A stretch of 64,000 bases of DNA, from assembly GCA_016185425.1 (NCBI GenBank), contig JACPNQ010000028.1, positions 1-64,000 on the forward strand. Direction: 5' to 3'. This DNA comes from Acidobacteriota bacterium. Its GTDB lineage: Bacteria > Acidobacteriota > Terriglobia > Bryobacterales > Bryobacteraceae. Positions 1 to 64,000 of this stretch are shown here, one piece after another (positions within the stretch are counted from its first letter, which is position 1; every line of letters starts with the position of its first letter). The notes beneath the pieces are model-generated. The model did no database searches. It saw nothing but the letters and a program-made list of their open reading frames with translations, and was not told where the DNA came from. A program made the translations under genes and the position numbers.

Positions 1-1410
1 GACCTTCTTGATCAGGCCATGAAGCCGGAGGCGTTTGAGGAGGCGCGAAACCTGAGCGCTGTTGAGATGAGGCAGGAACCGGCGCAGCGATTTGTTCTGG
101 AGTCCGCTGATGTTGAACTCGCCCCGCAGGATCGTTTGAAATAAGGTATCGTCATCGGCGTCAAAGAGGTTGAAGCCGGGATAAGAACGGCCCTCCTGGG
201 TAACGGACTGAGAGAGCTTATCGAGTTTGTCCCGCCCATTGCGCGGATCCTCGATGGTGGATAGGAACTCCAGATACCGGCGATTGGCGGCTTCCAGCAG
301 TTCGCGCAAGGCGGGCAGACTGTAGATGGTCTTTTGCATGGGCGCCCACTTGGTTTCTTTGGTCCCGTCACGATGTTCTACCTCACGGTAGTGCTTGAAG
401 AAGGTGAGATCGTTGACCGTGGTCTCGATCCGTAGAATCAGACTGAACTTGTCGTAGAGCTTCAACGATACCGGTCCCATCGTATGTTTGATCCGCGTTC
501 CTTCGATGCGGATGTTGTAGCGGTTGCCGGCCTCGCCCTCAAACTGCGCGCTGAGCTTCTTGCCCAGGAACGTGGCGATGTTGTCCGGCTTCACCGTATG
601 AATTGCCGTCCGGGTGAGGGCTCCATAGATCGCCGCCAGGTCGGCCTGCCGCTTGAACACGACGTCGGTGGCGTACTCGCATTGATCCACACTCCAGTGA
701 TACTGGACGCCGAAGTCGCGGTGGATCGGACAGTAGGTGCGGGCAAACTGATCCAGTTTGCCGTGTAGCCTTTTGATCTCCAGCCCGTTGGCCAACTGTT
801 GCGCCCGTTTCCAATCGGCAATCTCGACGAAGGCATTATCCATCAGTTTGTAGGGAATGTTCTGCCGACGCAGACTGGCAGCTAGCCAGTTGTGCCCATT
901 GCAATAGATTTGCAGCCGGCACGGCAGCCAGGTGGGAACCCGGACGTAGCACAACCCCAGTTCCTCGTCGATGAAATAGAAGTAATAATGGAGGCACTTG
1001 CCATCGTCCGTCCGCAGATAGGTTTTGCCCGTTGTCTTGTCGTGCCAGGGCTTGTAGGTTGAGCACGGCTCCATGGCGGACAGAATACAGATCAAACCAG
1101 GGTGTTCGCCGCGCTTAGCCAGTGACCGCTTCACCAGATCTTCTTTGCGAATGTTTCGTTTTCGGATGAACTCGATCTCGATCCCGGCGACCGCCGCCAA
1201 CCGCTCCGCGTTCTCACGCAGACGGTCCCGGAACGGCTCGGCGAACTTTGGGTAATCGAAAATCCTCACCTGCTTGGCGTACAAATACGAGGTCATTCCA
1301 TCGGCGTAGCAGATTTTGGGTAGCGTGCCGAAAATCAGCACCCGATCCCAACACCCCAGCACACCTGCAATCTGATCCTTAAGCCGCTCCGTCAGTAGTT
1401 CGACGCCCAT
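1..1410 (-). CDS. Winged-helix domain protein, 3' end cut by window edge
   Basis: An uninterrupted minus-strand frame starts at an ATG (1410-1408, with GGAG just upstream) and stays open for 470 codons to the window edge, so the C-terminus is missing. The first third contains TLPKICYADGM and a segment that looks like DNA- or RNA-handling basic helices. The middle has aromatic-rich stretches such as DDGKCLHYYFYFIDEE. The last ~40 visible residues (LRRFLPHLNSAQVSRLLKRL followed by RLHGLIKKV) look like a winged helix. I know similar proteins only as hypothetical or MarR-like wHTH proteins and assign no function. Shorter minus-strand and plus-strand frames inside it are shadows. It may be a multicopy or mobile gene (inference). 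The frame and coding nature are secure, the role is not. Confidence 0.75.
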   Translation of the reverse strand, partial: MGVELLTERLKDQIAGVLGCWDRVLIFGTLPKICYADGMTSYLYAKQVRIFDYPKFAEPFRDRLRENAERLAAVAGIEIEFIRKRNIRKEDLVKRSLAKRGEHPGLICILSAMEPCSTYKPWHDKTTGKTYLRTDDGKCLHYYFYFIDEELGLCYVRVPTWLPCRLQIYCNGHNWLAASLRRQNIPYKLMDNAFVEIADWKRAQQLANGLEIKRLHGKLDQFARTYCPIHRDFGVQYHWSVDQCEYATDVVFKRQADLAAIYGALTRTAIHTVKPDNIATFLGKKLSAQFEGEAGNRYNIRIEGTRIKHTMGPVSLKLYDKFSLILRIETTVNDLTFFKHYREVEHRDGTKETKWAPMQKTIYSLPALRELLEAANRRYLEFLSTIEDPRNGRDKLDKLSQSVTQEGRSYPGFNLFDADDDTLFQTILRGEFNISGLQNKSLRRFLPHLNSAQVSRLLKRLRLHGLIKKV

Positions 1411-1458
1411 CTCCGCATCATATCCGGACCTGTTTGGTTCCGGCTATGCCGGGTTAGG

Positions 1459-3243
1459 CTGATAACAAACCGCGCCCCGCTCCTACTGCTTCCAATCGCG
1501 GCATTCCTCGCCGTATTCCCGGCCGGCATCGATTCCTGGTATCAGCAGGACGACTTCGCGCATCTCAAACTCGCGGCGGGCACCTCGCTGACCGATCTGC
1601 CAGCCATGATGCTCCGTCCCATCGCGCAGGGTACATTCCGGCCGCTGAGCGAGCGCCCTTTTTACTGGCTGCTCTATCATCTCGCAGGCCTGGATGCCGC
1701 GCCAGCCCGCGTCTTCTGCTTTGTTCTGCAAGCGGCAAACTGTGGCCTCCTCGCGCTCTTCACGAAGAGACTCACCGGCTCCATCCCAATCGCCGCATTC
1801 GCAGCATCGGCGTGGGCCGTGCACCCATCGCTCGCACTGCCAATGACGTGGGTTGCGGCCACGAATCAGCTTATGTGGGCCTTTTGCGTCCTGGTCTGCC
1901 TTTACTGCTTTGTGCGATATTGTGATCACGGCGGTAAGTGGATGCTCGCCGGCGCCTGGGTAAGTTACTTACTCGGCTTCGGAGTTCTCGAATCGAACAT
2001 TGCCGTGGCGGGCCTGGTCGTCCTGTACGCACTGTTTCGGAACCGCTCGTGTCTCTTTCAGGCCCTGCTCTTCGCAATCCCAGCCGTCACCTTTTCCGCC
2101 GCACACCTACTGTTCATTCCGAAATCCAACGGCGGAGCGTACACCATCCATCTCGGCACCGGAATCCTCCACGCCTCGTGGAGATACTGGGAATGGCTAT
2201 GGCGCATGCGGCCGCAAGACTTCGGACTCGGCGGCAGCCCCTGGGAAAGCGCGTCGGTGGGAGTGGTGATGCTGGCCGTCTGTGCCGCTCTCATCGCAGC
2301 CCCGCGCAGCCGTCGCCTCTCGTTGTTCGGACTCGGGTGGATCGTCGTCAGCCTGTCTCCCTTCCTGCCCTTCCAAGCACACGTAACGGAGTACTACCTC
2401 GCCGTTCCGGCCATCGGCATCGCTATTCTGTTCGCCGCTGGCTGGTCGAGCTATCCCGTCCCAACGTCCGCGGTCTTCGCGGTCTACCTCGCACTCAACG
2501 TGCCCTTAGCCTACAAATACGCCGCGGCGAATGCCGCACGCGGGAAGGATATGGAGGCGCTCATGCTCGGCGTCGGCGAGGCGCAGAAGTTGCACCCCGG
2601 CAGTACTCTCCTGCTCAAGGATGTCAACGATGCGCTCCTCTGGAGCGGCATCTACGACACCCCGTTCTCGCTGGTCGGCGCGCCGGCAACGAAGCTCACT
2701 CCCGAATCGGCAAAAACGCTCACCCCATATCCCGGCCTCTTCCGGGCGGATGACTATACTCTCCCGCCCGCTGAAATCGCCAAACTCCACAGCGCCGCCC
2801 GCCTTGAAATATATCGTGTATCCAGTCGCAAATTAATCAAAGCAACCACTGACACGGCCCCTCCCCAGATACAACTGGGAAGCCGCAAATTCGACTCCTA
2901 TCTCGGTCCCCAATGGTACGCCGCCGAAGACGGATTCCGTTGGATGCCGTCGCGAGCAACCGCGGAGATGGAGGGCCGCGGTGAAACGCTCATCATCCGT
3001 GGCTTCTGTCTTGTCGAGCAACTCAGCGCCCGTCCCCACCTCGAAATCTCCGCAAAATGGAATGACACGAGCCTGGGAACCAGCCGGATTGCAACCTGCC
3101 CCCAACAATTCACACTGACGTTCCCGCTGCCCCAGAACCGCTCAACCCGCGGCACCGTCACAATCGAAGTAGCCCCGCTGACCCGCATCCCCTCTGACCA
3201 ACGCGACCTTGGCCTCGCCGTAAGCCTCCTGGAAATCCGCTAA
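1459..3243 (+). CDS. Polytopic membrane protein, GT39/ArnT-like, start codon uncertain
   Basis: Many hydrophobic segments fill roughly the first 300 residues, followed by a soluble C-terminal part of about 200 residues. The first ATG is at 1606, but the frame upstream of it clearly encodes the N-terminus: a hydrophobic helix (LLLLPIAAFLAVF) and the acidic loop motif WYQQDDF, typical of lipid-linked sugar transferases of the GT39/ArnT type. Between the in-frame stop at 1396 and that motif there is no ATG, GTG or TTG. I place the start provisionally at CTG 1459 (594 residues); a 5' truncation is the alternative. The upstream neighbour is the divergent wHTH gene only ~50 bp away. Enzyme activity is inference; the membrane topology is visible. 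Confidence 0.6.
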   Translation: MITNRAPLLLLPIAAFLAVFPAGIDSWYQQDDFAHLKLAAGTSLTDLPAMMLRPIAQGTFRPLSERPFYWLLYHLAGLDAAPARVFCFVLQAANCGLLALFTKRLTGSIPIAAFAASAWAVHPSLALPMTWVAATNQLMWAFCVLVCLYCFVRYCDHGGKWMLAGAWVSYLLGFGVLESNIAVAGLVVLYALFRNRSCLFQALLFAIPAVTFSAAHLLFIPKSNGGAYTIHLGTGILHASWRYWEWLWRMRPQDFGLGGSPWESASVGVVMLAVCAALIAAPRSRRLSLFGLGWIVVSLSPFLPFQAHVTEYYLAVPAIGIAILFAAGWSSYPVPTSAVFAVYLALNVPLAYKYAAANAARGKDMEALMLGVGEAQKLHPGSTLLLKDVNDALLWSGIYDTPFSLVGAPATKLTPESAKTLTPYPGLFRADDYTLPPAEIAKLHSAARLEIYRVSSRKLIKATTDTAPPQIQLGSRKFDSYLGPQWYAAEDGFRWMPSRATAEMEGRGETLIIRGFCLVEQLSARPHLEISAKWNDTSLGTSRIATCPQQFTLTFPLPQNRSTRGTVTIEVAPLTRIPSDQRDLGLAVSLLEIR

Positions 3244-3288
3244 AAAACACAGCGGCCACGCCCCCGATAGGGAAGCGTGGCCGCTGTA
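3242..3288 (-). terminator. Rho-independent terminator of groESL
   Basis: A perfect 13-bp inverted repeat (3249-3261 and 3275-3287, 13-nt loop) reads on the minus strand as a GC-rich hairpin followed by GTTTTTTAG, 20 bp after the groEL stop. The other direction has no U-tract, so it serves mainly groEL; it lies immediately after the stop of the plus-strand membrane gene and may also block read-through from there. Confidence 0.85.
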
Positions 3289-3307
3289 ACCAAAACCAGA
3301 GACTGGT

Positions 3308-4978
<1,671 letters not shown>

Positions 4979-5266
4979 TTAGGCAATCACCGCGAGAACT
5001 TCGTCTTCGCGCATGATCAGATACTCGTTGCCGTCAATCTTGATGTCGCTGCCGGAGTATTTGCCGAAAAGGATGCGGTTGCCGACTTCCAGCTCGAGAG
5101 CGGAAAACTCGCCCTTGTCGTTTCGCTTTCCCTTGCCGATGGCGACAACTTCGCCTTCCTGCGGCTTCTCCTTCGCCGTATCAGGGATGATGATGCCGCC
5201 CTGAACCTGCTCGCTTTCTTCGAGCCGCTTCACAACGATGCGGTCGTAGAGGGGACGAATTTTCAT
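4979..5266 (-). CDS. groES: 10 kDa co-chaperonin GroES
   Basis: Heptameric lid for GroEL. The 95-residue protein starts MKIRPLYDRIVVKRLE and carries the mobile loop (EESEQVQGGIIIPDTAKEKP, residues ~17-36) and the YSGSDIKIDGNEYLI end block, all typical. GGAGGT lies 7 bases before the ATG. It is the first gene of the operon, downstream of a CIRCE-like operator, so heat-shock control by HrcA is expected although hrcA itself is not in the window. Confidence 0.98.
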   Translation of the reverse strand: MKIRPLYDRIVVKRLEESEQVQGGIIIPDTAKEKPQEGEVVAIGKGKRNDKGEFSALELEVGNRILFGKYSGSDIKIDGNEYLIMREDEVLAVIA

Positions 5267-5578
5267 TATGTGACCTCCAGGTACTTTCTTGCTGTTGGTA
5301 AAGGAACTGATGGACTCTAGATCCTGTATGGGGGCTCACGGCGGCTAACGGAAAATACGCCGCGAGCAAGAGCACGGGTGTGCGCCCTTGAATATTATTA
5401 GCACACTCTCGCGAGGAGTGATAAAAAAATGATCCATCTCCAAGAAACAAAACAAAATAAAAATGTTGCATTCGCCGCTATCCACCGCTATCTTCCTCAT
5501 TTGTGAGTGGCAGACGCTCAGATTTTTGTGAGTGTATGACACTTGCGGCCCTGCGGCGCACCCTTTATCATTGCTCCA
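5267..5578. other. Divergent intergenic region, groES / S9 peptidase
   Basis: About 310 bp with a markedly AT-rich centre (5385-5470). It holds the CIRCE-like operator and must contain the groES promoter and the S9 peptidase promoter. I see no convincing additional gene; small frames here lack protein-like composition. Confidence 0.7.
5398..5424 (-). promoter_or_regulatory. CIRCE-like HrcA operator
   Basis: The plus strand reads TTAGCACAC, nine bases, GAGTGATAA. This matches the CIRCE consensus TTAGCACTC-N9-GAGTGCTAA with a single mismatch in each arm and exact spacing. It sits about 130 bp upstream of the groES start. HrcA repression of groESL through CIRCE is established in many bacteria; application here is inference from position and sequence. 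Confidence 0.85.
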
Positions 5579-7591
5579 ATGCGTACCCTACTCGCTGTCC
5601 TGGTCGCCATTCCTGCCCTGTCCGCCCCGCCCCCGCTAACCAGCGACACCATCTTCGACTGGCGCACGCCCGGAGCCCCTCAAATCTCCCCCGATGGCCG
5701 CCGTGTCGTTTACACGCTCGAATCCGCCGACCGCTTCGCCGACGCCTTCCATTCCAACTTGTGGATCGTTTCCGTCGATGGGAAGGATCACCGGCCCCTC
5801 ACCAGCGGGAAGTGGAAGGATACGTTGCCCCGATGGTCGCCTGACGGCACAAAGCTCGCCTACGTCTCCACGCGCGCGGGCAAGCCGCAGATCTTCGTGC
5901 GCTGGATGGACACCGGCGCTGAAGCCAGGATCACTGACGTCGAAAATGCCCCTTCTGCCCTTAGTTGGTCGCCTGATGGCGAATGGCTTGCCTTTCTTAC
6001 GCGCGTCCCCGCGAAAGCGGCGTGGTCCATCACCATGCCAAAAGCGCCCGCCGGATCAACCTGGGCCGATCCGCCCATCGTCGAAACCCGCCTGAAGTGG
6101 CGTGCCGACGGGCTAGCCGGCATCGGCCAGCGGCCGCTCGGCTTCGCCCATGTATTCGTCGTGCCCGTCACCGGCGGCGCACCACGCCAAATCACAGACG
6201 GCGACTTCGAGCACGGCGGCGAACCCGCCTGGATGCCCGATGGCAAGAGTCTGGTCGTGCATGCAGCCCGCCGCGCCGATGCCGACACTACCCTCTATGC
6301 CGAGGACATCTGGCGCTTCCCGCTCGATGGCGGCAAGCCGGTCCAACTCACAGCGGTGAATGGAACCGAAACGAACCCGGCCGTCTCGCCGGATGGCCGG
6401 TACATCGCCTTCACCGGCTTCGCCGACAAGGGCAATGCGTCCCACAACAACAATCTATACGTGATGAACGCCGATGGCAGCGGAATGCGCCAATTGGGAA
6501 AAGAGCTTGATCGCAGTTACTCCGCCCCGGTCTGGGAGGAGGGGTCTCGCACTCTCCTCGCCGCGGTCGAAGATTCCGGCCGCTCCCACCTCTATCGTGT
6601 CCCCGTCGACGGCCCCGCCGCCGCCCTCACCACCGGCAATGGCCGCTATGCCACAGCCTATGCAAACGCCGAAGTCTTTTCCGTCTCGAAGGGCGGCCAG
6701 GTCGCTATCACCTACTCCTCTCCGGCGGAACCGAAGGACGTGGTCACCTTCCAGCCGGGAGGACCCGTCCGGAAGCTCACGGCTTCGAACGCCGGCCTTC
6801 TTTCCGGAAGAGCCATCGGCAAAGTGGAGGACATCTCCTGGAAGAGCTTCGATGGCAAGAAGATGCAGGGCTGGCTCATATACCCGCCCGGCTTCGACCC
6901 ATCGAAAAAATACCCCCTTATCCTGGACATCCACGGCGGGCCCCACGCAATGTACGGCGTCGAGTTCAACCAACAGATGCAGATCTTCGCCGGGCGCGGG
7001 TTCGTCGTCTTCTATGCCAACCCGCGCGGCTCCACCGGCTACGGCGAGGACTTCGGCAACATCATTCATGGCAACTATCCCGGCGACGACTTCAAGGACC
7101 TTATGACCGGCGTCGACACCGTGCTCGCCAAGGGCTTCGTCGACCCGAAGAAACTGTGCGTCACCGGCGGCAGCGGCGGTGGCCTCCTCACCGCCTGGAC
7201 GGTCACGCAAACCGGACGCTTCGCGGCCGCCGTCTCGCAGTACCCAGTAACGAATTGGATCACCCAAACCGGCTCGAGCGACATCGGCTTGATAATGATG
7301 CGCTGGATGAAGGCCGCGCCCTGGGAGAATCCCCAGCAGTACATCTCCCATTCGCCGGTCTTCTTCGCCGACAAGGTAACCACGCCAACCATGGTGCTCA
7401 CTGGAGAAGAGGACTGGCGCACGCCCATCGGCCAAAGCGAGGAGTTCTACTTCGCGCTAAAGGCGCGCAAAGTGGAGACGGTGCTCGTACGAGTGCCGAA
7501 AGAGCCGCACGGCATTCGTGGCGCCTACCCCTCCCACCGTGTCGCCAAGATCGAGCACATCCTAAGCTGGATGGAGCGCTTCACCCGCTAG
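5579..7591 (+). CDS. S9 family serine peptidase (acylaminoacyl-peptidase-like)
   Basis: Secreted prolyl-oligopeptidase-family enzyme that cleaves short peptides. The 670-residue protein begins with a signal peptide (MRTLLAVLVAIPALSA). Residues ~30-390 form a beta-propeller with repeated SPDG motifs (ISPDGRRVVYT, WSPDGTKLAYVS), which gates substrate access. The C-terminal alpha/beta hydrolase domain has the oxyanion/HGG motif (DIHGGPHAMYG), nucleophile Ser532 in GGSGGG, an Asp in GEEDWRTP and a His in PHGIRG. I chose ATG 5579 rather than the in-frame start 36 bases upstream because it begins directly with the signal peptide. It is monocistronic, divergent from groES. Confidence 0.93.
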   Translation: MRTLLAVLVAIPALSAPPPLTSDTIFDWRTPGAPQISPDGRRVVYTLESADRFADAFHSNLWIVSVDGKDHRPLTSGKWKDTLPRWSPDGTKLAYVSTRAGKPQIFVRWMDTGAEARITDVENAPSALSWSPDGEWLAFLTRVPAKAAWSITMPKAPAGSTWADPPIVETRLKWRADGLAGIGQRPLGFAHVFVVPVTGGAPRQITDGDFEHGGEPAWMPDGKSLVVHAARRADADTTLYAEDIWRFPLDGGKPVQLTAVNGTETNPAVSPDGRYIAFTGFADKGNASHNNNLYVMNADGSGMRQLGKELDRSYSAPVWEEGSRTLLAAVEDSGRSHLYRVPVDGPAAALTTGNGRYATAYANAEVFSVSKGGQVAITYSSPAEPKDVVTFQPGGPVRKLTASNAGLLSGRAIGKVEDISWKSFDGKKMQGWLIYPPGFDPSKKYPLILDIHGGPHAMYGVEFNQQMQIFAGRGFVVFYANPRGSTGYGEDFGNIIHGNYPGDDFKDLMTGVDTVLAKGFVDPKKLCVTGGSGGGLLTAWTVTQTGRFAAAVSQYPVTNWITQTGSSDIGLIMMRWMKAAPWENPQQYISHSPVFFADKVTTPTMVLTGEEDWRTPIGQSEEFYFALKARKVETVLVRVPKEPHGIRGAYPSHRVAKIEHILSWMERFTR

Positions 7592-7594
7592 CCC

Positions 7595-7861
7595 TTATGA
7601 GCCGATACGCCGCGCAACCTCCGAGTTGCGCGGCGTATGAATCTGCTCCCAGGACTGGCCGGTCCTTCGTTCCTCTCCCCGGAACAAATCGGCGAAGCTG
7701 GCGGAGCTTCCCTGCTCCGCGCTCGCTTCTCCATCCTGCCCATTGGCAGGTGGACTTGGTCGCCCGACAACTTCCAGCAATTGATAGTCCAAATCGAGTA
7801 CGTCCGCCCATAGACGGTATTGACGGTAATGTGAGTAAAGTTTACTTGGTAAATCCGCCAA
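7595..7861 (-). CDS. Small hypothetical protein downstream of fdhD
   Basis: An 88-codon frame begins at TTG 7861, one base after the fdhD stop codon (TAG-C-TTG). The product has a plausible helical N-terminus (YSHYRQYRLWADVLDLDYQL), a polar Gly/Pro linker and a charged tail (LFRGEERRTGQSWEQIH). The composition is more protein-like than the other frames of this stretch. The last codons lie inside the perfect hairpin at 7605-7638. I do not recognise the family. The TTG start and short length leave real doubt; the alternative is non-coding operon tail. Confidence 0.4.
   Translation of the reverse strand: MADLPSKLYSHYRQYRLWADVLDLDYQLLEVVGRPSPPANGQDGEASAEQGSSASFADLFRGEERRTGQSWEQIHTPRNSEVARRIGS
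7605..7638. terminator. Perfect 14-bp hairpin between convergent genes
   Basis: ATACGCCGCGCAAC and its exact reverse complement are separated by six bases. It begins 14 bp after the S9 peptidase stop and overlaps the end of the small minus-strand frame. No U-run follows in either direction, so it is at best a weak or factor-assisted bidirectional terminator or an RNA-stabilising hairpin. Confidence 0.5.
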
Positions 7862-7862
7862 G

Positions 7863-8648
7863 CTACCGGAGCCGCCAAGTGCCGGAATAGAGGTTCACCT
7901 TACCCGGTCGTAAGAAGCCGGCCAAGGTGACATTAGTATGACGAGCGAGGTCGACCGAGAGGGTGGTCGGTGCGCCAATCGCGGCCACAAAAGGAATCCC
8001 GGCACGCGCGGCCTTATGAACCAGCTCAAACCCAGCCCTTCCGCTCAGTAGCAAGCCCGCTTGTTCGAGTGGCAACAGCTTCTGCCCGAATGCCCAGCCG
8101 ATCAGCTTATCCACCGCATTGTGCCGTCCGACGTCCTCGCGGACAGCGACCAGTGTGCCCACCGAATTGAACAGAGCGGCGGCATGTACGGCCCCCGTCT
8201 CCTGGAAATGCCCTTGTTTGGATTCAAGCAAGGCCGGCAGCATGGAGAGGACTTCATAGGTCATGCGAAAGCCCCGATCCTCGAGCGCGGGAGTGACCGG
8301 CAAATCGGGTGAGCCGCAAAACCCGCAGGCCGCTGTCGCCGCTCTTTGCCGCCCGAGGTCGAGGTCGACATGCGGCGCCAGCGCCACTCGCACCCGGCCC
8401 TCTTCCAGGCAATCGACCATCTCGACATCGGCCGCTGACTCGACACGGCCTTCGCTGAACAGCAGCCCGAGAGCAAGTTCCTCATCGTGCCCCGGCGAGC
8501 GGAGTGTTATTCCCCACGACGCTGTACGGCGCTGGTCTTTGAAGGAGTGTTCGATCAGGATTTCGAGCGGCGCCTCCTCGGCGAGCCAGTCGTCCTCGGC
8601 CTTACGTTCGCCGCCCGCCCATCGTTCGACGGGTACCCGCCGCGGCAT
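7863..8648 (-). CDS. fdhD: Formate dehydrogenase accessory sulfurtransferase FdhD
   Basis: FdhD transfers sulfur from IscS to the Mo-bisPGD cofactor of formate dehydrogenase. The 261-residue protein shows the redox motif C108-G-F-C111, the GAVHAAAL block and REDVGRHNAVDKLIGWA, the signature of the family. Its ATG follows the stop of the epimerase gene directly (TAGATG), implying translational coupling. No formate dehydrogenase gene lies in the window, so its client enzyme is elsewhere on the genome. Confidence 0.95.
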   Translation of the reverse strand: MPRRVPVERWAGGERKAEDDWLAEEAPLEILIEHSFKDQRRTASWGITLRSPGHDEELALGLLFSEGRVESAADVEMVDCLEEGRVRVALAPHVDLDLGRQRAATAACGFCGSPDLPVTPALEDRGFRMTYEVLSMLPALLESKQGHFQETGAVHAAALFNSVGTLVAVREDVGRHNAVDKLIGWAFGQKLLPLEQAGLLLSGRAGFELVHKAARAGIPFVAAIGAPTTLSVDLARHTNVTLAGFLRPGKVNLYSGTWRLR

Positions 8649-9518
8649 CTAGCCCCGCAACGTTTCGAGCAGAGTGACAGCCTTTTGGATGTCCTCCACA
8701 TGCGACAGCTTGGCTTGGTGCCGGTCGTCCATGTCCTGGTCGAGCGAGACCTCGCGCTCGATCGTCAGCGCGCCCGTGTAGCCGATCTCCTTAAGAGTGT
8801 CGACGAAGGCGCCCATTCCCACCGACCCCTCGCCCAGGGGCATCTCAGTCCCGAGCGACTCGGGCTTCGATTTGTCGGGCCAATTGCCGTCCTTGCAGTG
8901 AACCGAGACCACCTGCTTGCCGACCAGCTTCAGCGCCGAGATCGGCTCGCTTGTCCCGTAGAGGATCAGGTTGGCGGGGTCGAAGTTGAGCTTCAGGTTC
9001 GGCCGCGCGACGTCCTCCAGGAAGTGAAGGAGCGTCTCGGCCGGCTCCTGACCGGTTTCAAGCGCGAAGGTGACACCCTTGCCGGCACAGTAGTCACAGA
9101 TGCGGCGAACCATATCGCGGACTGGAGCGTAGTCCGGGGCCGCATGGTCTTCCGGCACGAAGCCGATGTGGCAGGCAAAAATCGGGACCCCGATCGCGGC
9201 GGTCATGTCGATGACTTCGTAAGTGCGCTTCTCCCGCGCCTCACGCGTGGCAGGTGGGATGAAGCCGACTGTGGATTGCACGGTCGGGATGTCGGCGTAG
9301 CTCTCGCCGTCGTAAGCGGCGAACACCGCGGTGATGGTCAAGTCCTCGTCCGCAAGAGCCTTCCGGTAGACGTCGCCGAGCCCGGTAAGCGGCACAGCAC
9401 CCGTGAATCCCAGGTGTCCGCAGCGCAGCCCGAGGGCCTTGACGGCGCGGATCATCTTGAGGGGTTCGTGATCTCCCCAGAACATCAAACCGACTTCGAG
9501 TGGACGCAGTGTGGCCAT
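8649..9518 (-). CDS. Sugar phosphate isomerase/epimerase-like TIM-barrel protein
   Basis: A 289-residue xylose-isomerase-like TIM barrel (AP endonuclease family 2 fold). Visible are the strand motifs FALETGQEPAETL (Glu ligand), LKLNFDPANLILYG (Asp region), VSVHCKDGNWPD (His ligand) and a terminal TIEREV Glu, which together suit a divalent-metal site. The upstream frame is open further, but that extension overlaps ogt out of frame; ATG 9518, 23 bp after the ogt stop, gives a normal length. Substrate unknown. It is the third gene of a five-gene minus-strand operon. Confidence 0.85.
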   Translation of the reverse strand: MATLRPLEVGLMFWGDHEPLKMIRAVKALGLRCGHLGFTGAVPLTGLGDVYRKALADEDLTITAVFAAYDGESYADIPTVQSTVGFIPPATREAREKRTYEVIDMTAAIGVPIFACHIGFVPEDHAAPDYAPVRDMVRRICDYCAGKGVTFALETGQEPAETLLHFLEDVARPNLKLNFDPANLILYGTSEPISALKLVGKQVVSVHCKDGNWPDKSKPESLGTEMPLGEGSVGMGAFVDTLKEIGYTGALTIEREVSLDQDMDDRHQAKLSHVEDIQKAVTLLETLRG

Positions 9519-9541
9519 GACCCAACCAGTCTCGCAACGGG

Positions 9542-10018
9542 TTAGAGAATGTGCAACTGGCGGCTCTCGAGTTTGAGAAGGCGCTCCTTGGTGGGGAGTC
9601 CACCGCCGAAGCCAGTGAGCTTTCCGTTGCTCCCGATGACGCGATGACACGGGATGACGATCGGGATCGGATTGGCGCCGTTGGCGGCTCCGACCGCTCG
9701 GATGGCCGCCGGCTTCCCGATCTGCCTGGCGATGGCACCGTAAGTCGTGGTTTCGCCGTACGGGATGGTCAGCAGCGCTCGCCAGACGCTCTGCTGGAAC
9801 GGCGTCCCTTCCGGCGCGAGGGCAAGATTGAACTCCGTCAGCTTGCCCGCGAAGTAGGCCTTGAGCTGTTCGATCGCCTCGCGGAAGGGCAGACGATCGA
9901 CGACCCACGCTTGTTCCTGTTCGCCGTGGAAGCGGATGATGTGGAGAGCGTCGCGGTCACCGGCGAGGACGAGGGGACCGATCGGCGTCTCCAGGCGCCA
10001 ACAGGCCAGCGGCGTCAC
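9542..10018 (-). CDS. ogt: Methylated-DNA-[protein]-cysteine S-methyltransferase
   Basis: Suicide DNA-repair protein that moves O6-alkyl groups from guanine to its own cysteine. The 158-residue protein has the acceptor site I-P-C124-H-R-V, the arginine-finger helix RAVGAANGANPIPIVIP and the FGGGLPTKERLLKLE end. It begins with GTG overlapping the stop of the upstream small gene (GTGA). The short N-terminal domain without Ada regulatory modules makes Ogt-type naming appropriate. Confidence 0.95.
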   Translation of the reverse strand: MTPLACWRLETPIGPLVLAGDRDALHIIRFHGEQEQAWVVDRLPFREAIEQLKAYFAGKLTEFNLALAPEGTPFQQSVWRALLTIPYGETTTYGAIARQIGKPAAIRAVGAANGANPIPIVIPCHRVIGSNGKLTGFGGGLPTKERLLKLESRQLHIL

Positions 10019-10236
10019 TTCGACTTAGCCTTGTCGATGACAGCCTCCGCCTGGTCGGCCAGGTCGCGGACTTTGGCGGCAGCCTTGTCGACGTAGGGCT
10101 CGGCGTCGGCTGCCAGGTCCTTGGCCTTCTCCTCAACCACTTCGAGCGCGGCTTTGGCTAACGTTTCGACCTTCTCGGCCAAGTCCTTGGCGGACTCGGC
10201 AACTTTTTGGGCGGCGTCCTTTACTTCTTCGTTCAT
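10015..10236 (-). CDS. Small helical Ala/Lys/Glu-rich protein (LEA/coiled-coil like)
   Basis: A 73-residue protein made almost wholly of Ala, Lys, Glu, Asp and Val in heptad-like order (e.g. AKDLAEKVETLAKAALEVVE). It lacks a signal peptide or membrane segment. Similar low-complexity helical proteins are often called LEA-like or apolipoprotein-like and linked to stress, but I cannot assign a role. It is the first gene of the ogt-epimerase-fdhD operon and its stop overlaps the GTG of ogt by four bases. Confidence 0.7.
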   Translation of the reverse strand: MNEEVKDAAQKVAESAKDLAEKVETLAKAALEVVEEKAKDLAADAEPYVDKAAAKVRDLADQAEAVIDKAKSK

Positions 10237-10288
10237 GGCAATTTGAGTGTACCCATTCCCACGGGGATAAGATATTGGCAGGAACTCT

Positions 10289-13200
10289 ATGCCCTGCCTT
10301 CGCCCTCACTGGGTTTTGACCGCCGGTGTGTCGGCGGCTGTCGCCATTCTGGCGCAGACCGTGCCGCCGCGTGTGGATTTCGCCCGGGATATTCAGCCGA
10401 TCCTCGCCACGTCGTGTCAGGGTTGCCATGGGGCGAAGGTCCAGTTGGGCCAGCTTCGTCTTGATGCCAAAGCTACTTCGGCAAAAGCCATCGTTCCCGG
10501 TAAGAGCGCCGAGAGCACCCTCTATCAGCGGGTCGCCGGGACTTCCGATCAGGCCAGGATGCCGATGGGCGCGAAGCCCCTCCCGGCGGAGCAGATTGAC
10601 CTGATCAAACGCTGGATCGACGAGGGCGCGGAGTGGCCTGAGGCGATGGGCGCGAAGACGGTTGAAATTCAGAAGCACTGGGCCTACGTGCCGCCGGTGA
10701 AGGCGCCGTTGCCCGCCGTCAAGAACGGCGCCTGGGCCGCGGGCGCGATCGACCGATTCATTCTGGCGAAGCTCGAAGGCGAAGGCCTTGCGCCATCGCC
10801 AGAGGCGGAGAAGACCACCTTGTTGCGACGCTTGCACCTTGACCTTACTGGCTTGCCCCCTACGCCGGAAGAGGTCGATACCTTACTTACCGATACGAGC
10901 GCGAAGGCGTATGAGAAGGCCGTCGACCGGCTACTCGCCTCGCCGCATTATGGCGAGAAGTGGGCTCGGCCATGGCTTGATGCGGCGCGGTACGCCGACT
11001 CCGACGGCTACGAGAAAGACAAATCTCGCGAAGTCTGGTTCTGGCGCGACTGGGTGATCAACGCGCTCAACAAGGACATGGGCTACGACCAGTTCCTCAC
11101 CGAGCAACTTGCCGGCGACCTGCTGCCCAACGCGACCCAGGAGCAGCGCGTGGCGACGGGTTTTCTGCGCAACTCGATGGTCAACGAAGAAGGCGGCATC
11201 GATCCAGAGCAGTTCCGTATGGAAGCGATGTTCGACCGCATGGATGCGGTGGGCAAGTCGATGCTTGGCATCACGATCCAGTGCGCCCAATGCCACAACC
11301 ATAAGTACGACCCGCTGACGCAGGAGGAGTACTACAAGCTCTTCGCCTTCCTGAACAACTCCCACGAGGCGAATGCCGCGGTGTACACGCCCGCCGAGCA
11401 GCAGAAGCGCGCCGAAATCCTCGCGAAGATCCGCGAAACCGAGCAGGGGCTGCAGCACCGCACGCCCGATTGGCAGGCGCGCATGGCGGCCTGGGAATCG
11501 AGGATTCGCGCAAAACAACCCAAGTGGGAAGTGCTCGCTCCCGACGTAGACGACATCGCAACGGGCGGTCAGAAATACAGCCAGATGAAGGACGGCTCCG
11601 TGTTGGCCGGCGGCTATGCCCCGACCAAGTTCAAGCCGCAGTTCACGCTGCGCACGAAGATGCGGAACATCCGCGCGATTCGGCTGGAGTTGATGAACGA
11701 CCCGAACCTGCCGATGAACGGGCCCGGGCGTTCGATCCTGGGCACGGCGGCGTTGACGGAGTTCGAGGTGATGGCTTCGCCGGCCGGCGTGAAGGACGCC
11801 AAGCCGGTAAAGATAAAGATCGCGAAGGCGACGGCGGATGTGAATCCGCCGGAGACGCAGATCGCGAGTACGTTCTGGGATAAGACCAACCGGCGCCGCG
11901 TGACCGGACCGATTGAGTTTGCCATCGACGGCATTGATGAGACGGCGTGGGGCACGGACCTCGGTCCTGGCCGCCGCAATCAGCCGCGGCAGGCGGTGTT
12001 TGTTTTTGCCGAACCGGTGGACTTCCCGGACGGCGCTGTCTTGGACGTGTACCTCTCGCAGCGGCATGGCGGCTGGAACAGCGACGACAACATGAATTAC
12101 AACCTCGGCCGGTTCCGGCTGGCGGTGACCGGCGTGGCCGATGCCGAGGCCGACCCGCTTCCTGCGAACAACGTCTTCGCCGCCTGGCGGCAGACGGTGC
12201 CGGAGTGGCGGCAGGCGAACGACGAAATCGAACATCTTTGGCGCGAGTACCCGGAAGGCACGACGCAGTTGGTCATGAACGAGCGCGCCGAGATGCGCGA
12301 GACGCACCTGTTGCTGCGCGGCGACTTCCTGAAGCCCGGCAAGACGGTCATGCCGGGAACGCCGGCGTTCCTCAACCCATCGCCTCCAGGTGCGGAGACG
12401 AACCGGCTGACGCTGGCGAAGTGGATGACCGACCGGCAGGCGCCGACCGTCGCGCGGTCGATCGTCAACCGGATCTGGCAGTCCTACTTCGGCACCGGCA
12501 TTGTGGCGACTTCCGAAGACCTGGGCAAGCAGGCTGAGACGCCTTCGCACAAGGAGCTGCTGGACTGGCTGGCCTTGGACCTGATGGAGAACGGCTGGAG
12601 CCTGAAGAAGCTGCACAAAGAGATTGTGATGAGCAACACCTACCGGCAGTCGTCGAAGGTGACCGAAGAGCTGTACTCGAAGGACCCTTACAACCGGCTG
12701 CTGGCGCGCGGCCCGCGGTTCCGCGTGGACGCCGAGATTGTGCGGGACATCGCGCTTTCGGCGAGCGGACTGTTGAACGCGAAGGTTGGCGGCCCGAGCG
12801 TGTATCCGCCGGCGCCGGAGTTCCTGTTCCAGGCACCGGCGAGTTACGGGCCGAAGAACTGGTATGAAGAGAAGGGGCCGAACCGATACCGGCGCGGGCT
12901 GTACACGTTCCGGTTCCGGAGCGTGCCGTATCCGATGCTGCAGGCGTTCGATGCGCCTAACGGCGACATGAGCTGCGTGCGCCGAAGCCGCTCCAACACG
13001 CCACTACAGGCGCTGACGACGTTGAATGAGCCGCTGTTCCTGGAGACTGCGCGGGCGTTGGCGTTGAAGACCGTGCGCGAGGGCGGCGCTTCCGACAAAG
13101 AGCGGCTACTGTTTGCCTTTCGCCGCGTCTTGTCGCGCGCGCCTTCGGACAAGGAGACCGATATGCTGCTGACGCTGCTGGCGAAGCAGAGTAACAAGAG

Positions 13201-13345
13201 TGCGGAGGCGGCTTGGGAACTGGCTGCGGCGGATCCAAAGAATCCGCCTGCTTTGCCATCTGGCGTAACGCCGGGCCGATTGGCCGGCTGGACCGCGTTG
13301 AGCCGGGTTCTGTTGAACCTCGACGAGGCGATTACGAAGGAGTAA
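10289..13345 (+). CDS. Planctomycete-type cytochrome protein, DUF1549/DUF1553
   Basis: A large exported protein (1018 residues). After a signal peptide (VLTAGVSAAVAILAQ) comes a PSCyt1-type cytochrome c domain with heme motif C43-Q-G-C-H47. DUF1549 (PSCyt2) spans roughly residues 150-360 and has a second CxxCH (C332-A-Q-C-H). A middle beta-rich module (~430-640, IRAIRLELMNDPNLPMNGPGR) resembles a discoidin-like insert. DUF1553 (PSD1) follows (~690-980; VNRIWQSYFGTGIV, SNTPLQALTTLNEP). These proteins are numerous in Planctomycetes and Bryobacterales; function is unproven, with links to polysaccharide or sulfated-sugar degradation proposed. It pairs with the DUF1501 gene three bases downstream. 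Confidence 0.92.
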   Translation: MPCLRPHWVLTAGVSAAVAILAQTVPPRVDFARDIQPILATSCQGCHGAKVQLGQLRLDAKATSAKAIVPGKSAESTLYQRVAGTSDQARMPMGAKPLPAEQIDLIKRWIDEGAEWPEAMGAKTVEIQKHWAYVPPVKAPLPAVKNGAWAAGAIDRFILAKLEGEGLAPSPEAEKTTLLRRLHLDLTGLPPTPEEVDTLLTDTSAKAYEKAVDRLLASPHYGEKWARPWLDAARYADSDGYEKDKSREVWFWRDWVINALNKDMGYDQFLTEQLAGDLLPNATQEQRVATGFLRNSMVNEEGGIDPEQFRMEAMFDRMDAVGKSMLGITIQCAQCHNHKYDPLTQEEYYKLFAFLNNSHEANAAVYTPAEQQKRAEILAKIRETEQGLQHRTPDWQARMAAWESRIRAKQPKWEVLAPDVDDIATGGQKYSQMKDGSVLAGGYAPTKFKPQFTLRTKMRNIRAIRLELMNDPNLPMNGPGRSILGTAALTEFEVMASPAGVKDAKPVKIKIAKATADVNPPETQIASTFWDKTNRRRVTGPIEFAIDGIDETAWGTDLGPGRRNQPRQAVFVFAEPVDFPDGAVLDVYLSQRHGGWNSDDNMNYNLGRFRLAVTGVADAEADPLPANNVFAAWRQTVPEWRQANDEIEHLWREYPEGTTQLVMNERAEMRETHLLLRGDFLKPGKTVMPGTPAFLNPSPPGAETNRLTLAKWMTDRQAPTVARSIVNRIWQSYFGTGIVATSEDLGKQAETPSHKELLDWLALDLMENGWSLKKLHKEIVMSNTYRQSSKVTEELYSKDPYNRLLARGPRFRVDAEIVRDIALSASGLLNAKVGGPSVYPPAPEFLFQAPASYGPKNWYEEKGPNRYRRGLYTFRFRSVPYPMLQAFDAPNGDMSCVRRSRSNTPLQALTTLNEPLFLETARALALKTVREGGASDKERLLFAFRRVLSRAPSDKETDMLLTLLAKQSNKSAEAAWELAAADPKNPPALPSGVTPGRLAGWTALSRVLLNLDEAITKE

Positions 13346-13348
13346 GTC

Positions 13349-14728
13349 ATGGGCAACCTCATTGCACGGCGATGGTTTATGGAACAGTGCGGCGTTGGCA
13401 TGGGCGCGTTGGCACTGCCCGCGTTGCTCGGGGCGGCGACGGACCCGATGGCGCCGAAACAGCCGCATCATGCGGCGAAGGCGAAGAACGTCATTTACCT
13501 CTTCATGGCCGGAGGGCCGAGCCATATCGAGTTGTTTGACAACAAGCCCGCGCTGGCGAAGTTCGACGGCACGCTGCCGCCGGCCGATCTCCTGAAGGGC
13601 TATCGAGCGGCGTTCATCAACCCGAACTCGAAGCTGTTGGGCCCGAAGTTCACGTTCGCCAGGCATGGGCAGGCGGCCACGGAGATCTCCGAGCTGTTGC
13701 CGCACACGGCGGGCATTGTCGATGACATCTGCGTCGTGAAGTCGATGGTGAGCGATGCGTTCAACCATGCGCCGGCGCAGTTGCTGATGAACACGGGCTC
13801 GATGCAGTTCGGGCGGCCATCGATGGGCGCTTGGTCGGTATACGGGCTTGGCAACGAGTCGAAAGACCTCCCGGCTTTCGTTGTGTTTTCGAGCGGCGCG
13901 AAGGGGCCGAGCGGCGGCAACTCGTGCTGGGGTTCGGGCTTCCTGCCGACGGTGTATCAGGGCGTGCAGTTCCGCAATTCGGGTGACCCCGTGTTGTATC
14001 TGTCGAATCCGCGCGGCGTGGACGCGGAGACGCAGAGGGAATCGCTCGATACGATTCAGGCGATGAATCGCGAGCGGTTGCAAGCGACGGGCGATCCGGA
14101 GATTGCGACGCGGATCAGCTCGTTCGAGATGGCTTATCGGATGCAAAGTTCAGCACCCGAGCTGATGGACCTGTCGAAGGAATCGAAGGCCACGTTGGAT
14201 ATGTATGGTATTGAGCCGGGTAAGCCGAGCTTTGCCTATAACTGTTTGCTGGCACGGCGGCTGGTGGAGCGCGGCGTGCGATTTGTGCAGCTCTATCACG
14301 AGGCCTGGGACCAGCATGGATCGCTGGTGAGCGGACTGAAGAAGAATTGCAAGGATACGGACCAGGCCGCGGCGGCGCTGGTCAGGGATTTGAAGCAGCG
14401 CGGCTTGTTGAAGGACACGCTGGTCATCTGGGGCGGCGAGTTCGGCCGGACCCCGATGGTACAAGGCGGCAACGACGGCCGCGATCATCATCCGAATGCG
14501 TTCACGATGTGGCTCGCCGGCGGCGGTACGAAGCCGGGCATGGCGCTGGGCGAATCGGACGACCTAGGGTTCAATGTTATCAAGGACAAGGTGCATGTGC
14601 ATGATTTACATGCGACTTGTCTGCACTTACTCGGCTTTGACCATCGTAAGTTGACTTACCGGTTCCAGGGCCGCGATTTCCGGCTGACCGATGTGCATGG
14701 GAACGTTGTTGAGAAGATGCTGGCTTAG
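13349..14728 (+). CDS. DUF1501 protein, Tat-exported, sulfatase/phosphatase-fold
   Basis: A 459-residue protein whose leader has a Tat-like pattern ([19 protein letters not shown]). The DUF1501 signature [18 protein letters not shown] begins at about residue 50, and later blocks [19 protein letters not shown] and [18 protein letters not shown] match the family, which belongs to the alkaline phosphatase superfamily fold. It always accompanies DUF1549/DUF1553 proteins; the two genes are three bases apart here. Its stop codon overlaps the stop of the convergent toxin gene by four bases (TTAG). Confidence 0.92.
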
Positions 14729-15054
14729 AGCGAGATCAGCTCGTCCCATTCGAAGGCGTATCCGAGGGCGCGTTTGACGGCGCGGTGTTTTGCATTCGAA
14801 AGAGTTCCAATCCTTTCCGTTAGAGCTGTGACCGGCACCGGACGGATATTGTCGAGCGTGGCTACGCTCCTGACTTGCAAGCCTTCGTTCCGGCCGAGGG
14901 GAACTTCTGTCGGGAGACCTCGAATACGGGTGGTTACTTCGGCAGCGGCGACCTTGGTTAAGTAGCCGTATGACCTATTGCGCGATAGCAGGAGCACTGG
15001 ACGGCGACCGGCGGGCAAAGGCAACGAAGCCCACCAGATCTCGTATTGCTTCAT
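14725..15054 (-). CDS. MazF/PemK family toxin
   Basis: Type II toxin predicted to be a sequence-specific mRNA endoribonuclease. The 109-residue product starts [23 protein letters not shown], the typical MazF first strand and GxRPxL motif, and has the conserved [16 protein letters not shown] segment (catalytic Ser/Thr strand) and a C-terminal helix. Its ATG overlaps the antitoxin stop (ATGA), the usual antitoxin-first order. Confidence 0.88.
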
Positions 15055-15287
15055 TCAGCAGGCGCTTCCTTCGGCTCCCAAGGCAGCGGATCGTCCCAAT
15101 CGCCGCCATCGACAAATTCCTGCGGCTCGCGGCGGTATGCTTCCTCCATCCGATCGAATTCGCTGCGAAGGAGCGCTTCTTTTATGGCTCGCCGGATGAA
15201 CTTGGTTCGGGCCCGACTGGCTGGCGGGGCGACCTCGTTGAGCTGGGCCATGGTCTCGTCGTCGAGTTGTACCAGGACGCTCTTCAT
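15051..15287 (-). CDS. Ribbon-helix-helix antitoxin partner of MazF-like toxin
   Basis: A 78-residue protein with a ribbon-helix-helix N-terminus (VLVQLDDETMAQLNEVAPP followed by RTKFIRRAIKEALL) and an acidic, Trp/Pro-rich tail (DGGDWDDPLPWEPKE) suited to wrapping and neutralising the toxin. RHH antitoxins typically bind their own promoter with the toxin as co-repressor. The start is ATG 15287. Confidence 0.85.
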   Translation of the reverse strand: MKSVLVQLDDETMAQLNEVAPPASRARTKFIRRAIKEALLRSEFDRMEEAYRREPQEFVDGGDWDDPLPWEPKEAPAE

Positions 15288-15747
15288 ATACGTGAGTATA
15301 TAGAGGACGAACGGGTGTGCGCAAGGTTATGGTGCAGCTCATCCCACCTCCGGCTCCGTCCGCATACCGTCACACGAGTTCGGAAGACAGTCTGTTTATT
15401 TTCAATGCGTTGTGGTGCTACTTCGTCGTTTCGTTCGTGGGTCGTTCGCCCGGACACCGAAGGAGGTATGTCCAGATTCGCGCGTGGCGGTAGAGGCTTT
15501 TTCCTGACCAACAGCGTTCTCGCCGGCCGAAGCGGCGTTCCGCGCGGTCGCAGCGAGTCCTGGAGTTGCACTCCGACGACTGCTTTCCCTCGACGGTCAT
15601 GGGGCCTTTGGACCCGGCATCGTTACGGCTGGCTATCTCGCCAAATAACCTTCCAGGTTGCCCGCACCGCCGACGAAGCCGGTGTCGGCTACGTCCTCAT
15701 TTTTATGACGGTAACCAAATAAATTCCGGAACGTTCGGGAAGCCCTC
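15288..15747. other. 460-bp gap without recognisable gene
   Basis: Lies upstream of the antitoxin gene (whose promoter it must hold near 15290-15340) and downstream of TonB receptor 1. Several short frames are open on both strands; the one ending at 15722 on the plus strand has a protein-like last stretch (ARTADEAGVGYVLIFMTVTK) but no matching upstream part, so it could be a gene remnant. I see no tRNA, repeat or IS end. Confidence 0.5.
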
Positions 15748-18700
15748 TCAAAAGATGAATTTCAGGCCGAACTGGAGCTGGCGTCCGGTAGCCTGGGCGC
15801 CGCTCATTTTTCCGAATTCCGGATTGTTGTCGTTGCATGCCGAGCCGGGCGTACGGCCGATGCAGGTCATGGAGGGACTGTTGGAGCTGGGCAGGCTGAA
15901 GGTTGGGGTGTTGGTGAGATTGAAAGCCTCGGCGCGGAACTGGAGGCGCATGGTTTCCGTGAAGGCGACTTGTTTGAAGAGGGAGAAGTCGAAATTGACG
16001 GATCCGGGGCCTCGGGCTACACGGCGCGCGGAATCACCGAACAACTGAATGGGAGCGCCGGTGTTACTGGGCACCGTGCCCGGGACGCGGAAGGCAGCCG
16101 CATTGAAGAACAGATCCGGGCCGCGCCCGTTCTGGACCTGAATGGGTTCGCCTTTGACGCGATCGGGCACATTGAAAGTGTTGAAGATGGGAGGCAGACG
16201 ATTGGTGCGGATATCGGTGGGGAAGCCGCCGCGGAGGGTGGTGATGCCGTTAACCTGCCAGCCACCGAGTACGGCGTCGACAGCGCGGTTGCTGCTCAGC
16301 CAGCGTCTGCCAGCACCCCATGGCAATTCATAGCCATAGCTGATGTTGAATATGTGGGCTACGTCGATGGGCGCCAATCCTTTCTCCCGGGACAGATTGT
16401 AGGCGTCCAGGGCGATGGAAGTTCCTCCGTTCTGCGTGAAAGCGCTGGGCCCGGAGCCGCCCTCCTCCATGTTCTTCTGCCACGTGTAATTCGCCAAAAA
16501 GTTCAGTCCGTTCCGATGGCGCTTTTCGACGCGAAGATTGAAGGCGTTGTAATTCGATTTTGCCTTCGAGAACGTGGGAATGACGGTGCCATTGACCATG
16601 GGGTACGGACGGAGGCGCTGCACGTTTCGGCCATCGAGGGCGTACTCGAAGGGCACCTGATTCACGTTGATGAACAGAGTGGCCAGGTCACGGCCCCGGG
16701 CGCCCTGGTAGGACGTTTCGATGAGCCATGCTTCGGCGGGCTGGAACTGGATCGAGAAGTTGTACTGCTCGAGTTTGGGGAAGCGGGCGTCATGGAATCC
16801 CTGTGAGCGGATGGTGCGGGTTAGCGGAGAAGTGGCGCTATACCCCTCGAGCGTAATAGCTGTGGGGCCGGTTTCGACAGGAGAATTGATAGTGTAAGGT
16901 GGCGCGACGGTACGCGACGCGCTGACAACGGGTGCGACGAGCGCGGGCGTGTTTGGGTTGTTACCGGCGATCTGCGTCACCTCCTGGTTCTGATCGCGGA
17001 GACCATAGAAGATTCCGTAGCCACCGCGGAGCACCCAGCGGCGGCGCATCTGATAAGCAAAGCCGATTCGAGGCCCGATGTTGTTGTGGTCGCCGTCGAC
17101 GATGGCGCGGGTGTACCCATCTTTCCCGGGAACGGCGAAGCGGGTTTTGTCGAGATCGAAAAGACCGCCGCGGTCGCGGATGTCGATGGGCTGGGTGTAC
17201 AAGTCGTAGCGCAGTCCGAGGTTCAAGGTCAGATGTTTCGTCAACTTCCAATCGTCCTGGAAGAATGCGCCGAAATAGACATCGGCCTGCCGGCCCCAGT
17301 CGAGCATCTGGGTGCCCTGGATGAGACTGGGGAAGCCCATTAGGTAGTCGGCAAAGGGAGCGCCGGAGCCCGGCGTGTCGCTGCTGGAAGAGAAGATCGA
17401 CCCGAAGATGAACTGTCCGAAAAATGGGTTGCCGCGGAGGTTGTCGTAGCGATTGCGGCGAAGATCCGCGCCGATCTTCATGCCGTGGCTCCCGCGGTTG
17501 ACGGAGATGGTGTCGGCAAAGTGGAAGCGGTTTTCGTAGTTCAGGTCGCTCGAGCCGCCACCCCAACCGTCGAACTGCGTGGAGCCGGTGCCTTCGCCGG
17601 AGAAGTTGAAGGCGATGGATGGGAACCCTTTCACGGGGAAGGGGAAGAGAGCGACTTTGTTCTCGAGCGCGAATTTGACGCCATCGTTGACGCCATCGAC
17701 GAGGCGGCTGCCGTTGTGCCGCGTGTAGCCAGCGCGGAACTCATTAACGACGGTGGAAGAAAAGAGGTGCGTGTCACTGAGAACCGACTGGAAGATGTCG
17801 CGGTAAAGGGTGTTGCTGCCGCCAATGAATCCGTCGAATGAGCCCGGCTGGGGCGTGGTCTGGTTGCTTTTCGACACGCGTCCGAAGAGGTTGTTGTTGG
17901 CAGTGACGGCGTGATCGATCCGGACGTCCCACTGATCCTGATCGAAGCCGCGCGGAATCTGGCGGAAAAAATTCCGCGACTGGGCGCCGGCCGCGCCGAA
18001 GTTGGCGGAGGGGATGAGCCGCAAGACGGCGGCGGCGGAGGCGTTGATACGCGAGGCAGGAATGGTGGCATTCGTAAATGGCGTGCCGATTACGGTGCCA
18101 TTCGCGGCGAGCCGTCGTGAGGCCGGGTCAAAGATCGGAGTGCGGAGAGAGGATAGGTCGCCTCCGCGAATGGAGTCAGGGGGGACGCTGCCGATGCTGG
18201 AGGCGGATGCGGTGCGCTGGCGGGTTCCCTGGAAGTCGCCGAAGAAGAACGTTTTGTTGCGGATAATGCGGCCACCGAGAACTCCGCCATACTGGTTCTG
18301 GCGGAAAGCGGCACGAGGCAGTCCGGCGGCGTTGGTGAAGAAATTATTCGCGTCCAGCTTGTCGTTGCGGAGGAACTCGAATAGCGAGCCGTGCCAGGCG
18401 TTGGTTCCGCTCTTAATGGTGGCGCTGATGACGGCGCCGGCGGCGTGGCCGAACTCAGCGGAGAATGAGTTGGTCTTGACCTTGAATTCCTGCACCGCGT
18501 CCACGCTTGGCTGGTAAGCAATTCCGTTGCGGCCGATGGAGCCGGCGGTGACGGTGGTGTTGTTGTCGGCGCCATCGAGGAGGACTTCATTGGACGAGAA
18601 TCTCCCTCCGCCAGCGATGAAAGGCAGATTGGTGCCCATGCCGGTGACGGGCGTGGTGTTGCCGGCGAGCAGGCCGAGGGCGAACGGGTTACGGCCGTTG

Positions 18701-19134
18701 AGCGGCAACTCCAGGATCTTCTTGTTTTCGATGACCTGACCTAGCGACGATGTGTCAGCCTCCAGCAGCGGCGTGGACTCGGTGACCTGTACGGTTTCGA
18801 CGACATCGCCGGGAGTGAGCGTTAGCCGGACTGTGGCGTTCTGGTCGACCTGCAGTGTGAAAGAGGCGATGGTGGCGCGCTTGAAACCGGTGGCTTGTAC
18901 GGAGATGGAGTACTCACCGGCCGGCAGGAACGTGGCTAGAAACTCGCCGCGCGGGCCTGCGGAGCCGGTACGAGACAGGCCGGTGGACTTGTTCGCAACC
19001 GTTACCGCGGCGTTGGGCACGACGGCCTGCGTACTGTCCTCGGCGATGACGCTAATGGTGCCCGTGGCTGTCTGCGCGGCGGCGGATAGAGCGGCTAGCG
19101 CGGAAAGGGCGAGAAATGAGAGCGAGCGGCGCAT
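15748..19134 (-). CDS. TonB-dependent receptor 1, Oar-like
   Basis: Outer-membrane receptor of 1128 residues. It has a signal peptide (SFLALSALAALSAAAQ), a carboxypeptidase-regulatory-like beta-sandwich (~22-105, VPNAAVTVANKSTGLSRTG), a plug domain (~115-240, ILELPLNGRNPFALGLL, EVLLDGADNN) and a long beta-barrel ending with an aromatic residue (QLQFGLKFIF). Oar-type receptors are abundant in Acidobacteria and are thought to import glycans or peptides; the ligand here is unknown. It lies 97 bp downstream of the ECF sigma gene on the same strand, so the two may be functionally linked, though classical FecI-type signalling needs an anti-sigma factor that is not visible. Confidence 0.94.
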   Translation of the reverse strand: MRRSLSFLALSALAALSAAAQTATGTISVIAEDSTQAVVPNAAVTVANKSTGLSRTGSAGPRGEFLATFLPAGEYSISVQATGFKRATIASFTLQVDQNATVRLTLTPGDVVETVQVTESTPLLEADTSSLGQVIENKKILELPLNGRNPFALGLLAGNTTPVTGMGTNLPFIAGGGRFSSNEVLLDGADNNTTVTAGSIGRNGIAYQPSVDAVQEFKVKTNSFSAEFGHAAGAVISATIKSGTNAWHGSLFEFLRNDKLDANNFFTNAAGLPRAAFRQNQYGGVLGGRIIRNKTFFFGDFQGTRQRTASASSIGSVPPDSIRGGDLSSLRTPIFDPASRRLAANGTVIGTPFTNATIPASRINASAAAVLRLIPSANFGAAGAQSRNFFRQIPRGFDQDQWDVRIDHAVTANNNLFGRVSKSNQTTPQPGSFDGFIGGSNTLYRDIFQSVLSDTHLFSSTVVNEFRAGYTRHNGSRLVDGVNDGVKFALENKVALFPFPVKGFPSIAFNFSGEGTGSTQFDGWGGGSSDLNYENRFHFADTISVNRGSHGMKIGADLRRNRYDNLRGNPFFGQFIFGSIFSSSSDTPGSGAPFADYLMGFPSLIQGTQMLDWGRQADVYFGAFFQDDWKLTKHLTLNLGLRYDLYTQPIDIRDRGGLFDLDKTRFAVPGKDGYTRAIVDGDHNNIGPRIGFAYQMRRRWVLRGGYGIFYGLRDQNQEVTQIAGNNPNTPALVAPVVSASRTVAPPYTINSPVETGPTAITLEGYSATSPLTRTIRSQGFHDARFPKLEQYNFSIQFQPAEAWLIETSYQGARGRDLATLFINVNQVPFEYALDGRNVQRLRPYPMVNGTVIPTFSKAKSNYNAFNLRVEKRHRNGLNFLANYTWQKNMEEGGSGPSAFTQNGGTSIALDAYNLSREKGLAPIDVAHIFNISYGYELPWGAGRRWLSSNRAVDAVLGGWQVNGITTLRGGFPTDIRTNRLPPIFNTFNVPDRVKGEPIQVQNGRGPDLFFNAAAFRVPGTVPSNTGAPIQLFGDSARRVARGPGSVNFDFSLFKQVAFTETMRLQFRAEAFNLTNTPTFSLPSSNSPSMTCIGRTPGSACNDNNPEFGKMSGAQATGRQLQFGLKFIF

Positions 19135-19231
19135 GGGGTTTGTTCCTGATTAGACGGCAGCGGGATCATATCGAAATCGGCATGGGGAGGTCAAAGCGAT
19201 CCCTTCGCCAAATGTTTTTGGCGCGAGTGCC

Positions 19232-20404
19232 TCAATCGTGGATTTCGGATTGGCGCTGTTGGAGGAAACGGCGGACGGCGGGATCTCTTTCGAGGCCGAT
19301 GGCTATTTCGTAGGCTTGGCGGGCTTCGCCCTTGGCACCCGTTCGGGCGAGGAGAGCCGCTTTTGCGGCCCAGTAGGGCTGGTACTGGTCCAGGCGGGGA
19401 TCGGTGGGCAATATGGCTAGGGCTGCGCCGGGGCCGGCCGTTTCGGCGATCGCCAAAGCCCGGTTGATAGCAACTACAGGGGACTGTGTCAGCGCGTATA
19501 GGGCGTCGTAGAGCTGGACGACCTGCGGCCAGTTGGGTGTGTTGGTTTGAACCCGGTGGACATGGGCGGATTGGAGCGCGCCTTCCAATTGAAAACGTCC
19601 GATGTTGCCGAGTTGGCTGGCGCGGTGGAGAAGGGATTCGGCTTCCGCGATCTGTTGCTTGTTCCAGAGCGCGGGATTTTGCTGGGCCAGGGGGATATAG
19701 TCGCTGTTCTCCGCACGGCGTGCGTGGCGGCGGGCCTCGGCGTGGAGCATTAGCGCCAGGAGTCCCAGCGGTTCCGGTTCGTTTGGCAGGAGTTCGGTCA
19801 GAAGACGGGCCAGGAAGAGCGCTTCGTCGGGGAGGCCGGACGGGTCGGTCCAGGCATCGGCGAAGGAAGCGTAGACGGCATCGAGCACGGCGTCCAGGCG
19901 GCCCGGAAGTTCCTCCCGCTCCGGCACGCGGAAGGGGATGCCGGCCTGGCGGATCTTTTCTTTGGCGCGGACGAGTCGCTTGCTCATGGCGGCGGGCGAC
20001 ATGAGAAATGCCGACGCGACGGCCTTGGCGTCGAGACCCAGCACCACTTGCAGCATCAGGGGGGCGCGGATCGCCTCCTCAATGGCCGGGTGGGCGCAGG
20101 TGAAGAGTAACGCCAGGCGTTGATCGGGGATGTCGGCCGCCGATTCGCTAGAGGCGAATTCGAGACCTTCCTGGCGCTGGCGCGTGCGCGCCTGGTCGAT
20201 CGCCTTGCGGCGGGCAACGGTGAGGATCCAGGCTTCCGGGTTGGTTGGAACGCCCTTCGTTGGCCAGTCCGTGAGCGCGGCGGCGAACGCTTCGGATAAA
20301 GCGTCCTCCGCCGCGGCAACGTCGCGGGTGCGGGCGGCGAGGAAGGCGACCAGCTTGCCGTAGCTGCGGCGCGCTACGTCTTCCGCCGTCGCGGTTGGGC
20401 TCAC
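19232..20404 (-). CDS. ECF42-type RNA polymerase sigma factor with C-terminal extension
   Basis: A 390-residue sigma-70 family protein. Sigma region 2 (YGKLVAFLAARTRDVAAAEDALSEAFAAAL) and region 4 (~100-165, VVLGLDAKAVASAFLMSPAAMSKRLVRAK) occupy the first half. The second half is the long helical, TPR-like extension typical of group ECF42 (PNEPEPLGLLALMLHAEARR, SPVVAINRALAIAETAGPGAAL). I start it at GTG 20404, which overlaps the stop of the DGPF gene (GTGA); the frame is open further upstream only because it shadows that gene. ECF42 factors are regulated together with DGPF proteins rather than by an anti-sigma factor. Confidence 0.92.
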   Translation of the reverse strand: MSPTATAEDVARRSYGKLVAFLAARTRDVAAAEDALSEAFAAALTDWPTKGVPTNPEAWILTVARRKAIDQARTRQRQEGLEFASSESAADIPDQRLALLFTCAHPAIEEAIRAPLMLQVVLGLDAKAVASAFLMSPAAMSKRLVRAKEKIRQAGIPFRVPEREELPGRLDAVLDAVYASFADAWTDPSGLPDEALFLARLLTELLPNEPEPLGLLALMLHAEARRHARRAENSDYIPLAQQNPALWNKQQIAEAESLLHRASQLGNIGRFQLEGALQSAHVHRVQTNTPNWPQVVQLYDALYALTQSPVVAINRALAIAETAGPGAALAILPTDPRLDQYQPYWAAKAALLARTGAKGEARQAYEIAIGLERDPAVRRFLQQRQSEIHD

Positions 20405-20754
20405 GACGGCATGCACCAGCTTGGACGTACTTCGACCGTCCCGTGGCTGGCGCCGGGACAGCGAGCGGCCCAGGAGAGAGCGGCGTCGAGATCGGGCACG
20501 TCGATGAGATAGTAGCCGCCGAGCTGCTCTTTGGAATCGATGAAAGGACCGTCGAGCACCTGGGTCTTGCCGTTGGCGACTTTGACCGTTGTGGAAGTCG
20601 TGCTGGGCTGGAGGCGGTGCGAGCCTACCCGTATGCCGGCGCTGTTGAGGGCTTCCGTGAAGGCACCGTAGGCGGCCTGGGCTTGTTCCTGTTCGGCCTG
20701 GCTCATCTTGGCCCAGCCGGACTCTTCGGAATAGATCAGCAAAAAGTATTGCAT
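20401..20754 (-). CDS. YCII-related DGPF-domain protein
   Basis: A 117-residue ferredoxin-like-fold protein (MQYFLLIYSEESGWAKM start) with the name-giving motif VLDGPFIDSKEQLGGYYLI. DGPF proteins are the genomic partners of ECF42 sigma factors; they may sense a small molecule, but the mechanism is not settled. I choose ATG 20754 because GGAG lies six bases upstream; ATG 20769 is an alternative. The stop overlaps the sigma start. Confidence 0.9.
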   Translation of the reverse strand: MQYFLLIYSEESGWAKMSQAEQEQAQAAYGAFTEALNSAGIRVGSHRLQPSTTSTTVKVANGKTQVLDGPFIDSKEQLGGYYLIDVPDLDAALSWAARCPGASHGTVEVRPSWCMPS

Positions 20755-20855
20755 TGGGTTCTCCGTCATTCGATTGTAGGCAACAGATTCTGCTGCCACT
20801 CCAATGACGGACGGCGCCCCAGCCATTTGGACGGAGGCGCCGAAAATATTTTTGC

Positions 20856-21959
20856 CTACTGCAGGCGGAAGTTAACCTCAACTTTCGCGGCAACGATAAC
20901 GGGTGTGTCGTCTTTTGTGGCCGGCGAGAATCGCCACTGGCTTACGGCGATGACGGCGTTCTGGTCGAGGCCGGGATCGAGCGAGCGGAGGACCTCAACC
21001 TTTTGGGCCCTCCCTTCCGTATTGATCTCCATCGATAAGAGGACGCTACCCGTTATGCCGGCATCGCGCGCAGCCTGCGTGTATTCGGGTTCGACTTTAT
21101 GGACGACTCGCGGCGGCGTGACTCCCGGGTCACCAATCTTATGTACCTTCCCCTCCTGCGCATGGAGGAGGGCGACACCGGAGGCGAGCGTTGCGGTGGC
21201 GAGGAGGAGCGAGAGGCGGAATCGGCGCGTGATGGCAACGCGCGAAATAGCTGGATTGAGGATGGCCTCCAAGCGCGTTTCGAGCGGTGCGGTGTTGCTC
21301 ATGGCGACGGCAGCGGCAGGTACACTGTGGCAGTCGCGGGCAATTTCGACGAGGTGGGTGGCGTACTCGGCGGGGTCGATACCGTTCCGGAGGACGAGGT
21401 CATCACAGGCCTGTTCGCGCTCGGCGGCGGCACGGCGGGCGGCGTACCAGGCGAGAGGTTGGAACCAGAGAAAGGCGCAGACGATTTGTACGAAGAGCTG
21501 CGCGATCGTATCGCGGCGCGCGATGTGGGCTTCTTCATGGAGCAACACGCTCGCTCGTATCGCAGGGAGCCACCCGGTGGCTGATGCGGGGAGGAGGATT
21601 TCCGGGTTGAACAAGCCGAAGGTAAGAGGGACGGAGACGCGGTGGCGATTGTAGTGGAGCAGGGCAAAGGAGAGCAGCAGGCGGAGAAGGAGCAGCGTCG
21701 TGACGGTGTACCAAAGAGGAGCCAAAAAGTCGATAGACGCGGCGGCGGCGGCGGTTCGCGCGGTGACTTCGATGGCACCGATGCTGTCCGGTGCGAAGGT
21801 GTCCACGGGCAGCGTCGCGAGCAGCCATGCGGCGGGCACCGCGGCGAAGGCCAGCATCCAGACGGCGTGGCGCTGCGCGGCGGACGCGCGGCGCATGAGC
21901 GTATTGACAAAGGCCGCGACGGTGAAGAAGAGCGTGGATTTGAGGGCGAGTTCGATCAT
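20856..21959 (-). CDS. BlaR1/MecR1-like M56 metallopeptidase with TonB C-terminal domain
   Basis: A 367-residue inner-membrane protein. Three hydrophobic segments lie near residues 8-22, 34-52 and 78-102, with one more near 248-266. The zinc-protease motif H141-E-E-A-H145 and the downstream QACDDLVL helix supply metal ligands. Instead of a beta-lactam sensor, the periplasmic C-terminus (~280-367) is a TonB-like domain (VEPEYTQAARDAGITGSVLLSMEI, AVSQWRFSPA). In the BlaR1 paradigm the protease triggers removal of the BlaI repressor; here the TonB domain suggests an envelope or TonB-linked cue (inference). Its start overlaps the stop of the repressor gene (ATGA). Confidence 0.9.
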   Translation of the reverse strand: MIELALKSTLFFTVAAFVNTLMRRASAAQRHAVWMLAFAAVPAAWLLATLPVDTFAPDSIGAIEVTARTAAAAASIDFLAPLWYTVTTLLLLRLLLSFALLHYNRHRVSVPLTFGLFNPEILLPASATGWLPAIRASVLLHEEAHIARRDTIAQLFVQIVCAFLWFQPLAWYAARRAAAEREQACDDLVLRNGIDPAEYATHLVEIARDCHSVPAAAVAMSNTAPLETRLEAILNPAISRVAITRRFRLSLLLATATLASGVALLHAQEGKVHKIGDPGVTPPRVVHKVEPEYTQAARDAGITGSVLLSMEINTEGRAQKVEVLRSLDPGLDQNAVIAVSQWRFSPATKDDTPVIVAAKVEVNFRLQ

Positions 21960-22330
21960 TGGGCTTTGGCCTTTTCGATGATTTTGGAGAGCCGGTCAAT
22001 CTGCTGGGGCGTGAGCTTCTGTTTGGTGGAGCCGAGGAGCGAGACGGCCGCCTGGGCGGCGGAACCGTCAAAGAATGTATCGAGGAGATGACGCATGGCG
22101 GATGCGCGGGCCACTTTTACGGGCGTGGTGGCGGTATAGAGGTATTTTCCGGCGTGCTCTTCATGGACGACGGCGCCCTTGTCCTCGAGTATGCGGAGCG
22201 TGGTGCGTACGGCGGTGTAGCTGGGAGGATCCGGGATAGCGGTGTGGATCTCCGCGGCGGTGGCTCTTTCCAAGCGGAAAAGGGTGTCCATGATCTGGCG
22301 TTCGCGGCGGCTTAAATGGACCGTAGTCAT
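21956..22330 (-). CDS. BlaI/MecI/CopY-family transcriptional repressor
   Basis: A 124-residue winged-helix repressor: HLSRRERQIMDTLFRLERATAAEIH forms the first helices and PPSYTAVRTTLRILEDKGAV the recognition helix and wing. The C-terminal half (LLDTFFDGSAAQAAVSLLG) is the dimerisation region cleaved in BlaI/MecI. It is coupled to the M56 protease gene. I chose ATG 22330 as it gives the standard family N-terminus; the longer open frame runs back into citrate synthase. A dyad 49-66 bp upstream may be its operator. Confidence 0.92.
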   Translation of the reverse strand: MTTVHLSRRERQIMDTLFRLERATAAEIHTAIPDPPSYTAVRTTLRILEDKGAVVHEEHAGKYLYTATTPVKVARASAMRHLLDTFFDGSAAQAAVSLLGSTKQKLTPQQIDRLSKIIEKAKAQ

Positions 22331-22371
22331 TCCTATGACCCGACGGTACCACAACTTGTCCGTTCGCGATG

Positions 22372-23454
22372 TTAATTTCTTGGCATAGATGCCAAGTTTT
22401 TGGCATACGTCAGGCCGGCCGGCCCCGTATAGGCGGATTGGGGGCGGATGAGGCGGCCATCGCGCAGTTGTTCCAGGCAGTGTGCGGTCCACCCAAGGAC
22501 GCGGCCGGCAGCGAAGGTTGGCGTGAAAAGCTCGACGGGGAGACCGAGACCGTGGAGGAGGAGAGCGGTATAGAACTCGACGTTGGTATCGAGGCGGCGG
22601 TCCGGTTTGTATTCGCGGAGGAGGCGCAACGCGGTGGCCTCGACGTGGCGGGCGAGCGCGTAGAGTTTCCGGTCACCGGCCGTATTGTAGAAGCGTTCAG
22701 CGGCCGCGGCGAGCACGTCGGCGCGCGGGTCGCGGACCCGGTAGATGCGATGGCCGAAGCCCATAAGGCGTTCCCCGGCGGCGAGTTTGGCGCGGAGAAA
22801 GGGCTCGGCGTTTTCCGGTGTGGCGATGTCGAAGACCATCTGGAGGGCGGGTCCGGGAGCGCCGCCGTGAAGAGGGCCTTTGAGAGCGCCGATGGCTCCG
22901 GCGATGGCGGAGATTAGGTCCGAATGCGTCGAGATAATAACGCGCGCGGCGAACGTGGAAGCGTTGAGGCCGTGGTCGCAGACGGTGTTCAGGTAGGTTT
23001 CGAGCGCCCTGGCGGTTTCCGGAGGCGGTTCCGTTCCCGTTAGCTGGTGGAGGAAGTGGGCGGCGTGGTTTATGTCGGTTCGTACGGGCACGGGCGGCTG
23101 ATTGTGGAGGAGTCGCCAGTAGGTCCCGATGATGGTCGGGAAGGCGGCGACGGCTTTGGCGGTATCCGCTTCGCCTTCGAGGCTGAGCGTTCCGGCAGCC
23201 ATGCGGAGCGCATCAATGGGCGGTGTTCGCGCCGCCGCACATGCTTCCAGCAGGTGAAGCGCCGCGTCCGGGATTGCTCGATGTCTGGCGAGATCGTGCG
23301 TGTTGAGGAAGAGCCGCGCGACCTCTTCGAAACTGGCGCGAGGGGCGAGATCCTCGACGGCGTATCCGGCGAGCGTGAGTTGGCCGGCCTCACCATCGAC
23401 GTGGCTGAGGCGGGTGGAAGCGGCGACGACTCCGTCTAGTCCTTGGGTGGTCAC
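22372..23454 (-). CDS. Citrate synthase family protein with Glu at the catalytic Asp position
   Basis: Expected to condense oxaloacetate with acetyl-CoA or a related acyl-CoA. The 360-residue protein has oxaloacetate-binding H161 (CDHGLNAS), catalytic H196 in GPLHGG and H235 in GFGHRIYRVRDPR. At the site of the catalytic Asp (NVDF in GltA) it reads N-V-E293-F. The C-terminus carries ~14 residues beyond the usual YTGP end. The gene is divergent from a second citrate synthase with a DNA-binding domain, 43 bp apart. Citrate or 2-methylcitrate synthase cannot be separated from sequence reading alone, and altered activity is possible. Confidence 0.88.
   Translation of the reverse strand: MTTQGLDGVVAASTRLSHVDGEAGQLTLAGYAVEDLAPRASFEEVARLFLNTHDLARHRAIPDAALHLLEACAAARTPPIDALRMAAGTLSLEGEADTAKAVAAFPTIIGTYWRLLHNQPPVPVRTDINHAAHFLHQLTGTEPPPETARALETYLNTVCDHGLNASTFAARVIISTHSDLISAIAGAIGALKGPLHGGAPGPALQMVFDIATPENAEPFLRAKLAAGERLMGFGHRIYRVRDPRADVLAAAAERFYNTAGDRKLYALARHVEATALRLLREYKPDRRLDTNVEFYTALLLHGLGLPVELFTPTFAAGRVLGWTAHCLEQLRDGRLIRPQSAYTGPAGLTYAKNLASMPRN
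22379..22406. promoter_or_regulatory. TTGGCAT dyad plus third half-site, possible repressor operator
   Basis: CTTGGCATAGATGCCAAG (22379-22396) is a perfect inverted repeat with a 2-base centre, and a third TTGGCAT follows at 22400-22406. It lies inside the last codons of the citrate synthase gene and 49 bp or more upstream of the BlaI-type repressor start, a sensible operator position. It does not contain the TACA/TGTA core of classical BlaI sites. Confidence 0.35.
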
Positions 23455-23497
23455 TCTTCCAGGGTTTGGCGATTTGCATGTATTGTCAATATTGATT

Positions 23498-24673
23498 ATG
23501 GAATCAACCTATTACCTGGGCGCCAAGGAGGCCGCGGAGGCACTGGGGGTTTCGATGGCGACGCTTTATGCATATACAAGCCGAGGCCAATTGCGATCCG
23601 AGCCGGTTCCGCAGAGACCCCGGGAGCGGCGGTATTTGCGGGCGGATGTCGCCAGGCTGGGGGAGAGGAAGGAAGCGCGGCGGGACCCGGCGAAGGCCGC
23701 TGCGCGGGGGCTGCATTGGGGGAGCGCAGTGTTGGAATCGGGGATCACATTGATCCATGAAGGGCGGCTCTACTACCGGGGGAAGGATGCGGTGGAGTTT
23801 GCGGAGCGGGCGACGCTGGAGCAGGCGGCGGCGCTGCTTTGGGAAGGAGACTTCGATTTTCGCGACGCGGTAACGGTTGGACGGTTGGCGGGGAATGAGG
23901 CGATCACGCGGTTCCAGATGGCGCTGCCGGCGGCGGGTGCTTTGGACGAGGCTTCCTATGACTTGCGTCCGGCCGGAGTGCGCCGGACTGGGGCGCGCAT
24001 ATTACGGCTGCTAACGGCGGTGGCGGCCGGGCGGGAGGGTAAGGGTCCGATTCATAAGTCGTTGGCGGAGGCTTGGGGGGCGGAGGGCGAGGCGATCCGG
24101 ACGGCACTGGTACTTTGCGCGGACCATGAGTTGAATGCCTCGGCATTTACCGCGCGGTGCGCCGCGTCGGCGGGGGCGACGCCTTATGATGTCGTGTCGG
24201 CGGCGCTGGCGACTTTGAAGGGGCGGCGGCATGGGGGAGAGACGGAGCGGGTTGCGGCGCTGTTTGACGAGGCGGGCAGCGCGCGGGCGGCGTTGGGGCG
24301 GCGATTGCGAATGGGCGAAAGATTGCCGGGGTTCGGGCATCCGCTGTATCCGGCCGGCGACCCGCGTGCGGGGCTTTTGCTACGGCTCGCGGAACAGCGC
24401 GGGAGCCGGCGGGAATGGAAACTGGCGCGAGGGCTGATGAGCGCGGCGGCCGAGCTTGTGGAGGAGAAACCGAATTTGGATTTTGGGTTGGTGGCGATGG
24501 CGCGGGCTTATGGATTGCCGGCGGAGGCGCCGATCGTCTTGTTTGCGTTGGGGCGGACGGTGGGGTGGATTGCTCATGCGATGGAACAATACGCGACCGG
24601 GGAGTTGATACGGCCGCGGGCGAATTACACAGGGCCAGCGCCGGAGACCAGTTTGCCCGAGCGGAAGGTGTAG
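23498..24673 (+). CDS. Citrate synthase fused to N-terminal helix-turn-helix domain
   Basis: A 391-residue fusion. Residues 1-60 form an excisionase/MerR-like DNA-binding domain (YYLGAKEAAEALGVSMATLY, then YTSRGQL and RRYLRADVARL). Residues ~70-391 are a citrate synthase fold retaining H210 (CADHELNAS), H245 (KGRRHGG), H281 (GFGHPLYPAGDPR) and D328 (NLDF), all at the catalytic positions. I start at ATG 23498; the frame is open upstream but there it shadows the other synthase. Such HTH-citrate synthases are known as sequences but little studied; a metabolite-sensing regulator or moonlighting enzyme is an inference. Its 3' end overlaps the convergent amidohydrolase by 49 bp. Confidence 0.9.
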   Translation: MESTYYLGAKEAAEALGVSMATLYAYTSRGQLRSEPVPQRPRERRYLRADVARLGERKEARRDPAKAAARGLHWGSAVLESGITLIHEGRLYYRGKDAVEFAERATLEQAAALLWEGDFDFRDAVTVGRLAGNEAITRFQMALPAAGALDEASYDLRPAGVRRTGARILRLLTAVAAGREGKGPIHKSLAEAWGAEGEAIRTALVLCADHELNASAFTARCAASAGATPYDVVSAALATLKGRRHGGETERVAALFDEAGSARAALGRRLRMGERLPGFGHPLYPAGDPRAGLLLRLAEQRGSRREWKLARGLMSAAAELVEEKPNLDFGLVAMARAYGLPAEAPIVLFALGRTVGWIAHAMEQYATGELIRPRANYTGPAPETSLPERKV

Positions 24674-25839
24674 CGAACGTTGGCAAGGGCACGGATATCC
24701 TTGGCCGGGTTGGCGGAGAGGACGACAATATCGGCGATCATGCCCTTCGCGAGTTTGCCGAGATCGTTTTCGCGGTGGAATTGTTTGGCGGGGTTGGTAG
24801 TCAGAGAGGCGAGGATTTGAGGAAAGGTCATGCCGGCTTTGGACATGAGCACGTATTCTTCGGTGGGATCGTATTCGACTGCACCGAGGTCATTGCCGAA
24901 GAGGGTTGTACCGTTGGCGGTATGCCACGATTTGAGTTCCGCGGTTGCCGTGGCGACGGCGGATTGCTGGGCGGAGACGCGGCCGTGACGCATGATGTGT
25001 TTCCAGACGGTAAGTGTGGGGATCAGGGGAACGTTGGCGTCCTTCATTGTTTTGACGGTCTTGTCGTCCCAGGGGGAATAGGGTGTTGTGTGGGCGATGA
25101 TGTCGACACCGGCGCGGAGCGAGGCGAGAATGTCGGCGGTGTCGCTGGGGTGAACGAAGACGGGCTTGTTCGCGCGGTGAGCTTCGGCGACGGCGGCGCG
25201 GATAGCGTCCTCTGGGATGCGGCGCTGGAGATGGACTTTAATTGCGTCGGCACCTTCGGCTATCAGTTTTTGCGAGGCTTCGGCGGCTTGAACAGGTGTA
25301 GCCACTTCGGGGCCGGGATTGTACATATTGCCGAGGAAGCGAAGGACGTTGGCCGGAGGCATGGCTCCGGGCGCGAGGAGAGCTTCGCCGGTTGTGAATA
25401 TGCGAGGGCCGGAGACTTCGCCAGATTCGATGCGTGTGCGGATGGCGCGAGTGTTTTGGCCTTTTGAGCCGAGGTCGAAGACGGTGGTGAAGCCGAAGCG
25501 GGTGGTCATGTCCTCAAGCTGACGGGCGAGTTCGGCGGCAGGGAGCGTCGCGGCGTTCTCCCATTTCAATTCGAAAAAGTGGACGTGAGAGTTCCAGAAG
25601 CCGGCTGTGATGGTGGTGTTTTTGCAGTCGATGGTTCTTGCGGTTTTGGGGATCGGCACGGCGCTTTTCCTGCCGAGAGCAGAGATGCGTCCGTTGTCGA
25701 TGACGATGACGCCATCGGGGATGGGAGGTTGGGCGGGATCGGCGTAGATGGTGCCGCCGACCAGGGCGAGTTGCTGGCTGAACGCGGGAGTGGCGACGAG
25801 GATCAGTTGGAGCAGCCGCATTGGGATCGATTTCAACAT
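24625..25839 (-). CDS. Secreted amidohydrolase family protein
   Basis: Metal-dependent hydrolase of the imidazolonepropionase/prolidase-like group. The 404-residue protein has a signal peptide (LLQLILVATPAFSQ), the metal-binding N-S-H-V-H motif, a likely bridging Lys (AIKVHLQ), His ligands in FVHPSD and IIAHTTPY and an Asp in FGNDLGA, followed by the beta-sandwich end block (LGKLAKGMIADIVVLSANP). ATG 25821 is an alternative start just before the signal peptide. Substrate unknown, perhaps a cyclic dipeptide or amide. It overlaps the end of the HTH-citrate synthase gene by 49 bp. Confidence 0.9.
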   Translation of the reverse strand: MLKSIPMRLLQLILVATPAFSQQLALVGGTIYADPAQPPIPDGVIVIDNGRISALGRKSAVPIPKTARTIDCKNTTITAGFWNSHVHFFELKWENAATLPAAELARQLEDMTTRFGFTTVFDLGSKGQNTRAIRTRIESGEVSGPRIFTTGEALLAPGAMPPANVLRFLGNMYNPGPEVATPVQAAEASQKLIAEGADAIKVHLQRRIPEDAIRAAVAEAHRANKPVFVHPSDTADILASLRAGVDIIAHTTPYSPWDDKTVKTMKDANVPLIPTLTVWKHIMRHGRVSAQQSAVATATAELKSWHTANGTTLFGNDLGAVEYDPTEEYVLMSKAGMTFPQILASLTTNPAKQFHRENDLGKLAKGMIADIVVLSANPAKDIRALANVRYTFRSGKLVSGAGPV

Positions 25840-25898
25840 TTTGAATCATTCGATGGAGGGACTTGACTTCGGGGTGACGGAGGGAATGGAGTGGGGCC

Positions 25899-28800
25899 AT
25901 GCAATGCCTCGGGCGGTCCGTGATCTTTCTACTTGCTTCGATGGGAATGGCGGTTGCGCAGACCAATGCGGGCGCGATCACTGGAACGATAACCGATCAG
26001 CAGGCCGCGGCAATGGCAGGCGTGAAGGTGACCGCGACCAATCTCGCGACGAACGTGCAGCAGAGTTCGACGACGAGCAACGCCGGCGTGTACGCGTTGC
26101 CGGCGTTGGAACCAGGGTCCTATCGACTGACGGCGGAGGCGGCTGGATTTAACAAGCTGGTGCGGGGGCCGATCCGGGTTGTCACCTCGACGACCGTGAA
26201 TCTTGATTTAGAGATGCCGGTGGGAAATACGACGGTGGAGGTGACGGTGACGGCGGAGGCGCCGCTGGTGCAGGAGGCGACTTCGACGATCGCGTACTCA
26301 GTGAATCAGAAGCAGATCGATGAGTTGCCGCTGGCGAACCAGAGCGCGCTGCAGGTGATGTCGCTGCTGCCGGGGATCGTTGGTGAGCCGGGGAGTGAAG
26401 CGGCGGCGGTGACGACGGGATATGTGACGCCGGGGGGAGGGTTGTCGGTGTCGGGCGGACGTATGGGGTCGACGCAGTACATGGCGGATGGGGTGTCGAA
26501 CACGAGCCAGTTTCTGGGGCGGATCTCGCAGTCGTTCAGTTCGGACGCGATTGCGGAGGTGTCGGTGCAGCAGAACTCCTACAGCGCGGAGTATGGGCGC
26601 GTGGGCGGCGGCGTGGTGAATATGACGACGAAGTCCGGGACGAACCAGTTGCACGGGACGCTGTTTTCGTTCAGCCAGAACGATATTTTGAATGCGGCTC
26701 CGTACCGGAACACGTTCGATCGAAAAGGCATGGTGCGCTACTGGCGCGGGGGAGTGGATGTCGGCGGGCCGGTGATGATTCCGAAAATCTATGACGGCCG
26801 GAACCGGACGTTCTTCTTCGCGGGGTTTGAACCGCTCCGGCAGTATACGCAGAGCAGCGGGTTTGCGCGAGTGGCGACAGACGCGGAACGAGAGGGTGAT
26901 TTTTCGCAGTCCGTGTATAACACGGCGACGAACCAGAAGATCTATGTTTTCCGCCAGTTTGAGTACAACCTGTCGGGAACCGGATTGACGAATCAGCGGA
27001 TTGTGCTGCCTGCGAATACGGCGTATCCGCAGTTTCCGAACAACGTGATTCCGAAGAATCTGATCTCGCCGATCGGGCAGAAGGTGCTGAAGCTGCAGCC
27101 GATGCCGAACATGCCATTGAATGCGTTAGGGCAGAACTATTCGGTGTTCCGGAACGTGCGGAATACGGACAACCGGTTCTTGGTGAAAGCGGACCAGGTG
27201 ATCAGGAGCAACAACCGCATGTCGTTCCGCGTGGCGCAGGTGCCGGTGCACGGGGAGCGTTATTTCATGGGCGGGCTGATTGAGCAGGTGCCGACGGATA
27301 CGAGTACGGGGACGAACCTGGCGTTTACCGATACGCACACGTGGGGCGGGAACAAGGTGAACGAATTCCGGGCGGGATTCAACCGGTCGAGCATTACGCG
27401 GCGCGAGAAGAATTCCCAGTTAGAGCAAGACTACTTCGCGCAGTTCGGATTCCCGTCCGTTTTGAAGAAGGGGTTTCCGACGTTGAGCACGGGCGATAGC
27501 CAGGTGCAGAGCTTTGGGAGCAGCGTTGGGAATTATGAGATTGACAACTTCTTTCAAGTTACAGACATCGTGAATTACACGCGCGGGAAGCATAACATCA
27601 AAACCGGATTTGAGTTTCAGGCGCCACAGCAGAACCTGATCGACTACGCGAATGTGGGCGGGAGCTGGAGCTTCAATTCGAGCATGACGAATATCGGCTC
27701 CGGCAGTACGGCGGCGGTGTTGGGAATCCCCAATGCGCAGACGGGATTTGGGATTGCATCGCTGCTGCTGGCTTACCCGAACTCGGTGAGCATGGCGCCG
27801 GCGGTGATTCCGTATCAGTACCGGTGGAAGTATTACGCGGGCTTTTTGCAGGACGACTTCAAAGCGGCGCGGCGGCTGACGTTGAACCTGGGCGTGCGGT
27901 ACCAGGTGGAGGTGCCCCGGTCGGAGAAGCATCACAATCAGGGCTATTTCGTACCTGGGACGGTGACGACGTCGACTGGCGCGCAGGCCGGCGGATACTT
28001 GCAGTTGAACGGATTGGGCGGGGCGATCAATACGCTGTGGCCGACGCGGTATAACAACTGGGAACCGCGAATCGGGTTTGCGTACCGGCTGCCGAAGCTG
28101 GTGCCAGGGTTGAGCGTGCTGCGCGGCGGATACGCGATTACACACACGCCGACGACCGGGCTGTTCCGCATACCGATTCCGGATCTGAGCCCGAGGGCGG
28201 CGGCGCTGGCGGCGAATGGATCGGCGAACGGCGGGTATGTGCAGATGGATAATTTCCCGCTCGTGATTCCGAATAGGGGATTCAGTTTTCCCTCCGGCGG
28301 GAAGGTTGTCGATCTGACCAATGTGCAGACGGTCTATAACCTGAATCCGAATGTGACGATTCCCTATGTGCAGCAGTGGAATTTCGGGTTGGGCTGGCAG
28401 TGGGGAAACAACTACGGCCTGGAGATGAATTACGTGGGGAACAAGGGTACGAAGCTGTTCGGACCTTCGTCGCTGTACAACACGATCAATCTTCCGGTTT
28501 ACGCGCAGCAATATTTGGCTGGTGTGAATATGGCGGAACGGGTTCCCAATCCGGCGGGACTGCAGGATCAGAACGGAAATCCGATCACCGTCGCGCGGCA
28601 GGATCTGCTACGCGGGATTCCGACGATGAGCAGTATCGGCGATCCGCTGGCGCAGGGGTACAACTCGAGCTATAACGCGCTGCAGATGAACTTCGTGAAG
28701 CGGTTCACGCATGGAGTGCAGTTCAACATCAATTACACGTGGATGAAGTCGACGGATAATTCGTCATGCGACGGGCAGTTCTGCAACGACAACATTCAGA

Positions 28801-29528
28801 ACTGGGGCGTCGGCTTCCCGCAGTTGCGAGGCGGAAGCAGGAGACTGGAGCATTCGATTTCGGTCTACGACATTCCGAGCGTGTTCCGGTTCAACTACAA
28901 CTGGGATCTGCCGGCGGGAAGAGGGAAATTGTTGGGGCGGAATGCGCCGTCGTGGCTGAACCAGTTTGTGGGGAATTGGAAGATGAGCGGAACGGGGTCG
29001 GCATCGAGCGGGCTGCCACTGCAGGCGTTGTTGGGAAACACGGCGGGATTCCCGGACGACGTGGGGCAGATTCGACCGAATATCGTGCCGGGGGTGAACG
29101 CGGTGATGCCGGGGTGGCGAGAGAACGTAAACAATCCGGCGACGCAGAGGGCGCCCTATGTGAATTCGCTGGCCGTGTTTACGCCACCGGCGTTTCTCAC
29201 GACGGGGACAGCGACGCGGGTGCTGGACAACATTCGGATGCCGCACACGGTGACTTATAACATGGCGATTCTGAAAGAGTTCTACATCAAAGAACAGATG
29301 CGCTTCGCCTTCCGCGCGGAGTTGTATGGGGCGTTTAATCATCCGTATTTCCAGACGAACGGGAATAACTTCACCGTGTATCAAAACCTGGATTACTCGA
29401 AGGTCAGCGCGGCGAACAACTTTACGCCAGCGGTGACTTCGGCAAATGTGAATCCGGCTTATGCGGATATCGGGGCGAACATTGGCGGGACGCGGCGAAT
29501 TCAGTTGGGCTTGAAGTTCTACTTCTGA
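25899..29528 (+). CDS. TonB-dependent receptor 2, Oar-like
   Basis: A 1209-residue outer-membrane receptor: signal peptide ending AVAQ at residue 21, regulatory beta-sandwich (~25-105, AMAGVKVTATNLATNVQQ), plug (~120-240, IDELPLANQSALQVMSLLPG, MADGVSNTSQF, YSAEYGRVGGGVVN) and a barrel ending IQLGLKFYF. It lacks the LPLNGRNP plug motif of receptors 1 and 3 and has ELPLANQS instead. It is divergent from the amidohydrolase (59 bp) and overlaps the convergent wHTH membrane regulator by 10 bp. Confidence 0.94.
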   Translation: MQCLGRSVIFLLASMGMAVAQTNAGAITGTITDQQAAAMAGVKVTATNLATNVQQSSTTSNAGVYALPALEPGSYRLTAEAAGFNKLVRGPIRVVTSTTVNLDLEMPVGNTTVEVTVTAEAPLVQEATSTIAYSVNQKQIDELPLANQSALQVMSLLPGIVGEPGSEAAAVTTGYVTPGGGLSVSGGRMGSTQYMADGVSNTSQFLGRISQSFSSDAIAEVSVQQNSYSAEYGRVGGGVVNMTTKSGTNQLHGTLFSFSQNDILNAAPYRNTFDRKGMVRYWRGGVDVGGPVMIPKIYDGRNRTFFFAGFEPLRQYTQSSGFARVATDAEREGDFSQSVYNTATNQKIYVFRQFEYNLSGTGLTNQRIVLPANTAYPQFPNNVIPKNLISPIGQKVLKLQPMPNMPLNALGQNYSVFRNVRNTDNRFLVKADQVIRSNNRMSFRVAQVPVHGERYFMGGLIEQVPTDTSTGTNLAFTDTHTWGGNKVNEFRAGFNRSSITRREKNSQLEQDYFAQFGFPSVLKKGFPTLSTGDSQVQSFGSSVGNYEIDNFFQVTDIVNYTRGKHNIKTGFEFQAPQQNLIDYANVGGSWSFNSSMTNIGSGSTAAVLGIPNAQTGFGIASLLLAYPNSVSMAPAVIPYQYRWKYYAGFLQDDFKAARRLTLNLGVRYQVEVPRSEKHHNQGYFVPGTVTTSTGAQAGGYLQLNGLGGAINTLWPTRYNNWEPRIGFAYRLPKLVPGLSVLRGGYAITHTPTTGLFRIPIPDLSPRAAALAANGSANGGYVQMDNFPLVIPNRGFSFPSGGKVVDLTNVQTVYNLNPNVTIPYVQQWNFGLGWQWGNNYGLEMNYVGNKGTKLFGPSSLYNTINLPVYAQQYLAGVNMAERVPNPAGLQDQNGNPITVARQDLLRGIPTMSSIGDPLAQGYNSSYNALQMNFVKRFTHGVQFNINYTWMKSTDNSSCDGQFCNDNIQNWGVGFPQLRGGSRRLEHSISVYDIPSVFRFNYNWDLPAGRGKLLGRNAPSWLNQFVGNWKMSGTGSASSGLPLQALLGNTAGFPDDVGQIRPNIVPGVNAVMPGWRENVNNPATQRAPYVNSLAVFTPPAFLTTGTATRVLDNIRMPHTVTYNMAILKEFYIKEQMRFAFRAELYGAFNHPYFQTNGNNFTVYQNLDYSKVSAANNFTPAVTSANVNPAYADIGANIGGTRRIQLGLKFYF

Positions 29529-30775
29529 TCGGCGGGGGTGAGGTCGCGGTAGGTGACGATGTCGATGCCGTGGGGTTGTTCGTGGCGGACTTCGGCATGG
29601 ATGAGGACTTGGAAGTACTTCGGGAGGGGGCCGCTGATCTTGCGCCGGAGCGCCTCGAGATGTTCGGCGCTGGAAACGAATTCCGCCGCGGCCTGCGTGC
29701 CCCAGGTGTTGACACCCTGGAGAAAGAGCACGCGGCGGTTTTGAGTTTTGCCGGGGAGAAGGGTTATCAAGGCATAGGACTGGCCGCGTTGATCGTCGTC
29801 GGGGGCGACGTACTCCTTCGCTTCGCCGGGGCGTGGTTTTAGATTGAAGATTCGTCCGGAGAGGGCTTTGGTGTCGAAGGCAAAGTGGGTGTAGGGGTCG
29901 AGTTCACCGGCGACGCTACGGAAGCGGTAGGAACCTAAGACGATGACGTTTTCGTCCTTAAGATCTTGCCAGCGGAGCAGATCCGCACGGACGATGCGGA
30001 GGGGCCAGCGGTTGCGAACGAATAGGTTAGAGACGCGTTCGAGACCGATCGCTTCGCCGACGCCGGTATAGAGGCGGGATGGGCGGCGGATGAGCGAGTT
30101 TGACAGGGGCCACTCGGGGACCTTAGCTCGAGCCTGCATCTCGGTTTCGTCGTTGACGGAGACGTCGCGGAGATAGAGGCCATTCCCACCGCTGGTGAAA
30201 TAGGGCGTGCCGAGGGCGATGGTCGTCACTTGGGCGGGGTCTATAAAGGTTGACCAGACGGGAAGGGCCGCGGAGTTAGGGGTGGGAGATTGGATGCGGA
30301 AGTAGAGGGCGGTGGCCGCGATGCCGAGGATGAGTCCGGCCGCGAGCAGGACCCAGGGCGGCGGGACGGGGCGGGCTGGAGGCGGCTCGGTTGGAATGTG
30401 AACCGTGGTGAAATGCGCGATGTAGGCGCCGCGGGGGAGGTCGATGCGGATGGAATCTGAGCGGCCGGCGGAGGCGTAGTACTCGGCGAGGCGTTTGCGG
30501 AGGAGGGAGGCCTGCGTGCGGACGATGGAGTCGGCGGCGGAGTCGAAGCCGTCACCGCGGTCGAAGACTTCGGAGGCGATACGGTTTTCTTTTAAGGAGG
30601 CGAGGTCGCCATCCAGGGTGCGGAGAACGATGTGGCGAAGAAATTGCTGGACGCGCACAGCGCCCTTGAAGGAGTCGCTGGAGAGGACACGATCGAGAGC
30701 CTCGGTGACAACAGCACGAGCAGGTGGGGCGGGAGCCTCGGGATTTCGTACTGTTTCGAGGGTGCCGGAAGCCAT
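29519..30775 (-). CDS. Membrane-anchored winged-helix regulator-like protein
   Basis: A 418-residue protein. Residues ~20-125 look like a winged-helix domain of a type common in Acidobacteria (VQQFLRHIVLRTLDGDLASL, EVFDRGDGFDSAADSIVR, LRKRLAEYYA, IDLPRGAYIAHF). A proline-rich linker and one transmembrane helix (~138-160, VLLAAGLILGIAATALYF) lead to a ~250-residue extracytoplasmic domain. This is a ToxR/CadC-like layout, so it may sense an external signal and regulate nearby TonB receptor genes (inference). It is divergent from receptor 3 and abuts receptor 2. Confidence 0.75.
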   Translation of the reverse strand: MASGTLETVRNPEAPAPPARAVVTEALDRVLSSDSFKGAVRVQQFLRHIVLRTLDGDLASLKENRIASEVFDRGDGFDSAADSIVRTQASLLRKRLAEYYASAGRSDSIRIDLPRGAYIAHFTTVHIPTEPPPARPVPPPWVLLAAGLILGIAATALYFRIQSPTPNSAALPVWSTFIDPAQVTTIALGTPYFTSGGNGLYLRDVSVNDETEMQARAKVPEWPLSNSLIRRPSRLYTGVGEAIGLERVSNLFVRNRWPLRIVRADLLRWQDLKDENVIVLGSYRFRSVAGELDPYTHFAFDTKALSGRIFNLKPRPGEAKEYVAPDDDQRGQSYALITLLPGKTQNRRVLFLQGVNTWGTQAAAEFVSSAEHLEALRRKISGPLPKYFQVLIHAEVRHEQPHGIDIVTYRDLTPADQK

Positions 30776-30798
30776 TTTCGGGCGTTAAATCTCCGTTA

Positions 30799-30814
30799 AT
30801 TGGCCTTTGCCAAT
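30799..30814. promoter_or_regulatory. Short dyad in wHTH / TonB receptor 3 intergenic region
   Basis: ATTGGC-CTTT-GCCAAT lies in the 124-bp divergent space between the wHTH regulator and TonB receptor 3. Six-base arms, so chance occurrence is possible; position makes it a candidate operator for the adjacent regulator. Confidence 0.3.
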
Positions 30815-30899
30815 CTTCGCGGGGGTGGTAAACCTGAGGGTAACATGATTGCCCCCATGTTTCGGGCATGAGGAGCGCGCATGTACAGGGAGGTCCGCT

Positions 30900-33800
30900 A
30901 TGAGCGTTTTCGGGCGGCTAATGGCGCTTTGGATGATGTTGTGCGCAGGAGCATGGGCGCAGACGACTACGGGAACGATTACCGGCACAGTGACCGATTC
31001 CGCGGGCGCGATGGTGGGCGCGGCAACTGTGAAGCTGGTGAACACCGGGACCGGGCTGGCACAGACGGCGGATTCCGGAGAGAACGGGAACTATGTTTTC
31101 CCGCTTGTGCAGCCGGGGAATTACGAGATTTCGATTGAAAAGGTGGGGTTCCAGCGCTTCGTGCGGACGTTTACGCTGGCGGTGACGCAGCAAGCGCGCA
31201 TTGACGCCCAGTTGGCGGTGGGGCAGGTGAGCGAGTCGGTGCAAGTGAGCGCGGCGGCAGTTGTGTTGGAGACAGACACGTCGAATTTGGGGCAGGTAAT
31301 CACCAATCGTCAGGTAGTGGACTTGCCATTGAATGGGCGGAATCCTTTCGCGCTGGCGGCTTTGACGCCAGGCGTGACGCCGCTCGCAAGTTTCGGTGCG
31401 GGAGTTGTGGGAGCGAGGGGAGCGGCGCAGTCGGCCGGAGCGAACAACTTTTTGGCGAATGGGGGGATGACGGGGTCGAATGAGATCTTGCTCGACGGGA
31501 TTCCGATCACGGTTTGTTGCCAGGGACAGCCCGCACTGATTCCGACGATTGATACGACTGAGGAGTTCAAGGTGCAGACGAATACGTCGCCGGCGGAGTT
31601 CGGGCGGACATCGGGCGGGATCTTGAATATTGTGACCAAGAGCGGGACGAACCGTTTTCATGGCACAGCATACGAGTTCTTCCGGAACGAGAAACTGGAT
31701 GCGGCGAACTTCTTTGTGAATCGGGCAGGGACGAATCCGATTCCCGGCCGCGACGACCGGCGGACACCGCTGCGGTATAACCAGTACGGCGCATCGGCCG
31801 GCGGGCCGGTGGTGGTGCCGAAGGTCTACAACGGCAAGGACAAGACATTTTTCTTTGCGAACTTTGAGATTGTGAATTTGCGCAGGTCGCTATTCCGGAC
31901 GTTCAGCGTGCCGACGTTGTTGATGCGGACGGGAAATCTGACCGAGGGGCCGTCGGACGTGTACGATCCGGCGACGACGAGGCCGAATCCGGATGCGGCG
32001 GGACGTTATTTGCGGACGCCATTCCCGGGGAAGATCATTCCGGCGGCGCGGTTGAACAACGTGGGACAGAACATATTGAAGTTGTATCCGGCGCCGCAGC
32101 GGGCGGGCGTGGTGAACAATCTGGATTCGGTGGCAAGCTCGCGGGATGACGATAAGCAGTTGAGCTTCCGGTTCGACCACAACTTTTCTGAGCGGAACCG
32201 GTTATTCGGGCGGTATAGCCGCCTATGGAACGACCACTATGAACCGAACTATTGGAACAGCGTGTCGTCGCCGGCGGGGTTCAACCAGTTCATCAAGAGC
32301 CATACGCTGGTGCTGGACCAGATCTCGACGATCCGTCCGACGCTGGTTTTGAATTTACGGTACGGATTTGCGCGGCAGAGGAATTTCCGCGATCCGTATT
32401 CGTTGGGGACGGATTTGGGGGCGCTGGGGTTCTCCCAGCTCTACACGCAGCAGGTGCAGGAGCGGTTCCTGCCGGCGATTTCGATCAACGGGTTCAATGG
32501 CAACGATGAGACGGGCAATCAGCGGTTCACGCGGTATTCGCATACCCTAGCGGCAGCGCTATCGATCGTAAGGTCGTCGCACAACATCAAGCTGGGTTGG
32601 GATGGGCGCGTATTCCTGGATCACAATGCGAGCCTGGGCACGCCGGGCGGCAGCTATTCCTTCGGAACGACGTTTACCTCGGGGCCCGATCCGCTTACGG
32701 GGGTGCCGGGCGGGCAGGCGCCATTTTCGAGCTTCGGGTCGTATTTATTAGGGTTGCCGACGGGAGGGTCGTTGACCTACTCCGATGCGACATCGCAGCA
32801 GGGCTTCTATCATGCGGTGTATGTGCAGGACGACTGGAAGGTAACGCGCAAGCTGACGCTGAATATCGGGCTGCGGTGGGAGATGGAGACGGGTCCGACC
32901 GAGCGTTACAACCGCCTGGCGACGATTGATCCTAACGTAACATCGCCGCTGGCGCAGCCGACGGGATTGCCGCTGAAGGGCGGGCTGATATTCCGCGGAG
33001 TCGGCAGTGCGGACCGGGCGCGCTACAAGACGGATGCGAATAATTTCGGACCGCGGTTTGGGTTTGCCTACTCGGCGACGCCGAAGACGGTTGTCCGCGG
33101 CGGGATTGGCGTCTTCTATTCACCGGGCCTGGTGCGGCTGTTTAACGGCGGCAATCCGGGGTTCACGGTGACGACGCCGTTCGTGGCGACGATTGATGGA
33201 GTAACGCCGGTGGGCAACTTGACGAATCCATATCCGGGCGGGCTGGTGCCGCTGTCGGGATCGTCGCAGGGCTTGTTGTCGCTGGTAGGCACGGGGATAT
33301 CGGGATTGACGTTTGACACGCCGCTGCCGTATTCCACGCAGTGGAACTTCGGCGTGCAGCGGGAGTTCCCCGGGGCCGTGTCGTTAAACGTTTCGTATGC
33401 GGGAAACCGGGGTGTGAAGCTGCCGGTGAACACGAATTTGAATGCCGTGAATCCGCTGCTTTACGGAACAGTGGGCGATTTGAATCGAGTGGCGCAGTTG
33501 AATGCGCTGGTGAACAATCCGTTCTTCGGATTGATATCGACGGGAACGCTGGCGGCGCGGCAGGTGCAGCAGAATCAATTGCTGCGAGCGTATCCGCAGT
33601 TTACGGGGTTCGGAATCAACTTTCTGGGCGCGGGGAATTCGACGTACCATGCCCTACAGGTAAGCGCGCAGAAACGAATGAGCAAAGGACTGCTCGCGAC
33701 GTTGAGTTATACATTCTCGAAGAATCTGGGCGATGTGAATATGCTGACCACATCGTTCTTCGATGCCGGGCAGAACCCGGGGTATCAGAATGAGTTCAAT

Positions 33801-34361
33801 CGCGCGGCGGACAAGAGCGTGCTGGGTTCGGACTTCCCGCAGCGGCTGGTAATTTCCAGCGTGTACGACTTGCCGCTGGGGAAAGGGCGGCTGCTGGGCG
33901 GTTGGCAGGTGAACGGGATCTTCACCTATCAGTCGGGCCAGGCATTAAACTTTGGCGTGTCCGGAGCGCCTGCGTACGCCGGGTCGCGGCCGAGTTTCAC
34001 GGGCTCGAACGTGCAGGCGCCCGGTGGGTATACGGACCGCTTGGGAGGGGCGTCAGGCGGACCGGGGTATTTGAATGCCGCGGCGTTCCGGATACCGTCG
34101 TCGTTTGAGTTCGGCAACACGCCCAGACTGGATGGGCGGAACCGGGGTCCAGCGACAAAGGGTTTGGATTTCTCGCTGATCAAGAACATTCCGATCGTGG
34201 AGAACTTGCGCGCGCAGTTCCGCGCCGAGGCGTTCAACTTAACCAATACGGCCGTTTTCGGGTTGCCGAATACGACGGTGGGTAATCCCGGATTTGGGGT
34301 GATTGGGGGCCAGGTGAATCAGCCGAGGAATTTGCAGTTGGCGGTGAAGATGATTTGGTAG
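30900..34361 (+). CDS. TonB-dependent receptor 3, Oar-like
   Basis: A 1153-residue outer-membrane receptor: signal peptide MSVFGRLMALWMMLCAGAWA, regulatory beta-sandwich (~25-105), plug with VDLPLNGRNPFALAALTPG and EILLDGIPIT, and barrel ending LQLAVKMIW (terminal Trp). I chose ATG 30900, preceded by GGGAGG, rather than an upstream in-frame ATG that would put 17 charged residues before the leader. Divergent from the wHTH membrane regulator; msrB starts 9 bp after the stop. Confidence 0.94.
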   Translation: MSVFGRLMALWMMLCAGAWAQTTTGTITGTVTDSAGAMVGAATVKLVNTGTGLAQTADSGENGNYVFPLVQPGNYEISIEKVGFQRFVRTFTLAVTQQARIDAQLAVGQVSESVQVSAAAVVLETDTSNLGQVITNRQVVDLPLNGRNPFALAALTPGVTPLASFGAGVVGARGAAQSAGANNFLANGGMTGSNEILLDGIPITVCCQGQPALIPTIDTTEEFKVQTNTSPAEFGRTSGGILNIVTKSGTNRFHGTAYEFFRNEKLDAANFFVNRAGTNPIPGRDDRRTPLRYNQYGASAGGPVVVPKVYNGKDKTFFFANFEIVNLRRSLFRTFSVPTLLMRTGNLTEGPSDVYDPATTRPNPDAAGRYLRTPFPGKIIPAARLNNVGQNILKLYPAPQRAGVVNNLDSVASSRDDDKQLSFRFDHNFSERNRLFGRYSRLWNDHYEPNYWNSVSSPAGFNQFIKSHTLVLDQISTIRPTLVLNLRYGFARQRNFRDPYSLGTDLGALGFSQLYTQQVQERFLPAISINGFNGNDETGNQRFTRYSHTLAAALSIVRSSHNIKLGWDGRVFLDHNASLGTPGGSYSFGTTFTSGPDPLTGVPGGQAPFSSFGSYLLGLPTGGSLTYSDATSQQGFYHAVYVQDDWKVTRKLTLNIGLRWEMETGPTERYNRLATIDPNVTSPLAQPTGLPLKGGLIFRGVGSADRARYKTDANNFGPRFGFAYSATPKTVVRGGIGVFYSPGLVRLFNGGNPGFTVTTPFVATIDGVTPVGNLTNPYPGGLVPLSGSSQGLLSLVGTGISGLTFDTPLPYSTQWNFGVQREFPGAVSLNVSYAGNRGVKLPVNTNLNAVNPLLYGTVGDLNRVAQLNALVNNPFFGLISTGTLAARQVQQNQLLRAYPQFTGFGINFLGAGNSTYHALQVSAQKRMSKGLLATLSYTFSKNLGDVNMLTTSFFDAGQNPGYQNEFNRAADKSVLGSDFPQRLVISSVYDLPLGKGRLLGGWQVNGIFTYQSGQALNFGVSGAPAYAGSRPSFTGSNVQAPGGYTDRLGGASGGPGYLNAAAFRIPSSFEFGNTPRLDGRNRGPATKGLDFSLIKNIPIVENLRAQFRAEAFNLTNTAVFGLPNTTVGNPGFGVIGGQVNQPRNLQLAVKMIW

Positions 34362-34370
34362 TTTGTTGGT

Positions 34371-34931
34371 GTGCGTGAGTTTTTGGAGCGGCGGCGCGTA
34401 CTGTTGATCGCGCCGCTGGCTTTTGCGGGGCTGGTGGCGGTATCGTCGAGGCGAGGGAAGACGATGCCGATTGAAAGCGGAAATGTCGACGTCCTGGAGT
34501 TCGACGATCTGGGGTCACCTTTGGGAGTGCGGACCGTTGGTGTGGTGGTGAAGACGGCGGCGGAGTGGAAAGCGCAATTATCGGCGCAGCAGTATTATGT
34601 GACGCGCCAAGGCAGCACGGACACCCCGTATAGCGGCACTTATCATTCGCTGCATTCGGCGGGTATCTATCGATGCGTCTGCTGCGGGACTGCGTTGTTC
34701 CGGTCCGAGGATAAGTTTGATTCAGGCACGGGATGGCCAAGTTTTGCGGCGCCCGCGGATGAACGGAACGTGCGCACGCGGAAGGATACCAGCATGTTCG
34801 TGGAACGCGTGGAGGTAGCATGCCGGCGGTGCGAGGCGCATTTGGGGCATGTGTTTCCGGATGGCCCGGAGCCGGCGCACTTGCGGTATTGCATCAACGA
34901 ATCGGCGTTGCGGTTTATTAAGAGCTCATAA
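34371..34931 (+). CDS. msrB: Peptide-methionine (R)-S-oxide reductase, exported form
   Basis: Repairs methionine-R-sulfoxide in proteins. The 186-residue product has two zinc CxxC pairs (C102/C105 and C151/C154), SGTGWPSF and the catalytic C174 in RYCINESALRF. A basic N-terminus plus hydrophobic helix (ERRRVLLIAPLAFAGLVAVSS) suggests export or membrane anchoring, so it probably protects envelope proteins. The start is GTG 34371, nine bases after TonB receptor 3, so the two may share a transcript. Confidence 0.93.
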   Translation: MREFLERRRVLLIAPLAFAGLVAVSSRRGKTMPIESGNVDVLEFDDLGSPLGVRTVGVVVKTAAEWKAQLSAQQYYVTRQGSTDTPYSGTYHSLHSAGIYRCVCCGTALFRSEDKFDSGTGWPSFAAPADERNVRTRKDTSMFVERVEVACRRCEAHLGHVFPDGPEPAHLRYCINESALRFIKSS

Positions 34932-34955
34932 CGTGTTATCTTGCTGGCACGGACC

Positions 34956-36632
34956 ATGCGTACGGTGCTAGTTGTGTGTACGTTCGCCGGCGGCCTGATG
35001 GCGGCTGATCCGCGAGCGGTGTCGATGCATCCTTTCACAGGACAGCGCGGCGGTGTGTTTCACGCGGCCGTGCGCGGAAATAACCTGAAAGACGCCAAGG
35101 CTGTGTGGGTGGAAAGCGGGCCGGTGCGGATGACGGTAGAGGGCGCGGGACCGGAAGTTATCCCTGAAGGCATGCCGAAGCCGAGGGTGATGCTGGATGT
35201 AGTCCAGGTGCGCGTGGAGACGGCGGCGAACGTGAAGCCGGGACGGTACTCGTTCCGCATGGTGACGCCGAGCGGCGTGTCGAACGCGCTGGCGTTGCAG
35301 ATAACGGACGCGCCGGTGTTGGCGGAGCCCGAGGGCCAGCATGAGACCCCGGAGACCGCGGTGGCAATTGTCGAAGCGCCGGTGATTTATACGGGGAAGA
35401 TCGGGTGGCGCGGCGAGTCGGACTATTATGCGTTCGACGCGAAGGCCGGGGAGACGATGACGTTTCAGGTTCTTTCCGGATTGCCGTCGATTGGCGCGCC
35501 GGGAGGGAATGCGAACGGCTTTGATCCGTCGATTGCGATCTATGAGGCGTCGGGCAGTTGGTTCGATGCGAAACGATTGAACCGGATCGCTTTCAACGAT
35601 GAACCGCTGTGGGTACTGGGACGGCTGACCGATGCCTACCTGGTGCACACGTTTGCGAAGGCGGGAAGGTATTACCTGCGTGTCGAGGCGTTTTCGGGTC
35701 AGGGCGGGCAGGACTACGGATATCAGTTCAAGATGATGCCAGGGAACGTTCCCCAAGACTTACCCGCGGGGAAGGCGGATTGGGAGGAACGGTCGTATAC
35801 GCGTGCGTTGCGTGCGACCCGGTTGAATGAGTTAGCGGCGCGAGGCGGGAAAAAGCAGGATCAGAAACCCGTAGAGACTTATCGGGCGATGGGGAAATTT
35901 GCGTTGCCGGCGACGCTGGAGGGCGTGATTGCCGCGCCGGGCGAAGCTCACCGCGCGCAGTTCCACGTGGACGGGCCGCAAGATATCGCGATTGAAGTCG
36001 AGACGCCGGGTATCGGACCGCCACTCTTTAATCCGGTTGTGCGAGTGCTGGATGCGAAGGGCGATGAGGTGGTGACGAACTTCTTCGCCGGGCGCGGGGC
36101 TTGCACGGGAGCGTTGAATAAAGGGTTGACAGCGAAGACGATTTATCCGCTTCGGAATCCGGGCGATTACACGGTTGAGGTGCGGGAACTGACGGCGGAT
36201 AACGGCGAGGCGGGGTTCCGCTATCGCGTGCAGGTGCGTCCGCAGGTACCGCACCTGGGCGCCGTACGGATTGAGGAAGACCATATCAACCTGGGGCCAG
36301 GCGGGGCGAAGACGGTGCGCGTATCGTTTGACCGGGAAGAAAACTACCGGGGCGCGGTGGCGGTGGCCGTGGAGAATTTGCCGGAGGGCGTGTCGGTGCT
36401 GGCGGCGGCGGACTACGAGCCCGACAAAGACCCGCCGATGAATCCGGGTAAGCGGGAGCGTTATGTGCCGCGGACGGAACGGACGGTCCTGGCATTTTCG
36501 GTAGCGGAGGGAGCGCCATTGATGGAACTTCCAAAGGTGATGCGCGTGATTGTGCGGCCACTGGTGGATGGGAAGCCGGGTGTGACGATAGCGAGCAAAC
36601 AGATTCCGATGATGGTGGTGGCGAAGCCGTGA
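34956..36632 (+). CDS. Secreted PPC-like beta-domain protein
   Basis: A 558-residue exported protein (leader MRTVLVVCTFAGGLMA). An Ig/IPT-like domain near residues 25-115 is followed by a PPC-type jelly-roll (~135-265: WRGESDYYAFDAKAGETMTF, AGRYYLRVEAFSGQGG) and a second such region (~300-430). No catalytic motif is seen. Such proteins regularly precede DUF1549/DUF1553 genes in Planctomycetes and Acidobacteria. Its stop overlaps the GTG of the next gene (GTGA), so the three-gene unit through 40410 is a likely operon. Confidence 0.75.
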   Translation: MRTVLVVCTFAGGLMAADPRAVSMHPFTGQRGGVFHAAVRGNNLKDAKAVWVESGPVRMTVEGAGPEVIPEGMPKPRVMLDVVQVRVETAANVKPGRYSFRMVTPSGVSNALALQITDAPVLAEPEGQHETPETAVAIVEAPVIYTGKIGWRGESDYYAFDAKAGETMTFQVLSGLPSIGAPGGNANGFDPSIAIYEASGSWFDAKRLNRIAFNDEPLWVLGRLTDAYLVHTFAKAGRYYLRVEAFSGQGGQDYGYQFKMMPGNVPQDLPAGKADWEERSYTRALRATRLNELAARGGKKQDQKPVETYRAMGKFALPATLEGVIAAPGEAHRAQFHVDGPQDIAIEVETPGIGPPLFNPVVRVLDAKGDEVVTNFFAGRGACTGALNKGLTAKTIYPLRNPGDYTVEVRELTADNGEAGFRYRVQVRPQVPHLGAVRIEEDHINLGPGGAKTVRVSFDREENYRGAVAVAVENLPEGVSVLAAADYEPDKDPPMNPGKRERYVPRTERTVLAFSVAEGAPLMELPKVMRVIVRPLVDGKPGVTIASKQIPMMVVAKP

Positions 36633-39118
36633 AACTTGCGTGGTTACTCGTTGCAGCGGGGTTGTTCGGCGCACCGAAGGTGGTGAAGCTCGAAACCGTG
36701 CCGGCGTCCGCCGATCTGCGTGGTCCTAAAGCGGGGCAACAGTTTCTGGCGGTGGCGACGTACGCGGATGGGTCGCAGGCGGACGTGACCGGCTCGGTGA
36801 AGTGGGCGGTATCGAATCCTGCGCTGGCCGGGTTATCGACGACGGCGCGGCTGACGGCGTTGGGCGATGGCGCGGTGGTGGTGGCGGCGGAGTTGGAGGG
36901 TGTGAAGGCACGGTCGGCGGTGAAGATTAGCGGGTCGAGAGAGGCGCGGCCGTTTCAATTTGCGCGAGACATCGAATCGATTCTGACGAAGCGCGGATGC
37001 AACAGCGCGGCTTGTCATGGCGGTGTCAAAGGCCGGGGCGGACTGAAGCTATCCGCGAATGCGCTCTATCCGAAGGAAGACTACGAATGGGTTGTGAAGG
37101 GCGGGACGTACCAGGTGCTGACCGCCGAAGTGAAAGGCGAGCGCCTGCCGCGCGTGAGCGTGAACGACCCCGAAAAGAGCCTGCTGCTGACGAAGCCGCT
37201 GATGATGGTGGCGCATGGCGGGGGGAAGCGGATGGAGCGGGAATCCGAGGATTACGGTGTTCTGTTGGAATGGGTGCGGAACGGCGCGCCGTACGGAGTG
37301 GAGGGGCAGAAGACAGCGAAGCTGGCCGCGCTAGAAATCTATCCGCCGATGGCGACGATGGCCGAGGGCGGCGCGCACCGGCTGCTGGTGACGGCGCGAT
37401 TTAGCGACGGGCATACAGAAGACTTCACGAACCAGGTGCTGTTCAGCTCGAACAACACGGATGTGGCTACGGTGACAGTGGATGGAATTGTGAAGGCAAA
37501 GGCCTTGGGAGAGACCTCGATTTTGATCCGCTCAGCCGGGCAGGTGGCGAGCGCGGGAGTGGGAGTGATTGGACCTGCGCCGGCGCAGTATCCGTCCGTG
37601 GCGCGCGCAAACTTCATTGACGATCACATCTTCGCGAAGCTGAAGAAGTTTCACATTGTGCCATCGGAACTGGCGACGGACGCGGAGTTTCTGCGGCGCG
37701 TGTGCCTCGACCTGACCGGAACGCTTCCTCCGCCGGAACGGGTTCGGGAGTTCGCGGCGCTCCGTGATCCGAAGAAGCGGGAGAAGGTTGTTGACGCGCT
37801 GATCGGTTCCCCCGAATTTATCGACTATTGGACGTTCCGGTTCTCCGATATTTTCCGCGTGGCGATCTTTGCGAATGGATTGACGCCAAAGTTCAGCCAG
37901 AAGTATTGGGAGTGGATACGCGCGAATGTGGCGACGAACCGGCCGTACGATGAAGTGGCGCGGGAGAGGCTGTCGGCGCAGGGCTATGGCGCGGCGTCGC
38001 GGCACTTTATTCCGTACAACCAGATTGGCCCGCCGGCGGACGTGATGGCGGAAGAGGTGCGGGTGTTCTTCGGGCGGCGGTTGGACTGTGCGCAATGCCA
38101 CAACCATCCATATGAAAACTGGAGCCAGGATCAGTTCTGGGGGATGGCGGCGTTCTTCGGACGGCTTTTTAAGGCGGGACCGGTGGTGTTCGATCATCCG
38201 GCGAACATGGATTGGAGCTCGAAGGATGTAGACGGGAAGATTGAAGTGCTGCATCCACGGACGAAGGCTCCGGTGAAACCGGCGCTGCTGGACGCGTCGG
38301 CGTTGGCGTTGAAGGACGATGGGAATCCGCGGAAGGAATTGGCCAAATGGATGACGGCGCACCCTTATTTCGCGGAGGCGTCGGTGAACCGGATTTGGGG
38401 CTACTTCTTTGCGCGCGGGATTGTTGATCCGGTGGATGATTTCCGTTCCACGAATCCGCCGACGCATCCGGAGCTGCTGGCGGAGTTGGCGAGCGATTTC
38501 CAGAGGAGCGGGTATGATTTGCGGCGCTTGATGAAGACGATCGTGATGTCGAGGACCTATCAGTTGTCGCACCGGACGAACGCGACGAATCAATCGGATG
38601 TTGTGAACTACTCGCACACGCTGTCGCGCGCGATCGATGGGGAAGTGCTGCTGGATGCGGTTGTAGCGGTGACGGGAGTGCCCGAGACATTTTCGACGGC
38701 GGTGAATGAGGGCGGCGCGGTGGGGCAGGCTCCGGCGAATACACGGGCGATCAATTTGAAAGATCCGGATATGTACTTCTCGCGGTTCCTGGAGTTGTAT
38801 GGGCGGCCGAACCGTGGGGCAATTCCGGAGCGAACTGGGAAACCGAACCTGGGCCAGGCGCTCCACATGCTGGCGGGGGCGACCTATGTGGACCGGTTGT
38901 CGGCTCCCTATAGCCGGCTGCGCGCGTTATTGGACCGCGGGGCTTCGGATGCGGCGATCATTGAAGAGTTTTACGTAGCGGCGCTGGGGCGCCCGGCGGA
39001 TAAAGAGGAACTGGCGGAGATCGGCCGATTGGTTGCGGAACGAGGCGACCGGGAAGCCGCGCTGCGCGAGTTTGTCTGGGCCCTAATCAGTTCGCGGGAG
39101 TTTGCGGAGAATCACTAA
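36629..39118 (+). CDS. Planctomycete-type cytochrome protein with Ig-like domain, DUF1549/DUF1553
   Basis: An 829-residue exported protein. Signal peptide (LAWLLVAAGLFGAP), BIG2-like Ig domain (~18-105), a cytochrome-like domain with an atypical C124-NSAA-C129-H130 spacing, a second BIG2-like domain (~230-315), DUF1549 (~325-520) with C487-A-Q-C-H491, and DUF1553 (~545-800; VNRIWGYFFARGIVDPVDDFR). It is coupled by GTGA to the PPC gene and by TAATG to the DUF1501 gene. The biochemical role of the family is not established. Confidence 0.92.
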   Translation: MKLAWLLVAAGLFGAPKVVKLETVPASADLRGPKAGQQFLAVATYADGSQADVTGSVKWAVSNPALAGLSTTARLTALGDGAVVVAAELEGVKARSAVKISGSREARPFQFARDIESILTKRGCNSAACHGGVKGRGGLKLSANALYPKEDYEWVVKGGTYQVLTAEVKGERLPRVSVNDPEKSLLLTKPLMMVAHGGGKRMERESEDYGVLLEWVRNGAPYGVEGQKTAKLAALEIYPPMATMAEGGAHRLLVTARFSDGHTEDFTNQVLFSSNNTDVATVTVDGIVKAKALGETSILIRSAGQVASAGVGVIGPAPAQYPSVARANFIDDHIFAKLKKFHIVPSELATDAEFLRRVCLDLTGTLPPPERVREFAALRDPKKREKVVDALIGSPEFIDYWTFRFSDIFRVAIFANGLTPKFSQKYWEWIRANVATNRPYDEVARERLSAQGYGAASRHFIPYNQIGPPADVMAEEVRVFFGRRLDCAQCHNHPYENWSQDQFWGMAAFFGRLFKAGPVVFDHPANMDWSSKDVDGKIEVLHPRTKAPVKPALLDASALALKDDGNPRKELAKWMTAHPYFAEASVNRIWGYFFARGIVDPVDDFRSTNPPTHPELLAELASDFQRSGYDLRRLMKTIVMSRTYQLSHRTNATNQSDVVNYSHTLSRAIDGEVLLDAVVAVTGVPETFSTAVNEGGAVGQAPANTRAINLKDPDMYFSRFLELYGRPNRGAIPERTGKPNLGQALHMLAGATYVDRLSAPYSRLRALLDRGASDAAIIEEFYVAALGRPADKEELAEIGRLVAERGDREAALREFVWALISSREFAENH

Positions 39119-40410
39119 TGGCACATCATTCACGGCGTGATTTTATGCGGGCGGGGTCGCTGGGGTTCTTGAACATCGGCCTGCCGCAGTTTCTGGCGGC
39201 GGCACCCGCGGCATCGACGGCGAAGGTGAAGTCGGTGATCCTGTTCTGGCTGGAGGGAGGACCGAGCCATATCGACACGTGGGATCCGAAGACGAATAGC
39301 AATTTCAAGCCGATTTCGACGAATGTGCCCGGGATACAGATCTCCGAGCTGCTGCCGAAGATCGCGAAGAGGATGGACAAATTCGCGCTGATCCGGTCGA
39401 TGCACACGCGCGGGAACGACCATCCACAGGCAACACATTACGTGATCACCGGGCACGAGATTAACCCGGCGATGCAGTTCCCTAGCATCGGGTCGATGCT
39501 AACGAAAGAGCTGGGGCCACGGAACGCCGTGCCGCCGCATGTGCTGGTGCCGAAATGGAATAGCGGGCGGCAGTACGAGGATTATTTCCGAGCGGCGTTT
39601 TTAGGCGGAGATTACGATCCGATGTGCATTCCGGACCCGAGCAAGCCAGACTTCCAGGTGACGGATTTGAGTTTGCCGAAGGCCGTTTCGCAGGCGTCTG
39701 TCGAGAGCCGGAGCGCGTTCCTGAAGGCGGTCGATCGGAAATACCGGGCGTTGAACGACACAGCGGAACATACGGATCTGGACGCGTTTTCGGCGCAGGC
39801 GATGAAGATGATTCTGACGCCGGAGGTGCGGGATGCGTTCGACTTGTCGAAGGAATCGGACAAGATCAAAGAGCGGTACGGGAAGGATTCGATCGGGCAG
39901 TCGTGTTTGCTGGCGCGGCGGTTGGTCGAGGCGGGGAGCCGCTTTGTGACGGCGGCGGGATATCACGGCACATCGTGGGATACGCATAGCGATAACGATA
40001 AGAGCCACAAGGACAAGCTGTGTCCACCGCTGGACCGGACGCTCGTCGCGCTGGTGGAGGATTTGGAAGAGCGGGGGTTGCTTGAGTCGACGCTGGTGAT
40101 TGCAATGGGCGAGTTCGGGCGTACGCCCGCTATCAACCCCAATCTCGGGCGGGATCATTGGCCGAACTGCTGGTCGCTAGCGCTGGCCGGCGGCGGGATT
40201 AAGACGGGACAGGCGATTGGCACCAGCGATGACAAAGGCGCGAATGTAACGAGCCGGGTGGTTTCGATGGGCGATTTGTACGCGACGGTTTATAAGTTGA
40301 TGGGTGTGGATTGGACGAAGGAGATTATGAGTCCGATCGGGCGGCCGATTAAGATTGCGAATTCGTTGGAGGATAAAACGGGCGAGCCGGTAGCGGAGTT
40401 GTTGGGATAG
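39118..40410 (+). CDS. DUF1501 protein, Tat-exported
   Basis: A 430-residue alkaline-phosphatase-fold protein with a clear twin-arginine leader (SRRDFMRAGSLGFLNIGLP) and family blocks VILFWLEGGPSHIDTWDPK, RGNDHPQATHYVITGHE and MGEFGRTPAINPNLGRDHWP. Shorter than the copy at 13349 and better matched to the canonical family. Its ATG overlaps the preceding stop (TAATG), the second DUF1549/DUF1553-DUF1501 pair in the window. The genes are convergent with the nitrilase at 40501. Confidence 0.93.
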   Translation: MAHHSRRDFMRAGSLGFLNIGLPQFLAAAPAASTAKVKSVILFWLEGGPSHIDTWDPKTNSNFKPISTNVPGIQISELLPKIAKRMDKFALIRSMHTRGNDHPQATHYVITGHEINPAMQFPSIGSMLTKELGPRNAVPPHVLVPKWNSGRQYEDYFRAAFLGGDYDPMCIPDPSKPDFQVTDLSLPKAVSQASVESRSAFLKAVDRKYRALNDTAEHTDLDAFSAQAMKMILTPEVRDAFDLSKESDKIKERYGKDSIGQSCLLARRLVEAGSRFVTAAGYHGTSWDTHSDNDKSHKDKLCPPLDRTLVALVEDLEERGLLESTLVIAMGEFGRTPAINPNLGRDHWPNCWSLALAGGGIKTGQAIGTSDDKGANVTSRVVSMGDLYATVYKLMGVDWTKEIMSPIGRPIKIANSLEDKTGEPVAELLG

Positions 40411-40500
40411 GGACGAAACGATCGGGGCGTTCGCACCCTCTTGGCGGATATGATGGCGCCGATGCCGTCATGACTGGCGATGAAGGTAAGGCGGGATGCC

Positions 40501-41802
40501 CTACCGCACCAACCCCGGTTGCGGCACGGCAACGTCCATACGCAGCTCCTTTAACCGCCGGGTGCGCATCTCCCCCAGCCACTGCCAGCGGTAGTGTTTG
40601 GCGAGATCGACGGTCGCAATAGCCGCCGTGCCTTGTTCGCGCGCTTGGGAGAGGCGTTCACCGAACGGATCCATGATGTAGGTCGGGTGGTCGTAGCCGC
40701 TGGTGACGAGGAACACGCCGTTTTCGATAGCACGTGCCTTCGCCAGCGTTTCATCGCCGCCCCAAATGGGCATCAGAATCATGTCGGCGCCCTGATTCGC
40801 TAAGGCGCGGGCGGGTTCCGCGAAGAAGACGTCATAGCAGATCATCAGGCCCACCTTGCCGAAGTCTGTCTGGAACACAGGGAAATGCGTGCCGGGCGTG
40901 AGGCCATGCTCTACTTCTTCCCGAGGAAGGTAGACTTTGCGGTATTTGCCGGCGAGTTCGCCGTGGCGGTCGATGAGAACCGCCGTGTTGTAGACCGTCT
41001 GGCCTTCGCGCTCATAAATACCGGCAATGACATAGGAATTGCGCGCCTTGGCGACTTCACCCAGCGACTTGGTCGTCGGGCCCGGTATGGACTCGGAAAC
41101 TTCGACATACGACTTCGTCGTGCCGACTACGCTGATGCCTTCCGGTAGAAGGATTACATCGGCGCCGGCAGGCACGGTTTTGCCGATGGCCTGAATGAAC
41201 TGAGAGACACTTTCTTCACGGCCGCTGGAGTTGCGTGGGCGCAAATTGACAGTAGCGACGGTGACCTTACGGGCCGAGGGCGGCGGCACGCGTTCGAGCG
41301 ATATGTCGTCCCACCACACAGTCCCTTGCGGGGCGTTGGCGAGGTAGAGCTCGACGAACACAGAGGCTGCGTTCTGCGGGGCTTGCGCTTCGCCTGTCAG
41401 CTCGCTCCATTCACCGGTGCGGCGGGTCCAGGGGAGGTAATCGGGATCGCCGGCCCGTTTGCCGCTCGCGGTCTGCCAGTCGAGGCGGGCGACTACCTGC
41501 CAGTTCTCGGCTGTGACGCTTTCCGCTTTATAAAAAGCCCGGAAGCGCACCCATTCGCCGGGCTTGATTCCGGCGATCTGTTTGCGCCAGCCGCCATAGG
41601 CGGCGGCATTCGAAACGCCGCTGATCGCAAGCGATCCAGGTTCTCCGCGGCCGACATGGCGATCGACGAACGCGCGAGGCATCGTGTCCGGACGCTGGCT
41701 CCAAACAGACCAGCCTTCCGTGTCTCCACGGAAGGCTGACTGTTGCAGCAGAACTTCGGCCTGTAATGAGAAAGAGAAGAGGGCAAGCAGGCAGTACCGC
41801 AT
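40501..41802 (-). CDS. Secreted nitrilase-superfamily hydrolase with N-terminal jelly-roll domain
   Basis: A 433-residue exported carbon-nitrogen hydrolase. After a signal peptide (YCLLALFSFSLQA) residues ~20-175 look like a carbohydrate-binding jelly roll (WSVWSQRPDTMPRAFVD, ASVFVELYLANAPQGTVWWD). Residues 178-433 are the nitrilase fold with E221 (LLPEG), K289 (KYRKVYLP) and C322 (MICYD), the complete Glu-Lys-Cys triad. It sits 12 bp downstream of TonB receptor 4 on the same strand, which suggests release of ammonia or an acid from an amidated or N-linked glycan before import (inference). Substrate unknown. Confidence 0.9.
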   Translation of the reverse strand: MRYCLLALFSFSLQAEVLLQQSAFRGDTEGWSVWSQRPDTMPRAFVDRHVGRGEPGSLAISGVSNAAAYGGWRKQIAGIKPGEWVRFRAFYKAESVTAENWQVVARLDWQTASGKRAGDPDYLPWTRRTGEWSELTGEAQAPQNAASVFVELYLANAPQGTVWWDDISLERVPPPSARKVTVATVNLRPRNSSGREESVSQFIQAIGKTVPAGADVILLPEGISVVGTTKSYVEVSESIPGPTTKSLGEVAKARNSYVIAGIYEREGQTVYNTAVLIDRHGELAGKYRKVYLPREEVEHGLTPGTHFPVFQTDFGKVGLMICYDVFFAEPARALANQGADMILMPIWGGDETLAKARAIENGVFLVTSGYDHPTYIMDPFGERLSQAREQGTAAIATVDLAKHYRWQWLGEMRTRRLKELRMDVAVPQPGLVR

Positions 41803-41814
41803 GCCCCCAACGTA

Positions 41815-44800
41815 TCAGAATGCGTAGCGCAGCGCGAACTGGATTTCGCGTGCGGGACGCGTGCTGGTGATGGTGCCGAAGGCGTTCGACGACCGGTTCG
41901 AGTTCGGCGAATCGAAGTTGGTGTGGTTGAACAGGTTGAAGGCCTCCATGCGGAATTCGAGCTTGTGAGCCTCAATGATGTTGAAGTCCTTGTGCAGGCC
42001 GAGGCTCATCTGCTGGAAGCCGGGGCCGGCGACGCTGTTGCGGCCGGCGTTGCCGAAGGGCCGGGTGATGTCCGTCGGGATGGAAACGGTATCCGGATTC
42101 AGCCACTTACCGGGTGTGCGCTGGCCTTCGGGCATAAGCGGGTCGCCGGAGATGTTGGGCCGATAATTCGGCGCGCCGGACACCGTGAAGGTGGACGACG
42201 GACCATAGGTCAGGTTGACCGGCGTGCCCGTAGTGGCGAAGTTGATGACGGAGACGCGCCAACCGCCGGCCGCGAGATCCACAGGCTTGGCCCAGGCCGA
42301 ACCGAACTTGCGGCCTTTGCCAAACGGCAGATCGTAGAGCAGGGTTGTGGTGTTGTTAAGCCGTTGATCGTAGCCGGAGAGACCCTTTTCCTGATCCAGC
42401 GCCCGGAAGTTGACGCGGGAGTTGTCGCCGTTTGCGGTTTCGAGGTGGCCGGAAGCGTTGTCGATCGCCTTCGACCACGTGAACGAATTCAGGAAGTAGA
42501 CGCCGCTGGAGAACCGCTTCTCGACCTTGCCCTGGAAGGCGTGATAGTCGAGGAAGCCGCCGTTGTAAGCCGCCTGGATGAAGCCGAACGTCTGGATGGG
42601 ACGGCGCGCTTGGAGCGAGAGCGCTTCACCGGTGTTGTTCGGACGCGCCTGGTTGAAGTCGCCGAGGATCAGGAGCTTGTCCGCCTTGGCGCCGACGTAG
42701 CCGAGGTCGACCACCCAGTCCTTAGTCAATTGCTGCTGAATGCTAAAGTGCCAGTTCTGGTTGTAGGCGGTACGGAGGTCGTTCGGAATGTAGTTGGTGC
42801 GGACGTTGATCTGCTTGATGTTCTCCAGCGCAAAAAAGCCGTTCGGGTAGCCTTGCTCCGTGGTGCGGAAGCAGGTGTTCGGGCCCTGTGCGGGGCTGGT
42901 GCAAAGCGGTAGGCCGTTACGCACGCCGGGCGGCAACTGCGAGTCCACGATGGGGTTGAGAATGAACGGCAGATTGTAGGCGAGCATGTTCTCACCGCCC
43001 ATGCGGTTGAAGTGGATGTAGCTGACGCCATAGGCGGCGCGGATGACGGTCTTGGAGGTGAGCGTGTAGGCCAGGCCGAGGCGCGGCGCCCAGTTGTTGC
43101 GATCCGGCTTGATCAGAGAGCGATCCTCAATGGAGCCGGACTTGGCCTGCACGATGGTGTTGGCCGCGGGATTGAAGTTCGAGATCTGGTTGTCGCGCTC
43201 GTACTGCGGCGTGGCGAATTCGTAACGGACGCCGAGGTTGAGCGTCAATTTGCGGGAGAGTTTGAAATCGTCCTGCACGTAGAAGAAGTTCATCCACTGG
43301 CGGTAGTTAACGATGTTCGGCGAGGTCAACTGGTATGCGCTGCGGGCGCCAACCAGGAAGTCATTCAGGAACTGCACGTTGTTGGTGGGCGAACCGGCGA
43401 TCTGTGAGAAACGGCCGCTGTAGTTGTCCTGGCCGGACTTGGGGTTGAAGTCGTCGATCTGCGTGTTGATCTTCTGGAACTCCCAACCCGCCTTGAGTGA
43501 GTGGCGGCCGAGAGTCTTCACGTAGTTGATCTTGGGGTTGAAGACGTCCGGGTTCTGGAACTGCGGGTTCGAGGGCTGTACGCCGAAGTTGGTATAGCCG
43601 CTCACCTGTTGCGAGTAGAGGCCGCCGGTGAAGCGCTTGTCGGTGGGCGCATTGGGCAGTTTGAACTTTTCTGCGAGAGTGGGTTCACCGACGAAAATGG
43701 GGAACTTGCCGCCTTCCGTCTTGGAAATGCCCATGCGGAACTCGAGAAGGCTGGTGGGGTTGATGCTCCATGTGGCGCCGAAAGCAAGTTGCTTGTTCAG
43801 GACGCGGAGGGTGCCGTTGGCATCCCCGCCGCTCGGGCCGGGGATGGTGGGCGGGGCGAGGTTGTTGGCCAGGCGGTGCGAGTAGCGCGCGAAGGCATTC
43901 AACTTGGCGTTGAAGTAGTGGTCGTAGCGGATGTCGCCTTTGTCGTTCTGGTCGAACGCGCGCGGCTGATTCTGATAGTTATTCGCCAGCCCGGGCAGAT
44001 TCGGCGCGGGAAGACCCGCGAGGACCTCCCTGGCCCAACCGGTGATATCCGTCTGCGGCACGATGCCGTTGGAGTAGATGGCGCCGGTGATGGGGTTCAT
44101 GACTGCGGAGCCGAGGTTGCCGGCGCGCTGGTCCATGGTCGGAAGCGTGGCGAAGGCGGGGCGCTTGGAGACGCGGCGATATCCTTCGTAGTCGGCGAAG
44201 AAGAACGCCTTGTCCTTCTTAATGGCGCCGCCGAAAGCGCCTCCGAACTGGTTCTGGATCAGTACAGGCTTTTGATTGTTGACGGGCTTGATGAAGCCGG
44301 TGGCGTTCAGAGATGTGTTACGCAGATATTCCCAGGCCGCCCCATGGAAGGCGTTGGTACCGCTGCGGATGCTGGCGTTGATGATGGCGCCGCCCGCGCG
44401 GCCGTACTCGGCCGAGAAGTTGTTGGTTTCCAGGCGGAACTCCTGCACCGTGTCCGGCGAGAGCTGCACGACCTGATTGGAGAAGCCCTGATTGGAAGTG
44501 CCGTAGGCGTTATTGTCGACACCGTCAATAACGAAGTTATTCTGCGAGCTGCGCATACCGTTCACGTTGAACGAGGCGTCGCGGGAATCGGCGATGCCGC
44601 TGCGGCGGACGCCCGGGGCAAGCAGCGCGAGATCGGCATAGGCGCGGCCGTTGAGCGGCAGGTTGACCACCTGCTGCGTGCCGACGACGGTGCCGCGGGA
44701 AGAGGTATCGGTTTCGAGCGCCGCGACGGCATCATTGACCGTGATGCTTTCGCTGGTAGAGCCGACTTCGAGCCTCAGATCGACACGCTGGCGGGCGTTG

Positions 44801-45096
44801 ACGGTAACGGTGAAGTTGTTGGCGACGGCGGATTTGAAGCCCTTTGCCGAGGCTTCGAGCTTGTACTCGCCGGCCTTGACGTTCGCGAATTGATAGCTGC
44901 CGGAGCCATCCGTTTTCGCCTTCTGCTGGACGCCGGTCTGGATGTTTGTCAGTGTGACGTCGCTATCGGGAAGGGCGAGACCGGATGCGTCATGGATGGT
45001 ACCGAGCACCTGCGCGGTATCGAATTGGGCCAGGAGCAGGCTGGCAAATAGGGCACAACAAAGTGCGAGTTTCTTCGGCACGTAAAGACTCCTCAT
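41815..45096 (-). CDS. TonB-dependent receptor 4, Oar-like
   Basis: A 1093-residue receptor: signal peptide (KKLALCCALFASLLLAQ), regulatory beta-sandwich (~27-105, LPDSDVTLTNIQTGVQQ), plug (~115-235, VVNLPLNGRAYADLALLAPG, NFVIDGVDNNAYG) and barrel ending IQFALRYAF. I use ATG 45096 rather than the TTG six bases upstream. It begins an operon with the secreted nitrilase and is divergent from the sugar isomerase gene, 102 bp away, so shared control is plausible. Confidence 0.94.
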   Translation of the reverse strand: MRSLYVPKKLALCCALFASLLLAQFDTAQVLGTIHDASGLALPDSDVTLTNIQTGVQQKAKTDGSGSYQFANVKAGEYKLEASAKGFKSAVANNFTVTVNARQRVDLRLEVGSTSESITVNDAVAALETDTSSRGTVVGTQQVVNLPLNGRAYADLALLAPGVRRSGIADSRDASFNVNGMRSSQNNFVIDGVDNNAYGTSNQGFSNQVVQLSPDTVQEFRLETNNFSAEYGRAGGAIINASIRSGTNAFHGAAWEYLRNTSLNATGFIKPVNNQKPVLIQNQFGGAFGGAIKKDKAFFFADYEGYRRVSKRPAFATLPTMDQRAGNLGSAVMNPITGAIYSNGIVPQTDITGWAREVLAGLPAPNLPGLANNYQNQPRAFDQNDKGDIRYDHYFNAKLNAFARYSHRLANNLAPPTIPGPSGGDANGTLRVLNKQLAFGATWSINPTSLLEFRMGISKTEGGKFPIFVGEPTLAEKFKLPNAPTDKRFTGGLYSQQVSGYTNFGVQPSNPQFQNPDVFNPKINYVKTLGRHSLKAGWEFQKINTQIDDFNPKSGQDNYSGRFSQIAGSPTNNVQFLNDFLVGARSAYQLTSPNIVNYRQWMNFFYVQDDFKLSRKLTLNLGVRYEFATPQYERDNQISNFNPAANTIVQAKSGSIEDRSLIKPDRNNWAPRLGLAYTLTSKTVIRAAYGVSYIHFNRMGGENMLAYNLPFILNPIVDSQLPPGVRNGLPLCTSPAQGPNTCFRTTEQGYPNGFFALENIKQINVRTNYIPNDLRTAYNQNWHFSIQQQLTKDWVVDLGYVGAKADKLLILGDFNQARPNNTGEALSLQARRPIQTFGFIQAAYNGGFLDYHAFQGKVEKRFSSGVYFLNSFTWSKAIDNASGHLETANGDNSRVNFRALDQEKGLSGYDQRLNNTTTLLYDLPFGKGRKFGSAWAKPVDLAAGGWRVSVINFATTGTPVNLTYGPSSTFTVSGAPNYRPNISGDPLMPEGQRTPGKWLNPDTVSIPTDITRPFGNAGRNSVAGPGFQQMSLGLHKDFNIIEAHKLEFRMEAFNLFNHTNFDSPNSNRSSNAFGTITSTRPAREIQFALRYAF

Positions 45097-45198
45097 GTTC
45101 AAAGCTTATCTGTTGCTCATTTCAGCACCGTTCCCGGATTATTACAACTATGTGACAAAATGCGGGCCGGACGCGAATTGGCATATGCTAGGTCAGCT

Positions 45199-46248
45199 AT
45201 GTCTCAGATCAAAGGCCCCGCCATCTTCCTGGCGCAGTTCATGGGCGATGCCGCCCCTTTCAATTCCCTTCCCAACATCACGGAATGGGCGAAGTCCCTT
45301 GGGTACAAGGGAGTACAGCTTCCGTCCTGGGATAGCCGGATTATGGATCTGGCCAAGGCGGCCGAATCGAAAGACTATTGCGACGACTTGAAGGCGCAGA
45401 CGAACGGCCTGGAAATTACGGAGCTGGCATCGCACCTGCAGGGGCAACTCGTTGCGTCGCATCCTTCGTATGACGAGATGTTCGACATCTTTGCCGCTCC
45501 GGAAGTACGCGGGAATCCGGCAGAGCGAAGCGCGTGGGCGACAGAGCAGCTCAAGCTAGTGATGAAGGCGTCGGCGAATTTGGGTTTGAATGTGACGCCG
45601 TCGTTCTCCGGCGCGCTGATGTGGCCGTACATTTACCCGTGGCCGCAGCGTCCGGGCGGGTTTGTGGAAGAGGGCTTCAAAGAACTGGCCAAGCGCTGGA
45701 AGCCAATTCTGGAGTGCGCGGACGAGTACGGCGTAGATGTCGCGTACGAGCTGCATCCGGGAGAGGATTTGTACGATGGCGCGACGTTCGAGCAGTTCCT
45801 GGAAGCAACCGGCAATTCGGCACGCGTGCACATCAACTATGACCCATCGCACTTCATTCTGCAGTGCCTGGACTATGTTGGGTTTATCGACGTCTATGCA
45901 TCGCGGATCAAAGCGTTTCATGTGAAGGACGCGGAGTTCCGGCCGTCGGCCAAATCCGGCGTGTACGGCGGGTATCTCGGCTGGAAGGAGCGTCCGGGCC
46001 GCTTCCGCTCCCTGGGCGACGGGCAGGTGGACTTCAAGCAGGTTTTCACGCGGCTAACCGCGGGCGGGTATAGCTCTTGGGCCGTCCTGGAGTGGGAGTG
46101 CTGTTACAAGGACAGCTCGCAGGGCGCGGTAGAGGGTGCTCCCTTCATCGCTTCGCACCTGATTGACGTCCCGGCGAAGGCGTTCGACGATTTCGCGGGA
46201 TCGGCGTCCGACACGGCGCGGAACCGCCGCATTCTCGGATTGACCTAG
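45199..46248 (+). CDS. Sugar phosphate isomerase/epimerase family protein
   Basis: A 349-residue xylose-isomerase-like TIM barrel. Metal ligand candidates are the Glu/His in DVAYELHPGED, the Asp in VHINYDPSHF, the His in KAFHVKDAEF and the Glu in WAVLEWE, in the standard order. ATG 45199 was chosen since it opens directly into the first strand (GPAIFLAQFMG). It leads a co-directional run with the NHL-repeat protein and alpha-L-fucosidase, so a role in deoxy-sugar or sugar-ketone isomerisation is likely (inference). Confidence 0.9.
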   Translation: MSQIKGPAIFLAQFMGDAAPFNSLPNITEWAKSLGYKGVQLPSWDSRIMDLAKAAESKDYCDDLKAQTNGLEITELASHLQGQLVASHPSYDEMFDIFAAPEVRGNPAERSAWATEQLKLVMKASANLGLNVTPSFSGALMWPYIYPWPQRPGGFVEEGFKELAKRWKPILECADEYGVDVAYELHPGEDLYDGATFEQFLEATGNSARVHINYDPSHFILQCLDYVGFIDVYASRIKAFHVKDAEFRPSAKSGVYGGYLGWKERPGRFRSLGDGQVDFKQVFTRLTAGGYSSWAVLEWECCYKDSSQGAVEGAPFIASHLIDVPAKAFDDFAGSASDTARNRRILGLT

Positions 46249-46276
46249 AGAACTGCCCGGTATACTATCGGGCACG

Positions 46277-47194
46277 ATGAAACGAATTCTATTGCTCGGG
46301 TGCGGCGCCGCCGCGATGATGTTCGCGCAACTGGCTGGCGGGCCGCCGCTACCGATCAAGCTGATTTCCGAATGGGCGAAGCTCCCGAAGGGGATGTACA
46401 TCGGGGAGTGTTCCGGCGTCGCCACGGACAAGGACGATAACGTCTGGGTGTTCAATCGGGGCAAGGCGCCGATTCTAAAGTTTGACAAAACGGGCAAGCT
46501 CCTCGATGCGTGGGAGAACGTCCCGGTGACGTCGTCGCACGGCATTAAGATCGATCCGGATGGGAATGTCTGGACAGTGGATGTGGCGGCCCACTCGGTA
46601 AAGAAGTGGTCGCGCGAGGGCAAGATGCTGATGCAGATCGGCAATGCGGGCGGACAACCTGGGAACAATCAGTCGAAGGACGCGTTCAATCGGCCGACGG
46701 GCATCGCGTTTGAGCCGAATGGCGATTTCTGGGTTTCAGACGGCTATGTGAACTCGCGGGCGGTTAAGTTCAACAAAGACGGCGAGTACATGATGCAGAT
46801 CGGCGGCAAGAAAGGCACGGCCGATGGCGAGTTCGACACTGTGCATGACGTGGCCCTCGACAGCAAAGGGCGAATCTACCTGGCCGATCGCGAGAACCGC
46901 CGTGTGCAGATTTTTTCGCCGGACGGCAAGTTCCTGACGAAATGGACGAATCTCGGCTCACCGTGGGGCCTGGCCTACAACGCGAAGGAATCGGCCCTGT
47001 ATATCTGCGATGGATACGAGAACCGGATCGTGAAAGTAAACCTCGAGGGGCAGGTGCTGGGCACGTATGGAAAGTACGGCAAAATTCCGGGCCGCTTCGA
47101 CTTCGTTCATCACATGGCCGTGGATTCGACGGGCGCTATCTACGCCGCCGAGATCAAAAACTGGCGCGTGCAGAAATTCGCCTGGCAGAACTAG
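46277..47194 (+). CDS. Secreted NHL-repeat beta-propeller protein
   Basis: A 305-residue exported protein (signal peptide KRILLLGCGAAAMMFA) built of NHL repeats: GECSGVATDKDDNVWVFNRG, SSHGIKIDPDGNVWTVD, RPTGIAFEPNGDFWVSDGY, VHDVALDSKGRIYLADREN and HHMAVDSTGAIYAAE. This six-bladed propeller is often annotated as peptidyl-alpha-hydroxyglycine lyase-like, but I would not assert an activity. It lies between the isomerase and fucosidase genes; the fucosidase starts four bases after its stop. Confidence 0.88.
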   Translation: MKRILLLGCGAAAMMFAQLAGGPPLPIKLISEWAKLPKGMYIGECSGVATDKDDNVWVFNRGKAPILKFDKTGKLLDAWENVPVTSSHGIKIDPDGNVWTVDVAAHSVKKWSREGKMLMQIGNAGGQPGNNQSKDAFNRPTGIAFEPNGDFWVSDGYVNSRAVKFNKDGEYMMQIGGKKGTADGEFDTVHDVALDSKGRIYLADRENRRVQIFSPDGKFLTKWTNLGSPWGLAYNAKESALYICDGYENRIVKVNLEGQVLGTYGKYGKIPGRFDFVHHMAVDSTGAIYAAEIKNWRVQKFAWQN

Positions 47195-47198
47195 AGTT

Positions 47199-48488
47199 AT
47201 GACACGGCGCACCGCACTGCAATTGGCTGCCGCATCCAGCGTCGCGATGCCGGCGGCTCCGTATCAGCCATCCCCGTCCAACCTAAAGGCGCGGCGGGAA
47301 TTTCAGGACGCGAAGTTCGGCCTGTTCGTGCATTGGGGTGTGTACTCCGTGCTCGGAAAGGGCGAATGGGTGATGAACAACGACAAGATGCTGATCGGCG
47401 ATTATCAGAAGCTGCCGGCGCAGTTCAATCCCGTACGCTTCGATGCCGCCGAGTGGGTGTCGATGGTGAAGGCTGCCGGGCAGCGCTACATTACCATCAC
47501 CAGCAAACACCACGATGGCTACGCGATGTTTGGCACGAAGCAGAGCAAGTGGAACATTGTCGACACGACGCCGTACCGCAAAGACCCCTTAAAGATGCTG
47601 GCCGATGAGTGCCACAAGCAAGGTGTGAAGCTGTTTTTCTATCACTCACACCTGGACTGGACTCATCCGGACTATTACCCGCGCGGGCGCACGGGGCATG
47701 CATCCGGCCGGCCGGAGAGCGGCAATTTCAACCGCTACCTCGATTTCATGGACGCGCAGCTTACAGAGCTGTTGACCAACTATGGCGAGATTGCGGGCAT
47801 TTGGTTCGATGGCATCTGGGACCGCAAGGACGCCGACTGGCGGCTGCGGAAGACGTACGACCTGATTCACAAGCTGCAGCCGCAGGCGCTGGTTGGGAAC
47901 AACCATCACCTGGCGCCCTACGAGGGCGAAGACTTCCAGATGTTCGAAAAGGACCTGCCGGGACAGAACGCGGCCGGGTTCAGCGGCGAAGCGAAGATCG
48001 GCCAGTTACCGCTGGAGACGTGCGATACGATCGGCGTCGCGTGGGGATACAACCCGGGCGAGAAGCGGTTGAAGAGCACGAAGCAATTACTGCACACGCT
48101 GATCCGCGCGGCGGGGATGAACGCGAACTTCCTGTTGAATGTCGGGCCTAAACCGGATGGGACGATTCAGGAAGAGTTCGTCAGCCGGTTGAAGGAGATG
48201 GGCGCGTGGCTGGGGAAGAATGGCGAGTCGATCTACGGCACGCACGGCGGCCCGATAGGTCCGCGGCCCTGGGGCGTGACAACGGCGAAAGGCGATGCGG
48301 TGTACGTGCACGTGATGGATTGGCCGGACCGCGCGCTGGTGATTCCGCGGTTGGCGAAGCCGGTGAAATCGGCGCGGACTTTGGCCGGCGCGCCGGTGCC
48401 TGTGCGGGAGGTCGACAACGGTATGTTGCTCCAGTTGCCGGAGACGGGACGGGACGAGTACGACACAGTTGTGAAGTTCTCGCTGTAA
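47199..48488 (+). CDS. Alpha-L-fucosidase, GH29
   Basis: Retaining hydrolase removing terminal L-fucose from glycans. The 429-residue protein has a Tat-like leader (TRRTALQLAAASSVAMPAA), FGLFVHWGVYSV, the SKHHDGYAMF block and nucleophile D204 in GIWFDGIWD, then NANFLLNVGPKPDG, all family markers. Start ATG 47199 follows the NHL gene stop by four bases. The acid/base residue is not conserved by motif in GH29 and was not located. It likely works with TonB receptor 4 and the isomerase on fucosylated oligosaccharides. Confidence 0.92.
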   Translation: MTRRTALQLAAASSVAMPAAPYQPSPSNLKARREFQDAKFGLFVHWGVYSVLGKGEWVMNNDKMLIGDYQKLPAQFNPVRFDAAEWVSMVKAAGQRYITITSKHHDGYAMFGTKQSKWNIVDTTPYRKDPLKMLADECHKQGVKLFFYHSHLDWTHPDYYPRGRTGHASGRPESGNFNRYLDFMDAQLTELLTNYGEIAGIWFDGIWDRKDADWRLRKTYDLIHKLQPQALVGNNHHLAPYEGEDFQMFEKDLPGQNAAGFSGEAKIGQLPLETCDTIGVAWGYNPGEKRLKSTKQLLHTLIRAAGMNANFLLNVGPKPDGTIQEEFVSRLKEMGAWLGKNGESIYGTHGGPIGPRPWGVTTAKGDAVYVHVMDWPDRALVIPRLAKPVKSARTLAGAPVPVREVDNGMLLQLPETGRDEYDTVVKFSL

Positions 48489-48503
48489 AGTGAGATACAC
48501 TTT
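48487..48503. promoter_or_regulatory. AAAGTG-N5-CACTTT dyad upstream of B12-domain gene
   Basis: Inverted repeat in the 24-bp gap between the fucosidase stop and the B12-domain gene start, overlapping the stop codon. It may be an operator or leader hairpin for the following operon; 6-bp arms make chance possible. Confidence 0.3.
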
Positions 48504-48512
48504 GACAAGCGG

Positions 48513-48911
48513 ATGGAGAGTCGAATCCGGGTACTTGTCGCAAAGCCGGGGCTGGATGGCCACGATAGAGGCGCCAAGGTAATCGCTCGGGCACTCCGCG
48601 ACGCGGGAATGGAGGTCATCTACACTGGCCTCCGGCAGACGCCAGAAATGATCGTCCAGGCCGCGATGCAGGAAGATGTCCAGGTGATTGGTCTCTCGAT
48701 TCTCTCCGGTGCGCATTTGGCTATCGTGCCGCGCGTACTGGAGCTCCTTCGCGAGAATCGAATGGAAGATGTTGCTGTTATCGTTGGTGGAATCATCCCC
48801 GATGAGGATGGCGAGAAGTTGAAACAGCTCGGTGTAGCAGCGGTATTTCCACCCGGCTCTTCTCTGGAAGAGATCGTGTCGTTCATCCGCTTGGCCGTCA
48901 GTCCTTCGTGA
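48513..48911 (+). CDS. Stand-alone cobalamin-binding subunit of an acyl-CoA mutase
   Basis: A 132-residue B12-binding domain like the C-terminus of methylmalonyl-CoA mutase. It has the lower-ligand motif DGHDRGAK (DxHxxG), GLSILSGAH and VIVGGIIP, the three canonical cobalamin loops. Alone it cannot act; the large catalytic subunit must be encoded elsewhere, as for the two-subunit mutases. Its stop overlaps the GTG of the NYN gene (GTGA), tying mutase and NYN expression together. Confidence 0.93.
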
Positions 48912-50329
48912 CGAAAGACCGCACGCTCGCCGGGCACCAGGACCCCTACATGCAGGAACGCCAGAATATAGCTGTATTTGTCGATTACGACAACATCGAA
49001 ATCGGTGTGAAGAGCACGCTCCGCCGTGAGTTTGCCGTCTCACTCTGTCTCGATGCCTTGAAGGAACGAGGCGACATCGTAGCCAAATTCGCCTACGCCA
49101 ATTGGTCCCGCCAGGAAGGCGCAGTGCGCCAGATGGCGGAAAACGCCGTGCAGATGGTGCAACGCCTGCCCTCCCCGCGCGGCGACAAGAACGGCGCCGA
49201 TATTAACCTTGCGCTGGACGCCCTGGAGATGGCCTTCACACACAAGAACGTGAATGCATTCGCGATCATCTCCGGCGACAGCGACTTCATCCCACTGGTC
49301 AACAAGCTGAAAGCCTACGGGAAGACGATCTACATCGTCGGCGGCAAGGCGTTCACGTCAACCATCCTGCAGCAGAATTGTCACGAATTCATCTCCTATG
49401 AATCGCTGCTGGATGATTCGAAGTTCCCCGTGCGCGAAGCGCCGCCGAGCCGGCCGACGCCGATTCCTTCGGCCACGGCGCTGCTCGGTCAAACGCCGGT
49501 CGCCGCCTCGCAGGCCGCCGCGCCCGCGCAGCAGGGACATGGCGAAGGCCACCGTCGCGGCGGACGCGAACACCGCCGCCCCGCGCCGCTGGACCTTCCG
49601 CATGCGCTGCCGCTGGTGGAGCGCGCGCTAGCTACTCTTCGCCGCCGCGGCGTACAGCCGCAATTGGGACTGCTGAAGAGCACGATGCTGCAACTGGACC
49701 CGAGTTTCAACGAGCGGGCCTACGGCACCGGATCGTTCTCCGATTTCGTCGACAAGCTGGAATCGAACGGCTATCTGGCCACCACCGGCCCCGAAGGCCG
49801 GAAGACGATCGAAGTGAAGCAGGTGGCCGAGTCCGTCGCCGCGCCGAAGAAGGACGAGGCGCTGCCGATGCTCCGGCAGGTGCTCGACATCTACAAGCTC
49901 GATCTGGAGGACGGCGCCACCGGTGACGACCTGGCCGGATGGATGACCAAGATCCACCCCGCATTCGACGTGCAGAAATACGGTTTCCAATCGTTTAGCG
50001 AGTTCCTGACGTTTGCGCAGGATAACTTCCTGGTGCGCATCGAGGCCGACGCGGCCCGCGGCCTGATCGCCTACCCACCCGCGGAAACCCCAACCTCGCG
50101 CCGGACCGCCGAGATCCCCATGGAGACCGCCTCCGCCGCAATGGCGGCCGCTGCCGCCGATGGTACGGAGCTTGCCGCGGACGAGGCAGCCGCGCGGGAA
50201 GCCGCGCCCGTCGAGGCCGCCGGGAAGCCGAAGCGCGGCGCACCGCGCAAGCGCGCGACTACGAAAAAGGCCCCTACCAACGGCTCCACAACGGTCCGCC
50301 GGCCGCGCGCGCGGAAACCGGTAGAGTAA
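48908..50329 (+). CDS. NYN-domain ribonuclease-like protein with two LOTUS/OST-HTH domains
   Basis: A 473-residue cytoplasmic protein. Residues ~18-165 form a NYN (PIN-like, LabA/DUF88) domain with acidic site residues D26/D28 (VFVDYDN), D98 ([10 protein letters not shown]) and D124/D126 (SGDSDF). A low-complexity linker precedes two OST-HTH/LOTUS-like RNA-binding domains (~230-300, [33 protein letters not shown]; ~325-395, [14 protein letters not shown]). The tail is Ala/Lys/Arg-rich. The likely role is RNA cleavage or surveillance. GTG 48908 overlaps the previous stop, and ATG 48950 is an alternative start. Confidence 0.9.
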
Positions 50330-50332
50330 GTC

Positions 50333-50719
50333 ATGATCGAACGCTACACCATTCCCGGCGCCGTCGCGCCGCGTGGACCTTACTCCCACGCGGTGCGCGC
50401 CGGTGATTTCATCTTCGTGTCGGGGCAGGGGCCCATCGACCCCATCACCAACGAGTTCTCCTTCGGCTCCATCGAGCACGAGACCCGTCTGGTCCTGAAC
50501 GACCTTAAGTTGATTCTGGAGGCGGCCGGCTCGTCAATGGCCGACGTCGTGAAATGCTCTGTGTTTCTACGCGACGGCAGGGACTTCGCGGCGATGAACA
50601 GTGTCTATGGGGAGTTCTTCGGCGACAATAAGCCGGCGCGGACAACGGTGGAGGCGAAGTTTTCCAATCCCACGATGAAGGTGGAGATCGACTGCGTGGC
50701 TTACAAACCACAGCCATGA
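50333..50719 (+). CDS. RidA family protein (reactive imine/enamine deaminase-like)
   Basis: A 128-residue trimeric YjgF/RidA-fold protein. Family features are APRGPYSHAVRAGDFIFVSGQ, the VKCSVFLRD strand and PARTTVEAKF, which includes the Arg that binds substrate carboxylates in RidA. RidA hydrolyses 2-aminoacrylate-type enamines. It follows the NYN gene by three bases and overlaps the isochorismatase-fold gene (ATGA), placing it in the same operon. Confidence 0.93.
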   Translation: MIERYTIPGAVAPRGPYSHAVRAGDFIFVSGQGPIDPITNEFSFGSIEHETRLVLNDLKLILEAAGSSMADVVKCSVFLRDGRDFAAMNSVYGEFFGDNKPARTTVEAKFSNPTMKVEIDCVAYKPQP

Positions 50720-51252
50720 GCGGTGCTCCGGCACTCGTTCTGATTGATCTGCAGAGGGCGATCGACGATCCCTCCTGGGGCGAGCGGAACAATCCGCACG
50801 CCGAGCGGCGAGCGGCGGAATTGCTGGCGCACTGGCGGCGGATGGGTTGGCCGTTGTTCCATATACGGCATGATTCGCGGGAACCCAATTCCACTTACCG
50901 GCCCGGTCAGCCGCTGCACGATTTCAAGCCGGAAACCGCGCCGCTTCCGGGCGAGACTGTGCTGGGCAAGTCGACCTGCAGCGCGTTTGCCGGCACGAAC
51001 CTGGCGGAGCGGCTGCGCGCAATAGATTCACCTCGCGTCTACGTATGCGGCGTCATCACTAACAATTCCGTAGAGTCCACGGTTCGTGCCGGCGGCGATC
51101 TGGGATTCGCGATCTATCTCGTTGAGGATGCGTGCTTCACCGTAGGCAAAGGGCGATGGCGCGCGCAGGAAGTGCACGAGATGTCGCTCGCGAATCTCGC
51201 CGGCGAATACGCCACGATCACAACCGCCGGACGCGTGCTTGCCTCACCATAG
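50716..51252 (+). CDS. Isochorismatase-fold hydrolase with Ser at the catalytic Cys position
   Basis: A 178-residue cysteine-hydrolase-superfamily protein. The Asp (LVLIDLQ) and Lys (VLGKSTCSAF) of the usual Asp-Lys-Cys triad are in place. The third motif reads CGVITNNSVEST, so the position normally Cys (T-x-x-C-V) holds Ser. The neighbouring Cys before GVIT is not at the catalytic spot. Activity may be altered or absent; some subfamilies use this variant. It ends the B12-NYN-RidA operon. Confidence 0.85.
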   Translation: MSGAPALVLIDLQRAIDDPSWGERNNPHAERRAAELLAHWRRMGWPLFHIRHDSREPNSTYRPGQPLHDFKPETAPLPGETVLGKSTCSAFAGTNLAERLRAIDSPRVYVCGVITNNSVESTVRAGGDLGFAIYLVEDACFTVGKGRWRAQEVHEMSLANLAGEYATITTAGRVLASP

Positions 51253-52059
51253 CGGCACGCCTTCCCAACAAGCGTGCGGCTGAAGCTTTAGCGCCTTGAC
51301 GACCGTCGGCGCCATGTCGATATTGCGTGGCCGCCCGGTGATCTCGCCTTTCGCAATGCCCGGTCCGGCGAACACCAGTGGCACCTCCAATTCAGTCGTC
51401 GTGTCGCCGCCGTGCTTCGTGCCTGTACCGCCATGATCGGCGGCGAGCACCACCAGCGTCTTTTCCCGCGGCACGGTGTCGACCAGCTTGCCGATCAACC
51501 CATCGATCTCCGCCACCGCAGCCTTATACTCCGGGCCTTCCCACGTCTTGCCATGACCGGCGTGGTCCACATCGTCCAGGTGCACAAATAGTAGCAGCGG
51601 CCGATTCTCTTTCCAATATGCGATTGCCGCCTCCGCCGCCGCGGGCGAGCCCTTCACGTGGCGAACCAGCGCCGCGGACTCTCTCTCCACCAGCCTCCCG
51701 AAGCCCTGCCAATCATGAATCGCGGCAAGTACGGCCTTCGGTTTCTGCGCATGAATGATGCCGAACAATCCTGGAAAAATTCCCTCCGGCCCCGTGCACA
51801 CCGGCGCAATTTTGAAGTTCGATCGTTCCCATTCGTTGGAGTGGACGCCGTGCATCTCCGGTCCCGCGCCGGACAGCAGCGACATCCAGTTCGGCGAGCT
51901 CACCGTCGGCATCACGCCGCGCGACCGCAGCGTCCACGCGCCGCGTTCCATCAGCTTGTGGATATTCGGCGTCGCCGCATTGCGGACGCCATCGGAAGAG
52001 AGTCCGTCGACCCCGATGATCAAGACATGGGAGATGGCGGCTGCGAGGAAGAGTGTCAT
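51244..52059 (-). CDS. Type I phosphodiesterase/nucleotide pyrophosphatase-like protein
   Basis: A 271-residue alkaline-phosphatase-superfamily protein with a short hydrophobic start (MTLFLAAAISHVLIIGVDGL). Metal and nucleophile motifs are IGVDGL (Asp), MPTVSSPNW (Thr nucleophile), FVHLDDVDHAGHG (Asp/His) and VLAADHGG (Asp-His). It overlaps the end of the convergent isochorismatase gene by nine bases and shares ATGA with the upstream beta-lactamase-fold gene. Confidence 0.9.
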   Translation of the reverse strand: MTLFLAAAISHVLIIGVDGLSSDGVRNAATPNIHKLMERGAWTLRSRGVMPTVSSPNWMSLLSGAGPEMHGVHSNEWERSNFKIAPVCTGPEGIFPGLFGIIHAQKPKAVLAAIHDWQGFGRLVERESAALVRHVKGSPAAAEAAIAYWKENRPLLLFVHLDDVDHAGHGKTWEGPEYKAAVAEIDGLIGKLVDTVPREKTLVVLAADHGGTGTKHGGDTTTELEVPLVFAGPGIAKGEITGRPRNIDMAPTVVKALKLQPHACWEGVPLW

Positions 52060-53192
52060 TCAATATGGGTATACACCGCGCGCTCGAACTCACGCAGCAT
52101 GTTCATGGCCGCTTCGTCGCAGAAGGGCTGGAACTGCATCAGCAGCACCGCCGCGATGCCGCGCGCCGGATCGATCCAGTAGAAGGTGTTCCGAATTCCT
52201 GCCCAGCCCAAACTCCCCGCCGAGCGGCCACCCGCGTATGCCCTGTCATTCATCAAGAAGCCGAAGGTGTGCCGGTCTATCTCACCCGGATGAAAGTCCA
52301 CGTGCCGCGAACGTTCCAGGACAACCGATTCAATCCGGCCCGCCCTCAGCGTCCCCACTTGATTGACCGACATCGCGAGCACAACTGCCTCCGGCAGCAC
52401 CTGCTCCCCGTCCGCCGCGCGGCCTCGACGCAGAATCATCTGCATGAACCGGACATAGTCCTCCGCGGTGGAGAAGAGCCCGCCGCCTCCGTTGAACCAG
52501 GCCGGTGCGGGCGGTAGAACGCGCGGGGCTTCGGTTAAAACTCCGGACGCGTCGCGCTGATAGAAAGAGACCAGGCGATCGAACTGATCCGGCAGCACCT
52601 GAAAGCCGGTATCATTCATATCCAGCGGCTGCAGAATAGTCCGCTGGAAATACGCCTCCAGATTCTCGTTGCTGACGGACTCCACCAGCTTCCCTACCCA
52701 GTCGATGCTCGTTCCGTAGTCCCAGCGCGTACCGGGCGCGCTGATAAGAAACGGCTCGTCCGCGGTGCGGTAGCGAAGCGCCAGCGGATGGCTCCACGAG
52801 TACGCAAAACCCGCGGTGTGAGTGAGCAGTTGCCGCAAAGTGACGTTGTAGCGTGTCTGGCTGAATCGCGGCTTGCCAGCGTCGTCGAACCCTTCCAGCA
52901 ACGGCAGATCGCCTAGCTCCGGCACGTAATCGCATACCGGCGCATCCAGTTCCACAAGATTCCGCTCTACCAGTTGCAAGGCCGCTGCTGAGGTGATGGC
53001 CTTAGTCATCGACGCCACGGCGAAGATGCTTCGCGAATCGACCGGACGCGAATGGTGTGACTCAATCCGCCCGTACGAACAGGTGAAAAGCACGCGGTCC
53101 GTGCTCGCCGCCATACCCACGGCGGCGGGAATCTTGTAGCGCTCGGCCGCATCGGTAAACACGGCGGATATGGGTTCAGACACCGTCCGCAT
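52056..53192 (-). CDS. Beta-lactamase-fold serine hydrolase (class C/esterase type)
   Basis: A 378-residue protein with catalytic S61-M-T-K64 in IFAVASMTKAITSAAAL, the conserved LLTHTAGFAYSWSHP block and a Tyr-containing loop (RWDYGTSIDWVGKLVE). No signal peptide is visible, so a cytoplasmic esterase or peptidase is more likely than a drug-degrading lactamase. I use ATG 53192; the frame is open upstream, but that extension runs into the neighbouring plus-strand gene. It precedes the phosphodiesterase gene with ATGA overlap. Confidence 0.88.
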   Translation of the reverse strand: MRTVSEPISAVFTDAAERYKIPAAVGMAASTDRVLFTCSYGRIESHHSRPVDSRSIFAVASMTKAITSAAALQLVERNLVELDAPVCDYVPELGDLPLLEGFDDAGKPRFSQTRYNVTLRQLLTHTAGFAYSWSHPLALRYRTADEPFLISAPGTRWDYGTSIDWVGKLVESVSNENLEAYFQRTILQPLDMNDTGFQVLPDQFDRLVSFYQRDASGVLTEAPRVLPPAPAWFNGGGGLFSTAEDYVRFMQMILRRGRAADGEQVLPEAVVLAMSVNQVGTLRAGRIESVVLERSRHVDFHPGEIDRHTFGFLMNDRAYAGGRSAGSLGWAGIRNTFYWIDPARGIAAVLLMQFQPFCDEAAMNMLREFERAVYTHIE

Positions 53193-53226
53193 CACCGTCA
53201 AGCATATCGGATAAGATGTTTCTGCA

Positions 53227-53898
53227 ATGCAACGACCTATTGTGCTTCTGTGCCTCCCGGCACTGCTCTTCCGCATGGCCGCCGGGCAATCGTTCGCTCT
53301 GGAAACAATGGACGGCTTACGCACCAACAAGGTGGCCGCCGAAGCCGCTGTCCACAAGGGAAAAAAGGGAATCCGTGTTACCGAGGCGGCTGGCGTAAAC
53401 AACGCGAGCGAGGATCGCATGCTGCTGCTGCCGGTGAAAGATTTCGAGAACGGCACGATTGAAGCGGAGATCGGCGGTGAACCGGGCCCCGGCGCGGCGC
53501 AGGGAGCGAGAGGCTTCGTCGGCATAGCGTTCCGGGTGGGCGACAACGCGACGAAGTTCGACGCTTTTTATCTGCGGCCCACCAACGGCCGCGCGGACGA
53601 TCAGGTGCGCCGCAACCATTCGGTGCAATACGTCTCGCACCCCGACTGGCCGTGGATGCGCCTTCGGAAAGAAGAGCCTGAAAAGTATGAGAGCTACGTG
53701 GATCTGTTGCCCGGAGAGTGGACCCGCGTGCGCGTGGAAGTGGACGGCGCAAAAGCGCGGCTGTTCGTGCATGAAAACGCCCAGCCAACGTTGATCGTCA
53801 ACGACTTGAAGCAAGGTGCATGGAAGGGGCAGGTGGGACTCTGGATTGGACCCGGAACCATCGGACATTTTCGAAACGTAAAGGTGACCAAGAAATGA
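53227..53898 (+). CDS. Secreted LamG/DUF1080-like protein
   Basis: A 223-residue exported protein (signal peptide RPIVLLCLPALLFRMAAG) with a concanavalin A-like jelly roll: FENGTIEAEIGGEP, FVGIAFRVGDNATKFDAFYLR, WTRVRVEVDGAKARLFV and GQVGLWIGPGTIGHFRNVKV. This resembles 3-keto-disaccharide hydrolase (DUF1080) and LamG modules; no catalytic claim is made. Its stop overlaps the start of the dehydratase (ATGA), so it belongs to the sugar-acid cluster. Confidence 0.85.
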   Translation: MQRPIVLLCLPALLFRMAAGQSFALETMDGLRTNKVAAEAAVHKGKKGIRVTEAAGVNNASEDRMLLLPVKDFENGTIEAEIGGEPGPGAAQGARGFVGIAFRVGDNATKFDAFYLRPTNGRADDQVRRNHSVQYVSHPDWPWMRLRKEEPEKYESYVDLLPGEWTRVRVEVDGAKARLFVHENAQPTLIVNDLKQGAWKGQVGLWIGPGTIGHFRNVKVTKK

Positions 53899-55124
53899 AA
53901 CGACGCGATTTTCTTTCGTTAGCCGCGGCTCCGGCGCTGCCCGCACTGGCCTGGGCGCAGGAGAAGAGCCGGCTCAAGATTACGGATATCAAGATCGTAA
54001 AGACGCGCCCCAGTAAGCCCTATCCGCCGTACACACCGGCGGCGGATGCGTGGTCGACGCAGGGCGTGGAGGTCGCTAACCCCGTCTCCATCTACCCCGA
54101 ATACAAGCCGCGCCGGGAACTGTTCGGCGCCACCAACGTGCCCAGCTTCACGGTCGAAGTGACCACGGACAAGGGCCTCAAGGGCTACGGCAATGGCGGC
54201 CCCGGCGGCGGCCAGATCGTCACCGGCCATCTGGCCAAACTGATGATGGGCCGCGACCCCTTCGATATAGAGCGCAACTGGGACATCTGCTGGCGTTCCA
54301 CCATGTCCTACGGCCGCATGGGCGTCACCATGAATGCCATCAGCGGTTTCGATATGGCGTTGTGGGACATCGTCGGAAAGGCGCTGAACATGCCCGTTTA
54401 TCGCCTGCTCGGCGGCGAAACCAAGGACCGTGTGCCCTGCTACTGCACCGGCAACGACATCGAGCAGCACGTCGAGTTCGGTTACAAGATGCTGAAGCTG
54501 GCCATTCCGCACGGTCCGGCCAGCGGCCGCGCCGGCATGAAGGAGAATGTGGAGCTCGTTAAGCGCGCCCGCAAAGCCGTCGGGCCGGACGGCGAGATCA
54601 TGCTCGATTGCTGGATGGCGTGGACCGAACGCTACACCGTCGAAATGGCCGAGATGCTGGAGCCGTATCGCATCTACTGGATGGAGGAGGTGCTGCAGCC
54701 GCACGACTACGCGGGTTTCGGCCGTTTGAACACCACCCTGAAATCGACGCGCATCGCAACCGGCGAACACGAATACGGCCGCTACGGATTCCGCTACCTG
54801 CTCGAGGCGCATGGGGCGTCCATCTGGCAGCCCGACATTCAATGGTGCGGCGGCCTCACCGAGTTGCGGCGCATTGCGGCGATGGCATCGGCCTACGACA
54901 TTCCCGTCATTCCGCACGGCGGCGGGCTGAACGGTTCCACGCATTTCACTATCGCCAACGTCAACGCGCCGTGGGCGGAGCTATTCCTGCCCGCGCCGGG
55001 CGGCCCGAAGGAGGTGTACTCCAGGTTCGAGGAGAACTACAGCATCTCGCGCGGCCCGGACGGCATCTACATGCGCCCGCCGGATCGTCCCGGCTGGGGC
55101 TGGGAAATCGAGGTCGTGGGGTGA
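53895..55124 (+). CDS. Enolase-superfamily sugar-acid dehydratase, L-rhamnonate dehydratase-like
   Basis: Predicted to dehydrate a sugar acid to a 2-keto-3-deoxy acid. The 409-residue protein has a Tat-like leader (KRRDFLSLAAAPALPALAWA), metal ligands in MLDCWM (Asp), YWMEEV (Glu) and ATGEHEYG (Glu), then QPDIQWCGGLTEL and VIPHGGG (His), matching L-rhamnonate dehydratase order. Substrate specificity cannot be read with certainty. A Tat leader on this normally cytoplasmic enzyme is unusual. It overlaps both neighbours by four bases. Confidence 0.9.
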   Translation: MKRRDFLSLAAAPALPALAWAQEKSRLKITDIKIVKTRPSKPYPPYTPAADAWSTQGVEVANPVSIYPEYKPRRELFGATNVPSFTVEVTTDKGLKGYGNGGPGGGQIVTGHLAKLMMGRDPFDIERNWDICWRSTMSYGRMGVTMNAISGFDMALWDIVGKALNMPVYRLLGGETKDRVPCYCTGNDIEQHVEFGYKMLKLAIPHGPASGRAGMKENVELVKRARKAVGPDGEIMLDCWMAWTERYTVEMAEMLEPYRIYWMEEVLQPHDYAGFGRLNTTLKSTRIATGEHEYGRYGFRYLLEAHGASIWQPDIQWCGGLTELRRIAAMASAYDIPVIPHGGGLNGSTHFTIANVNAPWAELFLPAPGGPKEVYSRFEENYSISRGPDGIYMRPPDRPGWGWEIEVVG

Positions 55125-55513
55125 CGTTCGCGGCCGCACTGGTTGTCATCTCCCTCACCCCCTGGCCCGACCCTTTTGACGCCACCTTCCTCCGCCAAGT
55201 ACCCAAAGCGGGCGCGGCGCAGGAGGTGGAGTTCCGTCCGGCGCCCGCGCGAGAGTGGGTGCATGCTGTACGGCGCATGGCGGCGTCTGCTCCTGGAAAG
55301 GAGCAGTATGTTCAGTTTCTGAAAGATCAATACGGATACAACATCGGCCCATTGAACGAGGCGTACGGTATCGAAGCGGGTTCATTCACTGAGCTGCTGA
55401 CCTACGACTACCGGCGGCTCGATACGCAGCGCCCCGCCGTCCGCCGCGACGACGAAGCCTTTCTGAAAATACTGGTAGCCGCCGTACTCGACGCCGCACG
55501 CCAAAAACGATAG
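55121..55513 (+). CDS. Small exported protein of unknown function in sugar-acid cluster
   Basis: A 130-residue protein beginning at GTG 55121, which overlaps the dehydratase stop (GTGA). It has a short hydrophobic leader (TFAAALVVISLTPWPDP). The core FLKDQYGYNIGPLNEAYGIE followed by SFTELL resembles a helix-loop segment found in glycoside hydrolases of the GH42/agarase type, but no barrel follows. I do not recognise a defined family. Operon position suggests a helper of sugar-acid use. Confidence 0.65.
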   Translation: MTFAAALVVISLTPWPDPFDATFLRQVPKAGAAQEVEFRPAPAREWVHAVRRMAASAPGKEQYVQFLKDQYGYNIGPLNEAYGIEAGSFTELLTYDYRRLDTQRPAVRRDDEAFLKILVAAVLDAARQKR

Positions 55514-55530
55514 AGTCTCGGAGACAAAGA

Positions 55531-56559
55531 ATGAAACATGCCCTCGCAGCAATTGCCTTGTTCGCCCTGCTGTCCTCGTGCGGTTCCAGTCCCGATAAAC
55601 CTGTCGAAGCCGTCAAAGCGGAAAAGCCCGCCAAGCCGGTGGCGCAGCCCGCCGGTGAAGGAGCCATTCTTCGTCTCGACGCAGAGTTCGACGCGCTGGT
55701 CCCCGCGACGGCGAAGATTGAAAAAGCCGCCGGCGGTTTCCAGTTCACCGAAGGTCCGCTATGGTTCAAGGACACGGGCAACTTGTGGTTCAGCGATGTG
55801 CAGGGGAACGTGACGCGGCAACTGGCGCCCGACGGCGCCGTAACCGAAATTCTGAAACCCGCCGGCTACGATGGCAAAGATGCGCCGCAAGGTGCATTCA
55901 TTGGCCCCAACGGCATGACCTTCGACAAGGACGGCAATGTGCTTATCTGCCAGCACGGCAACCGCCGCATCGCGCGCCGTAACAAGTCCGGCATCGTCAC
56001 CACGCTCATCGACCGCTTCGAAGGCAAACGCCTCAACAGCCCCAATGACCTCGTCTTCAAAGCCGATGGCTCGCTGTACTTTACCGATCCTCCTTACGGC
56101 CTCATCAAGCAGGATGACGATCCGAAGAAGGAGTTGGCGTTCAATGGAATCTATCGCCTGCGGGACGGCAAGCTGACTCTACTTAACAAGGAGATGACCC
56201 GTCCGAACGGCATCGCGTTCTCGCCGGACGAACGATGGCTCTACGTCGCTAATTCGGACGCCGCCCGCAAGGCGTGGACGAAGTTCCCTGTGCTGGACGA
56301 CGGCACGCTGGGGCCTGGCCGCGTGTTCGCCGATGTGACAGCCGAACAGAGCGAAGGTCTTCCGGACGGGATGAAAGTCGACTCCAAGGGAAACGTTTGG
56401 GCCACGGGTCCGGGCGGCGTCTGGATCTTTAGCCCGGATGGCAAGCATCTGGGCACCATCAAGCCCACCGAAGTGCCCGCCAACTGTGCCTTCGCCGAAG
56501 ATGGCGCCGTACTGTGGATGACCGCCCGTACGTCCGTCTATCGCATCAGACTCAAGTAA
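55531..56559 (+). CDS. SMP-30/gluconolactonase-family lipoprotein
   Basis: Predicted sugar lactone hydrolase of the six-bladed propeller fold. The 342-residue protein has a lipoprotein leader with lipobox (LLSSC17) and a Lys/Pro linker. Metal-binding candidates are the Glu in FTEGPLWF, Asn in LNSPNDLVF and Asp in GLPDGMKVD, in standard order. Together with the rhamnonate-dehydratase-like gene it suggests a lactone to acid to ketodeoxyacid pathway acting in the envelope. Confidence 0.9.
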   Translation: MKHALAAIALFALLSSCGSSPDKPVEAVKAEKPAKPVAQPAGEGAILRLDAEFDALVPATAKIEKAAGGFQFTEGPLWFKDTGNLWFSDVQGNVTRQLAPDGAVTEILKPAGYDGKDAPQGAFIGPNGMTFDKDGNVLICQHGNRRIARRNKSGIVTTLIDRFEGKRLNSPNDLVFKADGSLYFTDPPYGLIKQDDDPKKELAFNGIYRLRDGKLTLLNKEMTRPNGIAFSPDERWLYVANSDAARKAWTKFPVLDDGTLGPGRVFADVTAEQSEGLPDGMKVDSKGNVWATGPGGVWIFSPDGKHLGTIKPTEVPANCAFAEDGAVLWMTARTSVYRIRLK

Positions 56560-56573
56560 TCTGGAGAAACTGT

Positions 56574-56966
56574 ATGAACCGCCGCCGCGCTGTTATTACC
56601 GCTCTCGCCGCCTCTGCCGCCGTTAAAGCGCAGACGAAGAAGTCCGCCGATCAGACGATTCAGCTCCATGTCGACATCCTGGTCGATCCGGCGAAGGAAA
56701 AGGAGTTGAAGAAGAACTTTAAGGAGATCTTCAAGCCCGCGATGTCGAAGCAGCCGGGATATGAGCATGTCTACCTGCTCAAGCTGCGCGAGGCCAAAGC
56801 AGGGAAGGCGCCGGAAGGCTCAAACTACCGGCTGGTGATCAATTTCAAGTCGGAAGAAGACAGGTTGAACTGGGTGAAAACGGATATCCACCAGAAGGTG
56901 TGGCCCACGATTGAGGGTACGTTCAAGGTGAAGAGTTTTAACGCGGTTCTGTACGACCAGATCTAA
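56574..56966 (+). CDS. Antibiotic biosynthesis monooxygenase-like (ABM fold) exported protein
   Basis: A 130-residue protein with a Tat-like leader (NRRRAVITALAASAAVKAQ) and a ferredoxin-like ABM domain (QLHVDILVDPAKEKELKKNF, GYEHVYLLKLRE, YRLVINFKSEEDRLNW). The family includes cofactor-free monooxygenases and heme-degrading enzymes; no active site is evident. It starts 14 bases after the lactonase stop and overlaps the convergent ThuA gene by 29 bp. Confidence 0.8.
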   Translation: MNRRRAVITALAASAAVKAQTKKSADQTIQLHVDILVDPAKEKELKKNFKEIFKPAMSKQPGYEHVYLLKLREAKAGKAPEGSNYRLVINFKSEEDRLNWVKTDIHQKVWPTIEGTFKVKSFNAVLYDQI

Positions 56967-57699
56967 TCTCATCTCTCACCAGCCACCGCGCCGAATTTCT
57001 GATCAGGCGCTGCATCATCGGATGGTTCAGCGCCTGCGGCGTATGCCCTGGCGACAGATACACAAACCGCCCCTTCCCCATCTCCCGCCACCAACCCCCC
57101 GCCGCCGCCAGATTATCCGGCGCAATCGTCCGCAGCAGCATGTGCTCTTTGTCCAGGTAGTACTTCACCGTGTGCTGCTCATCGTAGGCGATGTAGTCGT
57201 TCACGCCCGCCGTAACCGGATGGCTCTTATCCTCAACGCGCACCGTGAAATCGTAAGGCTTCGGATGCCCGCCGTAGTCGCCGCCGAATAGCTTGTAGTA
57301 AAGCCCGCCCTCCGGATAGATACCCTGCGCATTGTGTAACGCCAGGAACCCGCCTCCGCCGTGTACAAAATCCCATATCGCCTGCTGCTGCGCGTCCGTC
57401 ATCCATTTCACCGGCGGCTTGTCATACCCATCGGGCCAATTCATCCCGTCCCGCAGGATGATCAGAAGCTGGTGCTCCTTCAAGCTCTCCGCGCTCAGCA
57501 TCGCCACGTTCTCAATGAACGTCACCGGAATATTCTCTTCCATCAGCGCTTTCGACAGCCCTTCGCGGATGTAGACCGGGCTGTGATAACGGTCCCCCAC
57601 CAACGCCAGCGCACGCGGCCGTTTCCACGTCTGAAACACCGTGCCGGCATTTTGTCCATACGAACAACCCAGTAACATCACGAATAAAAATAGGCGCAT
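56938..57699 (-). CDS. ThuA-like domain protein, exported
   Basis: A 253-residue protein with signal peptide (RLFLFVMLLGCSYGQ) and the ThuA glutamine-amidotransferase-like fold: RALALVGDRYHSPVYIREGL, GGGGFLALHNAQG, FGGDYGGHPKPYDF and RFVYLSPGHTPQALNHP. ThuA is linked to trehalose use in rhizobia; homologues near sugar dehydratases probably act on keto-sugars (inference). I use ATG 57699, which starts the leader. Overlaps the ABM gene tail-to-tail. Confidence 0.9.
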   Translation of the reverse strand: MRLFLFVMLLGCSYGQNAGTVFQTWKRPRALALVGDRYHSPVYIREGLSKALMEENIPVTFIENVAMLSAESLKEHQLLIILRDGMNWPDGYDKPPVKWMTDAQQQAIWDFVHGGGGFLALHNAQGIYPEGGLYYKLFGGDYGGHPKPYDFTVRVEDKSHPVTAGVNDYIAYDEQHTVKYYLDKEHMLLRTIAPDNLAAAGGWWREMGKGRFVYLSPGHTPQALNHPMMQRLIRNSARWLVRDEIRSGRTEPR

Positions 57700-57723
57700 C
57701 GCAACAGGGAAGTTATCATAGCC

Positions 57724-59373
57724 TTGGTGAACGTGGGGAAGCCCGTCCTTCAACTCGAAACCTACTTCCTTTTTCCTTTCGCGATCGACAAGGAAGTAGT
57801 CGCCTCCGCACATCGGGACTTCTGGCCGCCTCTCCGCAGTTGGATCGACGGCCTCGATGATTGGCTCCGCTCTGAGAACTGCGCCACCGACTCACCCATC
57901 CGCACCCGCCTCGGCGGCTGGCGGCGCGCCTCCTACTCCGAATTCGATCTCGACTCCCGCGCCTATCAGGACATGGTCTTCTTCCATCCTTTTGTCCGGC
58001 GCGTCTATTTCGATACCAAGTGCGGCGACCAGGCCACGCTCATCCGCGTCTACGAAATGATGCTGCCGCAGACGCTGCCTCTGCTATGGACAGCGGAGGA
58101 TGTGCGCGGCCGCTCCTGCGCCGTGCCTGTCACCGATCTCCGGCTATTCCTTTTCGCCAACGGCATCGGCATTCTCTCCATCGGCGTGCGGCGCTCCGAT
58201 TGCACCGTGCGCGAAGCGTTGTGGATGAACGAGATGATGCGGAAGGTCTACCCCACCAGTGGCCGTCAGCGGCGCGAAGGGCGTATCCCCGCCTTGTCCA
58301 AATTGACTGTCGGCGATGAGCTGCTGACCGAGGAGACATTCGAATCCGGGGCCATCGTCCAGTTCCGGCCGCCGCTCTCGAGAGTCATCCAATCCCTCCT
58401 CTATTTCCTGCACTACGAAACCTTCGAATACGAGCAGATCTTCGACGAGCGCATGATTCCCTACTCCTTTCTCTGCCTCGATCCGGAATTTGGTCCGCCG
58501 GAGAAGGTCGAAGCGCTATTCAGCCGCCTGCTCTACGTCGATCGCGACGGCGAAGGCTTCCGGTACGACCCTGCCTTCACCCGCGAACAGATGCGCCAGC
58601 ACGTCTACACGCGCTGGGCGCAGGAAGGCACGTTCTACGGCTTTACCCGCTATTCCAACGTCACCCTCTCGCTTGGCCAGAAGGACCGCGGTCTCCACCT
58701 CGCGCAGGAAGGCAACCTTATCCAGCGCATGTTCGACGGCCGCTACTATCTCATGGCCATCGTCGCGCTCTTCTACCGCGCCACGCTGCTCGACTTCGCC
58801 GAAAGCCTTGCGCTCGTCTCTCGCCGTCTTTATGAAAACCTTTCCGTCGGCCGGCTGGAGCGGCAGAACGTGGAGATCGCCATGGACCTCCGCAACGAGT
58901 TCCTCAACTTCTCCAACTACTGGCACTTTGACGAGCTCGCCAATAAAGACGAAGAGATCGAACATTTTCAGTTGCAGTGCCGCGCGTATCGTGTCGAGGA
59001 GCTGCACCTGCAAATTGAACGGGAGCTCGCCAACATGAACGCCACTCTGAACGAGTACAATCAGCAGCGCAGCACGGAAGCCGTCAACCGCCTGGCGATG
59101 CTCAGCATGATCTTCGGCGCGGGCGCCGTGCTCACCGGATTCTTCGGCATGAACTTCGGCCACATGTTTGAGCGCTACTTCTTCAAGCCCGAGTCCGATA
59201 CGATCACCGTCCACCTCGGCGCCGTTGCGCTGGTCACTTTCATCACGTTGAGCATCATCCTGCTCGGCGTCTATCTCGTCGCCGTCAATTGGCGCGACTA
59301 CCGTTTCATCCTGCGTACGAACAGCAAACCTACTAAGCGCCACCGTTGGTTCAGCCTCCGACTCGGCGGTTGA
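57724..59373 (+). CDS. CorA-like membrane protein with enlarged cytoplasmic domain
   Basis: A 549-residue protein with two C-terminal transmembrane helices (~456-474 RLAMLSMIFGAGAVLTGFF and ~500-522) joined by a loop containing G475-M-N477, the CorA selectivity-filter motif (here FGMNF rather than YGMNF). The preceding ~440 residues are about twice the size of the E. coli CorA cytoplasmic domain and I do not recognise their N-terminal half; helix-rich stretches near 400-450 fit the CorA stalk. Mg2+ or Co2+ transport is probable. The start may be TTG 57724 or GTG 57727. Confidence 0.8.
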   Translation: MVNVGKPVLQLETYFLFPFAIDKEVVASAHRDFWPPLRSWIDGLDDWLRSENCATDSPIRTRLGGWRRASYSEFDLDSRAYQDMVFFHPFVRRVYFDTKCGDQATLIRVYEMMLPQTLPLLWTAEDVRGRSCAVPVTDLRLFLFANGIGILSIGVRRSDCTVREALWMNEMMRKVYPTSGRQRREGRIPALSKLTVGDELLTEETFESGAIVQFRPPLSRVIQSLLYFLHYETFEYEQIFDERMIPYSFLCLDPEFGPPEKVEALFSRLLYVDRDGEGFRYDPAFTREQMRQHVYTRWAQEGTFYGFTRYSNVTLSLGQKDRGLHLAQEGNLIQRMFDGRYYLMAIVALFYRATLLDFAESLALVSRRLYENLSVGRLERQNVEIAMDLRNEFLNFSNYWHFDELANKDEEIEHFQLQCRAYRVEELHLQIERELANMNATLNEYNQQRSTEAVNRLAMLSMIFGAGAVLTGFFGMNFGHMFERYFFKPESDTITVHLGAVALVTFITLSIILLGVYLVAVNWRDYRFILRTNSKPTKRHRWFSLRLGG

Positions 59374-59376
59374 TGC

Positions 59377-60936
59377 CTACTTCTCCCGCCCAAACTTCGG
59401 TTCGCTGCGTGTGCCGGTAATGCCGATCTTGGTGTATAGCCCCGCGCCATGCTTCGCGAAGAACGGATCCACGGGTTTCAATGCCCAACGTTTCCATCCG
59501 GTCTGCGTCTGTGAAAGCTTCGCCTGCAGCCGCAGGTCGCCGTGGAAATCCACGCCTTCCGTCTGTAGATTGTAATTCCCGTTCAACCGCAAATCCGCGC
59601 CCGGTATACCGAACACGAGATTGGTGAGGGTCACCAATTCATCGGAGAGATCGAACTTCCCGCTCATTACGGAAACGACTTCATCAATCGCCTCGTTCGT
59701 TGGCTGCCCCTGTGCCTGCCTGCTCATCCGGTCGATGCGATCCTGAATCTGCGAACGCAGAAACTTACCTTCCGCGATCGTGAAATTCCCGTCTAGCCGG
59801 AGCTTCTCGATTACCTTGCCGGTCAGCGGCGGAATCAAAATCTTACTCTTCATCTTCAAGATCCCCGCCATAAACGGGTTCGGGCCCTTCATGGCGAGCA
59901 GCAGCACATCCTCCAAATGGCCCGCGGGCATCTCGACGTCCAAGGCAATCGTCCGCCGCTTGTCACCGTCGTGCTTGATGATGCCGCCGCTGGTGACGAA
60001 AGCCGTATTCCGGATTCGCCCGTGGACGGGCTTCAATACCGTATTCCCATTTGTCCCGTCCACCTGCACCTCGAACTTTGCATGCACCGGCAGCTTGTTT
60101 CCGGCCGGCTTCAGAAAGAACTCCGGTATGTCGGCTTCGCCGGTCGCGGTGATCTCGTTCAACTGGCCCACGAAGTGTCCGGTGGAATTGAGCATGCCGC
60201 CAATCGCGTTGAACACGCCCAGATTCGCGTGCTCGAACTTGTAGTCGCCATCGAGCGGTGTATCTCCCGGTTCGTCGGCGTTCCAGGGACCAAAGTGTCC
60301 GGTCGCATCGATTTCGCCAGGCGGTTTGGCATTTCGCAATGCTGCCTCGTACCTCATCGGTGCCGTCGGGCCGGCATCCATCAGCCGGATACGATGCAGG
60401 TCAAACTCCAGCGGCACCCGCTTCGGGTCGCGTGGCGAGATGATCAGCTTCGCGTTCGTGAAAATAATCTCGTCGATCCGGACATCCGGTGGAGCCTTCC
60501 TTGGACCGCGCTCCGGGTCCTTTTCCGCCTCGCCTTTCGGCGGAATGATAATGTCCACGCCGTCGGCATAGACCGCCGTCAATCCCTTCTGGCTCTCGAA
60601 CATGCGGCCAACATCGACTTCGAATCGCATTGAGTTCATTCGCAACAGAGCATGCTCGTGCTTCTTTAACCGAATCCCTGTCGCCGTTACGCTGGCGAGA
60701 ACGCCCCTGCCCTTCGAGAGATAGAGTTTTGTGGGAGAAAACGGCGGCAGTCCGATCTGCAGCGTGCCAATCTCCACTTGCGCGCGAAACTTGTCCCGCA
60801 GGTACTCGACGGCCTGGTCCCGAATATACGGTTCAATTTTTGATGCGTGCCGCTTGGCCAGAAAGACGAGCAGAAATCCGCCGGCGAGCGGAACGCCAGT
60901 CAGGACTGCAATCAGCCATTTGGTCTTTCGTTGCAT
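59377..60936 (-). CDS. AsmA/DUF748-like membrane-anchored protein
   Basis: A 519-residue protein with an N-terminal anchor helix (KWLIAVLTGVPLAGGFLLVFLA) and a long beta-rich periplasmic part with repeated AsmA-like features (VEIGTLQIGLPPFSPTKLYL, LKLNGNYNLQTEGVDFHGDLR-like sequence). AsmA-family proteins are implicated in outer-membrane lipid transport or assembly. It ends three bases from the CorA gene (convergent) and is divergent from the restriction-modification cassette. Confidence 0.78.
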   Translation of the reverse strand: MQRKTKWLIAVLTGVPLAGGFLLVFLAKRHASKIEPYIRDQAVEYLRDKFRAQVEIGTLQIGLPPFSPTKLYLSKGRGVLASVTATGIRLKKHEHALLRMNSMRFEVDVGRMFESQKGLTAVYADGVDIIIPPKGEAEKDPERGPRKAPPDVRIDEIIFTNAKLIISPRDPKRVPLEFDLHRIRLMDAGPTAPMRYEAALRNAKPPGEIDATGHFGPWNADEPGDTPLDGDYKFEHANLGVFNAIGGMLNSTGHFVGQLNEITATGEADIPEFFLKPAGNKLPVHAKFEVQVDGTNGNTVLKPVHGRIRNTAFVTSGGIIKHDGDKRRTIALDVEMPAGHLEDVLLLAMKGPNPFMAGILKMKSKILIPPLTGKVIEKLRLDGNFTIAEGKFLRSQIQDRIDRMSRQAQGQPTNEAIDEVVSVMSGKFDLSDELVTLTNLVFGIPGADLRLNGNYNLQTEGVDFHGDLRLQAKLSQTQTGWKRWALKPVDPFFAKHGAGLYTKIGITGTRSEPKFGREK

Positions 60937-60960
60937 TGCTAACTTGTTAGAATCTTACCG

Positions 60961-60994
60961 TTGCTGCCCCGTTCCTCGCTCGAAGGGGCAGCAA
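60961..60994. repeat. Perfect 10-bp inverted repeat in asmA / methyltransferase intergenic region
   Basis: TTGCTGCCCC and its exact complement GGGGCAGCAA, 14 bases apart, between the divergent AsmA-like and methyltransferase genes. No U-run in either direction. It could be an operator, a leader hairpin or the scar of the boundary of the restriction cassette. Confidence 0.45.
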
Positions 60995-61044
60995 AACAAT
61001 CGCAGGGGGTGGGATAATTGTCGAGGTCAGCCGATAAGGGAGAG

Positions 61045-62112
61045 ATGAAAAGGCGAACCCCTCAAACTCCATTGCTATTCCCCGAGGTATCAACAGGACC
61101 GGAAAATCCCTGGAGTACCGAAACTGTCAGGCGCGTAGAGGGTGCGAACGGCGGCCTAACCACGTTAGAGCTATGCGCCGGTGCTGGCGGTCAGGCCATT
61201 GGGCTTGAGCAAGCCGGGATCGGACACGCTGGACTCGTGGAAATCGACAAGAATGCCTGCGCCACGCTCCGTCTGAACCGCCCCGGGTGGAACGTTATTG
61301 AAGAGGACCTGAACACTTTCGACGGCTCCTCCTTCCGGGGCGTCGATGTAATTTCAGGCGGCTTGCCATGTCCTCCCTTCTCGGTCGCGGGGAAGCAGCT
61401 CGGAAAGGCGGATGAACGCAACCTCTTTCCGGCCATGATCCGGCTCGTGGACCAGATCCGGCCACGGGCTGTGATGATCGAAAACGTCCGGGGATTTCTG
61501 GACCCGGTCTTTGAAGACTATCGCGGCTACATAAGGAAGGAACTTACTAAACTCGGCTACGAACCCGGCTGGAAGCTTATGAAAGCTTCGGACTTCGGAG
61601 TTCCTCAATTGCGCCCGCGAGTTGTGTTCATTGCGGTGCGAAAGGATCTTACAGAACACTTCTCGTGGCCGCAACCATCGGATATCCCACCGAAGACAGT
61701 GGGAGAGACCCTTTGTGACCTTATGGCAGCAAACGGCTGGAATGGTGTGAAGGCATGGGCGAAGAGGGCCAGCGAAATCGCCCCGACAATTGTCGGTGGC
61801 TCTCATAAACACGGTGGCCCGGACCTTGGACCTACACGGGCACGAAAGGCATGGGCTACGCTCGGTGTTGATGGACTTGGAATCGCTAACGAAGCTCCAG
61901 GCCTAGAATTCCCGGTCAACGGAACCCCTCGTCTGACTGTTCGGATGGTAGCTCGCCTTCAAGGCTTTCCCGATGAGTGGCTATTCTCTGGGGGCAAAAC
62001 TCAATCGTATCGTCAAGTCGGGAACGCCCTTCCTCCGCCGTTTGCTCGAGCGGTTGCAGAGAGCCTGAAGGCATGTCTATTGGTGCCGCGGTTGATTCGG
62101 GTGGCAGGGTAA
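61045..62112 (+). CDS. DNA (cytosine-5) methyltransferase
   Basis: A 355-residue m5C methyltransferase using S-adenosylmethionine. Motif I (LELCAGAGGQAIGLEQAG), catalytic C109 in motif IV (PCPPFSVAGKQ), motif VI (MIENVRGF), motif VIII (QLRPRVVF) and motifs IX-X (LTVRMVARLQGFPDEW, YRQVGNALPPPFARAV) are in normal order, and the target-recognition region lies between ~200 and 290. I start at ATG 61045, preceded by AGGGAGAG, rather than TTG 61018. It is followed by HNH endonuclease and Vsr genes, making a small type II restriction-modification system; the recognition site cannot be read. Confidence 0.96.
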   Translation: MKRRTPQTPLLFPEVSTGPENPWSTETVRRVEGANGGLTTLELCAGAGGQAIGLEQAGIGHAGLVEIDKNACATLRLNRPGWNVIEEDLNTFDGSSFRGVDVISGGLPCPPFSVAGKQLGKADERNLFPAMIRLVDQIRPRAVMIENVRGFLDPVFEDYRGYIRKELTKLGYEPGWKLMKASDFGVPQLRPRVVFIAVRKDLTEHFSWPQPSDIPPKTVGETLCDLMAANGWNGVKAWAKRASEIAPTIVGGSHKHGGPDLGPTRARKAWATLGVDGLGIANEAPGLEFPVNGTPRLTVRMVARLQGFPDEWLFSGGKTQSYRQVGNALPPPFARAVAESLKACLLVPRLIRVAG

Positions 62113-62122
62113 TCGACAACGC

Positions 62123-62728
62123 ATGGCTTCTAAGAAAGCTCCAAAGGGCTCCAGAGCAAGGCTTAGACAATACATTCTTGGCAATGTTGGACGGGTTCTG
62201 GAATCGGATGAACTGCGAGAGGCGTCGGGAAACAAAAGCGAGTGGGCGAGACGGGTCCGGGAACTGCGGACGGAGGAAGGCTACCAGATCCTCACGCATA
62301 ATGACCGGAGTGATCTGAAGCCGGGGCAATACCTTCTTCTGAATGCGGCGCCGATTCCCGCCTTTGAACGTGGTATCTCGAAAGAGACTAGGGCATACGT
62401 CTTGGACCGAAATGGATTTACTTGCCAGATGTGCGGGGCCGTTGCAGGGGAGCCGCACGTTTCGGACCCGGCACGGAAGACTCGACTTCACATCGGTCAC
62501 ATTGTAGACAAGTCGATGGGTGGCAATGACCAACCGTCGAATCTGCGAGCGGTCTGTTCCGTCTGCAATGAAGGGGCCCGCAACCTAACGCTGGACCGGT
62601 CATCGCTGCAGAAACTACTAATCCAGGTTCGCCGTGCCACCGGGGGCGATCAACTGGAAGTAATGAAGTGGCTCATAACCAAGTATCCGGTCCAGGCGGT
62701 AAGGATCACGGTAAAGCTGGAGCAATAG
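62123..62728 (+). CDS. HNH endonuclease, probable restriction enzyme of the cassette
   Basis: A 201-residue nuclease. Residues ~15-75 look like a winged-helix DNA-binding part (VLESDELREASGNKSEWARR, YQILTHNDRSDLKPGQYLLL). Residues 85-155 are an HNH domain with zinc-type pairs C101/C104 and C145/C148 and active-site H123/H126 and N149 (LHIGHIVDKSMGGND, CSVCNEGARN). Its start is 10 bp after the methyltransferase stop. A hand count of the line 62161-62220 gives 28 G+C of 60, below the neighbouring genes, hinting at transfer. Confidence 0.9.
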   Translation: MASKKAPKGSRARLRQYILGNVGRVLESDELREASGNKSEWARRVRELRTEEGYQILTHNDRSDLKPGQYLLLNAAPIPAFERGISKETRAYVLDRNGFTCQMCGAVAGEPHVSDPARKTRLHIGHIVDKSMGGNDQPSNLRAVCSVCNEGARNLTLDRSSLQKLLIQVRRATGGDQLEVMKWLITKYPVQAVRITVKLEQ

Positions 62729-62732
62729 CGGG

Positions 62733-63140
62733 GTGGACACGCTGACGCCAGAACGGCGCTCTGCTAACATGAGCCGGATTCGCAGCCGGGATACATCGCC
62801 GGAAATGATCGTTCGGCGGCTGGTTCATGCCATGGGCTATCGTTACCGGCTTCACGTCGGCAAACTCCCCGGCAGTCCGGATATGGTGTTTCCACGCCTG
62901 AAGCGAATTATTGAGGTGCGGGGTTGCTTCTGGCATCAGCACCCCGGCTGCATCGACTCACACATTCCGAAATCGCGACTGGATTATTGGTGGCCGAAGT
63001 TGGAGGGCAATCAAAGGCGGGACAAAGATAATGGACGCAAACTTCGGAAGCTCGGCTGGCGCGTATGTGTTGTTTGGGAATGCGAAACAAGGACTGCCGG
63101 AAAGCTCGGCAAACGGCTTGGCAAGTTTTTGGGGAAATGA
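62733..63140 (+). CDS. vsr: Very short patch repair endonuclease Vsr
   Basis: Nicks DNA at T:G mismatches that arise when m5C deaminates, and so protects sites methylated by the adjacent methyltransferase. The 135-residue protein has RSANMSRIRSRDTSPEMIVR, the catalytic-Asp region LPGSPDMVF, GCFWHQHPGC (His and Zn-binding Cys) and GWRVCVVWECE. It starts with GTG 62733, four bases after the HNH stop. Vsr genes typically accompany m5C methyltransferases. Confidence 0.95.
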   Translation: MDTLTPERRSANMSRIRSRDTSPEMIVRRLVHAMGYRYRLHVGKLPGSPDMVFPRLKRIIEVRGCFWHQHPGCIDSHIPKSRLDYWWPKLEGNQRRDKDNGRKLRKLGWRVCVVWECETRTAGKLGKRLGKFLGK

Positions 63141-63248
63141 AGCTGTACGGGAGCCGTCGAGGGTGTCAATACAGCCTAGTCGACAATCCGCTCCGCGCGC
63201 TGATCTTGATCCGGCGCACGCAAAGGGCCGAATGCTACCTCCTCCTCC

Positions 63249-63278
63249 TTGCCCTTCATCCCCCAAATCCCCTATACT
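63249..63278 (+). promoter_or_regulatory. Sigma-70-type promoter of rpmH
   Basis: TTGCCC (63249-63254), 18 bases, TATACT (63273-63278), 65 bp upstream of the rpmH ATG. A small leader hairpin (GCTAGG/CCTAGC, 63305-63322) follows. The 200-bp gap after vsr contains no recognised gene and no clear DnaA boxes. Confidence 0.6.
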
Positions 63279-63343
63279 GAATCTTTGGGCGCAGTGCGTC
63301 CACGGCTAGGTTTGTCCCTAGCGCCTTAGAATAGGAAAAAGTA

Positions 63344-63520
63344 ATGCCGAAGCGTACATTTCAGCCAAATAACCGTCACCGCGCCAAGACCCACGGTTTT
63401 CGCGCACGTATGGCGACCAAGAATGGCCGCGCCGTCCTGGCCCGCCGCCGGGCCCGTGGCCGTTGGAAGTTGACGGTCAGTGACGAACGCGCCGTCCGTG
63501 CCTCCCACGCCCACGAATAA
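63344..63520 (+). CDS. rpmH: 50S ribosomal protein L34
   Basis: A 58-residue basic ribosomal protein: [39 protein letters not shown] and WKLTVSDE are diagnostic of bL34; the tail is some ten residues longer than E. coli L34. AGGA lies ten bases before the ATG. It leads the rpmH-rnpA-yidD cluster, whose rnpA start lies inside its 3' end. Confidence 0.98.
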
Positions 63521-63890
63521 AGGCGAACACCGGTTTTCCAGGAACAGCCGGCTGCTGAAGTCCGTAGACTTTAGAAAAGTGTACGACAACGGCAGCCGTT
63601 TTTCGTGTCCATACTTTGTGGCCTTCCTGCTTCGGCATTCCGCTGTTTCCGGCACCGCCGCAATTCGCGATGGCGGGCCAAGAATCGGATTTACTATTCC
63701 TCGGGCCATCGGCAAAGCCGTCGTCCGTAACCGTATCCGCCGCCGCATCCGCGAGCAGCTCCGCGTGCGCCTGGAGCAGATCGATCCCACCCTCGATATC
63801 GTCCTCAACCCCCGCCGGGCAGCCGCGGAAGCGCCCATGGCGGACCTCACGCGCCAGTTGGAAAGGTTGATTGAACGATGCCGCGCATGA
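63480..63890 (+). CDS. rnpA: Ribonuclease P protein component
   Basis: Binds the RNase P RNA to process tRNA 5' ends. The 136-residue protein has [39 protein letters not shown] and the RNR box [13 protein letters not shown]. The only possible starts are GTG 63480 and GTG 63495, both inside rpmH in another frame, giving an overlap of 41 or 26 bases. Long rpmH-rnpA overlaps are known in Thermus. The 3' end overlaps yidD. Confidence 0.95.
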
Positions 63891-64000
63891 TCGTACTCGG
63901 CATTCTGCGTTTTTACAAGGTGGCCATTTCGCCATGGCTGCCATCCGCCTGCCGTTTCCGTCCCACCTGCTCGGAATACATGATGGACGCCGTCGCCCGG
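63878..64000 (+). CDS. yidD: Membrane insertion efficiency factor YidD, cut by window edge
   Basis: The first 41 codons of a small protein with [20 protein letters not shown] and [11 protein letters not shown], the YidD signature including its cysteines. It is thought to help YidC-dependent membrane insertion; yidC normally follows. ATG 63878 or the second in-frame ATG 63887 (which overlaps the rnpA stop as ATGA) could be the start. Confidence 0.95.

Follow-up and report, generated by a model that had tools for sequence, protein, structure and literature searches.

A citrate synthase fold joined to a DNA-binding head: a candidate local transcription factor with a conserved operator

In a bacterium of the family Bryobacteraceae (Acidobacteriota; GenBank assembly GCA_016185425.1) two citrate synthase genes face away from each other across a very short gap, and the product of one of them begins with a DNA-binding domain. 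This raises the question whether the fusion protein is one more enzyme or a regulator of the divergent promoter region in which its own gene starts. We analyzed the locus in the window, which comprises the 64,000 nucleotides at positions 1 to 64,000 of contig JACPNQ010000028.1, together with homologous loci from other genomes.

The divergent citrate synthase pair

An earlier note on this DNA had described two citrate synthase genes diverging across 43 bp, and both ORFs as well as the gap were present. The following features were distinguished:

22372..23454, minus strand: plain citrate synthase of the CitA/PRK12350 type (P0002, 360 aa, GTG start), the proposed target gene of the fusion
23455..23497, no strand: divergent intergenic gap of 43 bp with the left part of the operator and the presumed promoter elements of both genes
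23484..23489, minus strand: TTGACA, a putative -35 element for the plain citrate synthase gene, which shares positions with the left half-site of the operator
23486..23507, plus strand: putative operator TCAATATTGATTATGGAATCAA, 22 bp, with three TTGA/TCAA half-sites (TCAAT-A-TTGATT-ATGG-AATCAA)
23498..24673, plus strand: HTH-citrate synthase fusion (P0001, 391 aa), the proposed autoregulated local transcription factor

A third citrate synthase is encoded on another contig of the genome. It has the best family score and is probably the housekeeping enzyme. Regarding the surroundings, a penicillinase-repressor-like (BlaI) gene, followed by a gene for a BlaR1-type M56 peptidase protein with a TonB domain at its C-terminal end, was found on the minus strand at 20856-22492 of the window. 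Three ORFs of more than 1,100 aa flank the region (15748-19134, 25899-29528 and 30849-34361); judged by eye, they have the look of carboxypeptidase-regulatory/TonB-receptor-type outer-membrane proteins.

The fusion consists of a winged HTH_17/MerR-like head (aa 6-53), a helical linker (about aa 54-80) and a citrate synthase fold (aa 84-380). The DNA-binding N-terminus previously suggested for this product was recovered by the Pfam model HTH_17, narrowly above its cut-off (28.4 vs 27 bits), together with the citrate synthase domain (Citrate_synt, PF00285, 4.4e-62, aa 74-374), and MerR_1 was narrowly below its cut-off (20.7 vs 21.6 bits). None of the curated NCBIfam citrate synthase subfamilies passed, the best score being 152.7 bits vs 421.3 for TIGR01800. 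The AlphaFold2 model (mean pLDDT 92.7, pTM 0.81) displayed winged-HTH secondary structure and a citrate synthase fold, with low confidence in the linker region. With this model the best Foldseek match was PrpC (3o8j, E 1.2e-15), and methylcitrate synthases and Mtb CitA were among the matches.

The catalytic residues H245, H281 and D328 named in the earlier note are all present in the fusion, accompanied by H210, R290, R353 and R372. The three arginines correspond to known oxaloacetate/citrate-binding Arg residues, and these four catalytic-site residues and three arginines were retained in 94-97 of 97 fusions. The (nearly) invariant residues of the fusions are found in two places, namely this oxaloacetate/citrate site and the recognition-helix segment TLYAYVSRG (aa 20-30). 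The latter had the highest mean identity among the regions tested (86% vs 61% for the citrate synthase core).

The plain enzyme scored 354.2 bits with NF009005 (curated cut-off 332) and is therefore of the PRK12350 type. E293 is present at the usual Asp position as noted before, and with it the note implied a contrast between a plain copy defective through Glu and a complete fusion. This contrast is wrong. By sequence score, no solved relative is closer than B. subtilis CitA (2c6x), which carries the same Glu in the aligned motif TNVEF, so that the check whether Glu is normal in a functional subfamily was answered positively. Furthermore, Glu was found in all 49 divergent non-PrpC partner citrate synthases of the homologous loci having this column, and Asp in five PrpC partner enzymes. 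Judged from the alignment and these counts, which rule out Glu293 as a sign of decay, it is the normal residue of the CitA/PRK12350-type subfamily.

Data from Caulobacter crescentus speak against the contrast as well. According to PMC7083601, an E. coli gltA mutant grows with CitB but not with CitC; published identities to B. subtilis CitA are 37% for CitB and 32% for CitC. A member of the fusion family was present in 28 of 31 Caulobacter genomes, mostly with another citrate synthase gene next to it in the opposite orientation. Based on this synteny and the published identities, CitC (CCNA_03758) is very probably the fusion and CitB (CCNA_03757) the plain partner. The Glu-type enzyme is therefore likely functional, and the failure of CitC in the gltA assay indicates that a complete triad alone does not make the fusion a working citrate synthase.

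A conserved operator at the fusion gene

When 84,980 species genomes were scanned with the fusion alignment, at least 583 relatives were confirmed, and the best 80 were used as genome loci. These 80 belong to Acidobacteria, Chloroflexi, Proteobacteria, Deinococcales, Gemmatimonadota, Verrucomicrobia, Armatimonadetes, Actinobacteria and other groups; further fusions were present in plasmid records. Within its own phylum the fusion is rare and patchy (8 of 297 Acidobacteriota genomes), and in the family sample it occurred in one other genome. It is not a common property of the genus, being absent in all 18 sister species examined.

The AT-rich stretch and the dyads described earlier for the gap are present and form part of a longer site, TCAATATTGATTATGGAATCAA, which extends beyond the gap across the ATG of the fusion and covers its start codon. 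Upstream of fusion starts the consensus of this operator is TCAAY-N-YTGAT-N4/5-ATCAA. The search pattern TCAAYNYTGATN{4,8}ATCAA, derived from the 96 homologous loci and fixed before the genome scans, occurred within -200..+30 of the fusion start in 86 of these same 96 loci, which come from many phyla, and a relaxed form in 89. These loci are not independent: related species contributed many of them, and the 80 genome loci are the best-scoring of at least 583. The strict site was missing near the start in ten loci; L061, L067 and L116 lacked even the relaxed pattern. Dinucleotide shuffles matched in 0 of 1,920 cases for the strict pattern and in 1 of 1,920 for the relaxed form, and no match was present in 100 kb of control loci in which a citrate synthase occurs without the fusion. 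Outside the -200..+30 stretches there were four matches in 961 kb of loci, among them those of L050, L052 and L108, which belong to the same locus at a greater distance from the fusion start.

Since the pattern was derived from the same loci, the genome scans are the fairer tests. In the 6.64-Mb genome of the window TCAATATTGATTATGGAATCAA was the sole match, and the reversed-pattern control gave none. Fifteen of 16 other fusion genomes carried the site at the fusion gene, with only three sites elsewhere in all 16, and the 18 sister species without fusion had only four scattered pattern matches. Among loci found later, the site was located at the start region in 10 of 10 from Caulobacter and 5 of 7 further Acidobacteriota, in addition to the window itself. 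A large regulon was not seen in these scans; the additional matches in P. bryophila (L145, L146) are isolated cases close to unrelated genes. The conserved operator is tied exclusively to the fusion gene, and this linkage is far beyond chance. The operator core is 23 bp long except in the Acidobacteria/Chloroflexi/Deinococcus clade, where it measures 22 bp in all loci but L058. The architecture of the site therefore tracks the phylogeny of the fusion.

Exchangeable partners and promoter geometry

In 87 of 96 loci the fusion gene was divergent from one of five partner types: a plain citrate synthase (47), a family III CoA-transferase (26), an HMGL-like synthase (6), prpB or prpBC (6) or a DUF2332 protein (2). 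At least 12 switches of partner type were counted on a quick tree of the fusions, a count that takes in a mixed 'other' class, and the operator stayed. The fusion thus keeps its place while the neighbour changes, which is the behaviour of a local regulator and not that of a pathway enzyme. The common theme of the partners is acyl-CoA and 2-oxo acid handling.

The HMGL-like partners (L036, L059, L061, L108, L116 and L120) resemble homocitrate/isopropylmalate synthases, far below every curated cut-off. Roseomonas-type bacteria have a DUF2332 protein opposite the fusion (L039:2851-3903 and L044); in L072 and L093 DUF2332 genes adjoin citrate synthase, which links this family to the system. The divergent partner in Xanthomonadales is prpB-prpC (L102:2803-4932, also L112, L122 and L125-L127), and both prp products exceed the curated equivalog cut-offs. 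In two Chloroflexota loci (L050:3988-4947 and L052:4039-4998) a threonine-dehydratase-like gene of the PALP family lies between operator and fusion, so that the site is found ~1 kb upstream of the fusion, in the gap that borders the divergent citrate synthase gene. A connection with propionyl-CoA (2-oxobutyrate) chemistry is hinted at by the presence of prpBC and threonine dehydratase beside the fusion. No PrpB over the curated cut-off was found in the genome of the window, and methylcitrate is therefore only one ligand candidate.

On the partner strand the left half-site reads TTGA(C/T). A -10-like nAnnnT was located exactly 17 bp from the half-site hexamer in 53 of 90 loci, compared with 16 or fewer at each of the other spacings between 10 and 35. 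This peak was present separately in loci with plain citrate synthase (26/45), CoA-transferase (18/26) and prp partners (6/6). In the gap of the window a simple sigma-70 scan detected no consensus promoter, and the window's own elements, including the -10, are weak. Taken across the loci, the operator appears to cover the -35 box of the partner whichever type the partner is, and repression is therefore favoured.

Regulator, enzyme or both

On the basis of these comparisons, the fusion is most probably a dedicated one-component transcription factor that acts locally, controls its own gene and senses through a citrate synthase fold. That it regulates its own divergent promoter region, as had been proposed, receives strong comparative support from the cross-phylum operator at the fusion gene, the exchangeable divergent partners and a divergent arrangement that crosses phyla; binding itself is predicted.

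Citrate synthases are known to dimerize and to undergo domain closure. We infer that a dimer, as expected for this fold, would offer a pair of winged-HTH heads that could occupy the inverted repeat TCAAT-N-TTGATT-N4/5-AATCAA, the operator in the divergent gap. Since the operator overlaps both the putative -35 box of the partner and the start region of the fusion, occupancy would most simply repress both, that is, the partner promoter and the fusion's own gene. A ligand in the old active site would trigger domain closure and thereby change DNA binding, by release or by rearrangement. Plausible ligands are oxaloacetate, a citrate-like tricarboxylate (citrate, 2-methylcitrate) or a short acyl-CoA.

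It is possible, though doubtful, that the fusion is a trigger enzyme, which would regulate while still working as a (methyl)citrate synthase and would report flux by the occupancy of its own active site in turnover. Given the retention of the active-site residues the fusion may still be catalytic, and its fold is nearest to PrpC and Mtb CitA. However, the retained residues are equally compatible with ligand binding without turnover, the likely counterpart CitC does not rescue E. coli gltA (PMC7083601), and aa 119-195 of the fusion showed the lowest conservation (38%). Additionally, a fusion of the Deinococcales (L069:3858-5117), situated on a long branch of the tree, has lost H210, H245 and D328 and kept the operator. 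DNA recognition can therefore outlast catalysis, and this protein offers a natural candidate for a member whose role is regulation alone. A still-catalytic sensor would also be part of the most far-reaching picture, to which we give a rather low probability: a phylum-spanning transcription factor family in which turnover of acyl-CoA and 2-oxo acids would set the grip on the operator, so that a DNA-bound enzyme would measure carbon entry and adjust the condensing or CoA-handling enzyme opposite.

Tentatively, the fusion could instead act as an activator which, beside the partner -35, recruits or reorients RNA polymerase in the manner of MerR. The HTH_17/MerR-like head would suit this role, and a second reading, with TTGATT, a 19-bp spacer and a TATAAT-like element, was found in L005, L049 and L051. 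The MerR-type spacer of 19-20 bp may fit some loci of Acidobacteria and Chloroflexi, whereas the dominant geometry is the 17-bp spacer downstream of the half-site. In most loci the half-site is itself a near-consensus -35 (TTGAC) with this spacer; such a promoter needs no activator, and a bound protein would block it.

That the fusion is only an enzyme, its HTH being vestigial or serving another role and the conserved site belonging to an unlinked transcription factor, is very improbable. The conserved active-site residues would agree with it. Against it, the site is paired with the fusion nearly 1:1 in many phyla although the remaining neighbours differ, no tested part is more conserved than the recognition-helix segment, and sister species without fusion contain only the few scattered matches mentioned above. 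A recent local duplication with a decaying plain copy (Glu for Asp), as two adjacent citrate synthase genes in one genome might suggest, is ruled out for practical purposes by the separate clades of fusions (SH-aLRT 100) and plain partners (SH-aLRT 99) and by Glu being the rule in the partner subfamily.

If the fusion is a regulator, as we prefer, a whole class of metabolic genes has been mistaken for enzyme genes: the protein occurs in hundreds of bacterial genomes (at least 583 confirmed matches), and the records seen call it citrate synthase. It would represent a new ligand-sensing fold among one-component regulators and could serve as a natural biosensor that responds to citrate, methylcitrate or short acyl-CoA. 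With the exact operator sequence at hand, the idea can be put directly to the test in tractable species (Caulobacter, Agrobacterium, Paraburkholderia).

The earlier note had considered the regulatory function undescribed, and our searches of open-access literature gave no description of a citrate-synthase-fold regulator, of the fusion as a regulator or of the operator. The NCBI annotation 'citrate synthase family protein' covers the same proteins, e.g. ATU_RS25370 of Agrobacterium fabrum C58, as enzymes without regulatory role or operator. Caulobacter CitB and CitC (CCNA_03757/03758) are likewise adjacent citrate-synthase paralogues; unlike the role proposed here, no regulator role or HTH is described for CitC in the available text of PMC7083601. 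The fusion as a regulator is thus apparently undescribed, although enzyme-fold regulators as such are already known. MocR/GabR proteins (PMC5734734, PMC4944035) also carry an N-terminal wHTH on a whole metabolic-enzyme fold, keep ligand-site residues and have metabolic targets. However, membership in MocR/GabR is defined by a GntR-like wHTH and a PLP aminotransferase fold; the fusion combines an HTH_17/MerR-like head with a citrate synthase fold without PLP, and its operator is different.

In B. subtilis, citA is flanked by the divergent LysR-type regulator gene citR. In both cases a divergent regulator accompanies a CitA-type synthase that has Glu in place of the usual Asp. CitR belongs to the ordinary LysR proteins, whereas here a citrate-synthase-fold protein fills the regulator slot. 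PrpR of Salmonella and Xanthomonas citri (PMC12153269) is comparable in that a regulator gene lies beside prpB and controls methylcitrate-cycle genes. The palindrome bound by X. citri PrpR, GTTGCAA-N2-TTGCAAC (PMC12153269), is unrelated to the fusion operator. In Pseudoxanthomonas, Stenotrophomonas and relatives the fusion, and not PrpR, occupies the divergent place upstream of prpB. The fusion of Xanthomonadales is likely a non-orthologous replacement at the place of the PrpR reported in X. citri.
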